Virus record (IMG/VR): IMGVR_UViG_3300037321_000150
Coordinates: 1 to 42,400 of that record
DNA: 42,400 nt
Source of the DNA: a virus
Reading direction: 5' to 3' (one strand)
Shown: in pieces, positions 1 through 42,400 of the stretch
Numbering within the stretch: position 1 is the stretch's first letter
Layout: the number at the start of each line of letters is the position of its first letter
The notes under the pieces: generated by a model
The model's input: the letters and a program-made list of their open reading frames with translations, nothing else
What the model was told of the DNA's origin: nothing
Databases searched by the model: none
Program-made: the position numbers and the translations under genes

Positions 1-1163
1 CGGGCTACGAGGTCTTCGGCGTCGGCTTGTACGAGGTAGCTGTCTGACACGGGCTGCAAGGCAATGTGGGCGCGGTCGGTAATGAGGTAGCATTGCTCGG
101 AAAAGTAGAGCTCTTGCCACCAGGCTTTTTGGGCCTGCACCTGATGCCTCGGAAAGCCAAAGGCCACGGAAAGCTCACGCTCGCCGCTGACGCGATTGAT
201 GATGCGCTCCTGGGCAGTGGGTAGGTAGTCGTAGCCCGTGAACTGATCGGCGAGCTCGCGGGTCACTTTGAGGGTTTCGGTGGCGTCGCCGGTGAGGGCG
301 AGGGTATCGAAGCTTCCGAGGCTGTTTTCGAACAATAGGTACCGAACTTGACGGTGATAGGTGCGGTCGACGTAGTAGGTGCGGATCTCGGATAGGCGCT
401 CATTGGCTTCGTTGGAAATCCAGAGATCGTAGTGCAATACTTCTTGGGGTAGTGCCAGTAGCCCAAGCGCCTGCATGCCTACGGGGATGCAGTAGGCCGT
501 CATGGCCTGCGCCCCGGCTAGGGTGGTGGCGGTGAGGGTGTGGCGGGTGTGGTCGGCGTAGAGTACGTTCACCCGCACGCGCAGCTCGGTGGGGGCCGGG
601 TTGATGTTGGTGAGGTAGGTAAGGTACTCGGGCTGATCGGTACGGATGTTGCTGCGGTTGGGCTTGTAGGTAAGAAACTTGCGGCCCTGGGTGTAGCGGC
701 TGAAAAAGGTATCCTTGAAGTCGGCGTAGTGGCTGGGGCCAACCCCAGCCCGGTAGACGTAGCCCGTGGGTAGCTGGGTGGTGTCGATGGGCGCTTCGGC
801 GTCGAGCCGGCGCGATACGGCATAGTACGACGTGGTGAGGGTATCACACACACTGATGGCCTGCTGGCCAAAGTCGGGTGGGTAAGCCATGAGCTGCGAA
901 TGCAGCAGGTCAGCGACATCGAAGTAGGCCCCGGCGTAGATGGTAGCGTCGGCGGTGCTGGCTGGCGGCTCCTCGGAGGCCTCTAAGGTGGTGAGCAGCT
1001 GGTAGTCTTGGCCCTGAAAGTATTTGGGCAGGTAGATATCCAGGAGGTACCTGAGCCCCGACCGGGTGGGGTACTCGGTGGGGCTCAGGGGGTCGGTATT
1101 GAGGACGATCGGGTTTTTGGACAGGGCCAGGTCGATGGTCGTGAAGTTAGCTAAGGAGTCCAT
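1..1163 (-). CDS. Tail-region protein of unknown function, C-terminus cut by window edge
   Basis: From the ATG at 1163 the frame stays open for about 387 codons to the left edge, so the gene is partial here. The product starts MDSLANFTTIDLALSK and is rich in Thr, Tyr, Leu and Asp with no signal peptide, membrane segment or motif I recognise. It overlaps the end of the preceding gene by 17 bases, which suggests translational coupling in one tail operon. If base 1 is joined to base 42400, the frame continues nine more codons to a TAA that lies 17 bases before the tape-measure ATG. A virion tail or neck protein is an inference from position only. Confidence 0.75.
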   Translation of the reverse strand, partial: MDSLANFTTIDLALSKNPIVLNTDPLSPTEYPTRSGLRYLLDIYLPKYFQGQDYQLLTTLEASEEPPASTADATIYAGAYFDVADLLHSQLMAYPPDFGQQAISVCDTLTTSYYAVSRRLDAEAPIDTTQLPTGYVYRAGVGPSHYADFKDTFFSRYTQGRKFLTYKPNRSNIRTDQPEYLTYLTNINPAPTELRVRVNVLYADHTRHTLTATTLAGAQAMTAYCIPVGMQALGLLALPQEVLHYDLWISNEANERLSEIRTYYVDRTYHRQVRYLLFENSLGSFDTLALTGDATETLKVTRELADQFTGYDYLPTAQERIINRVSGERELSVAFGFPRHQVQAQKAWWQELYFSEQCYLITDRAHIALQPVSDSYLVQADAEDLVA

Positions 1164-1620
1164 TGGCGTTAAGATAGAGTTCAAAATCAAGTTTCCAGCC
1201 GAAGTGGTTATTGGCCCAGGCGCGGTCGACGGCAGTTTTGCGCATGCCCGACAAACTGCAATGGATGAAGCCCTTGGCGCGGTTATCGGCCAGCATTTGT
1301 TTTTGCAGGTCGTAGATAATCCTGACGGAATCTATTTCGGCCTGGGTTTGCTCCTGGGGGCTATCGAGTGGGGGGGCGTAGATGACACTCACGCCACCAT
1401 AATAGACTTCGGTGAACTGGCTGGCGTCGTTGTCTTCGGACCGGATTTCGGGTTGTTCGAGCCACAGGAACGGGTACGAGAAATCTTCGTGGCCGGTGGC
1501 GTACTGGATGCCCAGCTCTACGCCTCCGTACAGAAAAAAATTAATGTCAGGATGGTTGGCGGCGAAATCCTTGAAATAGTTGATGTAGGATTCGAAGTCG
1601 GCAGAAACTAGCATGGGCAT
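1147..1620 (-). CDS. Small tail-region protein, possible tail completion/terminator protein
   Basis: 157 residues starting MPMLVSADFESYINYFKDF. There is no clear family motif. The size, an acidic aromatic-rich sequence, and a position ahead of tail genes and after two chaperone-like genes would suit a tail terminator or completion protein, but that is inference. It is the first gene of a unit: a TAGGACAGA box lies 49 bases upstream of the ATG and the AT-rich cassette island lies beyond. It overlaps the next gene, which starts at 1163. Confidence 0.7.
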   Translation of the reverse strand: MPMLVSADFESYINYFKDFAANHPDINFFLYGGVELGIQYATGHEDFSYPFLWLEQPEIRSEDNDASQFTEVYYGGVSVIYAPPLDSPQEQTQAEIDSVRIIYDLQKQMLADNRAKGFIHCSLSGMRKTAVDRAWANNHFGWKLDFELYLNANGLLS

Positions 1621-1668
1621 TCCGTGGTGAGTGAATGCGTGAAGGTCGGAAGGTTTGGGGGGTTGGAG

Positions 1669-1677
1669 TAGGACAGA
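1669..1677 (-). promoter_or_regulatory. TAGGACAGA box (TCTGTCCTA on the coding strand)
   Basis: Exact copy of a 9-base box also found at 10894 and 17993. It lies 49 bases upstream of the start at 1620 and is followed on the plus strand by a polypurine run (about 1684-1708). Candidate phage-specific late promoter element. Confidence 0.5.
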
Positions 1678-1718
1678 AATTTTTGGAGGAAGGGAGGAAG
1701 GGAGGAAAGCTTGTGCAA

Positions 1719-1741
1719 CACCCTAATTTTGGTAGGGCGTG
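1719..1741. terminator. Weak hairpin between cassette island and tail operon
   Basis: CACCCTA at 1719-1725 pairs with TAGGGcGTG at 1733-1741 with one bulged base. There is no strong U run, so termination is uncertain. It lies between the small HTH gene and the TAGGACAGA box. Confidence 0.3.
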
Positions 1742-1768
1742 ACACAGCGTAAATAAATTGAGGGGAAA

Positions 1769-1981
1769 TTAAAAAGTGGTTGGAAGTTGTAACGCTTCCC
1801 GAAGGATTACATATTGTTTCATATTTAGCCAGAAACGACCGCTTTCAAAACGTTTTATTGTTGCAATGCCTAATCCTGTTTGATCTGCAAGTGCAGCCTG
1901 GGAAATACCCAATTCGTTTCTTCTATTTTTAATGAAGCCCGCAATTTTCAAACGAGCTTCATTAAGGTCCTTGTCTGTCAT
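1769..1981 (-). CDS. Small XRE-type helix-turn-helix protein
   Basis: 70 residues. The pattern RNELGISQAALADQTGLG, then IATIKRFESGR, is the standard five-helix HTH_3 (XRE/Cro-C1) fold, and the protein has nothing beyond that domain. Proteins of this kind act as antitoxins or local repressors. Its start follows directly (TAACATG) the stop of a truncated open frame at 1983-2126, which may have been a partner. Its AT-rich composition matches the cassette island rather than the tail genes next to it. Confidence 0.8.
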   Translation of the reverse strand: MTDKDLNEARLKIAGFIKNRRNELGISQAALADQTGLGIATIKRFESGRFWLNMKQYVILREALQLPTTF

Positions 1982-1982
1982 G

Positions 1983-2126
1983 TTAATTATATAACTGTGA
2001 TTGCATTTCCATTGCCATCTCGTAAGTAACTATTTTGTTATCCTCTATCGCGGTTTCAAATTTCGATGCGAAGTTTTTCCATGCTGCTAAGGCAATCATA
2101 ATACTGTCATGGCTTCGGGTAGCTGC
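1983..2126 (-). pseudogene. 5'-truncated ORF remnant ahead of the HTH gene
   Basis: An open frame of 47 codons with no start ends at TAA 1983-1985; its product contains HDSIMIALAAWKNFASKF and ends EMQSQLYN. The composition looks like real protein. The frame is cut on its upstream side exactly where the attC-like arm of the neighbouring cassette (2111-2141) begins. It is probably the 3' part of a gene that lost its 5' end when the cassette was joined. I do not know the family. Confidence 0.5.
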
Positions 2127-2131
2127 AAACC

Positions 2132-2786
2132 GTTATAGGGCATTTAAGGAGCAAACAACAGACCATTTGCGGGATGCTTAATGTTTGTATAACTTTTGCC
2201 TGAATAATCGGCAAGAGCTTTCAAACATTCTTGAACTCCCGCTTCGTAATTTTCCTTAACAATAAATACACGGTGAATCTTTCGTCTTTGGTCTGTACCA
2301 CCGTGAAAACTGTGATAAACGGTGAATGCACCGTTTTTCCCTCTATATCCCCAAGTTTCACCACAACCCCAAAATTGGTTGTGGTTTGCGTATTGGTTGC
2401 CTTCATCAATTGAGCTTGTCATTTCTTCAAGTTCAATGTTTTCAATTTCAGATTCTGGAATAACGAAAACCATATCTTTTGAAATTCTAAACTCTGAGCG
2501 TAGTAGCTCAATTGCTGTCATGTCGCTTTGTGGCTTAATTGCCCAGACTGACCCGCAATTATACCCAAGCGAGCCACCTATTTTAACACTTGTTTCACCG
2601 GCTTTAGCTCCGTCAGTATTCCATCCAGAAACCTTTATGTGAGTTTCAGATTTTTTTTCAATTATATAATGGTGACGACCTAACGTCCCACCTGCACGGA
2701 GTTCAACTCCTGTTTCTTTTTCGCTAAGTTGAGCGAATGTGTAATAACGATTTGCCATAATTATTTGAATTAAAACGCCCTATAAC
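2132..2786 (-). mobile_element. Integron-like gene cassette A
   Basis: A perfect 10-base inverted pair, GTTATAGGGC at 2132-2141 and GCCCTATAAC at 2777-2786, brackets a single gene with little non-coding sequence. This is the geometry of an integron cassette: it begins with the TTRRRY-like half of a core site and ends, just after the stop codon, with the complementary inverse core. The 3' attC seems reduced to one arm (about 2111-2141), since the following sequence is an unrelated ORF remnant. Confidence 0.6.
2144..2758 (-). CDS. Cassette A protein, unknown function
   Basis: 204 residues starting MANRYYTFAQLSEKE. No signal peptide, membrane segment or known motif is evident. The middle is Gly/Trp-rich (residues about 125-155, with FWGCGETWGYRGKNG), and the C-terminal third is Lys/Tyr-rich. 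The gene fills cassette A: the ATG is 19 bases from the cassette's leading core and the stop is 3 bases from its trailing core, as in compact integron cassettes. No function is proposed. Confidence 0.7.
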   Translation of the reverse strand: MANRYYTFAQLSEKETGVELRAGGTLGRHHYIIEKKSETHIKVSGWNTDGAKAGETSVKIGGSLGYNCGSVWAIKPQSDMTAIELLRSEFRISKDMVFVIPESEIENIELEEMTSSIDEGNQYANHNQFWGCGETWGYRGKNGAFTVYHSFHGGTDQRRKIHRVFIVKENYEAGVQECLKALADYSGKSYTNIKHPANGLLFAP

Positions 2787-2873
2787 ATTGCATACACAAA
2801 AGCTGGGCGGAAGTGCTAATATGTACGTTCGGGTTAAAGAAGCCCCGCCTTCGTGTATGCCTTGACGTTGCTT
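2780..2873 (-). repeat. attC-like recombination site 1
   Basis: The outer cores are CTATAAC (2780-2786) and GTTGCTT (2867-2873). Inside them, GCATACAC.AAAGCTGGGCGG (2790-2810) pairs imperfectly with CCCGCCTTCGTGTATGC (2844-2860), leaving bulged bases and a loop. The length of about 94 bases, GTT/AAC outer triplets and imperfect inner stem fit integron attC sites. Confidence 0.6.
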
Positions 2874-3152
2874 ACAGCGAAAACATCCGGCATTATTTCT
2901 TCTTTTAGGTCAGGGAAAAAATTTCCGTGACCTAAAAGAATATTTTGGTTTCAAGCCTGCTTGTCATGTTTGTTTGCGCTTGACATTTTATTTTCGCCGA
3001 ATTAAGGTTGCCGCCCGTTTTTTGTTTTAGCTGAATTGCTTATACAAATATGATATCATTTTTGATACCATACAAGTTTTTTTGCAAACTATTTTAAAAA
3101 TAATTTTCCCTCAATTTCAAAGAACTAATTCGACCACCTTAATTATGCCTTC
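2874..3152. other. Gene-free AT-rich stretch between attC-like sites 1 and 2
   Basis: No convincing ORF on either strand. It holds the hairpin at 2899-2940 and, near 3047-3071, short palindromic sequence including ATGATATCAT that could be an operator or promoter. It may be a non-coding cassette, since attC-like sites lie on both sides. Confidence 0.4.
2899..2940. terminator. Perfect hairpin, possible bidirectional terminator
   Basis: TTCTTTTAGGTCA pairs perfectly with TGACCTAAAAGAA around a 16-base loop. U-rich ends occur on both strands. It lies in a gene-free stretch between two attC-like sites. Confidence 0.5.
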
Positions 3153-3282
3153 CTACAACAACGTATTGCTTCTATTGTGGCAGGACGAATAACACTCATC
3201 ATTAGTTATCTATTAAGCATCGGTTGTATGCAATCGGAAGGAACAATGAAGTCCACAACAGCAGCAATACCGAACGTTATCG
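3153..3282. repeat. attC-like recombination site 2
   Basis: Cores are CTACAAC (3153-3159) and GTTATCG (3276-3282). The arms GTATTGCTTCTATTGTGG (3163-3180) and CCACAACAGCAGCAATACC (3253-3271) are complementary apart from two mismatches. The roughly 130-base length is within the usual attC range. The downstream core opens straight into the plus-strand gene at 3313. Confidence 0.65.
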
Positions 3283-3312
3283 TTTCGGGCGGCAAATTAA
3301 AGGAAACCCACT

Positions 3313-3516
3313 ATGGCAAAGAAAAAAGATAAATGGATTAAAGTAGTATTTTCAGCGGATTGCATTTATGAAGATTGGGATGAGGACAAAGAATGTCCAA
3401 CCTGCCCGGAATGCAGTAAGGATTATGCTGATTGCCCATGTCCGGGGCCAACGATGGAAGATGAATATGATTACAAAGAAGTTGAAAGTATTTTATACGC
3501 AAAAAAGAAATCATGA
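3313..3516 (+). CDS. Small cysteine-rich phage protein, probable zinc binder
   Basis: 67 residues with Cys at 17, 28, 31, 34, 41 and 43 followed by PGPTMEDEYDY, an acidic tail. The pattern CPTCPECSKDYADCPCPGP is one I know from small phage proteins encoded just ahead of a putative DNA-methylase-like gene, and the same arrangement appears here: its stop overlaps the next ATG as ATGA. It is on the plus strand, against the phage genes around it, and begins 31 bases after attC-like site 2, so it is probably cassette cargo. Biochemical role unknown. Confidence 0.7.
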   Translation: MAKKKDKWIKVVFSADCIYEDWDEDKECPTCPECSKDYADCPCPGPTMEDEYDYKEVESILYAKKKS

Positions 3517-3599
3517 AAATAATAATAGGCTGCGAAGAAAGCCAAGCGGTTTGCAAGGCATTTAGGGAAGCAGGGCATGAAGCATTGCACAAATTTTAG
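3513..3599 (+). pseudogene. Truncated methylase-like gene fragment
   Basis: The ATG overlaps the preceding stop (ATGA). The product starts MKIIIGCEESQAVCKAFREA and stops after 28 residues. That start is characteristic of a longer phage protein annotated as a DNA cytosine-methylase-like enzyme with an N-terminal GCEESQ motif; everything after HEA is missing. The frame runs into unrelated sequence and a TAG, so this is the broken 5' end of that gene. Confidence 0.7.
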
Positions 3600-3656
3600 C
3601 TGAGTAATCATACCCATCTCCACCGTATAGTTGTAGTTTTTTCATGAGGCTCTACT

Positions 3657-4010
3657 TTATTGAGTGACTCCTTGTTTCTTGCACATGAATTCGTGGATGG
3701 CTTGTAGGGCCACCAGGGGGAGCTTGTGCTTGCGGCGCTGGATTTGGTAGTCGACTTCCCATAAGTCGGGATGACGGGTGCCGTTTTCTATTGCTCGTTT
3801 CCGTGCGATCAGCCAATTGACCATAGTGTTGTCGAGCTTGGTATCGGGTGGGATTTGGAGGCCATCTAGTGCCCCTAACCGAAAACGGATGGCTCCTAGC
3901 TGGTAGGAGAGCCATGGGGCGATGTACTCCCAGAGTACGCGAAATATCTGGATTCGGGGGTGGGCGTAGCTACGCTTGGCTTTGGGCTTCCATTTGTCGG
4001 AGTTGTTCAT
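3657..4010 (-). CDS. Tail-assembly-chaperone-like protein, second of pair
   Basis: 117 residues, basic (MNNSDKWKPKAKRSYAHP start; C-terminus CKKQGVTQ) with a helical middle. It overlaps the upstream gene by 41 bases in a different frame. Two overlapping genes between the lysis module and the tail genes resemble the tail-assembly chaperone pair that usually precedes a tape measure. The frame offset here would need a +1 or -2 shift to make a fusion, with A-rich sequence just upstream of 4010. The role is inferred from position. Confidence 0.6.
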   Translation of the reverse strand: MNNSDKWKPKAKRSYAHPRIQIFRVLWEYIAPWLSYQLGAIRFRLGALDGLQIPPDTKLDNTMVNWLIARKRAIENGTRHPDLWEVDYQIQRRKHKLPLVALQAIHEFMCKKQGVTQ

Positions 4011-4776
4011 CGTTTTTGATTTTCTTGTGTTTCAAATATAACCAAATAGTATGAACATTGGTAGCACAGACACTGTCAAAATTTCCGTGGACGCGGTTTT
4101 CGGCTACGTCTTCGATGGTGGAGAGCCAGCCTTCGCCATTATGAAAGAGGGTGCGGGCGTCGGGGGCGGCGTCGTATAGGTTGGCGTAGCGTTGCACGAA
4201 GGCGTTGTTGTGGTGCTCCCAGTATAAGATAATGGGCAGGATGGTTTCGAGGCTGAGCCGACGGAGTTTTTTGGCGCGTTGGCTGGCCCGAAGGGAGTTG
4301 TAGGGCTGGCGGTCGTCGCCGTCGTAGGAGGTGAAATGTTTGCGTAGCTGCCAACCGAAGCGGCGCGGGCGCAGGATGATGGCCAAGAATTCGTAGAGTG
4401 CGTCGGGGTTGGGCGCTTTGGGGTTGGAGTAGGCTAGGTAATAGATGTTGGCCATGGCTACTTCGATGGTGGAGCTGTCGGCGTAGGCGGGCTGTGGGAG
4501 GTAGTAGCGTGTAAGGCCCACGCGAACGTACGGAAACGGCGGCTCGGTGATGGGGGTGTTGATGGCCCAGCGCACGGCGTCGTAGAGATCGTTGCGGGCT
4601 ACGAGGGGCAGCTCGGCTACGTCTTGTAGCCCGGTGAGGACCTGCACGAGCTGGTTATAGAGGGGCAGCGTGAGGTCTTGGTCGTCGGTAGTACGGATGG
4701 CCAGTACCAGGGGTAGGGCTTTTTTGAGCTGCCTAGGGCTACACTCGGCCCATGATGCTGGTATTTTGTTTTTCAT
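3970..4776 (-). CDS. Tail-assembly-chaperone-like protein, first of pair
   Basis: 268 residues. The start KIPASWAECSPRQLKKALPL follows the 'lPesW.elt..q' pattern seen in phage tail assembly chaperones and related Bacteroidota phage proteins. The rest is helical with many Leu, Tyr and Arg and no membrane segments. It follows the endolysin by 11 bases and overlaps the next gene. The chaperone role is suggested by the N-terminal pattern and the two-gene overlap, not proven. Confidence 0.65.
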   Translation of the reverse strand: MKNKIPASWAECSPRQLKKALPLVLAIRTTDDQDLTLPLYNQLVQVLTGLQDVAELPLVARNDLYDAVRWAINTPITEPPFPYVRVGLTRYYLPQPAYADSSTIEVAMANIYYLAYSNPKAPNPDALYEFLAIILRPRRFGWQLRKHFTSYDGDDRQPYNSLRASQRAKKLRRLSLETILPIILYWEHHNNAFVQRYANLYDAAPDARTLFHNGEGWLSTIEDVAENRVHGNFDSVCATNVHTIWLYLKHKKIKNDEQLRQMEAQSQA

Positions 4777-4787
4777 GCGGGAGCGAT

Positions 4788-5246
4788 TCAGGTGCTTTTG
4801 TAGTAGGTTTTGCCGGCAATGCGCAGGGCGGTGAGCTGCTGGCGCCGGTGGCGTTCAGAATAGCTAACGTGGATCCAGGAGGGTTCGCCTTGGGCGTCGG
4901 GAAATTCGGCAATGAGTTGGTCGAAGGGCAGGTTGAGCGCTACGATCCTGTCGAGTAGTTCGGCGTTGCTGACACCGGGGCTGCTGATGTCGGCGGCTTG
5001 GCCCTGCACGTGTTGTGAGCTGCGGGCCCCACCAATGGCGCGGTTGAGCCGGGGGCAGCGGTAGCCACTGCTTACGCGGATGGGTACGCCGACGCTGAGC
5101 CGGAGGGGTTCAAGGATATTGACGGATAAGGCCCGGAGGTTTTCGGTGATCTCCTCCGACGGCGCGAACTGTTCCTTGTAGCCGCGACGGGTGGCGGTTT
5201 GGCTGGCTAGCATTTCGGCTAGGGTGAAGCGCTCGGATAGTTTCAT
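4788..5246 (-). CDS. Peptidase M15-family endolysin
   Basis: 152 residues, typical length for a single-domain M15_3 peptidase (D-Ala-D-Ala carboxypeptidase-like) that cuts peptidoglycan cross-links. The zinc site is visible: SSQHVQGQAAD gives His79 and Asp86, and SWIHVSY gives His126. SSGYRCPRLN at 59-68 is the usual conserved entry to the fold. No signal peptide, so it depends on the holin. Its ATG overlaps the holin stop (ATGA at 5243-5246), making a holin-endolysin cassette. Confidence 0.9.
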   Translation of the reverse strand: MKLSERFTLAEMLASQTATRRGYKEQFAPSEEITENLRALSVNILEPLRLSVGVPIRVSSGYRCPRLNRAIGGARSSQHVQGQAADISSPGVSNAELLDRIVALNLPFDQLIAEFPDAQGEPSWIHVSYSERHRRQQLTALRIAGKTYYKST

Positions 5247-5845
5247 GGCGCTGGCTTGGTGTCTTTCTTCTCGTCGGTAACCTCGGGCGGTGTTTTCAGC
5301 AGATCGGCAAACTCTCCGGTCTTGCGGAACCGCCGAAAGGTAGCCGAAAACCAGGCGGGTACGTAGTTGGGCAGGATCTGCTCGATCAGGTCTAGGGATT
5401 TAAGGGTGTGGTAGGTGAAGGTGATCATGTAGCCGGAATAGATGAAGTACATGCCGATGATAGGCCCAGTGGGCACGTCGACAATCCCGACCCGTGAGGC
5501 GATGGTAAGGACGCCAAAAATAGCAATGGCGAATAGGTAGCCGAGCACGATGACGGACACCATGACGGTAAGCTGCGTGGCGGTCTTGATGAGAAACACC
5601 TTAGCGTCACGCTCTTTGTTTTTTATGTGCTTGACGAGCCCGAGCATGCTCATGAGCGCGAAGGCGATGAAAGTAATGTAGGCGAAGTCGGCGGTGACGT
5701 CGCTGTCTTGCATCAGTACGCGCATGAAGCCACTGGTGGCCAGTGCTATGGCTAGTAGGCCTTTGTCGGCAAGGGTGGATGTGAGGCCATCTGCCAGGTC
5801 GTTAAGAAAATTGTTCACGGTATAGTCTCGAAAGTATGGTTTCAT
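5243..5845 (-). CDS. Phage holin, Holin_4-like
   Basis: 200 residues from the ATG at 5845 (MKPYFRDYTVNNFLNDLADG), chosen because the upstream in-frame extension is low-complexity, overlaps the neighbouring gene and lacks membrane character. There are four hydrophobic segments, around residues 30-50, 60-80, 90-125 and 130-160, then a charged tail ending DEKKDTKPAP. This matches the phage holin family of toxin-secretion/lysis proteins. It is translationally coupled to the M15 endolysin. Confidence 0.8.
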   Translation of the reverse strand: MKPYFRDYTVNNFLNDLADGLTSTLADKGLLAIALATSGFMRVLMQDSDVTADFAYITFIAFALMSMLGLVKHIKNKERDAKVFLIKTATQLTVMVSVIVLGYLFAIAIFGVLTIASRVGIVDVPTGPIIGMYFIYSGYMITFTYHTLKSLDLIEQILPNYVPAWFSATFRRFRKTGEFADLLKTPPEVTDEKKDTKPAP

Positions 5846-5855
5846 GGTTTCGTGT

Positions 5856-6245
5856 TTAGATGGGTACAAGGAGGCCAAGTAGGAACCCTTCAAGGCGCGC
5901 TTTCCAGCGCTGGCGGCGGCGGTATTTCTGGTCGGTGAGCAGTGCTTGCTGGTGCAGGCGCTCTGTGATGGCGGCTTGCAGGCGTAGCACTCTGACTTCG
6001 TGGGCGAGGGCCTGGTTGTGTTGCTGTGTGTACTCATGGGCTTTCAGGAGGTTTTGGTGGGTGTGCTGGAGCTGGGTGTAGAGCAGCAGGCTGTCGAGCA
6101 GGGCGTTTTCGTAGGCTGTCGAGAACTCGTCCCTGGACAATTGCCCGGAGGCTGTCGCGGAGCAGCACAGTAGTAGCATCACCACGAAACAGGCGCACGG
6201 CCAGGCTGTGGAGTTCGGACTTGGATTGTTGGTAGCGTATTTCAT
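5856..6245 (-). CDS. Spanin-like exported coiled protein (embedded gene)
   Basis: 129 residues from the ATG at 6245. An N-terminal hydrophobic signal (CFVVMLLLCCSATASG, about residues 19-34) is followed by a long helical, Gln/Leu/His-rich region and a second hydrophobic stretch at the end (LEGFLLGLLVPI). About 210 bases of its 5' part overlap the preceding gene in another frame, the nested layout of Rz/Rz1 spanins. It sits directly before the holin. No clean lipobox is visible. It could be a divergent spanin subunit. Confidence 0.55.
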   Translation of the reverse strand: MKYATNNPSPNSTAWPCACFVVMLLLCCSATASGQLSRDEFSTAYENALLDSLLLYTQLQHTHQNLLKAHEYTQQHNQALAHEVRVLRLQAAITERLHQQALLTDQKYRRRQRWKARLEGFLLGLLVPI

Positions 6246-6429
6246 AGTAGGCGGCTGAATCGTGCGCAAAACGTGCTTTTTCTTGGTAGTGAGCGGCGCT
6301 GTCGTGGGCGGTTTCGAAGGCGCTGCGCGTTGGCTTCTGCTGGCACGCCCGGTACACTAAGGCCAGAAAACCCAAGGTAAGCAGGCATAATGCTAGGGTT
6401 GCGACGGTGCGGATGGGCGTGTTTTTCAT
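6034..6429 (-). CDS. Spanin-like (Rz-like) membrane protein
   Basis: 131 residues from the ATG at 6429 (MKNTPIRTVATLALCLLTLG). One N-terminal transmembrane segment at about residues 7-27 is followed by a charged helical region with repeated HDSAAHYQ/HDSAAYYE phrases and a Pro-rich end (PAHPPKPPESP). N-in membrane topology plus a periplasmic coiled region is the inner-membrane spanin layout. Its 3' half overlaps the next gene out of frame. The lysis role is inferred from architecture and from the holin and endolysin downstream. Confidence 0.6.
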   Translation of the reverse strand: MKNTPIRTVATLALCLLTLGFLALVYRACQQKPTRSAFETAHDSAAHYQEKARFAHDSAAYYEIRYQQSKSELHSLAVRLFRGDATTVLLRDSLRAIVQGRVLDSLRKRPARQPAALHPAPAHPPKPPESP

Positions 6430-6474
6430 TTTTGAATCAGTGAATAGGGGCAATGTTAGAATAGTTCATTTTCT

Positions 6475-8262
6475 CTATCTTCTTGCTTGGCCCCAGAAGT
6501 CGGTGTCGTCGGGTCGTAGCCAGTTATCTCCTTTCCAGAAGGGGCTGTATATCTGTTGGCCTTTCCAGAAGGCGGGCGTAATAGAAACCTCGGTGGTGGG
6601 CCAATTGGGGCGGGTGTAGGGCTTGCCAATATACTTTTCATGCAGGCGTTTGAGGTGCGGCTCCATATTTCTAATCTCCTCAGGACAGAAGGCCATCGCG
6701 AAGGCTACTACGTGGGTGCCTTGTTGGTAGGCTTTTTCGTATTCTCGTTCCATCAGGCCCAGGTCAATGCCGGAGCAGTACCGTCCAGAACTGGCGAGGT
6801 CGGTGGGGTCGTACTCGATCATGCTGAGCTTGCCCATACCTTGGGCGATGGCGTTGCACAATAATTTTCGGTCGATATTGGAGGGAAAATCGCCATCGGT
6901 GCCATACATCATATCAGCTGCTGCGGCCTGAGCGGCGAAGTTGCTATGCAGAAACCAAGCGTTTTGCGGGTTGCCCGCATCAGGGTACATATACACGCTC
7001 AGGAGTTTTCCATTACTACCCTTTTTCACAGCCTTGGTGAAGCTCTCGAAGTGGTTGGTTAGATTAAGACTGATATACCTGGCGAAATCCTTGCCGACTT
7101 CGTTGCCCATTTGCAAGCCTACGCCGCCGGTCCACTCCACGATCTCAGGGCGTTGGTAGGGTTGGTTTTTGCCTTTGCGAAACTGGCGAAAACCTTCCTG
7201 AAAAATGGGCTCGAAACCTGTGATTTCAGGGGTTGCGCTTTCACCTACGCCGATTGTGGGGTTGATGTACTCTTCGGCTAGGCCACTACCTAGCGCCACG
7301 GAATGAGATTTTTCATAGGTAGCCAGCTCGGCGGATAGCGCTTCGATGGCGGCGTACATTTTCTGGTTCACTTCCTGCGACACCATGGAGCCTAGTATGA
7401 GGCGATTTTCCATTTTCAGGGTAGTGCCCCGGTGGCCCTGCATGGCTTGTCCGGGGGGGATGAAGCCGTCGTTTTCATCCCGAAAGGGCCAGAAAAACAC
7501 GGCTAGTTTCAGGTTTCGAGCGCGGCAGTAGGCTATTATTTTCTGTAAGGTGGCCTTCTGGAAATTGCCTGGGGTGGGTTCCCATTGGTGCCAGCGCACG
7601 CAGAGCCTTATACCCGTAATGCCATAGCCCCAACTGTACCGGAAAGCCTCAATGCGCTCGACCCACTCGGGGTTCATGCCTTGGGGGTCTTGGGGCGAAA
7701 AGCCGTAGCCGGTGAGGTTCATCAACAGATCATAGCTCGTGCCTTGGCTCGGGAAAGGTGGGAGCACGGGCGGTAGTACGGCAGGCGTAAGAACGCCAAC
7801 GTTGGCAATGGTAAAGGCTTTTTCGCTGCGTCCCTGGCAATTTTTCCCGTATAGTTTCAGAAGATAGCTGCCGGGCGGTAATGCCTGGTACGTGATATCG
7901 AGCACGTTGGAACGGGGTTCGATGCTACCCGTCCGGAGCAGGCCGGCGGCGGAGCTGATCTGCCAGGTGATGTCTGACACCTTAACGCCATGGAACTGGG
8001 TTTGGAGGTTGGTAGGGGTGACGTTGTAGATTTTCCGTATTTGGGGGCCTTCTTGGCAAGGGCTGAGCAGGGGTACGTTGATGACCGGCGGCAGTACTAC
8101 CACGGGGGGCGTAATGACGGGAGCCGTGAGGGCTCGCACGACGGAATCGACGTAGGCTTCGGTGGCGATCTTGCCCGATTCGGGAAATGTGACTGTACTC
8201 TGGGCAAGCGCTGCGAGGGCAGAAACGAGCCAAAAGGCCGTGAGGAATAGGTGTTTTTTCAT
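6475..8262 (-). CDS. Secreted glycoside-hydrolase-like TIM-barrel protein
   Basis: 595 residues. A signal peptide (MKKHLFLTAFWLVSALAALAQ, about residues 1-21) is followed by a Pro-rich linker (about 45-70), a beta domain (about 75-150), then a large domain with GITGIRLCVRWHQWEPTPGNF, NLKLAVFFWPF and MGNEVGKDF. The run of beta-strand ends, with Glu in WEPTPG and GNEVG, resembles clan GH-A (beta-galactosidase/GH42-like) barrels. A signal peptide on a phage late-region gene is unusual: the product would go to the periplasm or outside, perhaps to degrade host polysaccharide. The exact family is unproven. Confidence 0.65.
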   Translation of the reverse strand: MKKHLFLTAFWLVSALAALAQSTVTFPESGKIATEAYVDSVVRALTAPVITPPVVVLPPVINVPLLSPCQEGPQIRKIYNVTPTNLQTQFHGVKVSDITWQISSAAGLLRTGSIEPRSNVLDITYQALPPGSYLLKLYGKNCQGRSEKAFTIANVGVLTPAVLPPVLPPFPSQGTSYDLLMNLTGYGFSPQDPQGMNPEWVERIEAFRYSWGYGITGIRLCVRWHQWEPTPGNFQKATLQKIIAYCRARNLKLAVFFWPFRDENDGFIPPGQAMQGHRGTTLKMENRLILGSMVSQEVNQKMYAAIEALSAELATYEKSHSVALGSGLAEEYINPTIGVGESATPEITGFEPIFQEGFRQFRKGKNQPYQRPEIVEWTGGVGLQMGNEVGKDFARYISLNLTNHFESFTKAVKKGSNGKLLSVYMYPDAGNPQNAWFLHSNFAAQAAAADMMYGTDGDFPSNIDRKLLCNAIAQGMGKLSMIEYDPTDLASSGRYCSGIDLGLMEREYEKAYQQGTHVVAFAMAFCPEEIRNMEPHLKRLHEKYIGKPYTRPNWPTTEVSITPAFWKGQQIYSPFWKGDNWLRPDDTDFWGQARR

Positions 8263-8277
8263 GGCTAATAGACTTGA

Positions 8278-9258
8278 TTAAAATCCGTAATACTTTTTTT
8301 CTGCACTATTATTGACCCGACTTCCGGCGACGGTTCGGGCGGGTTTGTAGGCACTGGACGAGAAATAATCAGCAAACTCGGAGTCGCTGGCGTGGGCCAT
8401 GAGGTGAGCAGTGAGCCTGCTTTGGAACTCTTGCACCTGACGTTGGCATTCGGAACGCATCTCTTGGCGGCGGGCGGTGGGTAGTATTTCTTCGTTGGAA
8501 ATACCGTCGGTTTCGGAGATTAAGCGCCAATCTTGGTCGATATTCAGGAACGTGATACTGTCAAAAAAGGTCTGGTAGGCTAGCAGATACCGGAGCATTT
8601 GGAGAGCTTCGGTTTCGAGGGCCGACCACGTAGACTCATCTTCGAGTAATTTTTCTTTCCAGGTGGCGTACTGCGCTTCACCCAGCAGGGGTTTGAGGTA
8701 GTAGTGCTCGGTTTTGGCCAGATAATCGCGCAAGGCCAGATAGACACGCCGCGACTGCCGGGCTGGTGGAAAATAGGTAGTGAGCTCGGTGGCTGAGCTG
8801 ATAAATAGTTTCTTGGAATAGGTATAGCTACCGGACGACCTCCAAGTGGGGAAGTCGGCGGCGTTGGTTTCGAGATACTGCAAGGCACGTTCGAGTGCGA
8901 GGTCGGCTTTGTTGATGGCCTCCTTGCGAGCGGCCACGATCATCCATTTGCCGGGGGCCTGCATATTGTTGCCGGAGGCCGACTGCTTACCGGCGTCGGA
9001 GGTGTGCAGCACGAGCCGCATGCCTCCGAGCAGGTCGGCGTATTCGGCAATGGAGATGCGGAGCCAAGTCAGAAGACTGGTTTGCTTGGCGGTTGGCGTA
9101 GTGGCGTTGTCTAGTTCGGCATAGAGCTCTTGCCCGATAGCCGGCACGATGTAGAGCATTTCGGCTTGCTGCACGAAGGGTTTCCAGGTGCGCCAGTTCA
9201 TGGTTTGCTGGATGCCGCCGATGGCCTCTTTGAGCTGTTCTATGGAGTTGATAAGCAT
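8278..9258 (-). CDS. DUF6712-like head-tail connector candidate
   Basis: 326 residues starting MLINSIEQLKEAIGG. It resembles the DUF6712 family of Bacteroidota phage proteins found among head-tail joining genes. Two halves look related: FVQQAEMLYIVPAIGQELY (about 28-46) and YLAKTEHYYLKPLLGEAQY (about 180-198), so an internal duplication is likely. No membrane segments. It follows the portal gene by 14 bases, which fits an adaptor role at the portal vertex (inference). Confidence 0.7.
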   Translation of the reverse strand: MLINSIEQLKEAIGGIQQTMNWRTWKPFVQQAEMLYIVPAIGQELYAELDNATTPTAKQTSLLTWLRISIAEYADLLGGMRLVLHTSDAGKQSASGNNMQAPGKWMIVAARKEAINKADLALERALQYLETNAADFPTWRSSGSYTYSKKLFISSATELTTYFPPARQSRRVYLALRDYLAKTEHYYLKPLLGEAQYATWKEKLLEDESTWSALETEALQMLRYLLAYQTFFDSITFLNIDQDWRLISETDGISNEEILPTARRQEMRSECQRQVQEFQSRLTAHLMAHASDSEFADYFSSSAYKPARTVAGSRVNNSAEKKYYGF

Positions 9259-9272
9259 GGGTATCGGGCGGT

Positions 9273-10580
9273 TTAGGGTGCTACAAAGTTGGGGTTGTCG
9301 GGCGAGGTGGTGGGGGTAACGTCCTGGGTGTAGGAGGTGATCCGGTACACGTAGGGGAACATACCCGCGCCAATGCCGTCGATTCGCATGGCGTACAGGA
9401 TGGGCTTGCAGAGCATTTTATTATCGAAAAACGTCATGAAGTCCTGCATATAGTTGGCCGATGCTACGATTTCTTTGCCGGAGGTACCCATGTCGTTACC
9501 GATGGCAATACCTGCTAGCTCGGGCCGGACTCCGTGCGAGCTGGCTTGTACGAGGTTGGAGGTATTGAACATTTTGATAAAAGCTTCGTCGTTGATGGGG
9601 TTCTGGATCGGCGTGATTTTGATGCCCTGGATAGCCCGGCCGTCGATGGTGAGCTTTGAAAAAGTAAACAGGATCTTGTTGGCCTTTTCGACACCTGATA
9701 GGGTTTCGGATATACCGTCCAATACTTTGTTTTTCAGTTCGTCTTGTCCGTCTTCATCGAGGCCATCTTGCTCGAAGTAGTCGTCTGGAATGTCGACATG
9801 ATGGGTTAAGAAAAAACCGTTTTCAAAAGTGCTTTCGTAGTAGTCGGTAACGCGGTTGGAGATGCTCGTCCATTTCTCACTCCCCCACCACGGCTCAAAG
9901 CCGTAGTATTTCTGCATAGGCATAGGGTGCTTAATGTGGATGAGCGACAGCGGGTACCGGGTCGGATCTTCGGGATCGAAGGCGGGTACTACTTTGCAAT
10001 CTTCACGCTTTACTTTTTTCTGGAAACCAAATTGGGGGTTGATCAAGAACTCGGTAACCTTGTTAGATTTTGCGGCCGGCCTCACGGCGCGCACTTCGTT
10101 GGCATCAACTACGTCAATGCTTTTGATTTTCTTGTTGGTTTCGAGCGCTACCAAGACATTAAGCTCACCACAAAATGCCAACTGGTAGGAGGCCGCAGCG
10201 GCGTAGTCGTCAAGGTTTACTTTTTCCTGCCAGCCTTCGAAAGTATCGTCAATGAGGGGTACGTAAGAAAACTGTTTATTTAGCACCTCCTTTTTGTGCA
10301 GACCAATACCAAGCCCGCCGATGAAATTGCGGCGGGTGACGATGAATTGCCATTTGTTGGGGCTTTCGGTGGCTAGCTTGTGCATCACCAACAGCTTATC
10401 GTCATTAACGCCACGATTTACGTAGGCATTACTAGAACCACCACCGCCACCGGTCGATGGCTTTTCACCATGAGCCGCATCGACGGCTTTGGCAGCATCT
10501 TTTCCGAAGGTCACTACCACTGCCGACTGCGGGGTGTAGCTTGCCAGGTAGACGTTTTTGGAAACTCGTTTCAAACTCAT
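9273..10580 (-). CDS. Phage portal protein
   Basis: 435 residues. A Gly/Ser-rich N-terminal linker (about 43-50) precedes a portal core. The stretch HIKHPMPMQKYYGFEPWWGS is typical of PBSX-type portals, and the C-terminal region with NIKMFNTSNLVQASSHGVRPELAGI also fits. It would form the ring through which DNA enters the capsid. The ATG overlaps the stop of the small gene at 10580 (TAATG). It is separated from the terminase genes by a 218-base gap that holds a new promoter-like box. Confidence 0.85.
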   Translation of the reverse strand: MSLKRVSKNVYLASYTPQSAVVVTFGKDAAKAVDAAHGEKPSTGGGGGSSNAYVNRGVNDDKLLVMHKLATESPNKWQFIVTRRNFIGGLGIGLHKKEVLNKQFSYVPLIDDTFEGWQEKVNLDDYAAAASYQLAFCGELNVLVALETNKKIKSIDVVDANEVRAVRPAAKSNKVTEFLINPQFGFQKKVKREDCKVVPAFDPEDPTRYPLSLIHIKHPMPMQKYYGFEPWWGSEKWTSISNRVTDYYESTFENGFFLTHHVDIPDDYFEQDGLDEDGQDELKNKVLDGISETLSGVEKANKILFTFSKLTIDGRAIQGIKITPIQNPINDEAFIKMFNTSNLVQASSHGVRPELAGIAIGNDMGTSGKEIVASANYMQDFMTFFDNKMLCKPILYAMRIDGIGAGMFPYVYRITSYTQDVTPTTSPDNPNFVAP

Positions 10581-10843
10581 TAGGTCAGGTGATTTATGGC
10601 TTGTCCGTTGAAGGTTAGTAGGAGGTCGATGTAAATATCCATCATGGCTCCGCTCGATTTATGAGCCAGCTTGATAGTACCAGATCGGTTCATTCGCTTG
10701 CGCTCTCCTAGCTCGTTAGTGGTGTTTCTTCTAAGCATACAGCCTTTCTTCTCACCCCACGATCCGTCAGTTTTACGATAGGTAATATCGAAGACACTAA
10801 CAGGCTTATTCATTTCAGATAGTACAGCGCCAATCGTTATCAT
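10580..10843 (-). CDS. Small protein co-transcribed with portal, unknown
   Basis: 87 residues, MITIGAVLSEMNKPVSVFDITYRKTDGS start, basic middle (LRRNTTNELGERKRMNR). It reads like a small single-domain beta-rich protein. It is the first gene of its unit: a TAGGACAGA box lies 51 bases upstream of its ATG, and its stop overlaps the portal start. Function unknown. Confidence 0.7.
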   Translation of the reverse strand: MITIGAVLSEMNKPVSVFDITYRKTDGSWGEKKGCMLRRNTTNELGERKRMNRSGTIKLAHKSSGAMMDIYIDLLLTFNGQAINHLT

Positions 10844-10893
10844 TTCTTACTCCTTTTGTTGATACAATTATACTTTATGCGTCCTTTCGAGAG

Positions 10894-10902
10894 TAGGACA
10901 GA
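10894..10902 (-). promoter_or_regulatory. TAGGACAGA box upstream of the portal unit
   Basis: Exact copy of the box at 1669 and 17993, 51 bases upstream of the ATG at 10843, in the gap after the large terminase gene. Candidate late promoter element. Confidence 0.5.
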
Positions 10903-11024
10903 AGTTTTTTGAGGTACTTATGCAATGGATTCCTAGATAATCACCAACAAATGAGGTGCTTAGGTCGAAAAATCGCAAAAAGGGACTGTGTTAACCTCGC
11001 GAATAATGCCCGCACTTTACCGAG

Positions 11025-11040
11025 GGCGGCAATTGCCGCC
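11025..11040. terminator. GC-rich palindrome after the terminase gene
   Basis: GGCGGCAATTGCCGCC, a perfect 16-base palindrome, lies 22 bases beyond the terminase stop. There is no U run on the minus strand, so it may slow or process transcripts rather than terminate alone. Confidence 0.35.
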
Positions 11041-11061
11041 TTCCAAAAAAGGAATATAGGG

Positions 11062-12660
11062 TCATCTGGTTTCGATCAGATTGCGTTGCTTCCGCCTTTG
11101 TCTCAGGTAGCTCTTGCACTTCACCCACAGCCAGTAGTCGAGTGCATCTGTTCCGTCAGTGGCGAACTCTCTGTTACGGGTTCGCTTCTCTGACGACTTG
11201 TCTTTCTGAGCTGATTGGATGCTACCTTTCTTGAAGGTCTTGTTAGTACTGACAGGCGTCTGTTGGATGTTGATGAGTAGTACCTTGTTGGTGTTGTGGT
11301 TGAAGCGTAGCTTGGGAGCACGTGGGTTTCCTTCTTCGAGTAGCGAGTTGATGAGCGTGTACTTTTCCTGATGGGTAGGGTAACTTGATAGCTCTCTCCT
11401 GAACACTCGCCAACCTCGCTTGATAAGTACATCACAGATCAGATCAAAGAACGGACGGTTCTTCATGGATGTCGATGCACTCGTAGCCTTACCACCAGGG
11501 TCGCCATATACAAATACATCCTTCACTTCATTGGATTCATAGGTGTCGCAGAACCACGTGCCGAGCTGTTCGAGGATACTATTATCCTGATCGACCTTAA
11601 CGCCTGTCGGCTTCACGTAGTTGGAGTTGATAACCCTTAGCTCCTTCCCCATGTCTTGCCCTACGATACCCCACACGATATCAGCGTTAAAATCAAGGCT
11701 GAAATCCAGGGGCCGTTCAGTCAGGTAGTCATTAGATCGGTAGAGTACGAGCCCTGTCTTCTCGTCGTCCTGATACGTAAATGATTTCGTATAGCAGTGC
11801 TTAGCCACAGTGAACCCAAAGTAGAACCCGTTCGGTAGCTTGCCCAGCCGGTGGTTCAATACTTCCACATCAAACTCCAACGGTTCAAGCTCATCCCTTA
11901 GCCTACCTTCATAGTCATCAGGCAGTACAGCCTGATTGTCCTTGAAGGTCGATTCCAAGAATAGGTACGTAGGAGGAGTGGCAGTGAGCTGATCCGCGTC
12001 CCAGTTGGCCCGCTCGGCGAGCATGCCGTTCCAGCGCTCCTCCGTTTCGTAGATCCACATCCCCTCCTGTGTCCAGGAGGCTGATGAGAAATCGAAGAAA
12101 CCATGGTGCCAGGGGTGAGACGCAAACTTCGCATACTTATTGGCCCGCACCGCCGGTTGGATTACTTTCTTGATGAAATCTGGATTCATCGTTGCTGACT
12201 CATCCACCAAGAACCCGTCCAAGTTCAGGCCTCGGTGGGTTTCAGGCCTGTCCTGACTGATGAGCCGAAGCGTAAAACCATTAATGAACGTGATACAATA
12301 CTGGTACCCGAGCCGTCCCACTTTCTTGTAGGGCGATATCCAGTGATCGGGAGGTTTCACCCCTACCACAAACAGCCCGGCCGGGTTCGTCTTGGCGTTA
12401 TACTCGGTGATCCCCATCATCGAGAGCGCATCCCGTATCGAGGGTATCACGATAAGGTCGAGTTGTACGTATGTTAATCCTACAATAGCCCATGTGGCCT
12501 TGGCGAAGTAGTTGAACAATATCCCTACCGACATTCCCATCACAGTCGACTTCCCCGAGCCTCGCCCACCGATGAAGCTCTTGCGTTTCGCCCTACTTCT
12601 CAGAAACTTAATCTGCTTTTCGTTGGCGTGGATCTTCCGTACAATCTCGTGGCTACTCAT
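11062..12660 (-). CDS. terL: Terminase large subunit
   Basis: 532 residues from the ATG at 12660 (MSSHEIVRKIHANEKQIKF), preferred because it overlaps the small-subunit stop by only 8 bases. Walker A is GGRGSGKS at 31-38 and Walker B is LDGFLVDE at about 147-154, forming the ATPase motor. The nuclease half has acidic residues in SLDFNADIVWG, VFVYGDPGGKA and FATDGTDALDYW, as in the RNase H-like fold. It packages DNA through the portal encoded downstream. Confidence 0.93.
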   Translation of the reverse strand: MSSHEIVRKIHANEKQIKFLRSRAKRKSFIGGRGSGKSTVMGMSVGILFNYFAKATWAIVGLTYVQLDLIVIPSIRDALSMMGITEYNAKTNPAGLFVVGVKPPDHWISPYKKVGRLGYQYCITFINGFTLRLISQDRPETHRGLNLDGFLVDESATMNPDFIKKVIQPAVRANKYAKFASHPWHHGFFDFSSASWTQEGMWIYETEERWNGMLAERANWDADQLTATPPTYLFLESTFKDNQAVLPDDYEGRLRDELEPLEFDVEVLNHRLGKLPNGFYFGFTVAKHCYTKSFTYQDDEKTGLVLYRSNDYLTERPLDFSLDFNADIVWGIVGQDMGKELRVINSNYVKPTGVKVDQDNSILEQLGTWFCDTYESNEVKDVFVYGDPGGKATSASTSMKNRPFFDLICDVLIKRGWRVFRRELSSYPTHQEKYTLINSLLEEGNPRAPKLRFNHNTNKVLLINIQQTPVSTNKTFKKGSIQSAQKDKSSEKRTRNREFATDGTDALDYWLWVKCKSYLRQRRKQRNLIETR

Positions 12661-13177
12661 CCAGCTCGATTTGTTTCTTGAACACATTCACGTTGTTGAC
12701 GAAGACGTACTTAGCCGTCTTCAAGAAGTCCGCTGGATCAAGACCTACATCTTCTGGCTCGTTCAGCTTGGCCAGATGATCTCCCTGCTGCCTCGCTTTC
12801 ACGGCTGCGTCCAAGTTATTTTCCTTCAATGCCATGTTCACAATGAGGTCATAGAACGCAATCGACGCCGACCGCCGACCGTCCCGGTCTACCTGGTCCA
12901 GCCGGCCATGCACAAACTTCGCTTCCTCGAAAACGTACCTTGCCTGCCGCTCCTCAATTTCATAGTCGCGCATCAGCATACTCCTTATCATATCATCCGT
13001 CCGGCCCAGGCAGTACCAGCTCCAAGCCTTCCGGTACTTTTCCAGCATATCTATCTGGGTAGCGGTCATATCCACCAGCTCCACTTCCTGATTGTAGTAC
13101 CTCAGGTAGGCGTCCATCTTCGTTTCATCTATTTTCAGGATGCGCTTCAACTTCCCTATACTTTTCACTTTGCTCAT
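12653..13177 (-). CDS. Terminase small subunit (likely)
   Basis: 174 residues, helical and charged. The N-terminal half (LRYYNQEVELVDMTATQIDMLEKYRKAWSWY and a following RTDDMIRSMLMRDYEI segment) reads like a DNA-binding helical domain, and the C-terminal half is an oligomerisation-like helical region. The position directly before and overlapping the large subunit is the canonical one for a small terminase that recognises packaging sites. The assignment rests mainly on context and size. Confidence 0.7.
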   Translation of the reverse strand: MSKVKSIGKLKRILKIDETKMDAYLRYYNQEVELVDMTATQIDMLEKYRKAWSWYCLGRTDDMIRSMLMRDYEIEERQARYVFEEAKFVHGRLDQVDRDGRRSASIAFYDLIVNMALKENNLDAAVKARQQGDHLAKLNEPEDVGLDPADFLKTAKYVFVNNVNVFKKQIELDE

Positions 13178-13209
13178 GTCGATACATTGAAAAACCTCCC
13201 CGCCTGATC

Positions 13210-13533
13210 TTAGTCCGGCTCTCGCCCTTCAAACGTCTTCCTACTACCCGAATTCAAGCCCTTCCCGTTCGTGGCGGAAGTAGGCGTAGCCACCCACCAC
13301 TCAAACTCGTAGAACCGACCCATGGCCTTGCTGAGCTCCACATAAAACAGCATACCTTCCCCGGGTTGCAAAAGCCTGGTAGCGCACCGGTGCTCCTGTT
13401 GGCCATACAAGGGCCGGCGCATCTGCACTACCACGTGCCCACGCATAGGGGTATCCGTTTTGTTCACTACCCGAAACACCGCCTTGGGTAGCTCCTGCCC
13501 TTTCACGGTCACATTCATAATATGCTGTACCAT
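13210..13533 (-). CDS. Unknown small protein before terminase
   Basis: 107 residues with a beta-rich character (NVTVKGQELPKAVFRVVNKTD, then VVVQMRRPLYGQQ). Alternating hydrophobic strands suggest a small immunoglobulin-like or decoration-type domain, but I recognise no family. It lies 10 bases after the 13544 gene and 32 bases before the small terminase, apparently in the same unit. Confidence 0.6.
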   Translation of the reverse strand: MVQHIMNVTVKGQELPKAVFRVVNKTDTPMRGHVVVQMRRPLYGQQEHRCATRLLQPGEGMLFYVELSKAMGRFYEFEWWVATPTSATNGKGLNSGSRKTFEGREPD

Positions 13534-13543
13534 TTCTTCTCAA

Positions 13544-14179
13544 TTATATCGTTATAAACAACGCCTTCATTACCTCATACTGCGCCGTACCTATCGCAAT
13601 CCGCTTTTTGTACTCCGCTTTTTTGCTCATAGTCTTCGCTTTCGCCATCAGCTTCGGCCAGCGATGATTCACATTAATAGCCATATTCTTCATCATCCTA
13701 TCCAGCTCCCACTTATCGCGGGGGAGGTCTTCGGCGTAGTTCACCGGAAACCCCACCTCCTGGTCTTCCGGCTCCTGTGAGGGCAAATGCCCATACCGCC
13801 GCACGTACTGAATCGTATCGCCCAGCTCCTCCCATTGCGCCCGGTAGTCGAGTATCTCCTTCGTCAGCTCCGGGCACGGCCTACTGGCCGGTACCGTTTG
13901 AAGTCGCATCGAGACATGGCGTTTCTTCACGTCGATCACTGCCCGTTGCCTTTCCAGCTCCACCAGTAGCGTTTTCATCTCCGAGGTTTCGGGTAGCAGT
14001 GGCAGCTCCGCCAAGGTGGGCGTAGGCGGCACATAGGTATACTGCCCTATCCGCTCCCACACCAGCTGAGCTTCCTGCACCTGTTGTTCGGTAGCCTTGC
14101 CGCTGCGGAGTTCTAGTTTCAGTAGCTGCCATTGGGCCTTGGCCCGCATACGTTCCTTTTTGATTTGCGCTTCATCCAT
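13544..14179 (-). CDS. Helical protein of the head/packaging region, unknown
   Basis: 211 residues, strongly helical and charged, with long Glu/Gln/Lys/Arg-rich stretches (KAQWQLLKLELRSGKATEQQ; VELERQRAVIDVKKR) that would form coiled coils, and a basic C-terminus. No catalytic motif seen. It lies between capsid-associated genes and the terminase genes. A head-assembly role is only positional. Confidence 0.65.
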   Translation of the reverse strand: MDEAQIKKERMRAKAQWQLLKLELRSGKATEQQVQEAQLVWERIGQYTYVPPTPTLAELPLLPETSEMKTLLVELERQRAVIDVKKRHVSMRLQTVPASRPCPELTKEILDYRAQWEELGDTIQYVRRYGHLPSQEPEDQEVGFPVNYAEDLPRDKWELDRMMKNMAINVNHRWPKLMAKAKTMSKKAEYKKRIAIGTAQYEVMKALFITI

Positions 14180-14290
14180 GGTCCAATATCGCCAAAATTA
14201 CCGGCAATTGCCAAAGACAAAAGATCACCCCGTTCAGGAATGATCTTCACTTTTTTTTATTTTCAACAGCTCCACAAACCCACTGAGGGG

Positions 14291-14491
14291 CTAGGCTTCA
14301 AGTTCGGGTGCTTGGCGTTTTTCCAGCGCGGCCAATTGGGCCTTTGCCTTCTCTACAATCTTCGCCGCCCACTCCGCTTCCGGATCCAGCTCGTCAACCG
14401 CATCTTCCGATACAGTCGGCTCGGTGTCAACCTTTACTTTTTCCTGCTTTTCCTGCTGGGGAGTCTGCTCCTGGGGTGTTGTCTTTTTCAT
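14291..14491 (-). CDS. Small acidic/charged phage protein
   Basis: 66 residues from the ATG at 14491 (MKKTTPQEQTPQQEKQEK). A Gln/Glu/Lys-rich disordered N-terminus is followed by an acidic helix (DAVDELDPEAEWAAKIVEKAK). It overlaps the 3' end of the previous gene by about 65 bases in another frame. Small accessory head protein by position; function unknown. Confidence 0.5.
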   Translation of the reverse strand: MKKTTPQEQTPQQEKQEKVKVDTEPTVSEDAVDELDPEAEWAAKIVEKAKAQLAALEKRQAPELEA

Positions 14492-14663
14492 CCGTATTCG
14501 GGGTTTTAATTGGTTCAAAATACCGGTCGAAGCCCAGGGCTATCAGCTCCGCAATCGTCGAGTCCTTCAAGCTCTCGTCGATCTTCACGTAGCCGAAGCC
14601 CGGCACCACGTGTGCCACGCCGCCTTCCGGTACATTCACCAATCTGTATTTACATTTTTTCAT
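14427..14663 (-). CDS. Small protein downstream of capsid genes, unknown
   Basis: 78 residues from the ATG at 14663 (MKKCKYRLVNVPEGGVAHVVPG). A compact N-terminal domain of about 50 residues with PGFGYVKIDE is followed by a disordered tail rich in Lys, Asp, Gly and Pro. It resembles small conserved proteins between capsid and tail genes in Bacteroidota phages, but I cannot name the family. Confidence 0.6.
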   Translation of the reverse strand: MKKCKYRLVNVPEGGVAHVVPGFGYVKIDESLKDSTIAELIALGFDRYFEPIKTPNTDEKDNTPGADSPAGKAGKSKG

Positions 14664-14716
14664 GATCAATTCCTTACAAGTGAATTACTAGCCTGAATCA
14701 ACAGGGTGGCTACCGC

Positions 14717-15370
14717 TTAGGCCTGAATCAACAGGGTTGCTACCTGAGCCGTAGCCAAAGGTAGCACATCCCATACGTATCCGTCCTGCTCACCTTTCAC
14801 CGTAAAACCGCGCTTGTCGTTCCCTTTCTTGCCACCTTTGAAGGCTTGCTTCACAAAAATGGGGTTGTCGCTGCTGCCCACTACTAGGTAAGTGCCATCG
14901 TTCATTTCTACCACGAAAATCGCCCCGGCGTTCATGTATTTGTCTAGCTCGCCTTGGATGCTCTTCGAGAATCCCGCCAGCATAAATTCAATCGCGTGCT
15001 TATAGCTCTGAAACCCAGGGTCGCCCTGTTTCTCCGAGCTCACCTCAATCGTCCCGTCCGGGCACTCATACTTCGCAAACTTCTCCGTATCGATCAGCGT
15101 CGGCACGGTCGTAATCTCACCAGCTGTAATATCCGCTCGCTTGGGCCATATCCCCGTCACCATATTGGCCAGTACTACCAGCAGCTGCCGGGTACCGCCG
15201 GGGTTGCCCACCTGATGGCTCGTGCCGTCTAGGTTCGCGAAGTTCACAGCCACGGCCATGGCCACGCCACCACCAAGGGCCGGGCTCAGGTGGGCCATTA
15301 GCTCAGTAGGCAGCACCACGGCCACCAAAAACAACATCAAGGCCACAAAAAAACTCACAATATTTTTCAT
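14717..15370 (-). CDS. Structural protein, paralogue of the 20987-21553 gene; tail-tube candidate
   Basis: 217 residues from the ATG at 15370. Residues from about 95 to the end match the 20987-21553 product closely: both carry CPDGTxEVSSEKQGDPGF, then an SYxH helix, NAGA, and GGKKGNDKRG or SGKKGNDKRG before GEQDG. Such small beta-rich proteins after the capsid gene are often tail-tube or decoration proteins. Oddly, the frame begins with a hydrophobic segment (VSFFVALMLFLVAVVL). An internal ATG at 15259 (MAVAVNFANLDG) aligns with the start of the paralogue and may be the true start, giving 180 residues. Confidence 0.6.
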   Translation of the reverse strand: MKNIVSFFVALMLFLVAVVLPTELMAHLSPALGGGVAMAVAVNFANLDGTSHQVGNPGGTRQLLVVLANMVTGIWPKRADITAGEITTVPTLIDTEKFAKYECPDGTIEVSSEKQGDPGFQSYKHAIEFMLAGFSKSIQGELDKYMNAGAIFVVEMNDGTYLVVGSSDNPIFVKQAFKGGKKGNDKRGFTVKGEQDGYVWDVLPLATAQVATLLIQA

Positions 15371-15455
15371 AATAAGACTCAATAAATAGTAGAAAATTCA
15401 CTTAAAATAGAATAGCCAGTGCCCCCTTCCTGCTGGAAGAGGGCCTTGCTTAGGT

Positions 15456-16457
15456 CTACGCTACGTCACCCATCCAGAACAACGAGTCCATGGCCCAGTC
15501 AAACCCTACCTGAAAATCAATCATGTAGGCCAATGAGCGGGAGCGCTTATCGTAGTCAAACTCAATGCGGGTCTGCTCGCCTTCGTCGTCATACAGCCAC
15601 GCCAAGTTCTCACGGGTGGTGATAATCGGCGACTCAAACGCCGTGTCCCCGGTGGTCGACATCCCCGGCTCGACCACAAACTCAATCATCGTGCCCTCGA
15701 TATTCATTTTGTCAAACCCGGCGTTGTACGGCGAATCGTTGAACTTCGAGCGGTAGTCACGCTCATAGGCCTGCTTGTATTTCAACGGCGTAATACACAC
15801 CAGATCCTCGTAGAAATAATCCGACGGCACCAGGTCAATAATCTTCTCGATCTCGGCCACACCATTGGCTTGCGTAATGGCGTTGATGGTCACAATCTGA
15901 TTCGCCGCAATTCGCGAAGCCGCCTTGGCCACCGCCATCTTGTAGAACAACCCGTCCATCGCTTCCAGCGCCGTGGTACCGGCGTCGTTGCGTTGGCCAT
16001 TAATCAGGGCTACCGAGCGCAGGTCGGTACTAAGTTTCTGGAACACCTTCTCAATCACCTGCGCCTCGAAAGGAAACGTAGTGCGGTCGATCTTCCCGCC
16101 CCGTACCTGGCCATAGTAGCTCTTGTACAGCGCCATAATGGTACTTTCCTTGAACAACAAATCCACCTTGCAAGGCTTCACCTTGGCCCGGCGTGGCTTC
16201 AACTTCACCGCATTGGTGAGGGGGTTGAAGGCATCCTTGTTGCCCGGCTGCAACACGCTCTCGATGTAGAGCTCCGTGAGCACCACTTCGTCGTTGCCCA
16301 CTACGGGCATCATGTAATCGGTCACGGGCTTGATCGGCGTACCCGGCCGTCCGGCCATACCGCCAGCATAAATCTTCCCAAAAATGTGGTCCTTATTGTC
16401 CCGGGCGTAGTCGGTCGCCGTGGTGGCCAATAGGCTCAAATCCACTGAATCTGCCAT
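15456..16457 (-). CDS. Major capsid protein
   Basis: 333 residues, about the length of HK97-fold capsid proteins. The sequence has the mixed alpha-beta character of that fold, including LRSVALINGQRNDAGTTAL, LVPSDYFYEDLVCITPLKY and a C-terminal FQVGFDWAMDSLFWMGDVA. It follows an S49 protease and a scaffold-like gene, the standard head maturation order. The assignment rests on size, context and overall pattern, since capsid sequences diverge. Confidence 0.8.
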   Translation of the reverse strand: MADSVDLSLLATTATDYARDNKDHIFGKIYAGGMAGRPGTPIKPVTDYMMPVVGNDEVVLTELYIESVLQPGNKDAFNPLTNAVKLKPRRAKVKPCKVDLLFKESTIMALYKSYYGQVRGGKIDRTTFPFEAQVIEKVFQKLSTDLRSVALINGQRNDAGTTALEAMDGLFYKMAVAKAASRIAANQIVTINAITQANGVAEIEKIIDLVPSDYFYEDLVCITPLKYKQAYERDYRSKFNDSPYNAGFDKMNIEGTMIEFVVEPGMSTTGDTAFESPIITTRENLAWLYDDEGEQTRIEFDYDKRSRSLAYMIDFQVGFDWAMDSLFWMGDVA

Positions 16458-16520
16458 AGCTAATAGAAATTAAGAAATTAAAAGTCAATACGTTGTTACT
16501 AATTCGGGTTACTCGGCACC

Positions 16521-17036
16521 CTAGCGGTTATTCCAGGGGGCCGTTTGCCAGCTTTTTACCTTGGCGGGTTTCAGGTCGGCGGCATCCTCGGGCTGCACAC
16601 CGGCTTCTACTTTCGTAGCGTTGGCATACCAGCTCTGCAATACGCCATACTCAGCCCGGTGTTGTTGCCAAGCCGCAGCATCCGCCCGGAGCTGTGCTAG
16701 CTCTTGGGCGCTTACCTGCTCCTGCTCGGGCTGTTCTTCGGTAGCTACTACCTCGGGGGCAGTCTCTGCCTGATGGGCTGTTTCAATGGTTTCGGCTACC
16801 ACGGGAGCTTCGTTAGCTAGCTCAGCTACTTCTTGCGTAGCTTCGGTTTCTACTGCTTCCGGAGCGGCTACCGCCTCGGGTGCAGGTGGGGTCGTAGCGC
16901 TCAGCCGATTACTAATCTCCTGCACATCGGCCCCCAATTCGTTGTAGTCTTCGGTCGTCAGCGACTCGCTCAGCGCCCGGTTCGATCTCGGAAAAAGGCT
17001 GGCCAGCAGCCCCCCCAATGTTATTGACTTAGTCAT
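16521..17036 (-). CDS. Scaffold-like protein
   Basis: 171 residues, very rich in Ala, Glu, Val and Gln, with a disordered middle (PEAVETEATQEVAELANEA) and a helical C-terminal part (AQELAQLRADAAAWQQHRAE). This is the composition of capsid scaffolding proteins. It lies between the prohead protease and the major capsid gene, where scaffolds are encoded. No catalytic residues. Confidence 0.7.
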   Translation of the reverse strand: MTKSITLGGLLASLFPRSNRALSESLTTEDYNELGADVQEISNRLSATTPPAPEAVAAPEAVETEATQEVAELANEAPVVAETIETAHQAETAPEVVATEEQPEQEQVSAQELAQLRADAAAWQQHRAEYGVLQSWYANATKVEAGVQPEDAADLKPAKVKSWQTAPWNNR

Positions 17037-17094
17037 GTGGTATTAATTTTGAATGATAGAATGATACATTTTTGAATATCCGCCTGCTGAGCTT

Positions 17095-17940
17095 TTAGCC
17101 GGCCATTTTCCGGGCCATAGCCACGGCGTCGGTCAGGCTACCCAGCGTATCCACCAAGCCTTCCTTCATTGCCTGGCGTTTGGCGTACATTTTTCCCGTC
17201 AACACTGTATCACCGCTCAGCTTTCCGGCTCTCCCCCGGCGCACGTAGCCATGAAAAGCCCGACAGGCCTCGTTCAGTGAGGTCTGTATTTCACGTTCTA
17301 GCTCGTCGGTTAAGGGTTCAATGCCGTTGATCCGGGCCTTGTCTACCGAGGCATCGGCCCGGTAAATCGTTGCCTGGTAGCCTTCTCTTTCAAGCGCAGC
17401 GCTTTGGTCTATGTACACCATTAGCACGCCTATACTACCCACCTCACTCGATAGCGAGTTCTCCATGATGATCTGATCGCATTGGCTGGCTACGAAATAC
17501 CCGGCGCTGGCGCAGAAGTTGGTCCAGGCCACAATGGGCTTCGAAAATTTCCGCACAGCGTCGGCCAGTATGTCGGTGCTGTCTACGGTGCCGCCGGGGG
17601 TGTCTATTTTCAGTACCACGGCCTTCACTTGGGGTTCTTTTTCGGCGGCTTCTAGCACGCTTACGATGCGTTCATTGCCGTACCCACAAAAGCCATAGCG
17701 GCTCATGGTGCCATCAATGGGCACCACGGCCACGTCGCCGCCACTATCTTGCAGAAAATCACGGAGGTAAGAGCGGTTGATATCCAAGTCTTCGTCTCTG
17801 GCCGAAATCCCGCCGCGAAGCTTCATGTGCCCTGGTATGGGGTCTTTCCCAGCGTGTAGCCGGGGCAGCATCACACCCTGCATACGCAGAGCAAAGCCGG
17901 CGTCGATAAACCATAATCCAGAAAAAACATCGGCAGTCAT
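17095..17940 (-). CDS. S49-family prohead protease
   Basis: 281 residues from the ATG at 17940; an upstream in-frame GTG at 17988 is less likely because it sits in the promoter-like region. The S49 (SppA-like) core is clear: KIDTPGGTVDS at 111-121, nucleophile Ser145 in CASAGYF, and the expected general-base Lys201 in VDKARINGIEPLT. It would cleave the scaffold and capsid during head maturation. It is the first gene of the head unit, with a TAGGACAGA box 53 bases upstream and a terminator beyond. Confidence 0.9.
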   Translation of the reverse strand: MTADVFSGLWFIDAGFALRMQGVMLPRLHAGKDPIPGHMKLRGGISARDEDLDINRSYLRDFLQDSGGDVAVVPIDGTMSRYGFCGYGNERIVSVLEAAEKEPQVKAVVLKIDTPGGTVDSTDILADAVRKFSKPIVAWTNFCASAGYFVASQCDQIIMENSLSSEVGSIGVLMVYIDQSAALEREGYQATIYRADASVDKARINGIEPLTDELEREIQTSLNEACRAFHGYVRRGRAGKLSGDTVLTGKMYAKRQAMKEGLVDTLGSLTDAVAMARKMAG

Positions 17941-17992
17941 AAGCGGTACGTAATTATCAGCTACGAATATGAGAAAGCTTTTCGCCACTCAG

Positions 17993-18001
17993 TAGGACAG
18001 A
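17993..18001 (-). promoter_or_regulatory. TAGGACAGA box upstream of head operon
   Basis: Exact copy of the box at 1669 and 10894, 53 bases upstream of the protease ATG at 17940 and just below a terminator. A polypurine run of GGAAAGAA units (about 18010-18037) lies next to it, as at the 1669 copy. Confidence 0.55.
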
Positions 18002-18034
18002 AAAAAAGCAGGAAAGAAGGAAAGAAGGAAAGAA

Positions 18035-18065
18035 AAAAGCCCCGCTGCGACGCAACTGGGCTTTT
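18035..18065 (-). terminator. Rho-independent terminator after the DUF1353-like gene
   Basis: AAAAGCCC (18035-18042) pairs with GGGCTTTT (18058-18065), with an inner stem around GTTGCG/CGCAGC. Minus-strand transcripts end in a U run. The hairpin also works on the plus strand. Confidence 0.75.
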
Positions 18066-18081
18066 CAAAGCTATTTTTCGT

Positions 18082-18495
18082 TCATATCAATTCTCTAAGC
18101 CTCCTAATCATGTGCTTCCAATACCACGCCCAGCCCAAAAGCCGCACGCCATAGTACATCAGGTAGGCTATTGGTTTTCGTACACCCGCTTCCAGCAGGT
18201 CGGCGCGGTACTGAGCATCCGAATTCCTGCGAGCCTTCCGAAAGCCATCTTTTCCGGCCCCTACTAAGTGGATATACCGATAATCGTGCTTCACGCTCGG
18301 AATCGCAGAAGCCCCATGTGGGGGCTCTACTACGAAAAAAAACCGGGGCATACTCGTGAAATTACTCACGAAACCCCTTGGTATCAGGTACACGCTACCA
18401 TCCGTATCGTCACAGCGCACCGGCTCCGCTACCCGCCACCACGTAGGTTTCCCGTTTCTTACTTTTTCTAGGGGGATGTCCGGATACTGCCGCAT
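18082..18495 (-). CDS. DUF1353-family phage protein
   Basis: 137 residues. The motif GFVSNFTSMPRFFFVVEPP followed by SVKHDYRYIH is the DUF1353 signature known from phage late genes. The function of the family is not established; His/Asp residues in KHDYRY could bind metal. The C-terminal half has a hydrophobic stretch (about 108-125). It is the last gene before a terminator, 3 bases after its upstream neighbour. Confidence 0.75.
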   Translation of the reverse strand: MRQYPDIPLEKVRNGKPTWWRVAEPVRCDDTDGSVYLIPRGFVSNFTSMPRFFFVVEPPHGASAIPSVKHDYRYIHLVGAGKDGFRKARRNSDAQYRADLLEAGVRKPIAYLMYYGVRLLGWAWYWKHMIRRLRELI

Positions 18496-18498
18496 TTC

Positions 18499-18942
18499 TT
18501 ACAAGTCGAAGGGAGTATTGAGGCTACCCCGGCTGATCATCCGGTGCATGATCGAGCCAAGTAACTGCTCGATTCCGGGACCAAACATAGCCCACACCGC
18601 ATCCACTTCACCCACGGCGTTCTCGGTTTCGGCGGTAGCAAACTCGAATGTCGCGGGGTCTACCATCTTCGTATTGTTACTTTCGGTATGCACCGCAATG
18701 GCTCCCGATGGTGAGTAGCGGCGGTCAATTTCCCAGGGTGAATAGGTAGTAGTAGTTGCCCCTGTTGGCTCGCCCAATTCGTCCAGTACTGGCACTTCGG
18801 TTACAGTGCGTTTCATCATCTGAATTTCGAGCATAGGCACGATTATGGACGTGACGAAGTCCACGGCGAACCCCTTGCACACAAGTTCTTGTGTTTCCAA
18901 TTCGCCCGAGCGATCGGCAATAAGTATCTTAATAGGCTCCAT
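18499..18942 (-). CDS. Tail-region protein, unknown
   Basis: 147 residues, MEPIKILIADRSGELETQELV start, acidic, no membrane segment or motif recognised. It lies 26 bases after the tail-fibre gene and 3 before the DUF1353-like gene. Possibly a fibre-assembly or minor tail protein; this is position only. Confidence 0.65.
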   Translation of the reverse strand: MEPIKILIADRSGELETQELVCKGFAVDFVTSIIVPMLEIQMMKRTVTEVPVLDELGEPTGATTTTYSPWEIDRRYSPSGAIAVHTESNNTKMVDPATFEFATAETENAVGEVDAVWAMFGPGIEQLLGSIMHRMISRGSLNTPFDL

Positions 18943-18968
18943 ATTTTTTCTTAGTTATAAGGTTGAAA

Positions 18969-20981
18969 TTATACCGTTGCGCCAGTCGCGTCTTTCCAGA
19001 CCGTGCCATTCCACCACACAGGCTTGGAAAGGGTAGTGTCGTAGTACATATAAGGAACCGGCAGAGCCGAAGTAGCAGGCCGTGCGCCCGTTGTTCCACT
19101 TTTCGGCATCTGTATTTTCTGGATTGTGCCCCCTGCTGTTTTCACGTGTAGGTAGTCGGCATCGTAGACGATACTCCCGAGCTCCATTGTCGTATCTGCC
19201 CCCGAAGTAGGCGTATAACCCCGGAGCAACTGTCGCCGCTTGAAACGAACCGGAACGGCATCGGAGGTGATAATAATATTCTGACCGTCGTCGGCGCTGC
19301 TCGTGTCGGCATTGTCTCGAACGAATATACCCACCTTAGCACCATCGCTGATCAGTACCGCCTTGGCCGGATTGCCGACCGAGTAACGCAATTCCTGGAC
19401 TGTTAGCGTAGGCAGAAGAGTCCCTAACAACTGCTTCCAGCTTGCCGTTGCCACGTCGCCCAAATCACCCACGGTGGGTAGTTGGTTAGGGTTCTTTCCT
19501 GCTAGGAGGCCACTTGTAGTGAGGGCTTGTAGTTCTGTGTTGGGCAATCGGCGAGGGTAATAAGCCACGCATACCACGATTCCAGACCAGGGTTGAGCCC
19601 CATTTGCCAATATCCCGCCTATCTCAATCGTGTTAATTGGGGGAATAGTGGCCACGGTATCCACTTGCACGGCTTCACCATTGTAGCTGACCGCGATGTC
19701 GTTGACGCGGTAGCCCAAAGCGTACCGAACCCGCTGGCCTATGCTGGTAAGCGCGCTATTTAAGTTCCACTGAATGCTTGCGGTTGTGGGGTTCTGGGCG
19801 ATTGTGGTTCGGTGCAGCGTGGGAGACCTCTGCCCCACGATTAGAGACTGGTTCGTGCTATTGTTCGTGCTGGCGAATAATAGCGCGTGGGCAACAGTGA
19901 CACTGCCGTAGCCCGTAATCCCCTCGGCGTAGAAGCTGCCTTCACCGGGCTTGATTATGTCCTCCACGTTAGGCATCACCCACGTTTCGAGGGCGCGGAT
20001 AACGGCAGTAGCACCCGTGGGAATGTACGAGGTCGGGAAACTACCCAGCTCCATCTGCATTCCGTCCACGTGCAGGAATTCGCCCACGTTAGGATTAGGG
20101 CCAAGCACACCTAAGTACCATACCCCGCCAATAGTTGTCGCTGCGGCTTCGTCGGTTCTACCGCAGATGTACCACCCATCGCGGATAAGGTGCATAAATG
20201 CGCGGGTGGTGAATCCGGTTATCACCCCCGTGGCGAGGTTGAAGTTCGTGGACTGATTCCCGCTGCCAGTGACGTACTGGCTAGTCAGTGATTCCAATAT
20301 GACAGTTGACATTGTTCCCGCCCTGAATACACCCCAGCGGGTGTAGTTCTGGCCTATTACAGCCGTGACGTTTCGGCCAAAAGCACATACCCCATTAGCA
20401 TTAACGGTCAGCTTTCCCGCGCTCATCGTCCCATCCAGCCCTTCCGAATCGTTCGGCGCGGAAGTCAGCGACGAGTTTACGGACCACCCATTGGCTGCGG
20501 AAATCGCCCCCGAATACAGGTACAGGTTTGTGGCGGCGGCTTCTTTCAACGCGCCCAATCGCCCGCCGGTGATGGGGTCGTGTTCGTAACGAATCTGGTG
20601 AGCTTTTCGCGTAACGCGAAACCCGCGCTCGTCGAAACAGGTGCCAATCGAGTCTCTTGTAACGATCAAGCGCGGGTCGAACATGTCGGCATTCGCGAAA
20701 TGCACCAGCAGCGTTGGCCGAATGCTGGGCCGCGTCGTGGCACTTCCCTGTACGATCGCTGCCGCCGCCTCCGCGCTCGCTGCCGCTTGTACGGCGGAGT
20801 TGCGGGCCGGGTCTAGCACCTCATTGAACAGATCAATGGCTTCTTCCGAAACGTCGATGGCCTCTTGGGCGTGGCCCGTGGTAAGTTTCAATACATCGCG
20901 TAGCTTCTGGGCTGTGCCTTCGCGGTTATTATTATCCGGAAACCCGGCGTCAATCAGTGCATTTACACTTGCTAAACTCAT
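18969..20981 (-). CDS. Tail fibre / receptor-binding protein
   Basis: 670 residues. An N-terminal helical region (about 1-90, Ala-rich) probably anchors to the tail. The middle has the fibre pattern GSFPTSYIPTGATAVIRALE (about 309-328), typical of concanavalin/LamG-like phage adhesin domains, then beta-rich sequence. The C-terminus has MYYDTTLSKPVWWNGTVW and ends DATGATV, a common phage fibre ending. It likely binds the cell surface. It follows the tail-protein pair at 20987-22116. Confidence 0.8.
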   Translation of the reverse strand: MSLASVNALIDAGFPDNNNREGTAQKLRDVLKLTTGHAQEAIDVSEEAIDLFNEVLDPARNSAVQAAASAEAAAAIVQGSATTRPSIRPTLLVHFANADMFDPRLIVTRDSIGTCFDERGFRVTRKAHQIRYEHDPITGGRLGALKEAAATNLYLYSGAISAANGWSVNSSLTSAPNDSEGLDGTMSAGKLTVNANGVCAFGRNVTAVIGQNYTRWGVFRAGTMSTVILESLTSQYVTGSGNQSTNFNLATGVITGFTTRAFMHLIRDGWYICGRTDEAAATTIGGVWYLGVLGPNPNVGEFLHVDGMQMELGSFPTSYIPTGATAVIRALETWVMPNVEDIIKPGEGSFYAEGITGYGSVTVAHALLFASTNNSTNQSLIVGQRSPTLHRTTIAQNPTTASIQWNLNSALTSIGQRVRYALGYRVNDIAVSYNGEAVQVDTVATIPPINTIEIGGILANGAQPWSGIVVCVAYYPRRLPNTELQALTTSGLLAGKNPNQLPTVGDLGDVATASWKQLLGTLLPTLTVQELRYSVGNPAKAVLISDGAKVGIFVRDNADTSSADDGQNIIITSDAVPVRFKRRQLLRGYTPTSGADTTMELGSIVYDADYLHVKTAGGTIQKIQMPKSGTTGARPATSALPVPYMYYDTTLSKPVWWNGTVWKDATGATV

Positions 20982-20986
20982 GGTTG

Positions 20987-21553
20987 TTATATGGTAAAGT
21001 CCTCACTAAAATCATTCGAAAACTCGGCCGCCAGGGGTGGCGTCATGGCCGGGCTAAGCGGTAGTAAGTCCCAGGGTATGCCGTCTTGCTCACCCTTAAT
21101 GGTATAGCCCCGTTTGTCGTTGCCTTTCTTACCCGATTTGAAATTACTTTTCAGGTAGAGAGGCGAGTAGCTCGTGCCCAGCACGGCGTACACATCATCC
21201 TGCATTTCGGCCACCAGCACAGCTCCGGCGTTCAGGTGCTTGCTCAGCTCAGCGCTCAGCAGGGGCAGAAAACCCGCAAACACCAGCTCCACATTGTGCC
21301 GGTAACTATGAAAGCCAGGGTCGCCTTGCTTTTCGGAGCTTACTTCTACGGTGCCGTCGGGGCAGGCATACACGGCCCAATCTTCGCCCGGCACCAGCGG
21401 CGGTAGGCTCACGATCTGCCGATCCACAATGTCAGCCGGCAAGGGCCAGGGCTCTATAATCATCCTGGCCAGTACCATGTATAGCTTCCGTACCCCGGCG
21501 GGGTTGGGCGCTTGGTAGCTCGTGGCTAGTATCGAAGAAAAGTTGAAGCCCAT
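20987..21553 (-). CDS. Tail protein, paralogue of the 14717-15370 gene
   Basis: 188 residues. CPDGTVEVSSEKQGDPGF, NAGAVLVAEM and SGKKGNDKRGYTIKGEQDG match the 14717-15370 product almost phrase by phrase. This copy has no hydrophobic leader and carries an extra acidic C-terminus (EFSNDFSEDFTI). Its start overlaps the previous stop (TAATG at 21551-21555). One paralogue may form the tail tube and the other a tail-tip or neck ring, which is inference. Confidence 0.65.
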   Translation of the reverse strand: MGFNFSSILATSYQAPNPAGVRKLYMVLARMIIEPWPLPADIVDRQIVSLPPLVPGEDWAVYACPDGTVEVSSEKQGDPGFHSYRHNVELVFAGFLPLLSAELSKHLNAGAVLVAEMQDDVYAVLGTSYSPLYLKSNFKSGKKGNDKRGYTIKGEQDGIPWDLLPLSPAMTPPLAAEFSNDFSEDFTI

Positions 21554-22116
21554 TAACTAGCGAAGTCAAAATTGAAACTATAATCAAAGGCCGAATCCGG
21601 AAACAACTCCGCCGGCTCAAAACCCGCCACCACAAACGAGGGCAGGGGCAGACGGCCCGTCCAGGTAATCACCAGCGCATTTTGGCTGGCTACGCTACGG
21701 CTCCATAGCATCCTGAGGCCGTTTTCTTCCGTGCCACTCAGCCAGGCCGTATCGTTGTAGTCTTCCCACACCAGTAGCCATTCGGTACGGTTGTGGGTTA
21801 GTAGCCAGGCCAGCAGCTCGGGTGAGGGGTTGGGTACGTCCATGCTCAGGCTCTGCTCGTAGGCGAGGCCCTGCTCACTGTCGGTGGCCGTTTCCAAAAA
21901 CCTGATGGTTCTTGGCTGCACCTGCGGCAGATACACCGTCGCGTCCAGCGCGGCCATCAGGCCAGCGGCCGGTATCTCGTAGCTTCCGCCTAGCCCCACG
22001 TGCCGCACGGGGTCAATCACCCCCAGCACATCCTGCTTGCGCAAGAGCCGGAGCCGACGCACATACCCCGCATTGAGCAGCGGGGCGTAGCTTCCAAGAA
22101 CCTGTTCTGAAATCAT
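21553..22116 (-). CDS. Tail protein of unknown function
   Basis: 187 residues from the ATG at 22116; a TTG at 22131 is a weaker alternative. Beta-rich with many Leu and Trp, and an acidic aromatic C-terminus (FPDSAFDYSFNFDFAS). No family recognised. It heads a unit with the 20987 gene and the fibre. Four variant GGACA boxes lie in the 150 bases upstream. Structural role inferred from neighbours. Confidence 0.65.
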   Translation of the reverse strand: MISEQVLGSYAPLLNAGYVRRLRLLRKQDVLGVIDPVRHVGLGGSYEIPAAGLMAALDATVYLPQVQPRTIRFLETATDSEQGLAYEQSLSMDVPNPSPELLAWLLTHNRTEWLLVWEDYNDTAWLSGTEENGLRMLWSRSVASQNALVITWTGRLPLPSFVVAGFEPAELFPDSAFDYSFNFDFAS

Positions 22117-22151
22117 ACGTAGCAAGTTCAATACATCACCGCTCCATCACA

Positions 22152-22236
22152 AGGACAACTTTTCTGTTGTAACCATCGGGCAGGACAACTTTTCTTGAAA
22201 ATAGGACAGCTTTTCCCGAAAATAGGACACAAAAAA
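22152..22236 (-). promoter_or_regulatory. Four reiterated GGACA boxes
   Basis: AGGACAACTTTTC at 22152 and 22182, AGGACAGCTTTTC at 22203, and AGGACACAAAAAA at 22224 (start positions), spaced 30, 21 and 21 bases. Same core as the TAGGACAGA boxes. About two helical turns between the last three suits side-by-side protein binding. Confidence 0.5.
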
Positions 22237-22260
22237 TCCCCGACCGTTTCGGACCGGGGT
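22231..22260 (-). terminator. Terminator after the 22268 gene
   Basis: CCCCGACCG and CGGACCGGGG form an imperfect GC-rich stem around TTT, followed on the minus strand by a U run (22231-22236). Confidence 0.7.
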
Positions 22261-22267
22261 CTCATGC

Positions 22268-22714
22268 CTAGCGTAAAAGCCGGGCTCGTTGCACCATTTT
22301 GTACGCTGCGTCGAGGTCATAATCGTCGGGATTGATGCCGTATTCCTCGTAAAACTTCTTCACCGCGCCCTGCTCCGAGGGCAGCAGCGTCATCCGGCCA
22401 TTCACGTAGTAGATCAGCGCCAGCTTAAACTGCGACTCGATACCCGCCCCGATCCGGCACAGGTGCCCATCGGTGAGCAGGTCGTAGTTCACCCGGAACT
22501 TCGGGTTAATCGTGATCGTGCTGAGCTTGATCATGCGTCTCGGCAGGTAGTCTACTCCCAGGTCGTCGCGGTCCAGCGGGTGGAAACTCAGGATCGCCAG
22601 CAGCAGATCGCCCAGCCAGTGGTCTTTTCTGATATCAGTTGGTCCGGGCCCCAGGTTCATGGGGTGTTCCAGAAACGTCTTTACGTGCGGCTTGACCGGA
22701 ATTTCTAGTTGCAT
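22268..22714 (-). CDS. Unknown protein between early and late regions
   Basis: 148 residues from the ATG at 22714 (MQLEIPVKPHVKTFLEHP). This start is preferred because a partial duplicate of the gene begins at the equivalent ATG. The protein has basic helical segments and ends KFYEEYGINPDDYDLDAAYKMVQRARLLR. It is a single-gene unit followed by a terminator, placed just ahead of the late boxes, so a late-gene regulator is conceivable but unsupported by a motif. I do not recognise the family. Confidence 0.7.
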   Translation of the reverse strand: MQLEIPVKPHVKTFLEHPMNLGPGPTDIRKDHWLGDLLLAILSFHPLDRDDLGVDYLPRRMIKLSTITINPKFRVNYDLLTDGHLCRIGAGIESQFKLALIYYVNGRMTLLPSEQGAVKKFYEEYGINPDDYDLDAAYKMVQRARLLR

Positions 22715-22736
22715 AGTCTTACGAATTGGTGGTATA

Positions 22737-22871
22737 TTAGCATTGCAAATTGCTAGTACCATTGGCCAAGTTTCTCCGCTCCCCATTAGCCCCGGCCCCG
22801 CCCTTGCCCAGGTTCATGGGGTGTTCCAGAAAAGTCTTTACGTGCGCTTTAACCGGGATTCTCAGTTGCAT
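22737..22871 (-). pseudogene. Partial duplicate of the 5' end of the 22268 gene
   Basis: The ATG at 22871 opens a 44-codon frame starting MQLRIPVKAHVKTFLEHPMN, nearly identical to residues 1-20 of the next gene. It then diverges into unrelated sequence and stops. The DNA match (22806-22871 versus 22650-22714) shows a recent local duplication of about 65 bases. Confidence 0.75.
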
Positions 22872-22977
22872 TGTCGTCAGCCAGATAAGTTATAAATTTG
22901 CCACGCAAGGAACGATCACAACGGCAGCGGCCGAACGCCACGGATTGAGTTAGCACCGGAAATTAACCCCGAAAAAG

Positions 22978-22999
22978 CCCCTCTCACACAAACGAGGGG
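22978..22999. terminator. Bidirectional terminator hairpin
   Basis: CCCCTC at 22978-22983 pairs with GAGGGG at 22994-22999. T runs follow on the plus strand (23000-23006), and on the minus strand the run at 22972-22976 gives Us. It separates the cassette island from the late region. Confidence 0.7.
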
Positions 23000-23006
23000 T
23001 TTTTTT

Positions 23007-23183
23007 ATGGGGTAAATATACGATAATTACACGTTTGCTTTGAACTAGGTTTTTAAAGTGGCGGTGATTCACTCATGGCTGCCAAGGTTTAGCTCGACGA
23101 CCATGGAATCAGGATATTGCTTCAATACCCCCTTTAAAAATAACCCAATTAAAGAGTTCTGCAAAACTTGCGCACATACGCTC
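23007..23183 (-). pseudogene. Gap holding a 5'-truncated ORF remnant next to the cassette island
   Basis: A frame ending at TGA 23069-23071 reads VLQNSLIGLFLKGVLKQY then PDSMVVELNLGSHE, protein-like but without a start. It is cut where the attC-like arm ending at 23183 begins. This mirrors the truncated frame beside the other island. Nothing else is evident between 22872 and 23217 apart from the terminator at 22978. Confidence 0.45.
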
Positions 23184-23217
23184 GTTAGCGGCAATGGGGC
23201 TGTCCGTTTTTAATGTT

Positions 23218-23538
23218 TTAAGTTATTGTTATTTTTTTCCATTTATTTGACTTCATTCCTTTTTCTGGGTTATGAATATTTAAAATTGTGTCTTTGTAAA
23301 AATCGCAAAAATACTGCTCCCTATCTCTGCCTTGTATTTCGTTTGTTTCTTCAATTATTTTTATTTTTGGCAGTAATCCTTTTTCAAATAACATTTCAAG
23401 CCATTTTCTTTTAGGAGTAAATGATTTGTCTAATTTTTTAACGTGTTGATTGTATCTTGTTTTTGGGTTTTTTGTTTTGCCAACATATTTAACCGTATTT
23501 TCAATAGGGCAAATTAGCGCGTAAATATATTCAGTCAT
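23218..23538 (-). CDS. GIY-YIG-family nuclease
   Basis: 106 residues. The GIY-YIG core is YIYALICPIENTVKYVGKT (4-22), followed by RYNQHVKK with the usual Arg and His, and a Glu in RDREQYF. Single-domain proteins of this kind are free-standing endonucleases, sometimes homing enzymes. The ATG overlaps the glycosyltransferase stop (23535-23538), so it is the last gene of the cassette B operon. Confidence 0.8.
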   Translation of the reverse strand: MTEYIYALICPIENTVKYVGKTKNPKTRYNQHVKKLDKSFTPKRKWLEMLFEKGLLPKIKIIEETNEIQGRDREQYFCDFYKDTILNIHNPEKGMKSNKWKKITIT

Positions 23539-24257
23539 AACTTTATATTTAGTTTTCTTTGATATTTATGATGAAGTTTTGAATCGTTTCGTCCTTTTTT
23601 TAATTGTACAGAATCTCCAAACATCATTTTTAAAAATAATGTATCTTTTTTTTCGCTTGTCACGGTTCTTTTTAAACTTTGCCCTCCATCTAGCGTAAAA
23701 GTTGAGTTTGATTTTTGTCTAAATGCGTATCTAGTGTCCTGGAAAGAATATCTATTATAGTATGCGTTTAGTAAGTTTATCCAGTGACTTTCGCAAGCTG
23801 TAGTTTTTGGGCTGAAATACAAATTATCATCTTCAATAAGTCCAAACGCACAAGCGTTAATATATCCATTAGCGACAAATGGTTTCTGTGGCTTGTAATG
23901 TTTTGGATTTAAAGAACTGTTGAATCCGAATAATTTAGCGTTTACTTGTTTTGAATTATAGTAAGTTTCCTGTATTAGTTCGTATATTTCTTTTGAATCT
24001 AAAACTACATCTATATCCACGAATAACCTTTCTACAGAAACTATATCATCATCAATTTGAAAGACACTACCCAATTTTTTAAATATAAACTGTCTTATGT
24101 CTGAAAGTTTGTTTTCTTTATGGAAAATCTTTTCACAGTCAAATTTAGAATAATCTTCTTTTTCGCTTTGGTGAATGCAAAGGATTTGATTAAAAACGTT
24201 TGTTGTTAATATTTCACTCCGCTTGTGTGTTGGCACAACTATTTTAATTTCAGCCAT
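23535..24257 (-). CDS. TAGT-like DNA-base glycosyltransferase (GT-A fold)
   Basis: 240 residues. KIVVPTHKR (5-13) opens a GT-A Rossmann-like domain. FQIDDDIVSVERLF at 67-80 carries the acidic DDD expected to hold a metal-nucleotide sugar. The later sequence, KLFGFNSS, KPFVANGYI, HWINLLNAYYNRYSFQDTRY, DGGQ and FGDSVQ, follows the pattern I associate with TET-associated glycosyltransferases, which put sugars on modified bases in phage DNA. No TET oxygenase is seen in the window, so the acceptor is unknown. It overlaps both neighbours, indicating one operon with the ParB-like gene. Confidence 0.65.
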   Translation of the reverse strand: MAEIKIVVPTHKRSEILTTNVFNQILCIHQSEKEDYSKFDCEKIFHKENKLSDIRQFIFKKLGSVFQIDDDIVSVERLFVDIDVVLDSKEIYELIQETYYNSKQVNAKLFGFNSSLNPKHYKPQKPFVANGYINACAFGLIEDDNLYFSPKTTACESHWINLLNAYYNRYSFQDTRYAFRQKSNSTFTLDGGQSLKRTVTSEKKDTLFLKMMFGDSVQLKKGRNDSKLHHKYQRKLNIKL

Positions 24258-24931
24258 ATTTCTTGTAGTTTTTCAACGGTTAAAATATTTGACAATCTAT
24301 TATCAGTTAATTTGTGGCTTGTTTGTTTTTTGGTGAGTTCAAAAGTATTCCGGATAAAACTTTCATCTATTTCGTTTTCGCACAAAATAATGAAGTACGA
24401 ATATTTCTCGTGAAAGGATGGCGTTATTGCTAGTTCGCAATTTGTGTCATCGTACTTTTTTATTTCCTTTTCAAATTCATCATCCCCAATTTCGTTTTTA
24501 TTTAAAATATCTCTTGTCACTTCCATATCCACCCCCCAATCAGCAAGCGTTTCAAAATCAAAATCCCAATCAGCAAGCATTTCAAAATCAAACTCCCCTG
24601 CGTGGGTATTACTAATAATAGCATACTCTTTTACTTCTTTTTCTGTCAGCTTCCGGTTTGGGTATCTCACATCAATCTCTTCATCGCCTCTCTCTGCCAT
24701 TAGCAATGCCGCTACCCTTTGGTTGCCTCCAAGAATTCTCATGTCGGTATTAACTGCTGGTATCTCAACCAAGTTAAACTTTGATAGACTTTCTGCAAGT
24801 TTCTTTTTCATAGCATCAGAAATCTTACGTGGATTAATATCCAGTTGCACAAGGTCTTTCACTTTTACTTTTCGTGTTTCCCATTGTAATGGACAGTTTG
24901 AAATTTGCTCCCCTTCGCTTTTTTTATTCAT
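24239..24931 (-). CDS. ParB/Srx-domain protein
   Basis: 230 residues. A ParB N-terminal-like domain occupies about 20-105: VKVKDLVQLDINPRKIS, IPAVNTDMRILGGNQRVAALLMAE with the GGNQR signature at 68-72. Stand-alone phage ParB-like proteins are often encoded next to DNA methylases or base-modifying enzymes. A short internal duplication, DFEMLADW / DFETLADW (about 114-132), is visible as a DNA repeat at 24536-24596. It is first in the cassette B operon, 38 bases from the leading core. Confidence 0.8.
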   Translation of the reverse strand: MNKKSEGEQISNCPLQWETRKVKVKDLVQLDINPRKISDAMKKKLAESLSKFNLVEIPAVNTDMRILGGNQRVAALLMAERGDEEIDVRYPNRKLTEKEVKEYAIISNTHAGEFDFEMLADWDFDFETLADWGVDMEVTRDILNKNEIGDDEFEKEIKKYDDTNCELAITPSFHEKYSYFIILCENEIDESFIRNTFELTKKQTSHKLTDNRLSNILTVEKLQEIWLKLK

Positions 24932-24970
24932 CGTTATTAATTTAATTTAGTTTATAATAAATCCCACCGC

Positions 24971-25139
24971 CGCTAACACGTGCTATACAAAAGTGGCGGT
25001 TTGGTTCTCCGCAGAAACATTTGTGGTTTAACAAACATTTGTACTCCGCATTAATATTTGTACTCCGCATTAACATTTGTACTCCGCATTAACATTTGTG
25101 GTAAAAATCCCCAACTTCGCCAAGCCGCGCTCGTTAGTC
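24971..25139 (-). repeat. attC-like site 3, long variant with tandem repeats in its loop
   Basis: Outer cores are CGCTAAC (24971-24977) and GTTAGTC (25133-25139). The inner pairing is weak except GCGGTTTGG (24996-25004) with CCAAGCCGC (25121-25129). At 169 bases it exceeds the usual attC size because of the tandem repeat at 25036-25092. Possibly a hybrid of two sites. Confidence 0.5.
25036..25092. repeat. Three tandem 19-base repeats
   Basis: Unit CATTTGTACTCCGCATTAA three times (25036, 25055, 25074; the second copy has T for the first C), with partial copies on both sides. It lies inside the loop of attC-like site 3. Confidence 0.9.
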
Positions 25140-25145
25140 ATAAGG

Positions 25146-25373
25146 CTAACCGATGTATTTCCTGACAAAGTATTGGTCACGATTACAAAACTCCGTTCTA
25201 TGAGAATTTAGACCATCCCCATAAGCATCTCTTATTTGTTCAGCCTCTGTCAGTAAAAGGCTTTTAGCTTCATTAATCGCAATATTTAACACTCTACCAT
25301 ACAAAGGGTCATTATCCCATTTTTCTTTGGCTCCTTCGAGCCTTTTTATTAGTTCATTTAACGGAGTTTCCAT
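25146..25373 (-). CDS. Small conserved phage-type protein (cassette gene)
   Basis: 75 residues, METPLNELIKRLEGAKEKW start and LLLTEAEQIRDAYGDG middle. This resembles a small helical protein common in Bacteroidota phages and prophages, with a core of LL..E...I.dAY..G; its function is unknown to me. It lies between two attC-like sites, but the cores at its two ends do not match each other (GTTATGT and GACTAAC), so this cassette has recombined. Confidence 0.65.
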   Translation of the reverse strand: METPLNELIKRLEGAKEKWDNDPLYGRVLNIAINEAKSLLLTEAEQIRDAYGDGLNSHRTEFCNRDQYFVRKYIG

Positions 25374-25414
25374 TTCGTTTTCAAATTAAATTTAGTGCTG
25401 ATAAACCGCCCAGC

Positions 25415-25538
25415 ACATAACAGCGGTTTGCCAAAAAAGCCGTTTAGTATTTCAAATGAACATTGGCGGTAAACATCAACATTCGTGTTCCAATTAAGCA
25501 TCCGTTTTGGCTTCTTCGCAAAGCACCATCCGTTAGCC
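25415..25538 (-). repeat. attC-like recombination site 4
   Basis: Cores are ACATAAC (25415-25421) and GTTAGCC (25532-25538). The arm GCGGTTTGCCAAAAAAGCC (25423-25441) pairs with GGCTTCTTCGCAAAGC (25509-25524) with bulges. At 124 bases it is of normal attC size, lying directly after the methyltransferase stop. Confidence 0.6.
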
Positions 25539-25544
25539 GCAACC

Positions 25545-26285
25545 TTAGAGCAACTCCCTAAGTGTGCCTTCAGCCTTGTACCTTTTGACAGCGTTTTGAA
25601 ATATAGTTGGACTTGCCTCTAACCCGACAAATTCAAACCCTTTCTTTGTTGCTGCTATTGCGGATGATGCAGAACCTAAGTGAGTATCTAATATCTTATC
25701 ACCGGGCTTTGCAAAGTCATCTATAATTCGCTTGTAAAGGTTTACGGGCTTTTGGGTTGGGTGTATTCGCTTTTCCTTATTTTTCATATCGGATTGCATC
25801 ATCCCACTCCATAAGTATCTATAAACTATTGCAGGGCGATTAAAGGAAGTCCAAGCCGTTTCACAATCTGCAAAATCATTGCTGTATTTATCCTCTGTTT
25901 TTTTATCCCAAACTATGTAACATTTACAGCTACTTAAATGCTCGACATAATAATTCCAGCCCCAAATAATTTGGTTTTTGCTTACTCTCATAAGTTCTTT
26001 AAAATAGCTGCTATCAGGAACGCATTTATCCCAATCTTTATCAAATTTGCTGTAATCATTACGCTTTGCCACGCCACCATTTACCGATTGCGTAAAGTTC
26101 ATACTGCCAATGTTAATGCCATAAGGCGGGTCAACTATTGCCAGCTCAAAGGCATTGTCGGGTAATCCTTTCATATATTCCATACAGTCAATATTGTGTA
26201 AGGATAAAAAAGGCTGCACATAACATTGCATTGCTGCTATGCCGGCTGACGGAAGTAAATCATCTTTTTGTTCTTTGTTCATCAT
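25545..26285 (-). CDS. DNA methyltransferase, N4/N6 type
   Basis: 246 residues from the ATG at 26285 (MMNKEQKDDLLPS); the in-frame extension upstream runs into attC-like sequence. DPPYGI at 52-57 is motif IV, and DTHLGSASSAIAATKKG near the C-terminus is the SAM-binding motif I, so the order is catalytic first, SAM site last, as in the beta class (pfam N6_N4_Mtase). DPPY favours adenine-N6. It probably modifies phage DNA against host restriction. No partner endonuclease is seen. Confidence 0.85.
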   Translation of the reverse strand: MMNKEQKDDLLPSAGIAAMQCYVQPFLSLHNIDCMEYMKGLPDNAFELAIVDPPYGINIGSMNFTQSVNGGVAKRNDYSKFDKDWDKCVPDSSYFKELMRVSKNQIIWGWNYYVEHLSSCKCYIVWDKKTEDKYSNDFADCETAWTSFNRPAIVYRYLWSGMMQSDMKNKEKRIHPTQKPVNLYKRIIDDFAKPGDKILDTHLGSASSAIAATKKGFEFVGLEASPTIFQNAVKRYKAEGTLRELL

Positions 26286-26297
26286 TAGTTTTTTAAT

Positions 26298-26318
26298 GCC
26301 CTGCCTTCGTATAGCACC
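26298..26318 (-). repeat. attC-arm remnant at the edge of the cassette island
   Basis: On the minus strand, GTGCTATACGAAGGCAGGGC resembles the arm in attC-like site 3 (GTGCTATACAAAAGTGGCGG). No partner arm or core remains beside it. It marks the upstream border of the island against the GC-richer early genes. Confidence 0.45.
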
Positions 26319-26339
26319 AGCCGGGGGCGGTATCACTGC

Positions 26340-26765
26340 TCATAGCTCCGCCACCTCCTTTCTTTCGTTCACTACCCGAAGCTCGTTGTGGGCTCCGTAC
26401 CTAATATTCAGGCCATAGCGTTCAAATACCCTGTTCATTTCCAACGAGAAGGCGCTGCGCTCGTCGTCGGGCACATCGGTAGTAGCTAGGCTGATCATCA
26501 TCACCTCGTACATCCTGTTCATCAGGAAGTCGAGTTCTTCGCTTTCGCCATCTTCAATCGTCCTGGGGTTCCAGAGCGTCAGGGCGGCGTGCTTTTCCAG
26601 CTTGGGTAGAAATAAGTTGGCCGCGGCCTTCACATCCTGCTTATACAAGCTGGTGTGTTTCAGCTTATCCATCAGATGGATCGTGAAATGCGTGCTCGTG
26701 GTGAGCATCAGCGACAGCCGCTGCTCGTGCTGGCTCAGTGGCCGTCGGGTTGTTTTTGGGGTCAT
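26340..26765 (-). CDS. Early-region protein, unknown
   Basis: 141 residues, helical and charged (MTPKTTRRPLSQHEQRLSL start). No known motif. Its ATG overlaps the stop of the preceding 57-residue gene (ATGA, 26762-26765), so the two are coupled. It is the last gene of the early operon before the cassette island. Confidence 0.7.
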   Translation of the reverse strand: MTPKTTRRPLSQHEQRLSLMLTTSTHFTIHLMDKLKHTSLYKQDVKAAANLFLPKLEKHAALTLWNPRTIEDGESEELDFLMNRMYEVMMISLATTDVPDDERSAFSLEMNRVFERYGLNIRYGAHNELRVVNERKEVAEL

Positions 26766-26935
26766 AGCTGCACCCCTCCTTTCTTCTTGCCGGCCTTGGT
26801 ACTTGGCAGCGGTACTACTGGCAACGAGGCGATGTACTCCGTAGCCGACTCACCGCGAAGCTCCTTCACGCCCCGGCTGCCCAGCTCACCATCATACAGC
26901 CACACCCACGTAGGGCTTAGTATTTCGTGTGTCAT
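26762..26935 (-). CDS. Small 57-residue early protein
   Basis: Product MTHEILSPTWVWLYDGELG..., ending GKKKGGVQL. The ATG at 26935 overlaps the end of the upstream gene and the stop overlaps the next ATG, so the gene fits the operon exactly. Trp/Tyr-rich start, basic C-terminus. Function unknown. Confidence 0.6.
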   Translation of the reverse strand: MTHEILSPTWVWLYDGELGSRGVKELRGESATEYIASLPVVPLPSTKAGKKKGGVQL

Positions 26936-27159
26936 ACTTCCACCCCTCCTTCCACGAAAATACCCAGCCCGACATAGTGCCCTTCCCCCGAAAAAAAAAG
27001 CTCGGATCTCCGCACAATATCCACCGCAGTCAATGCCTGGTTTTTTGCTGCCAGTAATTTCTTATCGCCCCATCGGTTTTCTTTCTTGGAAGAGAAATAG
27101 GCATTTTGCCGCTCGCGCATCTGCTGTATGTGCATCGCTAATTCTTTTGTCGTTATCAT
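26932..27159 (-). CDS. Small helical early protein
   Basis: 75 residues from the ATG at 27159 (MITTKELAMHIQQMRERQNAYF). The longer in-frame extension upstream is ignored because it translates the repeated leader sequence and overlaps the neighbouring gene. The pattern of an N-terminal helix, a basic loop, then AKNQALTAVDIVRRSELF resembles small helical phage proteins of unknown role. Purine-rich ribosome-binding sequence (GGAGGAAAGGAGGAAG on the coding strand) lies about 30-45 bases upstream. Confidence 0.6.
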   Translation of the reverse strand: MITTKELAMHIQQMRERQNAYFSSKKENRWGDKKLLAAKNQALTAVDIVRRSELFFSGEGHYVGLGIFVEGGVEV

Positions 27160-27164
27160 TTTTT

Positions 27165-27188
27165 TGTTTATTGTGAAAATTTGAATTC
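27165..27188 (-). repeat. Repeated early-gene leader, copy 1
   Basis: TGTTTATTGTGAAAATTTGA followed by ATTC; the same sequence recurs at 27761-27784 and in variant form at 28101-28121 and 33487-33507, each time within about 30 bases upstream of an early-gene start. Confidence 0.7.
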
Positions 27189-27212
27189 TTCCTCCTTTCC
27201 TCCTTTCCTGCC

Positions 27213-27752
27213 TTAACCCTTCCCCCCATAATACCGCCGCAGGAGCTCCCGGTTTTCGGTACCTATTTCGGCTTGCTTCAAGAAGCTCGTGGGCCGGTTC
27301 TTCACGATCCATTCGGCAAGTTGGAGGGCGGCAGCTAGCGTGTGGGCGTCGGGCAGATCTACCTCGGGTAGGGGAGGCTTTACTTCTTTATCAGGCTGGT
27401 AATGGATCTCAAACATCGGCTGGCCACTAGGGCTGATCATATCCGGAACCGCCTCGGTTTTGATCTTCCTGCGGTTTTTCAGCATCTGTCGGATCATATT
27501 CCTGGGCCGAAAATCGCACTCCGTGTTGCCTTCGTACATCAGTAACCGGTAGGCGCTAGGGGAGGTACTAGGCATCAGGAACAGGCGTTTGTCGGGTTCT
27601 AGGTAGAGCTCCACGCCCGTAGGCCTACCCATGGCCATGTACAGGCCGAGTGAAAGCCTGATGGTGTTACGATAGGTATACACCGACACAAACAGCTGCC
27701 GCTTGCGGCTATAGTAGGCAAACTTGCCATCGGTTTGTTTGTTGATTAGCAT
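27213..27752 (-). CDS. Early-region protein, unknown
   Basis: 179 residues starting MLINKQTDGKFAYYSRKRQLFV. The N-terminal half is beta-like with an ELYLEPDKRLFLMP segment; the C-terminal half is Pro-rich, then helical (ALQLAEWIVKNR). No motif recognised. It follows the 27757 gene across 4 bases, with a repeated leader just upstream. Confidence 0.65.
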   Translation of the reverse strand: MLINKQTDGKFAYYSRKRQLFVSVYTYRNTIRLSLGLYMAMGRPTGVELYLEPDKRLFLMPSTSPSAYRLLMYEGNTECDFRPRNMIRQMLKNRRKIKTEAVPDMISPSGQPMFEIHYQPDKEVKPPLPEVDLPDAHTLAAALQLAEWIVKNRPTSFLKQAEIGTENRELLRRYYGGKG

Positions 27753-27786
27753 TTGCTTAGCTGTTTATTGTGAAAATTTGAATTCC
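27753..27786 (-). repeat. Repeated early-gene leader, copy 2
   Basis: Contains TGTTTATTGTGAAAATTTGA as at 27165, plus TTGCTTAGC which it shares with the copy at 28091-28121. It overlaps the end of the 27757 gene. Confidence 0.7.
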
Positions 27787-28089
27787 TTCCTCCGAAAAAT
27801 CCCCCTTCACCTCTTTCAGATCAAACTTCCACCACTCATACGTGCCATTGCCTACCCGAAGGATCATACCGCCAGTATAACTAGGGTGCATCAGTACACT
27901 TTCAGGCTTACACCTGGGGTACATCTCATTGCCCTTTTTAATTAATCTTTCAATAGCCTTTTCGAATTCATCGGGGTCGTCGGTCAGGTATTTCATTGGC
28001 TTTCTGAACTCATCCCAGAGCCACTGTTGCAGCGGGTTCTTGGGGTTCAGGCTATGCCCGCAAGTGATGTAATACTGTTTCTTTTTCAT
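27757..28089 (-). CDS. Early-region protein, unknown
   Basis: 110 residues, MKKKQYYITCGHSLNPKNPLQQ start, mixed alpha-beta, ending GIQIFTINS; this ending is translated from the repeated leader of the next gene. No known motif. Confidence 0.65.
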   Translation of the reverse strand: MKKKQYYITCGHSLNPKNPLQQWLWDEFRKPMKYLTDDPDEFEKAIERLIKKGNEMYPRCKPESVLMHPSYTGGMILRVGNGTYEWWKFDLKEVKGDFSEEGIQIFTINS

Positions 28090-28090
28090 T

Positions 28091-28121
28091 CTTGCTTAGC
28101 TGTTTAAAAGTGAAAATTTGG
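28091..28121 (-). repeat. Repeated early-gene leader, copy 3 (variant)
   Basis: TTGCTTAGCTGTTTAAAAGT then GAAAATTTGG, upstream of the 28089 start. Related to the copies at 27165 and 27753. Confidence 0.6.
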
Positions 28122-28122
28122 A

Positions 28123-28392
28123 TCAAACTATTTCCCGCATAGTCAGGCGGTACTCTTCTTTGGTGGCCGGGTGGTAAAAAAAGAACTGCCCGGCGTGTAC
28201 GATGTAGTGGTGTACCTGGGTGTACTTGTAGCTCCCACCGATGCGGTTGTTGATGTGCGCTACGGCCTCGGATAGCTTCGAAAACGGCCGTACCTCCCGA
28301 TACTCGCCGGGCTCCGTCTCGGCCTGGATCACGAAGAGCCGGTTCTTGCCTATGTCTTGCATCGGGCGCGGGGTTGTGTTAGGTTTATTCAT
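28123..28392 (-). CDS. Early-region protein, unknown
   Basis: 89 residues, MNKPNTTPRPMQDIGKNRLFV start. A single small alpha-beta domain with many aromatic residues (YKYTQVHHYIVHAGQFFFYH). No family recognised. It follows the SSB-like gene in the same direction. Confidence 0.65.
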   Translation of the reverse strand: MNKPNTTPRPMQDIGKNRLFVIQAETEPGEYREVRPFSKLSEAVAHINNRIGGSYKYTQVHHYIVHAGQFFFYHPATKEEYRLTMREIV

Positions 28393-28455
28393 GGTCGTTG
28401 TTTTTTAGGTTTTTTATTGCCTGCCCCGAGCCACCCGGCCCAGGGCGGGCAGTAG

Positions 28456-29163
28456 TCAAAACGGTAGGTCGTCGTCGTTCCCGTCGCTTGTCAAGAAGTC
28501 GGGCACCGGTACTACCTCTCGCACTACCGAATACGGCTGGCTGGCACTGGGCCGCATCACCGGAGTTTTACTGGCCAAGTACCCTTTCACAATCGAGTAG
28601 TTGGCTTCGGCCTTGGCGCTGTCGCCAGGTGTTTTCGGCCCGCCCCACTCAAACACCGGCAGCGTGTACACCTGCCCATTGTATTCTTTTTCTTGGGAGC
28701 TGCTCACCTGTATCCACTCTTTCTTCCAGCGGTCGCCGTGCATTTCAATAGTCTTGAAGTTCAACATCTGCTCACCCTTCAAGCGGATGTTAATAATCAA
28801 CCCCTTCGGGCTCATGGCGTAGATGCTCCGCGTATACTTGCCGCCAATAGGCCGCAGCATATCTTTCAACTCCGCATAGAGGCCCGTGGCTATCTCCTCG
28901 TTGTTTTTCTGGTAGGCCACTCGCAATAGCTCAGTACGGGTATCGCTCACCTCGTTGGAGTAGATCCCCTTCTGCAAGGTTTCGTCATAGCCACGCACCG
29001 AGCTCATGAATTTCAGCGCCACAAACTTGAAGGGCAGCTTCATAGGCTTGCGTATGCCTTCTTCCTTATCGTAGTAGCAAAAAGCATTCTCCTTACTGTT
29101 CCATTCCAGATAGTACTGGCTCGGGTTAGGCATCACGCCCATGTTTTCATCTTGTAGAGACAT
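28456..29163 (-). CDS. ssDNA-binding-like protein with acidic C-terminal tip
   Basis: 235 residues. The main part is a beta-rich domain (about 15-175), and a Pro/Ser-rich linker leads to the terminal residues GNDDDLPF. An acidic tip ending in a Pro-Phe pair is the hallmark of SSB proteins (DDDIPF in E. coli), which use it to recruit replication and repair partners. The location between the putative origin/primase-helicase and other early genes supports a replication role. The fold itself is not one I can confirm as OB. Confidence 0.65.
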   Translation of the reverse strand: MSLQDENMGVMPNPSQYYLEWNSKENAFCYYDKEEGIRKPMKLPFKFVALKFMSSVRGYDETLQKGIYSNEVSDTRTELLRVAYQKNNEEIATGLYAELKDMLRPIGGKYTRSIYAMSPKGLIINIRLKGEQMLNFKTIEMHGDRWKKEWIQVSSSQEKEYNGQVYTLPVFEWGGPKTPGDSAKAEANYSIVKGYLASKTPVMRPSASQPYSVVREVVPVPDFLTSDGNDDDLPF

Positions 29164-29202
29164 TGTTTTTGATTGGTTATTGATTTATTTACGAGTGAAT
29201 TA

Positions 29203-29475
29203 TTATTGTTCTCTCTGTATGATCCGTACGAGCTCTCCCCGTTCAATATCGTGCGAAAACTCCTTGTATTGGAGCGTTATTTCTCGCTCTCGGCGCACAT
29301 CCAGCAAGCGGGTTTCCTTCTTGTAGCTCGTGCCGTCGGTTTCGTATATATGCCAGTATCCTAGCAGGATATATACCCGGTTGGTTGAGCGGCTTTTCCA
29401 CAGGCTGTATAGTGGAAATACATCGCCCTGCGTTAGGGGCCTCTTGGTACTTTGCTCATTTTGGATAGGGTCCAT
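29203..29475 (-). CDS. Small early protein, unknown
   Basis: 90 residues. Beta-rich, charged (LYSLWKSRSTNRVYILLGYW; REREITLQYKEFSHDIERG). No motif recognised. It is the first gene after the iteron array, with a long A/T-rich leader (29476-29520). Confidence 0.65.
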   Translation of the reverse strand: MDPIQNEQSTKRPLTQGDVFPLYSLWKSRSTNRVYILLGYWHIYETDGTSYKKETRLLDVRREREITLQYKEFSHDIERGELVRIIQREQ

Positions 29476-29517
29476 TTCGCTATTTTTTACTTTTTTTTCT
29501 GTGAGTTTCTAGGGGGT

Positions 29518-29712
29518 GTAGTCTGACTACACTACACGAACTTTACAACTACTTGTCATTCAACTACTTGCGGGCAAAATTTTGTAGTCGCACCCTGACT
29601 ACAACGACTACAAAAACTACAAAACTACACTTTGACTACACTTTGACTACAAAAAAAAACAACTTAACTATCTATTATTCAATTACTTACCCTTATTTGT
29701 AGTCGTGTAGTC
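29518..29712. repeat. GACTAC iteron array, candidate replication origin
   Basis: Nine exact GACTAC or GTAGTC hexamers (29518, 29525, 29584, 29597, 29606, 29634, 29645, 29699, 29707) lie in 195 bases, with further AACTAC variants, in a very A/T-rich gap. The first two form the palindrome TGTAGTCTGACTACA. Placement between the primase-helicase and SSB-like genes suits an initiator-binding origin or an early control region. Confidence 0.6.
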
Positions 29713-29743
29713 GCTAAAATGCCTTTTCAAATTCATTTTTATT

Positions 29744-32482
29744 TTATTGCAGTGTAGGTCTATGCTTTAAGTTTAGCCCGAATAAATCTTCTAACTTACT
29801 GTATTCCAGTTCGCAAGCTCTTTTCTCTGGTATTGTTGTTGCTTGCGAACTGCCCGTTCCATCGTTCATGAAGCGAATAGACTTTTGCATCTGCTGCCAG
29901 TCGCTCAGGCCGGCAAGTGTAGTCAGCTCGGTCTGAATGGTGTCGCGATCGGGCGCCGACTTGTAAAATAGCTGTCGATACTTCTGTTGGAACAAATTGT
30001 ACAATTTCGGGAAATGAAGCTTCACCATGGCACCATCAAACCGGAAGTGGTACTCATCATGGATCTGGCCGGCATCGAACAGCATTTGTATAATCTCGAA
30101 GAACTCGGCAATCGACTTACTCTCGTTCTGAATCCGCCACTGCCGCATGATGTACATCTCCCCGATCCGCACAAACTCTTCCAGTATCTCGTCTTCACTA
30201 TCGGCCTGCTCTGGCAGCATATTGATGCGCCCAAAACAGTGGAGCGTGAGCGGTGCCGCCATAATCTGGGCAAGATTAGCGTATAGACGCTCGGCCACTT
30301 GCTGGCCATCGAAGCGTTTTTTCAATGCCTTATACAATCGGTTATAACTAACAAGATAGTTATCATTCATTTCCAGGTCTTCTCTATACGTCAGTAGCTC
30401 TACCGTCATGTGGCCAAGGCCGCGCTCCTGTATTTCTTCGAGCTGTTGGTAGGCTGTCCGTTGCACATCGCTTTTTTCTTGGTTACTGATGGGCACAAAC
30501 ACGCATCTCGAAAAGAAAATTGGGTTGTCGGGTATGTAGTTGCTTGTAAGCGCCAAGGCGCTGTGTATCTCCACGGTGCTGGTATCAATACTATTGAAGT
30601 CAGCGGTCGACTTGTGGTAGCCATCATTATCGTAGGCCGCTTGCAGAAGTCCTTCGTGCTGAAACTCATTATGAAACTCATCGAACCAGGTCACGGCGTT
30701 GCTGGTTTGGCTCATCAGCTTCACCAGCGCGGCTTCTGTATTCTTACTTTTCAGGTTCACGCCATCTTGTTTCCGACCGAAGCCAGCGGTCAGTATCCGT
30801 ACCATGGAGCTCTTTCCGGTACCGGCCCCACCTTTCAAGAATAAGATCGGAGAGAAGTTCTTGTACCGTACACCCAGATCACGAAACAGGGAGAAAATGT
30901 AGAAGCACGCAGGCAAAAAACTATTCTCATAGCCATGTGCCGTGTTGTAGTACTTCCAGAAGTCCCCGTACGACACCTTCTGATCTGTGAGCTCGTAGCG
31001 TGCCTGGCGTATCTTGGTCTGTACGGGCATCGAAAGGTGCAGGCCATTGGCGGCTACGATACTGAACGCATCCGGTGTAAGCAGCTGCTTCGTTTTGACG
31101 TTAAAGGCCACATTGGCGAAAAAGTATACGCTACTCGGTACGTGGTAGCCATACCTGATCACCTTGGCAGCGGTGTTGAACTCGGTCTGGGTGAACAGGT
31201 AGCTCTGCAATTCATCCAGGTGTGAGTCTTTGAGCTTGAAGCCGATCTGCTTGGTGGCCAAGATGTTTTTCAGCTTCCGGGCCGAGCAAAACTCATCGTG
31301 CAGTACTTCAATGAACTCATTGCGGCCGTCGGTCATCTTCACTTCCAGCACCCAAGTCACGTTTTCCTGCTCGTCTTCGGTCTTGTATTTGACGAAGAGC
31401 TGAAAATTAGGCGCGACGTTCTCCCAGTGCTTGCCGGCCTTGATGATAATGCCACCATCCTCCCGGTAGATCACCGTCGTCTCGTTCCAGGTCTCCATGT
31501 CGGTAGGCGACTTCTTCCCGGCCTTTTTAGCCACCACTCCCTTCTGATCGGGCGGCGTGGGCGTACTTGATTGGGCGGTTTTGCGCTTCGGCTTGCTCAC
31601 ATCGACGCCGTAATCCTTGGCAATCTGGAAAAACTTAGCCGGCGTCGTGAACCGGGAGGTTTTCAGGGCGTTGTCGTACTTGGCGTCAGTATCTTTCTCG
31701 TCATACTTGGCATTCAGTCGGCTGATGCGGTGAAAATACCACCGCCCCCCTTCGCCCAGCGTGGCCATGCAGAAGGCTATCATGAGCCATTCTTGGCCAT
31801 AATCGTTACAGATATCCATCTGATGATGCTCAATGCGCTCTACTACGGCTGCAATATGGCGCTCGGTATCACTGGCGTCGGCCAGTTGCTGGGCTTCGGT
31901 GCGCGGCTTAGGAGCGGCGGCATTTCTGATGCTGTACACCTTGGCGGCTTCGTTCAGGTAGGCGTCGGGGTCGTAGCTAAGAAAGCACGCTCGGCTACAA
32001 TCGCTGCCGCTAGGGTCTACCTGTTCGGCTTCTGAGAGCTTATACGTCGTGTTGAAGTAGTGCGCCAGATCGGCGAAGACTGCCTTATGGTTCTGAGCAT
32101 CGACCTTGCACTTCACTACGCATTTCAGCCCCTTGCCGCTGGGCGACACAAAACAAGCCGCCACGTAAGGATCGGCCTGGAACTGGATGCGTAGCATGGC
32201 CACGTCGGCAATGTGGTCGAAATCGACCACGATAAAGCCACTATGATTTTTCAGGTTCGCCGCCAGCCGAGTAGGGCTGAACGTGCCAGAGAAGGTCACG
32301 TAATCCAGATCCTTCTTGAAGAAATCAGCGGCTTTTTTGCTGGTCTGCTCCCGAATGGCCAGCACCTGTTGCTTGAAAGTGTCGGACCTTATTCGCCCGA
32401 TCACCGTATCCAGCGTCGTGACGCCATCCGGTTTCTTATTCGTAATGCCGCCTACGAAAAAATTAAATTGTGCCTGAGCCAT
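29744..32482 (-). CDS. Primase-helicase (VirE-N/BT4734-like, PriCT-2-like and SF3-like ATPase)
   Basis: 912 residues. The N-terminal region has IVVDFDHI (84-91) and FVSPSGKGLKCVVK (111-124), the pattern of the VirE-N/BT4734-like primase domain. Next, WLMIAFCMATLGEGGRWYFHRISR (about 232-255) looks like PriCT-2. The C-terminal half carries Walker A GGAGTGKSS at 551-559 and Walker B VTWFDEFHN at 597-605, as in D5/SF3-type replicative helicases. It would prime and unwind phage DNA. A terminator-like structure stands just before the gene, so its expression may be attenuated. Confidence 0.85.
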   Translation of the reverse strand: MAQAQFNFFVGGITNKKPDGVTTLDTVIGRIRSDTFKQQVLAIREQTSKKAADFFKKDLDYVTFSGTFSPTRLAANLKNHSGFIVVDFDHIADVAMLRIQFQADPYVAACFVSPSGKGLKCVVKCKVDAQNHKAVFADLAHYFNTTYKLSEAEQVDPSGSDCSRACFLSYDPDAYLNEAAKVYSIRNAAAPKPRTEAQQLADASDTERHIAAVVERIEHHQMDICNDYGQEWLMIAFCMATLGEGGRWYFHRISRLNAKYDEKDTDAKYDNALKTSRFTTPAKFFQIAKDYGVDVSKPKRKTAQSSTPTPPDQKGVVAKKAGKKSPTDMETWNETTVIYREDGGIIIKAGKHWENVAPNFQLFVKYKTEDEQENVTWVLEVKMTDGRNEFIEVLHDEFCSARKLKNILATKQIGFKLKDSHLDELQSYLFTQTEFNTAAKVIRYGYHVPSSVYFFANVAFNVKTKQLLTPDAFSIVAANGLHLSMPVQTKIRQARYELTDQKVSYGDFWKYYNTAHGYENSFLPACFYIFSLFRDLGVRYKNFSPILFLKGGAGTGKSSMVRILTAGFGRKQDGVNLKSKNTEAALVKLMSQTSNAVTWFDEFHNEFQHEGLLQAAYDNDGYHKSTADFNSIDTSTVEIHSALALTSNYIPDNPIFFSRCVFVPISNQEKSDVQRTAYQQLEEIQERGLGHMTVELLTYREDLEMNDNYLVSYNRLYKALKKRFDGQQVAERLYANLAQIMAAPLTLHCFGRINMLPEQADSEDEILEEFVRIGEMYIMRQWRIQNESKSIAEFFEIIQMLFDAGQIHDEYHFRFDGAMVKLHFPKLYNLFQQKYRQLFYKSAPDRDTIQTELTTLAGLSDWQQMQKSIRFMNDGTGSSQATTIPEKRACELEYSKLEDLFGLNLKHRPTLQ

Positions 32483-32493
32483 GTGTTTTTGAG

Positions 32494-32585
32494 AAAAAAA
32501 ACCCCCCTGCTCTCATAGCCCGGCAAAGCCAGGCTCGAGAAGCACTTATAAAACCCTCAAAACTACAAGTATGAAAGCAGGGGGG
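32494..32585 (-). terminator. Large structured terminator/attenuator ahead of primase-helicase
   Basis: Positions 32570-32585 (TATGAAAGCAGGGGGG) pair with 32502-32517 (CCCCCCTGCTCTCATA) over 16 positions with one mismatch or wobble. An inner stem is formed by AGCCYGGC/GCCRGGCT around 32516-32534, and eight Us follow on the minus strand (32494-32501). It ends 11 bases before the primase-helicase ATG. Confidence 0.7.
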
Positions 32586-32592
32586 AGGGGAA

Positions 32593-32838
32593 TTAATGAG
32601 AAAGGGCCAGCAGTTCGCGCAGGGCGATGTCGCGCTTGGTGACAACTTGCCGCTTGTTGCACCCGTAGCGCAGGAATATGCGCAGATCGGTGCGGAAACG
32701 GTTGTCACGGGCGGCCCTGAACCAGATGTCGTAGGTGTACAGCAAGTCCAATGGCGGCTGCCAGGTACGCTCCAAGCCGGCGCACAAGGCGGCGGCCCAG
32801 GTGCGACTTTGGTTTATTGTTTTGCTTTCTGGCTTCAT
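32593..32838 (-). CDS. Small basic early protein
   Basis: 81 residues, rich in Arg and aromatic residues (RTWQPPLDLLYTYDIWFRAARDNRFRTDLRIFLRYG). The ATG overlaps the previous stop (ATGA at 32835-32838). It may bind nucleic acid given its charge; no motif supports this. It is the last gene before the terminator-like structure. Confidence 0.65.
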   Translation of the reverse strand: MKPESKTINQSRTWAAALCAGLERTWQPPLDLLYTYDIWFRAARDNRFRTDLRIFLRYGCNKRQVVTKRDIALRELLALSH

Positions 32839-33119
32839 AATAATTGAGCTGTTGCATGGTCAGTGGGTTTTTCCATTTTCGATAAGAAATTACAGACCGC
32901 CGTCATGGCGTCATTCTCGTTGGTGAAACCAGGTAAGAACACATCTTCTTCCGGCTGCCTCACCACGGCCTCAAACTGGTAGTGGTTGCGGTATACTGTG
33001 GCCAGGTGGTTGGTTTCCTGCCGGGGCATACCGTCGGCATAGTCGGCCACGATGCGCTCGATGTACACATAGGTGTCGTGGTGGAACGGCGAAGAAAACC
33101 AAGCGCGTTGTCTACGCAT
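32835..33119 (-). CDS. Small early protein, unknown
   Basis: 94 residues from the ATG at 33119 (MRRQRAWFSSPFHHDTYVYIE), chosen because it overlaps the upstream stop (ATGCGTAG); the longer frame upstream translates the neighbouring gene out of frame. Mixed alpha-beta, no motif recognised. Confidence 0.65.
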   Translation of the reverse strand: MRRQRAWFSSPFHHDTYVYIERIVADYADGMPRQETNHLATVYRNHYQFEAVVRQPEEDVFLPGFTNENDAMTAVCNFLSKMEKPTDHATAQLL

Positions 33120-33477
33120 CGCAGCCTCCTTTCGCGCAAAAACGGCTGTGGGCACCACGAGCTTGGGCAGTGCCAAATCTACGTGCGCAAGTCGGGCAAG
33201 GGAAGGACATAACTCCCTGGCTCTCGATGGAGTCGACGCAGGCCCCGGCGGTGGCGTCGTCGATGATGGCCAGAAGCTTGGCCCGGCGCTGCTCATCTTT
33301 GCTTTCCAGCCAGCTTTTGGGCGCGATCATCAGCGCCCAGCAGTCCACAATGATGGCATTGAGGCACTGGCGCTCGATGAAGGCATCGCCTTGGGCGGCC
33401 GTCATGCGGTCGTAGTGGTCGTCTAGCCGTTGGTGGCGGAAGGCTCGCGGGGCGGCTTTTGGGGTTGTTGGATTCAT
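33112..33477 (-). CDS. Early protein with C-terminal CCHC-type zinc knuckle
   Basis: 121 residues. The N-terminal two thirds are helical. Near the C-terminus Cys94, Cys97, His110 and Cys114 (CPTCARRF...GAHSRFC) make a C2HC zinc finger, suggesting nucleic-acid or protein binding. It is coupled to the next gene by an 8-base overlap. A leader-like sequence related to the early-gene repeats lies just upstream (33485-33507). Confidence 0.7.
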   Translation of the reverse strand: MNPTTPKAAPRAFRHQRLDDHYDRMTAAQGDAFIERQCLNAIIVDCWALMIAPKSWLESKDEQRRAKLLAIIDDATAGACVDSIESQGVMSFPCPTCARRFGTAQARGAHSRFCAKGGCDA

Positions 33478-33507
33478 CTGATTAGATGTTTAAGGGGTGA
33501 AAAATTG

Positions 33508-33624
33508 TTACTCGGGTTGTTGGGGAACTTCGTTTTCGAAGTTCTTCTTGGCTTGGCCTACGAGCCAACCGCCCAAGACGATCAGGGACACATAGACCAG
33601 GCAATAGAGTGTGATGTATAGCAT
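33508..33624 (-). CDS. Tiny single-pass membrane protein
   Basis: 38 residues from the ATG at 33624: MLYITLYCLVYVSLIVLGGW, then LVGQAKKNFENEVPQQPE. One transmembrane helix is followed by a charged tail. Its place at the start of the early operon could suit a superinfection-exclusion or host-membrane function, which is speculation. It fits cleanly between neighbours, 35 bases after the 33660 gene. Confidence 0.55.
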   Translation of the reverse strand: MLYITLYCLVYVSLIVLGGWLVGQAKKNFENEVPQQPE

Positions 33625-33659
33625 AGCAACAGGGGTCAGGATGCCTTATAGTGAATTGA

Positions 33660-33977
33660 TTATTGATTTTCCTTCTGCTTAGAAGCTCTTTTGCGCCGCG
33701 CGGCGGGTGGGGCAGCTTGGGGCCGCACCAGGCCCTGCTTGCGGATGGTGGGCTGGCCACTGACCACTGCATTCATGTCGGCCACTATAAGCCGAAGGGT
33801 TTCGTTCCCGGTAGTCCGGTTGGAAATGTTCCGCCAGGCAGCCAATCCGGTTGCGGTATTGTGCCAAGGGTTCATCTTTTTTAGCTTTGATCTCCACTTG
33901 CGCCCGTACACCGGGTACAGTTCATCGAACTCCCCAAGTAGGATTTCCTTAGTACCGATTAATAAATCTTCTTGCAT
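33660..33977 (-). CDS. First gene of the early operon, unknown
   Basis: 105 residues, MQEDLLIGTKEILLGEFDEL start, with KWRSKLKKMNPWHNTATGL and a basic Arg/Lys/Ala-rich tail (PAARRKRASKQKENQ). Its position opposite the repressor, with operators between, is where Cro or an early regulator is expected. I see no clear helix-turn-helix, so only the positional argument supports that. Confidence 0.65.
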   Translation of the reverse strand: MQEDLLIGTKEILLGEFDELYPVYGRKWRSKLKKMNPWHNTATGLAAWRNISNRTTGNETLRLIVADMNAVVSGQPTIRKQGLVRPQAAPPAARRKRASKQKENQ

Positions 33978-34001
33978 TGTAAATGTGCTTGGTTTGTTAT
34001 C

Positions 34002-34042
34002 TTTACGTCATAATTATTATGACGTAAATATTATGACGTAAA
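34002..34042. promoter_or_regulatory. Operator 1: 27-base perfect palindrome plus extra half-site
   Basis: TTTACGTCATAAT (34002-34014), a central T, and ATTATGACGTAAA (34016-34028) form a perfect palindrome. The half-site ATTATGACGTAAA repeats at 34030-34042. It lies 25 bases upstream of the leftward early gene. Confidence 0.75.
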
Positions 34043-34047
34043 TGTAA

Positions 34048-34092
34048 GGTACAATATTGTACCATGCAAGATATGTAGGTACAATATTGTGC
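34048..34092. promoter_or_regulatory. Operator 2: GGTACAATATTGTACC and a second copy
   Basis: Perfect 16-base palindrome GGTACAATATTGTACC at 34048-34063. An imperfect copy GGTACAATATTGTGC lies at 34078-34092, exactly 30 bases apart, so on the same face of the helix. It precedes the repressor gene and probably overlaps its promoter. Confidence 0.75.
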
Positions 34093-34119
34093 TATTCAAC
34101 AAGAAAAATTCTCATCCCT

Positions 34120-34671
34120 TTGGAAATCAGCGGCGAAGACATAAAGAAGTTTCGAGAAAAAAACGGAATCACCCAGTCTAGGCTAGGCCAAATGATAGGC
34201 GTCCATAAGAACACCATCATAAATTATGAGAAAGGAGAGGTTATCCCTGAATCAAAGCAGCGACTCCTATCAGACATTATAAAAGAAGCCAGTAACTTGG
34301 TGCAAGAGCTAAACTCTCCTCGCTACGGTAATATATCGACGCTCGGGAACCGAATCAGGGAAAAACGCGAAATGAAAGGACTCACTTTGCAGCAACTAGC
34401 TGACTTTGTGGGGAAACAGAACAAAACGGTAGTATCAAGCTGGGAACTTGACAAAAATGAGCCATCAGTTTCGGACATTAGGAAAATAGCAGAAGCTCTG
34501 GGCATAACCACCAGCTATCTAATCGATGGCGTTGACGAGAGAATTCCAGAGGGCAAAGTTTTGGTCGATTCGGGCCGGTACGCCCGGATGCTGGAAGAGC
34601 TCAACGACCAAAAGGATAAGCAGCTGAAAGAGAAAGAGGTGCAACTAAAAAGCCTAAAAAATAATCACTAG
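34120..34671 (+). CDS. Phage repressor with two XRE-type HTH domains
   Basis: 183 residues if started at TTG 34120 (MEISGEDIKKFREKNGITQS). This start is chosen because frames opening earlier would translate the operator palindromes; it is uncertain. Two helix-turn-helix domains are visible: about 7-45 (FREKNGITQSRLGQMIGVHKNTIINYEKG) and about 77-130 (IREKREMKGLTLQQLADFVGKQ, then SSWELDKNEPSVSDIRKIAEALG). The C-terminus is a charged coiled region (LEELNDQKDKQLKEKE), likely for dimer formation. There is no S24 peptidase domain, so LexA-style self-cleavage is not expected. Probable lysogeny regulator. Confidence 0.8.
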   Translation: MEISGEDIKKFREKNGITQSRLGQMIGVHKNTIINYEKGEVIPESKQRLLSDIIKEASNLVQELNSPRYGNISTLGNRIREKREMKGLTLQQLADFVGKQNKTVVSSWELDKNEPSVSDIRKIAEALGITTSYLIDGVDERIPEGKVLVDSGRYARMLEELNDQKDKQLKEKEVQLKSLKNNH

Positions 34672-34780
34672 CTTATTTCTTGCTCATAATTAATGCAATC
34701 TGATCTGCAAAAATAGGTTATTTTGCGTATAGCCCGCCACGGAGTGGGAAAGGATTTTAAACTTAAATAGATCAAATACA

Positions 34781-35350
34781 ATGAAAACTCATCTTTTATT
34801 TTTTGCCGCAGTACTAATTAGTAATATCTCCCTGGCTCAGAAATTCCCGACAGACCCAGAGACGAAGAAAATCACCTACACGGAGGTGATTGAGGTGCCG
34901 GGCTTGAAAAAGGAAGACCTGTACAACCGAGCGAAGGCGTGGTTTGTGACAGCCACAGGCGCAACCAAGCTTGCCTTGGAGCTGGAAGACAAGGAAACTG
35001 GCAAGCTGCTGGGCAAGGTCAACAACCCCATCAAGATCAACAACCCGCCCCTAAACAACAAATTTGAGGTGGGATCGGTGATCTACAACATCACCGTGAT
35101 CGTGAAGGACGATAAGTACAAGTACACCTTCACCGACTTCACGCACGACTCCGATGGTCGGGCCAAAATAATGTCCTGCGGGGCATTCGAAAACAAAAAA
35201 TCAACGGCCAAGAGTTTGCTCACTGGCGAAATGCCAACTAACTGGCAATGGAACAAAATCAAATCTGACACCGAGGAGCAGGTGATGAGCCAGATTGAGT
35301 CCCTGAAAAAAGCCTTGGCCAGTGCGGGTAAAAAAGAAACTGATTTTTAG
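34781..35350 (+). CDS. Secreted DUF4468-like protein (possible lysogenic conversion gene)
   Basis: 189 residues. A signal peptide (MKTHLLFFAAVLISNISLA, 1-19) is followed by a domain with ITYTEVIEVPGLKKEDLYNRAKAWF (about 30-54) and GSVIYNITVIVKDDKYKYTFTDF. This is the DUF4468 (TBP-like fold) pattern of exported Bacteroidota proteins. It is on the plus strand next to the att site, the usual place for genes expressed from the prophage that alter the host surface. The function of the family is unknown. Confidence 0.7.
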   Translation: MKTHLLFFAAVLISNISLAQKFPTDPETKKITYTEVIEVPGLKKEDLYNRAKAWFVTATGATKLALELEDKETGKLLGKVNNPIKINNPPLNNKFEVGSVIYNITVIVKDDKYKYTFTDFTHDSDGRAKIMSCGAFENKKSTAKSLLTGEMPTNWQWNKIKSDTEEQVMSQIESLKKALASAGKKETDF

Positions 35351-35360
35351 CATTTCCATG

Positions 35361-35377
35361 GTGCCAGTTACGTGCCA
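35361..35377 (+). repeat. 17-base arm-type repeat, left copy
   Basis: GTGCCAGTTACGTGCCA, matching the copy at 35555-35571 at 16 of 17 positions. Each copy contains two GTGCCA direct repeats. The pair flanks the att core, as arm-type integrase sites do. Confidence 0.6.
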
Positions 35378-35461
35378 ATGCCAGCACAAAAAGCCCGAAT
35401 GCCAGTTGAATTCTAAGCAAAAATAGCCCTCACAGGCTGCAAATGGATAATGAGTAAGAAA

Positions 35462-35494
35462 CTTAGGAGGGTTCGAATCCCTCCGTCTCCACCA
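35462..35494 (+). other. attP-like core: 3' end of a tRNA or tmRNA gene
   Basis: A complete T arm (GAGGG-TTCGAAT-CCCTC, 35467-35483), acceptor 3' strand CGTCTCC (35484-35490), discriminator A and CCA (35492-35494). U at acceptor position 70 would allow the G3-U70 pair of tRNA-Ala and tmRNA. No 5' half precedes it, so this is the copied 3' end carried by the phage as its attachment core, beside the integrase. Confidence 0.75.
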
Positions 35495-35499
35495 GAGTT

Positions 35500-35535
35500 A
35501 AGCGGCTCGAAATCAGGGATTTCGGGCCGCTTTTT
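35500..35535 (+). terminator. Rho-independent terminator carried with the tRNA/tmRNA end
   Basis: AAGCGGC with GCCGCTT and CGAAAT with ATTTCG form a strong nested stem, followed by T5. It would end the host tRNA or tmRNA transcript after integration. Confidence 0.8.
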
Positions 35536-35554
35536 GCGTAAGGGAATGGCCCAA

Positions 35555-35571
35555 GTGCCAGCTACGTGCCA
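35555..35571 (+). repeat. 17-base arm-type repeat, right copy
   Basis: GTGCCAGCTACGTGCCA, same orientation as the copy at 35361, 194 bases apart with the att core between. It lies between the terminator and the integrase start. Confidence 0.6.
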
Positions 35572-35599
35572 GTACCTTATCGAAACGCAGGGCCTTTTT

Positions 35600-36772
35600 A
35601 TGCCAAAAATCCCAGAGAAATACCCCTACCGTGAGGCCGTTTTGTCGGATGCTAAGGGCGATGTTTCCAAAAAGTGGTACATCAATTATTACGCGTGGTC
35701 GGAGCGGCAGGGCAAGCTGATCCGCAAGCGCGTGGTCATTAACCAGCCGACCGCCAAGCAGCGATACGAGCAAGCGAAAGCCATCATCGTGCTGATTAAT
35801 GTGGAGCTGAGGGCGGGGGCGGTCGTAGAGCCGATTCCGGTCGTAGAGCCTGCGGTGAGGGCGACGATGGCCATGGACGAAGCCGTGGCCTTTTTCCAGA
35901 AGGTGAAAAAGGCCACAGTGAGCCAGAACACCGTGAAGGCTTATGCGAAGGATTTGAAAGAGTTTTTGGCCTTCCTGAAAAAAGAGGAGCTGGAAAAACT
36001 GCCGCTGGTTGATTTCTGCCTGGACGATGCCTGGGCATTTTCGGACTACCTCGATCAGAAAAATATTGCCAAAAAAACCTACAGTAATTTCATCGGCACC
36101 CTGCGGGGGATGTGGGCGCACCTGATCGGGCGAGAGATTATTGCCGAAAACCCTTTTCTGAAAATCCCGAAACGGAAGGGCGGCAAGACGCAGCACATTC
36201 CCTACCAGCCTGCGCAGGTAAGGATTTTCCGGCAGATTTGCCTGCACGTTGAGCAGGATAACCAGCTTTGGCTGTTCGTCAATTTCATTTATTACTGCTT
36301 TTTTCGCCCCGCCGCCGAAGCCCAGAAGTTACAGGTTAAGCACATCCTGAAACGGACGATTATCGTGCCGGGAACCATTGCGAAAAACGGCGACTCGGAA
36401 CACGTGCGGATTCCGTCAGGGCTGGAAAAATTGATTGAGGAATACCAGCTCCGCTCCTACCCTCCCGGCTATTATGTGTTTTCGACGCTGGGCGTACCTG
36501 GGCCGGAGGCGGTGGGAGAGCGCTATATGTACACGCATAACCGGATCATTCTGGAATTGGCCCAATTCACCGATCAGCAGTACGACCTTTATGGATTTAA
36601 GCACACGGGCGTTATCGCGCTTTACCTGGCCACGCGTGACATTAAGCTGATCCAAGCCCAATGCCGACATAAGGACATCTCGACGACAGACATTTACCTG
36701 CGAGACTTGGGGCTTTTTCTCGATCAGGATGCGCTGGATATTTTCCCGGATCCCGGGCGGGATCATACCTAG
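35600..36772 (+). CDS. int: Tyrosine-family integrase
   Basis: 390 residues from the ATG at 35600 (MPKIPEKYPYREAVLSD). Earlier in-frame starts would translate the tRNA end and terminator, so they are rejected. A SAM-like core-binding domain spans about 90-185 and the catalytic domain about 200-375: Arg236 in CFFRPAAEAQKL, His335 in GFKHTG (Lys334 next to it, as in many Bacteroidota integrases), His357 in CRHKDIS, and nucleophile Tyr366. It integrates and excises the phage at the tRNA/tmRNA end directly upstream. It is convergent with the tail gene at 36797. Confidence 0.92.
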   Translation: MPKIPEKYPYREAVLSDAKGDVSKKWYINYYAWSERQGKLIRKRVVINQPTAKQRYEQAKAIIVLINVELRAGAVVEPIPVVEPAVRATMAMDEAVAFFQKVKKATVSQNTVKAYAKDLKEFLAFLKKEELEKLPLVDFCLDDAWAFSDYLDQKNIAKKTYSNFIGTLRGMWAHLIGREIIAENPFLKIPKRKGGKTQHIPYQPAQVRIFRQICLHVEQDNQLWLFVNFIYYCFFRPAAEAQKLQVKHILKRTIIVPGTIAKNGDSEHVRIPSGLEKLIEEYQLRSYPPGYYVFSTLGVPGPEAVGERYMYTHNRIILELAQFTDQQYDLYGFKHTGVIALYLATRDIKLIQAQCRHKDISTTDIYLRDLGLFLDQDALDIFPDPGRDHT

Positions 36773-36796
36773 AAGCCAATACCGAATCAAATAAAA

Positions 36797-38206
36797 CTAC
36801 ACGCTCAGCAACTCCAATTCCGTCAAGGTGTTGAGCGGTAGGGCTATGCGTTGGGAGCCTATGAGGTAGTTGGTGCCCTGCACGTGGATCTTTATGTTTT
36901 GGCCTACGGTGCGGTGGTGATCAATGTGGGCGATATCGGAAGCATTGAGGTTGGCGTAGAGTAGCCGGCGCGTGGTCTTTTTTCGGAATTGCTCGTAGCC
37001 CTTCCAGAACCTTTCTACAAGATTATTGGTACCATGCCACGCTAAGCGGTAGCTGCCGTAGTCGGGTAGGGCGGTGGGTTGCCCGGCTACTAGGCCGTGC
37101 CAAAACAGCAGCCGTGGCGAAAATTTGTTGTTCATCTGGTTGTTTGTGGGCGTAATACCGGGCTGCTCCATGAGGGGCAAGCCCGTACTGACGTCTTTTT
37201 CGAGCGTGCTGAGCCGGGTTTTGACCGGGAACAGTGGCGTATCGCCGGGGCTTTGGTAGAGTTCGTAATCGGTGGGGCGCACTTTCATGCGGCCGTCGTT
37301 GCTGTCTAGCTCCCAGTCCAGTTCCAGGCGGCGGGCCACTTCGGGGGCGCGGTTGGCGGCGGGCGCAAACTTGCTGGACCAGTTGAGTAGTGGTTCCTGA
37401 TTCAACAGGCCATCGGCGTAGTTAATGGTGAGGGTACGATTGCGGACGTCGAAAAACAGCGCCAAGTTGAATAGCTTGCGCAGCTCTTTCAGTAGGTCGG
37501 GTATCGTGATTTCGGGCAAGTGGTTCTGGTAGGTGATGGTACTCAGGCTATCGAGCGAAAACGTATTGGGCCATACCAGGCGCTGCATGGCGGCATCGTC
37601 GACGAACTCGCCCCGAATGGTGAAACCGCATAAGGTTTCGATCTGGCGGAGTAGCCAGCGCAGGAACAGCATCGGCACCCGTGGCGAGTTGGCCAGGTAG
37701 GCCCCACTGCCGTAGGAGTTCATTTCGCCCGTGAAGCCGGCGGGAATGGTGGTGCCGTAGAAGGCGGCGTTTTTCACCACCGGCAGGCAGTACTTGGCCG
37801 TGAGGTGGTCGGCGGCGGCGGTGAAACTGCCAGGCACGGCCTCCGAGCCGAAGTCGATCTGATTGAGCGGAATGCGCTGGTAGTCGCCGAAGATTTCTCC
37901 TAGGTTCTGACTATATGAAATCGAATAGCCGTTGCTGAGCACACCCAGCAGGTACACGTAGCCGCGCTCGAGCAGCTCGGAGCCATCGTATTTTTCGCAG
38001 AAAAACACTTCGTCGGTAATGGGGGCCTGCGGCAAGCGGGCGTGGCCGAAGATCTTGTCGTTGGTGCGGCTGAACGGCACGGTGTAGTCGAGCACCTTGG
38101 CGCCGCGTACTACGTCGAAGTCGAAGAGCGGATTGTACCGCTCCAAGACGATCGTCTGGGCTGCGTATAGGTCGAGCCGCTGGCCGTTGATCCTGATCTG
38201 AAACAT
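36797..38206 (-). CDS. Tail hub/baseplate-like protein
   Basis: 469 residues. The start FQIRINGQRLDLYAAQTIVLE is like the distal-tail proteins that follow the tape measure in Bacteroidota siphophages; beta-rich N-terminal half, then a helix-rich segment with LLKELRKLFNLALFFDVRN. It follows the tape measure by 12 bases. A tail-tip hub connecting tube and fibres is the likely role, from position and general pattern. The end faces the integrase, leaving a 24-base gap. Confidence 0.7.
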   Translation of the reverse strand: MFQIRINGQRLDLYAAQTIVLERYNPLFDFDVVRGAKVLDYTVPFSRTNDKIFGHARLPQAPITDEVFFCEKYDGSELLERGYVYLLGVLSNGYSISYSQNLGEIFGDYQRIPLNQIDFGSEAVPGSFTAAADHLTAKYCLPVVKNAAFYGTTIPAGFTGEMNSYGSGAYLANSPRVPMLFLRWLLRQIETLCGFTIRGEFVDDAAMQRLVWPNTFSLDSLSTITYQNHLPEITIPDLLKELRKLFNLALFFDVRNRTLTINYADGLLNQEPLLNWSSKFAPAANRAPEVARRLELDWELDSNDGRMKVRPTDYELYQSPGDTPLFPVKTRLSTLEKDVSTGLPLMEQPGITPTNNQMNNKFSPRLLFWHGLVAGQPTALPDYGSYRLAWHGTNNLVERFWKGYEQFRKKTTRRLLYANLNASDIAHIDHHRTVGQNIKIHVQGTNYLIGSQRIALPLNTLTELELLSV

Positions 38207-38218
38207 GGGGCTGGGTGG

Positions 38219-41200
38219 TTAGAGGTTAGATTTGGACGCACTGGCACTGGATGCCGCCATGGCTCCCTGAATATCGTGCAGGCTTGGCCCGGTGGGCTTG
38301 TTGCGGATATCGTTCAGGATACCATTGGTAGTATCGAGTTTGCTGCTCATGCCGTTGATGGCGGCGGCGGCATCGGCGGTATTCTTGGCGATACGCTTCA
38401 TCAGGTCCTGGCTTTCCTGGATCTGGACGTTGGTGGTGGCGGTAGTGCCCCCGGCATCGCCGCCTTCGTAGCCTGAGGCATCGTAGGAATATTCTTCATA
38501 GCCACTTCCGCCATCGTCAGAATAGCCATTATTTTGGTTGGCATCTAGCTTGGCTTGCATATCTGCCTCATAGGCGGCTTTCTTTCTCTTGCGGGAGCCA
38601 AAGAGGTACATTTCACCGAATGCCGGAGCTTCTACGGGGGAGTCGGCGTACATACCGCCATCGCGGTACATGATGGGCGCGCCGTTGCGGTGCAGCGAGC
38701 TGTGCAGGAGCTTGTCTACCACGGGGCGATTGTTGCGGTAGGTGGCCCGGCTCAGGATCATAATCGGCTCTCCGCCTTCCATTTCGCCCCGCTCTTCGCC
38801 GGTTTCGCGGTCTACGAGCTTGATGCCCGACTTGCCGTAGGCGCTGCCGTGCCTTGGCCCAGCGGGCACGCCCGCATTGCGTACGTAGCCGGCCGATTTG
38901 GCGGGGAGCGTACCCCCACCGGCGAAGCTCGGCGGCTGCTGCTTTTTGATCAGGGCTATTTGGATTGCGGTAGTGACGGCCGATGCCGCTACGCCAATAA
39001 GGCCCAAGGGCCAACCCATGGTGGCCAACGATTTGAGGGCAGCCGAAGCGCCATTAATGATGGCCATACCGATCTGCATGGCTTGGTCGCGCCGCCAGGA
39101 TTTTAGTTTTTCGTAGCGCTCGCGGTCGCGGGCTTCGGCGTTGATGCGGGCTACCTGCTCTTCGTATTCGTCTTTCGAAACCTTGCCGGCCTCGTACTGA
39201 TCCGTCCAGGATTTGAGTTGGCTATTTTTCTCGTTCTCAATTTTTTTCAGCTTGCTTTCGAGATACACCTCGTTCAGCTGCTGCATCCCCAACACTACCT
39301 GCCCGGCTATTTCGAGGCTCTTGACGCCATTTTCGGCGAAGCTCTTCAATCGGCTATCGTTGGCGGCTTGGTCGTTGGTGACCTTGGCCAGCAGTAGATT
39401 AGTGAAGGTAGCGAAATCGCCACGGGCTAGGCCTTCTACGGCCGTAAAAAACTGATTGGTATTGGTGAGGCGGTTTTGGTGTTGCTCGGCCAATAGCCGG
39501 CTTTTGTCGGCTTGGAGGTTGGCGTCGTTGGTGCGGAGCTGGGCCGTGAGGGTGTCATCAATGGCCTTCAAGGCGGCAGCCCGGACGTTGGTGTCCTGAA
39601 TACTTTCGGCCACACGAGCCTTTTCGTCGGCGGCTTCCATCTGCAATTTGCGCTGGCGGAAGGCGTACTCCTGCGAAAGCGAATTGAGCTTCACCTGCAA
39701 CTGGGCGTTGGAGCCGTCGCCGGTGTTGGCGAGCTGGGCTTCGGTTTTGGCCGAAAATGCCCGGAACTCAGCATCAAAGAGCGTCTTTTCTTCTTTCAGC
39801 TTGGCGTCGCGGGCGGCTTTTTCTTTGGCGGCGGTTTCCAGCCGGTACTTTTCTTTCACGGCGGCAATTTCCGCTTCGGTGCGGGCACTGATAGCCACCT
39901 CCATACGAGCGAGGGCGTCTTTGTCGGTCAGGAGCTTACGAGCTTCGAGTAGGTCTTTGGCGGCTCCGGCCACAATGGCGGCAGTTTCGCGGCTCAGGTC
40001 GTCGGCTTGGTACTTGGCTTTCAGAGCGTCGGTTTTCTGGGCGGTGTCCTGGTCGGCTTTTTTCTTTTTGTCGCGGGCATCGTCGTTGATCTTTTCAATT
40101 TTGGCGGTATGCTCCTTTTTCAGAGCTTCCAGCCATTTGGCCTTGTTGCCCTCGTCGGCCTTCGATTCCTCGACCCGTTTTTTCTCCTCCTTGTATTTGG
40201 CCTTCTCGTTGGCGACGGCCCGTTTGAGGTCGTCCTTAATGGCCGCCGTTTCGGCGCGGGCAATGGCTTTCAGGGCATCGTCGTTGTCCTTGACCCGTTG
40301 CGCAGCAGTCTTTTTTGCGGCTTCCTTGTTCTTGTCGGCTTCGGCTTTGCGGAGGTCTTGCTCGGCTTTTTCCTTTTTGTCGCGGGCGTCGTTTTCTGCT
40401 TTGGCCTTATCGGTAAGCGTTTTTTTGTTGGCGGCAGCGTTGTCGGCCGAGATCTGATCCACGGTCTTTTTCTCGGATTTGCCGCGTTCGTCCAGGTGTT
40501 TCTGGTTGGCGGTTTGCTGTTGGTCCAGGCTTTTGCCGTGCTCGCCGCCTAGCATCCCGAAGAATGATCCCACAGAAGACGCCAGTTTTTTGATGTTGGC
40601 CCATACGCCATCAACGACGGTACGCACGCCTTCAAAATTATTGTAGAGCGTCACCAACCCCGCCACCAACAGCGAAACGCCGGCCACGATCAGGCCAATG
40701 GGGTTGGCGGTCATGGCGGCATTGAGGAACAACTGGGCGGCGGTGGCTGATTTGGTCCAGATGATCCGGCCTTTTTCGGCGGCAGCGTGGGCTAGTGAGG
40801 ATGCAGCGGCGGCAATGTTGGCGGCATTGAGGCTTACCAGGGCAATGCCCAGCGCTATGAGTGCCTCTTTGTTTTCGGAGACGAATTCTGGGATAGACCG
40901 AATGGTATTGATGAAGGCGATCAGGCCCGTGACCACGTTGGTAACGATCGGCATGAGCATATTGCCCAGATCCAGCGAGAGGGTACCAACAGCCTTTTCG
41001 AGTTTTTCAAGCTCAGCGGCGGCGGTGTTGTTCTTGATGTTGAACTCGTCGGTAAGCGACGTAGCGGCTTCGAAGGCCGCCGAGCTGAGCTTTTGTTTTT
41101 CGGCCACGAGCTCGGTGTTTTCGGCTAGGGCGGCCATCACCTTCATGGCTTCCTGGCTATTGAGCCCTAGCTCCTTCATGCTTTCGGCTACCTCGGTAGT

Positions 41201-42358
41201 AGATAGCCCCTCGAAGCTCTTGGCCAGCTGCAAGATAAAATCGTTGGGATTGGTGTTGATCAGGTTGCGAACCTCCGTGGTGGCCAGGTTCATGTGGGAG
41301 GCAAACTTTTCTACTTCGTTGGCTCCGGTGACTAAGATCTTGGTAAGGCCGCTGGCCGCAATTTCAGAACTAATTCCTAGCTCTTCGAGTACAGCCCCGA
41401 ACCCTAGCGACTCCCGGATGCCGGGGGCCATTTCGCCCAGAGCCCCTAGCCGCGACGTAAAATCAGAAAGGTACGGACCGGTAGCCAAGCCCGCCGCGCC
41501 TAGCTCGTTGATGGAGGAACCAATGCGCAGGATGGCTTCCCCTGCATCCATTTCTTTGGTTTCGCGGAAAAGGCTGGTGAGTACGCCCAGCTCTTTGGAT
41601 ACCTGCTCGGCTCCGCCCGAAAACTCATCGCCCAGGGCCACGACGGCCTTGTCGATGGCTTCCACGAACCCAAAGATTTCTTCTTTCGCAATACCGATCT
41701 GCCCGCCGATCTTGGCCATATCGAGTAGCTCCAACTGGGAGGTGCGGCTATTGATGCCTTGTAGCGCCTCATTGAGGGCGGCCACTTCGACGGCGGTCAT
41801 GCCGGTGGTTTTTTGGATATCGCCAAAGGCATCGGAGAAGGTAGCGGCGGTTTGGATGGAGGCTTTACCGAACTCCCAGATGGCCGAGATGGCGTTGGAG
41901 AGCGCATCGGCGGCAAAAGCTCCAAAGAAGGTGCCCTTGAAGGTTTCCCAGAAGCCTTTTTGGTTTTCGCCTTCGTCCTTGATTTTCTTCATCTCCTCCC
42001 GGACGTCGCTCATGCGCCCTTCTACCTGGGCTATTTCTTTGAGCTTGTCGATCCACTCTTCGGAGCCTATTTTGAGGTTGGCGAGGTCGCGGCTGAGTTG
42101 GCGGTTGAGATTGGAGAGTTCACGAAACGACGCGTTGTTGATATCGAGGGCGGCGTTGAGCTCTTTGATCTCGGTTTTGCTGTCGGTCTGGATCTTTTTG
42201 AGTTCTTTCCAGGCTTCCGAGCCTTTTTCGCCGTTGAGATCCATAAGCCGTAGCTCAGAGTTGACGGATTTTAGGCCACCTTCGAGGCTTTGGATTGTTT
42301 TTTCGGCTTCATCGCCCAGGATTTCGAGCCTGAGCTTGGCTACTTCTTCGATATTCAT
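38219..42358 (-). CDS. Tail tape-measure protein
   Basis: 1379 residues. A TP901-type tape-measure core lies at about 150-520 (MTAVEVAALNEALQGIN, GLSTTEVAESMKELGLN). Hydrophobic segments follow at about 500-590 (IVAGVSLLVAGLVTLY). A very long Lys/Ala/Glu coiled coil spans about 620-1050, another hydrophobic patch sits near 1150-1180 (GLIGVAASAVTTAIQIAL), and the C-terminus is Gly-rich with GGEPIMILSRATYRNNR, common in these proteins. At roughly 1.5 angstroms per residue a tail of about 200 nm is predicted. The gene reads away from the right edge of the window. Confidence 0.93.
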   Translation of the reverse strand: MNIEEVAKLRLEILGDEAEKTIQSLEGGLKSVNSELRLMDLNGEKGSEAWKELKKIQTDSKTEIKELNAALDINNASFRELSNLNRQLSRDLANLKIGSEEWIDKLKEIAQVEGRMSDVREEMKKIKDEGENQKGFWETFKGTFFGAFAADALSNAISAIWEFGKASIQTAATFSDAFGDIQKTTGMTAVEVAALNEALQGINSRTSQLELLDMAKIGGQIGIAKEEIFGFVEAIDKAVVALGDEFSGGAEQVSKELGVLTSLFRETKEMDAGEAILRIGSSINELGAAGLATGPYLSDFTSRLGALGEMAPGIRESLGFGAVLEELGISSEIAASGLTKILVTGANEVEKFASHMNLATTEVRNLINTNPNDFILQLAKSFEGLSTTEVAESMKELGLNSQEAMKVMAALAENTELVAEKQKLSSAAFEAATSLTDEFNIKNNTAAAELEKLEKAVGTLSLDLGNMLMPIVTNVVTGLIAFINTIRSIPEFVSENKEALIALGIALVSLNAANIAAAASSLAHAAAEKGRIIWTKSATAAQLFLNAAMTANPIGLIVAGVSLLVAGLVTLYNNFEGVRTVVDGVWANIKKLASSVGSFFGMLGGEHGKSLDQQQTANQKHLDERGKSEKKTVDQISADNAAANKKTLTDKAKAENDARDKKEKAEQDLRKAEADKNKEAAKKTAAQRVKDNDDALKAIARAETAAIKDDLKRAVANEKAKYKEEKKRVEESKADEGNKAKWLEALKKEHTAKIEKINDDARDKKKKADQDTAQKTDALKAKYQADDLSRETAAIVAGAAKDLLEARKLLTDKDALARMEVAISARTEAEIAAVKEKYRLETAAKEKAARDAKLKEEKTLFDAEFRAFSAKTEAQLANTGDGSNAQLQVKLNSLSQEYAFRQRKLQMEAADEKARVAESIQDTNVRAAALKAIDDTLTAQLRTNDANLQADKSRLLAEQHQNRLTNTNQFFTAVEGLARGDFATFTNLLLAKVTNDQAANDSRLKSFAENGVKSLEIAGQVVLGMQQLNEVYLESKLKKIENEKNSQLKSWTDQYEAGKVSKDEYEEQVARINAEARDRERYEKLKSWRRDQAMQIGMAIINGASAALKSLATMGWPLGLIGVAASAVTTAIQIALIKKQQPPSFAGGGTLPAKSAGYVRNAGVPAGPRHGSAYGKSGIKLVDRETGEERGEMEGGEPIMILSRATYRNNRPVVDKLLHSSLHRNGAPIMYRDGGMYADSPVEAPAFGEMYLFGSRKRKKAAYEADMQAKLDANQNNGYSDDGGSGYEEYSYDASGYEGGDAGGTTATTNVQIQESQDLMKRIAKNTADAAAAINGMSSKLDTTNGILNDIRNKPTGPSLHDIQGAMAASSASASKSNL

Positions 42359-42400
42359 GCAATGGGTAGCATTAGTTACGCTACGAAATTGCAGAGGGGG

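Follow-up and report, generated by a model that had tools for sequence, protein, structure and literature searches.

The 42.4-kb linear IMG/VR contig that was analysed here as a whole (the window) contains a 735-bp gene cassette, which is very probably a single unit of an integron-like system that Bacteroidota phages carry. The complete version of this system would comprise an attI-like site (AAC|TATTATATATA), a XerA-like tyrosine recombinase of about 266 aa and an array of short cassettes located 5' of the recombinase gene, each cassette having its hairpin attC and, as a rule, a single small ORF that reads towards the recombinase and is antisense to the attC. In the proposed mechanism, the recombinase would cut the folded attC at G|TT (AA|C on the gene strand), and the cut site would be joined to attI or to another attC; whole cassettes could in this way be gained, lost and reordered, with their genes staying co-directional with the phage operon. 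We infer that this reaction is performed by the ~266-aa recombinase and on single-stranded attC. The sequences themselves show the structure of the sites, the matching of cores within arrays, the linkage to a recombinase, and that isolates as well as contigs differ from each other by exact whole cassettes. The broader claim, that Bacteroidota phages own a distinct and active integron lineage with a compact XerA-like recombinase lacking the IntI domain, a mirror-image architecture and a fast-changing set of small accessory genes, probably for counter-defence, we hold to be probable. The cassette in the window would be a displaced copy within a foreign 1.9-kb block, as part of an explanation that we regard as highly probable as a whole. 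Since the window itself holds only this displaced cassette, the best evidence on it comes from its relatives.

The cassette and the foreign block around it

Positions 2132-2866 form a real integron-type cassette, the parts of which are listed in Table 1. The R'' and R' cores surround an imperfect L''/L' hairpin, and the start core is complementary to the R'' core of its own attC in 10 of 10 positions (13 of 14 in the extended pair). The first-pass annotation had proposed an integron-like cassette on the basis of this inverted 10-base pair around a single gene; the pair is indeed present, with gaps of 2 nt between the ORF and one core and 18 nt to the other, and each core occurs only once in the whole contig, with no copy elsewhere. 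By itself such a pair is no significant evidence, since 82 perfect 10-base inverted pairs spaced 100-1000 nt apart occur in the window versus 23-62 in ten shuffles. When an attC-like hairpin (AAC..GTT) scoring at least 11 and a perfect partner core were required together, one case was found in the window and none in 50 shuffled windows, which makes this combination significant. The hairpin concerned (2784-2869), which adjoins the start of the ORF, has a score of 12.4, and none of 20 shuffled windows reached 12. The site finder was home-made and is backed by these shuffles and by a covariance model trained on ten other contigs with the window left out. The covariance search, suggested at first pass as the check on the proposal, was positive: positions 2777-2872 gave 53.5 bits (E 8e-13) on the + strand and 30.4 bits on the minus strand. 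Folding energy alone is no evidence for this attC, its single-strand DNA folding being only weakly better than that of shuffles (z -0.7 and -1.2), and an Rfam scan of window positions 1-6000 gave no match.

The attC-like site beside the ATG, initially described as a separate site directly upstream, is real and scored, but it belongs to the same cassette and not to a preceding one. In viral cassettes carrying the same ORF, the hairpin before the ORF is often shared, and the sequence after GCCCTATAAC never is; the unit is therefore composed of attC body, core, ORF and core. Its ends were inferred from the parts that co-travel in relatives and from the breakpoints in Freya isolates (see below) and viral contigs, all of which lie directly after AAC on the ORF strand. 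For the 204-aa cassette protein, relatives were absent from the viral contigs, genome contigs, phages and plasmids searched, Pfam gave nothing above the cut-off and PHROG gave no match, and a single-sequence AlphaFold model was unusable (pLDDT 35).

Table 1 Features of the window cassette and of the block in which it lies
Feature	Position	Strand	Remarks
Mobile cassette unit, 735 bp	2132-2866	+ (canonical attC orientation)	Boundaries G|TT (= AA|C on minus strand)
Cassette start core GTTATAGGGC	2132-2141	+	Exact pair with 2777-2786
Cassette ORF, 204 aa	2144-2758	-	Antisense to its attC
attC R'' core GCCCTATAAC	2777-2786	+	Reverse complement of GTTATAGGGC; within covariance-model match
attC body	2790-2860	+	Arms GCATACACAAAAGCTGGGC (2790-2808) and GCCCCGCCTTCGTGTATGC (2842-2860), 33-nt loop; repeat search and covariance-model match
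attC R' core GTTGCTTAC	2867-2875	+	Junction with left flank
Foreign 1.9-kb block	1698-3598		Absent from L004 and L005
HTH_3 (Cro/C1-type) gene in foreign block	1769-1981	-	Pfam PF01381, 9.6e-9
Second attC-like site (AAC ... GTTATCG)	3160-3278	+	Opens second, divergent, truncated cassette; score 13.6, none in shuffles
67-aa ORF directly after second attC	3313-3516	+	Partner core missing
Phage DNA methyltransferase, N-terminal fragment (MKIIIGCEESQAV..)	3513-3598	+	Cut by insert edge; blastn to Vibrio phage methyltransferase genes

Two contigs that are about 99% identical to the window phage (L004 and L005) were compared for the clean empty site that the first-pass annotation had expected in relatives. 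They lack the whole block and have 252 bp in its place, and they keep an intact small gene at the block site, of which the first codons survive in the window at about 3599-3644. Joining the flanks across the insertion point is uninformative, because two frames stay open over the joint and no homolog of a joined gene was found. The second attC-like site, which the first-pass annotation did not list, has arms at 3163-3180 and 3253-3270 and a DNA fold z of -2.3. A CALIN is recognised by two or more closely spaced attC sites with no integrase gene nearby; the window has two attC-like sites and the contig has no cognate recombinase, but the two sites are divergent and the second cassette is truncated. 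The only integrase of the window contig (440 aa, 35450-36772, + strand) is of the ordinary phage tyrosine type and unrelated to the cassette recombinase. Relatives of the methyltransferase fragment occur in cassette-bearing viral loci, and a relative of the 67-aa ORF was found in one contig only (L003), beside the same phage site. Taken together, the cassette appears to have come within a mosaic block, with no clean one-cassette insertion. Its placement in a phage tail region was inexact: the nearest recognisable gene encodes an M15 peptidase (4788-5246), and it is 35 kb to the tape-measure gene.

One or both junctions of the block could be an assembly chimera. We consider it rather unlikely, though well short of negligible, that the block as such arose by chimeric assembly of the phage with another cassette-carrying phage or bacterium. 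The absence of the block from both near-identical relatives would fit this, as would the finding that L003 joins the same phage base to a different point of the block, window position 3431, with TCAGC shared at the joint and the contig stopping 108 nt later. On the other hand, the break falls on one and the same phage base in two records with separate names, and the occurrence of the system in other contigs and in isolates is unaffected by the status of this block. The matching segments themselves (L003 7174-7281 and window 3324-3431) may reflect either recombination or an assembly chimera.

Some further repeats were seen around these positions. A near-perfect 19-bp inverted repeat (TTCTTTTAGGTCAGGGAAA / TTTCCGTGACCTAAAAGAA) at 2900-2940 is possibly a terminator or another hairpin element, and purine repeats (GGAAGGGAGGAAGG) lie at the edge of the foreign block (1680-1710). 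A similar tract (TTTCCTCC) is present in a related contig (L013, about 1500-1527).

Cassette arrays and the phage recombinase

Scanning of IMG/VR for the attC arms and TGTTATAGGGCGTTT yielded at least 80 distinct GTTATAGGGCGTTT..ORF..CCTATAAC units with the same geometry as in the window. Mostly these hold a single ORF of 42-138 aa, with the ATG usually 15-29 nt past the core and the stop codon just before or within the partner core. In 96 fetched loci, 317 attC-like sites were detected, and the cores of neighbouring sites match in 117 of 181 pairs (shuffled mean 24, maximum 35); when the searched core was left out of the test, 82 matches remained versus 14.6 in shuffles. The cassette-bearing viral loci are thus arrays, with at least seven core-matched sites in a 122-kb contig (L045) and about a dozen in a 180-kb contig (L039). 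Four viral contigs (L016, L019, L021 and L023) have the same 3' half-attC and ORF without a partner core, apparently a decayed and fixed cassette.

The products of most of the 71 cassette ORFs compared have no match at all. The matches that were obtained are to DNA methyltransferases (two), an RNA ligase, a Lar-like restriction-alleviation protein and families of unknown function, and a role of this cargo in phage-host conflict is plausible; that the cassettes serve such conflict is our interpretation.

A tyrosine recombinase of about 266 aa follows the cassettes in four contigs (L045, L051, L020 and L107). Searching from the cassette side, a convincing recombinase match was found in about 7 of 50 cassette-bearing viral contigs for which the record was searched; IMG/VR contigs can be fragments, and part of the cassette-bearing contigs may be recombinase-free arrays. 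A comparison of fetched flanks (recombinase in 5 of 87 cassette loci and in 1 of 43 non-cassette loci) was uninformative. Decisive for the linkage is the reverse search starting from the recombinase, for which a profile of six proteins was used. It gave 183 viral stretches with a relative, 80 of them being retained, and around the 51 distinct recombinase loci the density of attC-like sites is 0.99 per kb upstream versus 0.037 per kb downstream, a 27-fold difference. Of the neighbouring pairs upstream, 130 of 187 have matched cores, and at least one matched pair is present in 40 of the 51 loci. Of 50 recombinase contigs, 14 have terminase genes, among them six with lengths of 195-310 kb. The stretch that separates the last cassette from the recombinase contains, about 50-60 nt before the start codon of the latter, the conserved attI-like motif given above or a variant of it, and the cassettes end on this motif.

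The catalytic set R-K-H-R-H-Y of tyrosine recombinases is invariant in the phage enzymes (R132, K157/K160, H216, R219, H242 and Y251), and in related phage loci the recombinase lies next to the array. The enzymes score 151-158 bits against the integron-integrase model TIGR02249, which has a cut-off of 265 bits, and compared to IntI4 (2A3V) they lack the IntI-specific insert of about 48 aa; the region concerned spans 33 profile positions (177-210), where IntI4 holds about 80 residues. Their best sequence match is to XerA/XerC/XerD (PDB 4A8E), with 176-185 bits versus a cut-off of 220 for NF040815. In contrast to Xer recombinases, they are linked to cassette arrays rather than to dif sites. The phage recombinase seems to work like an integron integrase, yet it fails two tests for IntI, the cut-off score and the insert.

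Mirror arrangement and relation to known integrons

A Saprospiraceae MAG contig (JASBVF010000028.1, G013:C3) provides a reference for the polarity of the cassettes. It carries an attC array with near-identical arms (GCATACAC..) beside a 499-aa recombinase; cores of adjacent sites match from one cassette to the next, and its sense ORFs head away from the recombinase. Because the window attC reads on the + strand against this reference, the window ORF is antisense within its own cassette, which differs from the usual layout with ORF and attC in the same orientation and corrects the polarity assumed at first pass. The same holds for the phage loci in general: covariance-model matches lie on the strand opposite to the ORFs there, and on the same strand in the Saprospiraceae array, and the longest ORF is directed towards the recombinase in 83 of 92 phage cassettes with matched cores. 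The relatives on Bacteroidota chromosomes (L333-L338) carry sense ORFs, in an array that follows the recombinase on its 3' side. The phage variant accordingly has the array on the opposite side of the recombinase and genes that are turned round with respect to attC, a mirror layout that would keep the cassette genes co-directional with the recombinase and the phage operon. Arrays downstream of XerA-like recombinases were also noted in L174-L175, along with L333-L338; the chromosomal XerA-like recombinases that were scored stay below the integron-integrase cut-off, and a homolog at E<1e-35 is present in 68 of 198 genomes.

The origin of the window cassette as an ordinary CALIN fragment, i.e. 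a piece of a host chromosomal array that entered by illegitimate recombination with no part played by a phage-owned system, seems improbable to us. It is true that the window block replaces 252 bp of phage DNA and has no recombinase, that chromosomes of Saprospiraceae and other Bacteroidota hold near-identical arms beside a related recombinase, and that phage CALINs have been described before (Qi et al. 2023, PMC9892861). Host arrays, however, have sense ORFs 3' of the recombinase, whereas the window cassette has the antisense polarity of the phage arrays. Furthermore, the core with flanking GTTT gave 20 matches in 395 Bacteroidota genomes, not far from what the reversed-pattern control gave, and the bracketed hairpin-ORF structure was present in none of these 20. 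The comparison with chromosomal CALINs made at first pass is not supported either: dozens of viral contigs have cassettes of this type arrayed next to a recombinase that the phage encodes, and the relatives are for the most part no stray pieces of host CALINs.

The interpretation as a phage-carried integron-like system can be compared with what is known. That phages can acquire cassettes, as the first-pass annotation suggested, is true and was published before: integrons and CALINs were reported in sequenced phages, IntI1 worked on five of six tested phage attC sites, and the virulent Polaribacter phage P12002L was found to have attC sites with methyltransferase cassettes (Qi et al. 2023, PMC9892861). 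In the same study, complete integrons were found in temperate phages and prophages and were of host type (Vibrio, class 1, Shewanella), and the arrays of virulent phages had no integrase. As in that study, phage genomes here contain attC sites along with gene cassettes; the points of difference are that the array adjoins a recombinase of phage lineage with an attI-like site, that its ORFs are antisense, and that sequenced isolates differ by exact cassettes. With the chromosomal Bacteroidota arrays (JASBVF010000028.1, G126 and G031) the system shares the related recombinase, the near-identical attC arms and core-matched cassettes. With classical integrons (IntI/attI/attC) it has in common the architecture, the G|TT boundary, the cassette-wise complementarity of cores and an attI-like site by the recombinase. 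A phage-lineage recombinase with an attI-like site and a mirror-oriented array has no published description that we could find in the open-access literature, preprints excluded. Host-derived phage integrons and phage CALINs were already known; for the phage-owned, mirror-arranged variant, no counterpart was found in the open-access papers searched.

If the proposal is true, phages, and not hosts alone, maintain integrons as a platform for gene exchange, in genomes of up to 310 kb, and integron-like activity would be possible without the IntI-specific domain by which integron integrases are usually recognised. Tools that demand this domain may label complete integrons of Bacteroidota and their phages as CALINs.

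Probable exchange of cassettes among isolates and contigs

Natural variation in the arrays is best illustrated by Polaribacter phage Freya, of which seven isolates from one host have been sequenced. Their flanks are 99.8-100% identical, and the differences between them amount to exact whole cassettes: attI follows the last backbone gene at a distance of 30, 872, 1774, 2246, 4070, 4665 and 4972 nt in Freya_1, 2, 5, 6, 8, 9 and 10, respectively. The arrays are exact subsets of that of Freya_10, except for Freya_6, which has its own 472-bp cassette at attI. The differences sit just upstream of the gene annotated as "integrase", with every breakpoint directly after AAC. The Freya recombinase is about 37% identical to the query, and the Freya attC hairpins have lower scores (10-12). 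We regard these isolates as natural evidence of what appears to be an active phage-borne integron. The isolation paper interprets the integrase as pointing to a temperate potential, with no mention of integrons or cassettes (PMC8776804); this "integrase" probably serves cassette exchange, at least partly. With arrays that range from empty to about 4.9 kb on one host, cassette gain and loss as well as cargo function are directly testable in Freya.

Similar differences were found among viral contigs. In L235/L236 and L250, which belong to one phage lineage, the cassettes are reordered, and a cassette ending AATATTGTGTATAAC borders attI in L235/L236 and an attC in L250. Between L206 and L207, everything is swapped between GGATAAC| and |AATAATATGTAAACATCC.

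These breakpoints also bear on the idea that the unit is a transposon- or MITE-like element, with terminal inverted repeats of 10-14 bp around a small gene and a transposase acting in trans. The inverted pair does flank the ORF, and hairpin, core, ORF and core travel as a unit, but in the arrays the matching cores are specific to each cassette and differ between units, the breakpoints lie directly after AAC at attI or attC, no target duplication was noticed at the joints, and a tyrosine recombinase is linked to the arrays, so that we consider such an element very improbable. A chance inverted repeat, i.e. two 10-mers beside an unrelated hairpin, has a next to negligible probability despite the abundance of such pairs in the window, being refuted by the shuffled windows and the independent covariance-model match and opposed by dozens of homologous units of the same geometry.

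In another Polaribacter phage, Danklef_1 (L320, 40972-41491), the recombinase gene is broken and a short integrase ORF is left. Several attC-like sites are present upstream of the broken gene, and this array may have lost its enzyme.

Follow-up and report, generated by a model that had tools for sequence, protein, structure and literature searches.

A glycosyltransferase operon as probable cargo of an integron-like cassette in a Bacteroidota-type phage record

In classical integron cassettes the gene comes first and the site follows, and by the integron cassette rule both outer cores belong to the cassette lying between two sites. A survey with IntegronFinder 2.0 reported almost no complete integrons in Bacteroidetes (PMC9024848). 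Integrons and CALINs have been described in 21 phages, including Polaribacter phage P12002L with its methyltransferase cassettes, and one P12002L site was recombined by IntI1, the accessible text of that paper not stating which one (Qi et al. 2023, PMC9892861). Since phage cassette arrays with DNA methyltransferases have thus already been published, cassette cargo in a phage is less unusual than the preliminary description of the present locus had supposed.

Here, we analysed a stretch of 42,400 bases, positions 1 to 42,400 of IMG/VR virus record IMGVR_UViG_3300037321_000150 (hereafter the window). The source is a virus of Bacteroidota-type bacteria: genes for a phage-type integrase, a repressor, a terminase and a tape measure are present, and the nearest relatives of the tape measure are those of Flavobacterium phages. 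A relative, G001, carries ~5.8 kb between window bases 42400 and 1 that the window does not have; therefore, the record is not a complete genome. We consider it probable that an operon with a TAGT-like glycosyltransferase in this window is the cargo of a mobile cassette, and that the integron-like system to which it belongs is widespread in Bacteroidota-type phage records, a judgement that includes the steps proposed below for insertion and function.

Cassette limits and attC-like sites in the window

GC content drops from ~55% (50-57% around) to 30-40% between ~23.0 and 26.3 kb, with 30-34% at the operon. All genes of this 3.3-kb island lie on the minus strand and comprise a DNA methyltransferase, whose true start is probably near 26285, a 75-aa ORF, and a ParB-like/glycosyltransferase/GIY-YIG trio (Table 1). 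As the preliminary description had it, the trio is a single operon of overlapping genes. An Rfam search gave no matches.

Table 1. Features of the window and of related records discussed in the text
Feature	Position	Strand	Details
Second cassette, same class	2107..2868	-	paired site 2868-2781; 204-aa ORF 2758-2144; end core near 2138
attC-like site remnant, left array end	23050..23187	-	core and CCGCCACTTT arm end; no intact partner arm
Core GCCGCTAAC, cassette end	23184..23192	-	present
Whole cassette (attC-like site, ParB-like, TAGT-like, GIY-YIG)	~23187..25133	-	9/9 facing cores
GIY-YIG nuclease, 106 aa	23218..23538	-	PF01541 3.3e-9, over cut-off; homing-endonuclease PHROG 5123 3.5e-6
TAGT-like glycosyltransferase, 240 aa	23535..24257	-	DDD at residues 69-71; phrog_842 7.1e-13, residues 3-232 of 240
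ParB-like protein, 230 aa	24239..24931	-	phrog_620 1.5e-16 over residues 18-208; ParB part of phrog_498 1.5e-18; GGNQR motif
Core GTTAGCGGC, start of cassette body after its site	24969..24977	-	present
attC-like site 2	24974..25136	-	matches to array arms: 22/25 for arm 2 (25001-24977), 19/26 for arm 1 (shuffle maximum 19-20)
75-aa ORF between sites 1 and 2	25146..25373	-	no family matches (profile and PHROG searches)
attC-like site 1, complementary arms	25418..25535	-	scanner score 21.7; arm 2 matches array arms 24/25
N4/N6 DNA methyltransferase, cassette adjoining site 1	25545..26336	-	PF01555 1.4e-16
attC-like arm, right array end	26298..26323	-	23/26 match to array arms, e.g. of L094 and L100
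995-bp ParB-gene cassette	L138 11211-12205	-	also L157, L180, L190, L113, L149, L161, L182, L198, L122
Short XerA/IntI-like recombinases adjoining last site of long arrays	L202, L203, L204, ~1.2-2.1 kb	-	

The perfect 9-base cores first described around exactly one operon were confirmed: GTTAGCGGC and GCCGCTAAC are full complements flanking the single overlapping operon, and neither occurs elsewhere in the window (0.32 expected; at least two in 6 of 100 shuffles). Facing GTTANNNNN/NNNNNTAAC pairs 200-2500 bases apart number 962 in the window, a count that takes each palindromic pair on both strands, so that ~0.5 unique 9/9 pairs would be expected; exactly two are present, the operon pair and a pair at 2786/2135 that belongs to a second cassette. 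The cores had been taken as integron-type borders of a cassette, a reading that independent data support, but as facing halves of two neighbouring attC-like sites and not as both ends of one attC. By the rule drawn from cassettes shared between other records, crossover would fall between TAA and CG on both sides, and the travelling unit of the operon cassette includes the attC-like site at 24974-25136, 5' of the ParB gene. For both the operon cassette and the second-locus cassette, the cassette start is complementary to its own outer box at 9 of 9 bases. The 75-aa cassette breaks this core rule, and the methyltransferase cassette also fails it by eye.

The operon cassette is one of three in a partly decayed array, whose cassettes are flanked by site 1, site 2 and the right-end arm, all in one orientation and on one strand. 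Window arms match array arms at 22-24 of 25-26 positions, where shuffles reach 20 at most; the majority of the window sites are hybrid or damaged. Taken alone, the single-strand folding energies of the window sites were not significant, and no argument here draws on them. Stems pair at site 1 and at the second-locus site and do not pair at site 2 or the right-end site; considering this lack of pairing, together with the left remnant, the array may be a fossil and may no longer be active.

Such decay bears on the most serious alternative, in which a decayed array entered the phage from a host integron by homologous or illegitimate recombination rather than by site-specific insertion. Three features would suit it: arms that are hybrid or fail to pair at site 2 and at the right array end, a site 2 loop with tandem repeats, and a phage that has no integron integrase. 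No such integrase was recognised in the window record, where the phage-type integrase reaches 33.6 bits, the cut-off being 265, and the element is accordingly not a complete integron with an integrase of its own. On the other hand, homology of the right-end arm stops exactly at the inferred crossover, where TAA would begin, and gives way to phage DNA (GGGGCGG), and a second cassette of the same class with a paired stem lies elsewhere in the record. The latter has arms matching at 24/26 and 22/25, cores GTTATAGGG/CCCTATAAC matching at 9/9, and occupies another low-GC stretch; a relative with 99.6% identity as far as window base 1697 and 98.6% from 3599 onwards has only 253 bases in its place. 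We therefore regard entry by homologous or illegitimate recombination as possible, though clearly the less likely course, and favour insertion of a mobile cassette.

For the operon array itself, a search for an empty site from the neighbouring gene had no success. G001 was considered as an empty-site relative and set aside because the stretch 17013-27709 is missing at its contig ends, so that it shows no empty site. In a more distant relative (L006) the flanking genes are present and the array is absent. Joining both array flanks produces a 31-codon frame that has no relative, and it was not used.

A site class shared among phage records, and its candidate recombinases

A pattern built from one window site and one site of phage record L003 matched 109 IMG/VR stretches. 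Our scanner for the class (TAACG, stem, TGTTA), which itself requires TAACG and TGTTA, recovered 215 sites in 709 kb of pattern-chosen IMG/VR records, ~80 of them being seeds, versus 3 in dinucleotide shuffles. Loci selected solely because they contain the transferase gene, 744 kb in all, gave 1 site, and a core-arm pattern had no matches in genome contigs. Arrays reach 13 sites per locus in one orientation, and terminase and portal genes were found in array records. Facing cores match at four or more of the five outer bases in 126 of 147 cassettes (~12 expected), and within a single site the two cores agree at only 17 of 215 sites; this is the integron cassette rule, by which both outer cores go with the cassette between the sites. 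ORFs run with the site rather than against it at a ratio of 158:10, or 62:1 for long ORFs (62 of 63 cassettes), and the gene-bearing strand folds the better hairpin at 212 of 266 sites. The canonical boxes RYYYAAC and GTTRRRY are not kept, the constant part being only TAAC/GTTA.

We show that whole cassettes of this class are shared between records. Ten viral records hold copies, 99.8-100% identical, of a 995-bp cassette whose gene is ParB-like (PHROG 12305). Homology begins at the T of TAACG and ends at TAAC; two different flanks occur to the left of it and five to the right. Some of the ten have a common backbone and are not independent, and L138 and L180 stand apart from the others in both flanking regions. 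In L144 and L145, genes homologous to the window methyltransferase lie in cassettes, and these two records share that cassette with the same site before the gene and different outer cores. The limits of the shared units indicate that what travels is a site followed by a gene, the attC-like site standing 5' and not 3' of the cassette gene; therefore, every cassette carries an upstream region of its own. The ORF of the methyltransferase cassette in L144 and L145 can have its start within the attC-like site and continue across the second arm of that site, and the site may thus supply the start region of the gene. Classical polarity was observed in two Hymenobacteraceae plasmids, from Rufibacter and Pontibacter (L212, L210). 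There, small genes with short attC-like sites are arrayed behind a longer tyrosine recombinase, and these arrays are Bacteroidota plasmid integrons.

Attention had been drawn to a whole operon moving as one cassette. Its cassette nature held up, and movement was seen for other cassettes of the class rather than for this exact operon: DNA and protein searches of phages, plasmids, IMG/VR and GTDB genome contigs returned no second copy, and its mobility is therefore argued from the class. Two candidate matches, L002 and L004, were judged to be chance. What the data establish for the class as a whole is the presence of attC-like sites, the core rule and the sharing of other whole cassettes with breaks at TAACG/TAAC.

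Of 34 array records, four encode a tyrosine recombinase of 266-279 aa that is related to XerA and IntI and falls below both cut-offs, scoring 150-163 against the cut-off of 265 for the integron integrase profile. Three of the four lie within ~60-500 bases of the last site and share the orientation of the genes; the fourth is some kilobases away. We infer that these short recombinases act on attC-like sites of the class. Their relatives are present in many plasmids, and in the four Bacteroidota plasmids examined there was one class site, read against the genes. Because the only integrase of the window record is of the phage type, the cassette would have been inserted into the phage by a short XerA/IntI-like tyrosine recombinase supplied in trans, from the host or a co-resident element. 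We give about even chances to the broader proposal that Bacteroidota phages share a dedicated integron class, with the site upstream and giving the gene its start region, with cassettes moved by short XerA/IntI-like recombinases missed by current integron profiles, and with a common pool of DNA-modification genes open to unrelated phages.

The glycosyltransferase and its predicted role

The window transferase is TAGT-like as judged by its whole-length profile (PHROG 842) and predicted fold, similarity in both extending over the whole domain, which bears out the earlier assignment by the checks proposed with it. D69, D70, G191 and G192 are invariant across 28 sequences. When the AlphaFold model was queried against viral structures, TAGT-domain proteins were the top named matches, the BFVD entries being named TET-Associated Glycosyltransferase (best named one 1.5e-7); the model has a mean pLDDT of 62, with 70-91 over the first 110 residues and a weak C-terminal half. 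The ParB-like partner, also foreseen from the sequence, was corroborated by its two profile matches.

Whether the enzyme might instead act on a polysaccharide or capsule, so that the operon changes the host surface and not DNA, was also considered. Among PDB fold matches the top rows are the teichoic-acid transferases TarP and TarS, none below 0.001, and this leans towards such a role. The PHROG 842 assignment, the TAGT-domain structure matches, the overlapping ParB-like and GIY-YIG partners and the methyltransferase next door argue against it, and we consider a surface role improbable.

Among the 30 window proteins scanned, no base hydroxylase, hydroxymethylase or oxygenase was recognised, so that the record offers no linked base oxygenase or hydroxymethylase for the TAGT; the larger ORFs in the ~5.8 kb of the close relative that the window is missing show neither. 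In Nonlabens phage P12024L, a family member has a Tet/JBP dioxygenase (PF12851) on one side and a DNA methyltransferase on the other. Phage record L003, in which a terminase is present, has a second TAGT-family member with a small partner ORF, alone between two sites; with the window and L003 transferases both in cassettes, TAGT-family transferases have become cassette cargo on at least two occasions. Proteins related to the L003 transferase at 77-93% identity are encoded in ordinary phage operons without sites, as would be expected if the window genes were ordinary phage early genes and the cores chance palindromes, a reading made very improbable by the arm matches, the low-GC island, the core statistics and the precise sharing of cassettes within the class.

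Returning to the operon as cassette cargo, the three-gene set probably puts sugars on phage DNA. The TAGT would add a sugar to a modified base of that DNA, the ParB-like and GIY-YIG proteins would work with it, and the sugar modification, together with the neighbouring methyltransferase, could hide the genome from host restriction. The operon may thus modify phage DNA or protect it from restriction.

Comparison with known systems

Arrays of up to 13 sites occur in Bacteroidota-type phage records despite the near-absence of complete integrons reported for Bacteroidetes. If the short recombinases work on the sites, a whole route of phage-phage gene exchange lies outside the usual searches and is now directly testable; such a route, if true, would be loaded with methyltransferases, ParB-like proteins and base glycosyltransferases. 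In the literature searched, which covered few subscription journals and preprints, we found neither the site-first layout nor this recombinase pairing described, and within it the reversed layout, the shared pool and the TAGT cargo appear new.

The transferase resembles the TAGT family (PHROG 842) in profile, predicted fold and DDD motif, and differs in being only 14-24% identical to the TAGT set used here and in that no Tet/JBP dioxygenase was recognised in its record. The P12002L CALIN is alike in that a Bacteroidota phage carries DNA methyltransferase genes flanked by attC-like sites. With our scanner, P12002L yielded sites of the same class on the minus strand at 38936-38879 and 38090-38035, with facing cores matching at 8/9 around DNA methylase gene 0054. 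Its cargo is methyltransferase only, and the accessible text describes no site-first layout, cross-phage core rule or TAGT/ParB cargo (PMC9892861). With classical integron cassettes, the phage class shares a palindromic site (paired in the window at site 1 and the second-locus site), a cassette start complementary to its own outer box, arrays, and breaks at the core. The classical cassettes have the site 3' and a strict GTTRRRY, whereas the phage class has the site 5', the core GTTA[GT]NN, and recombinases that score under the IntI cut-off.
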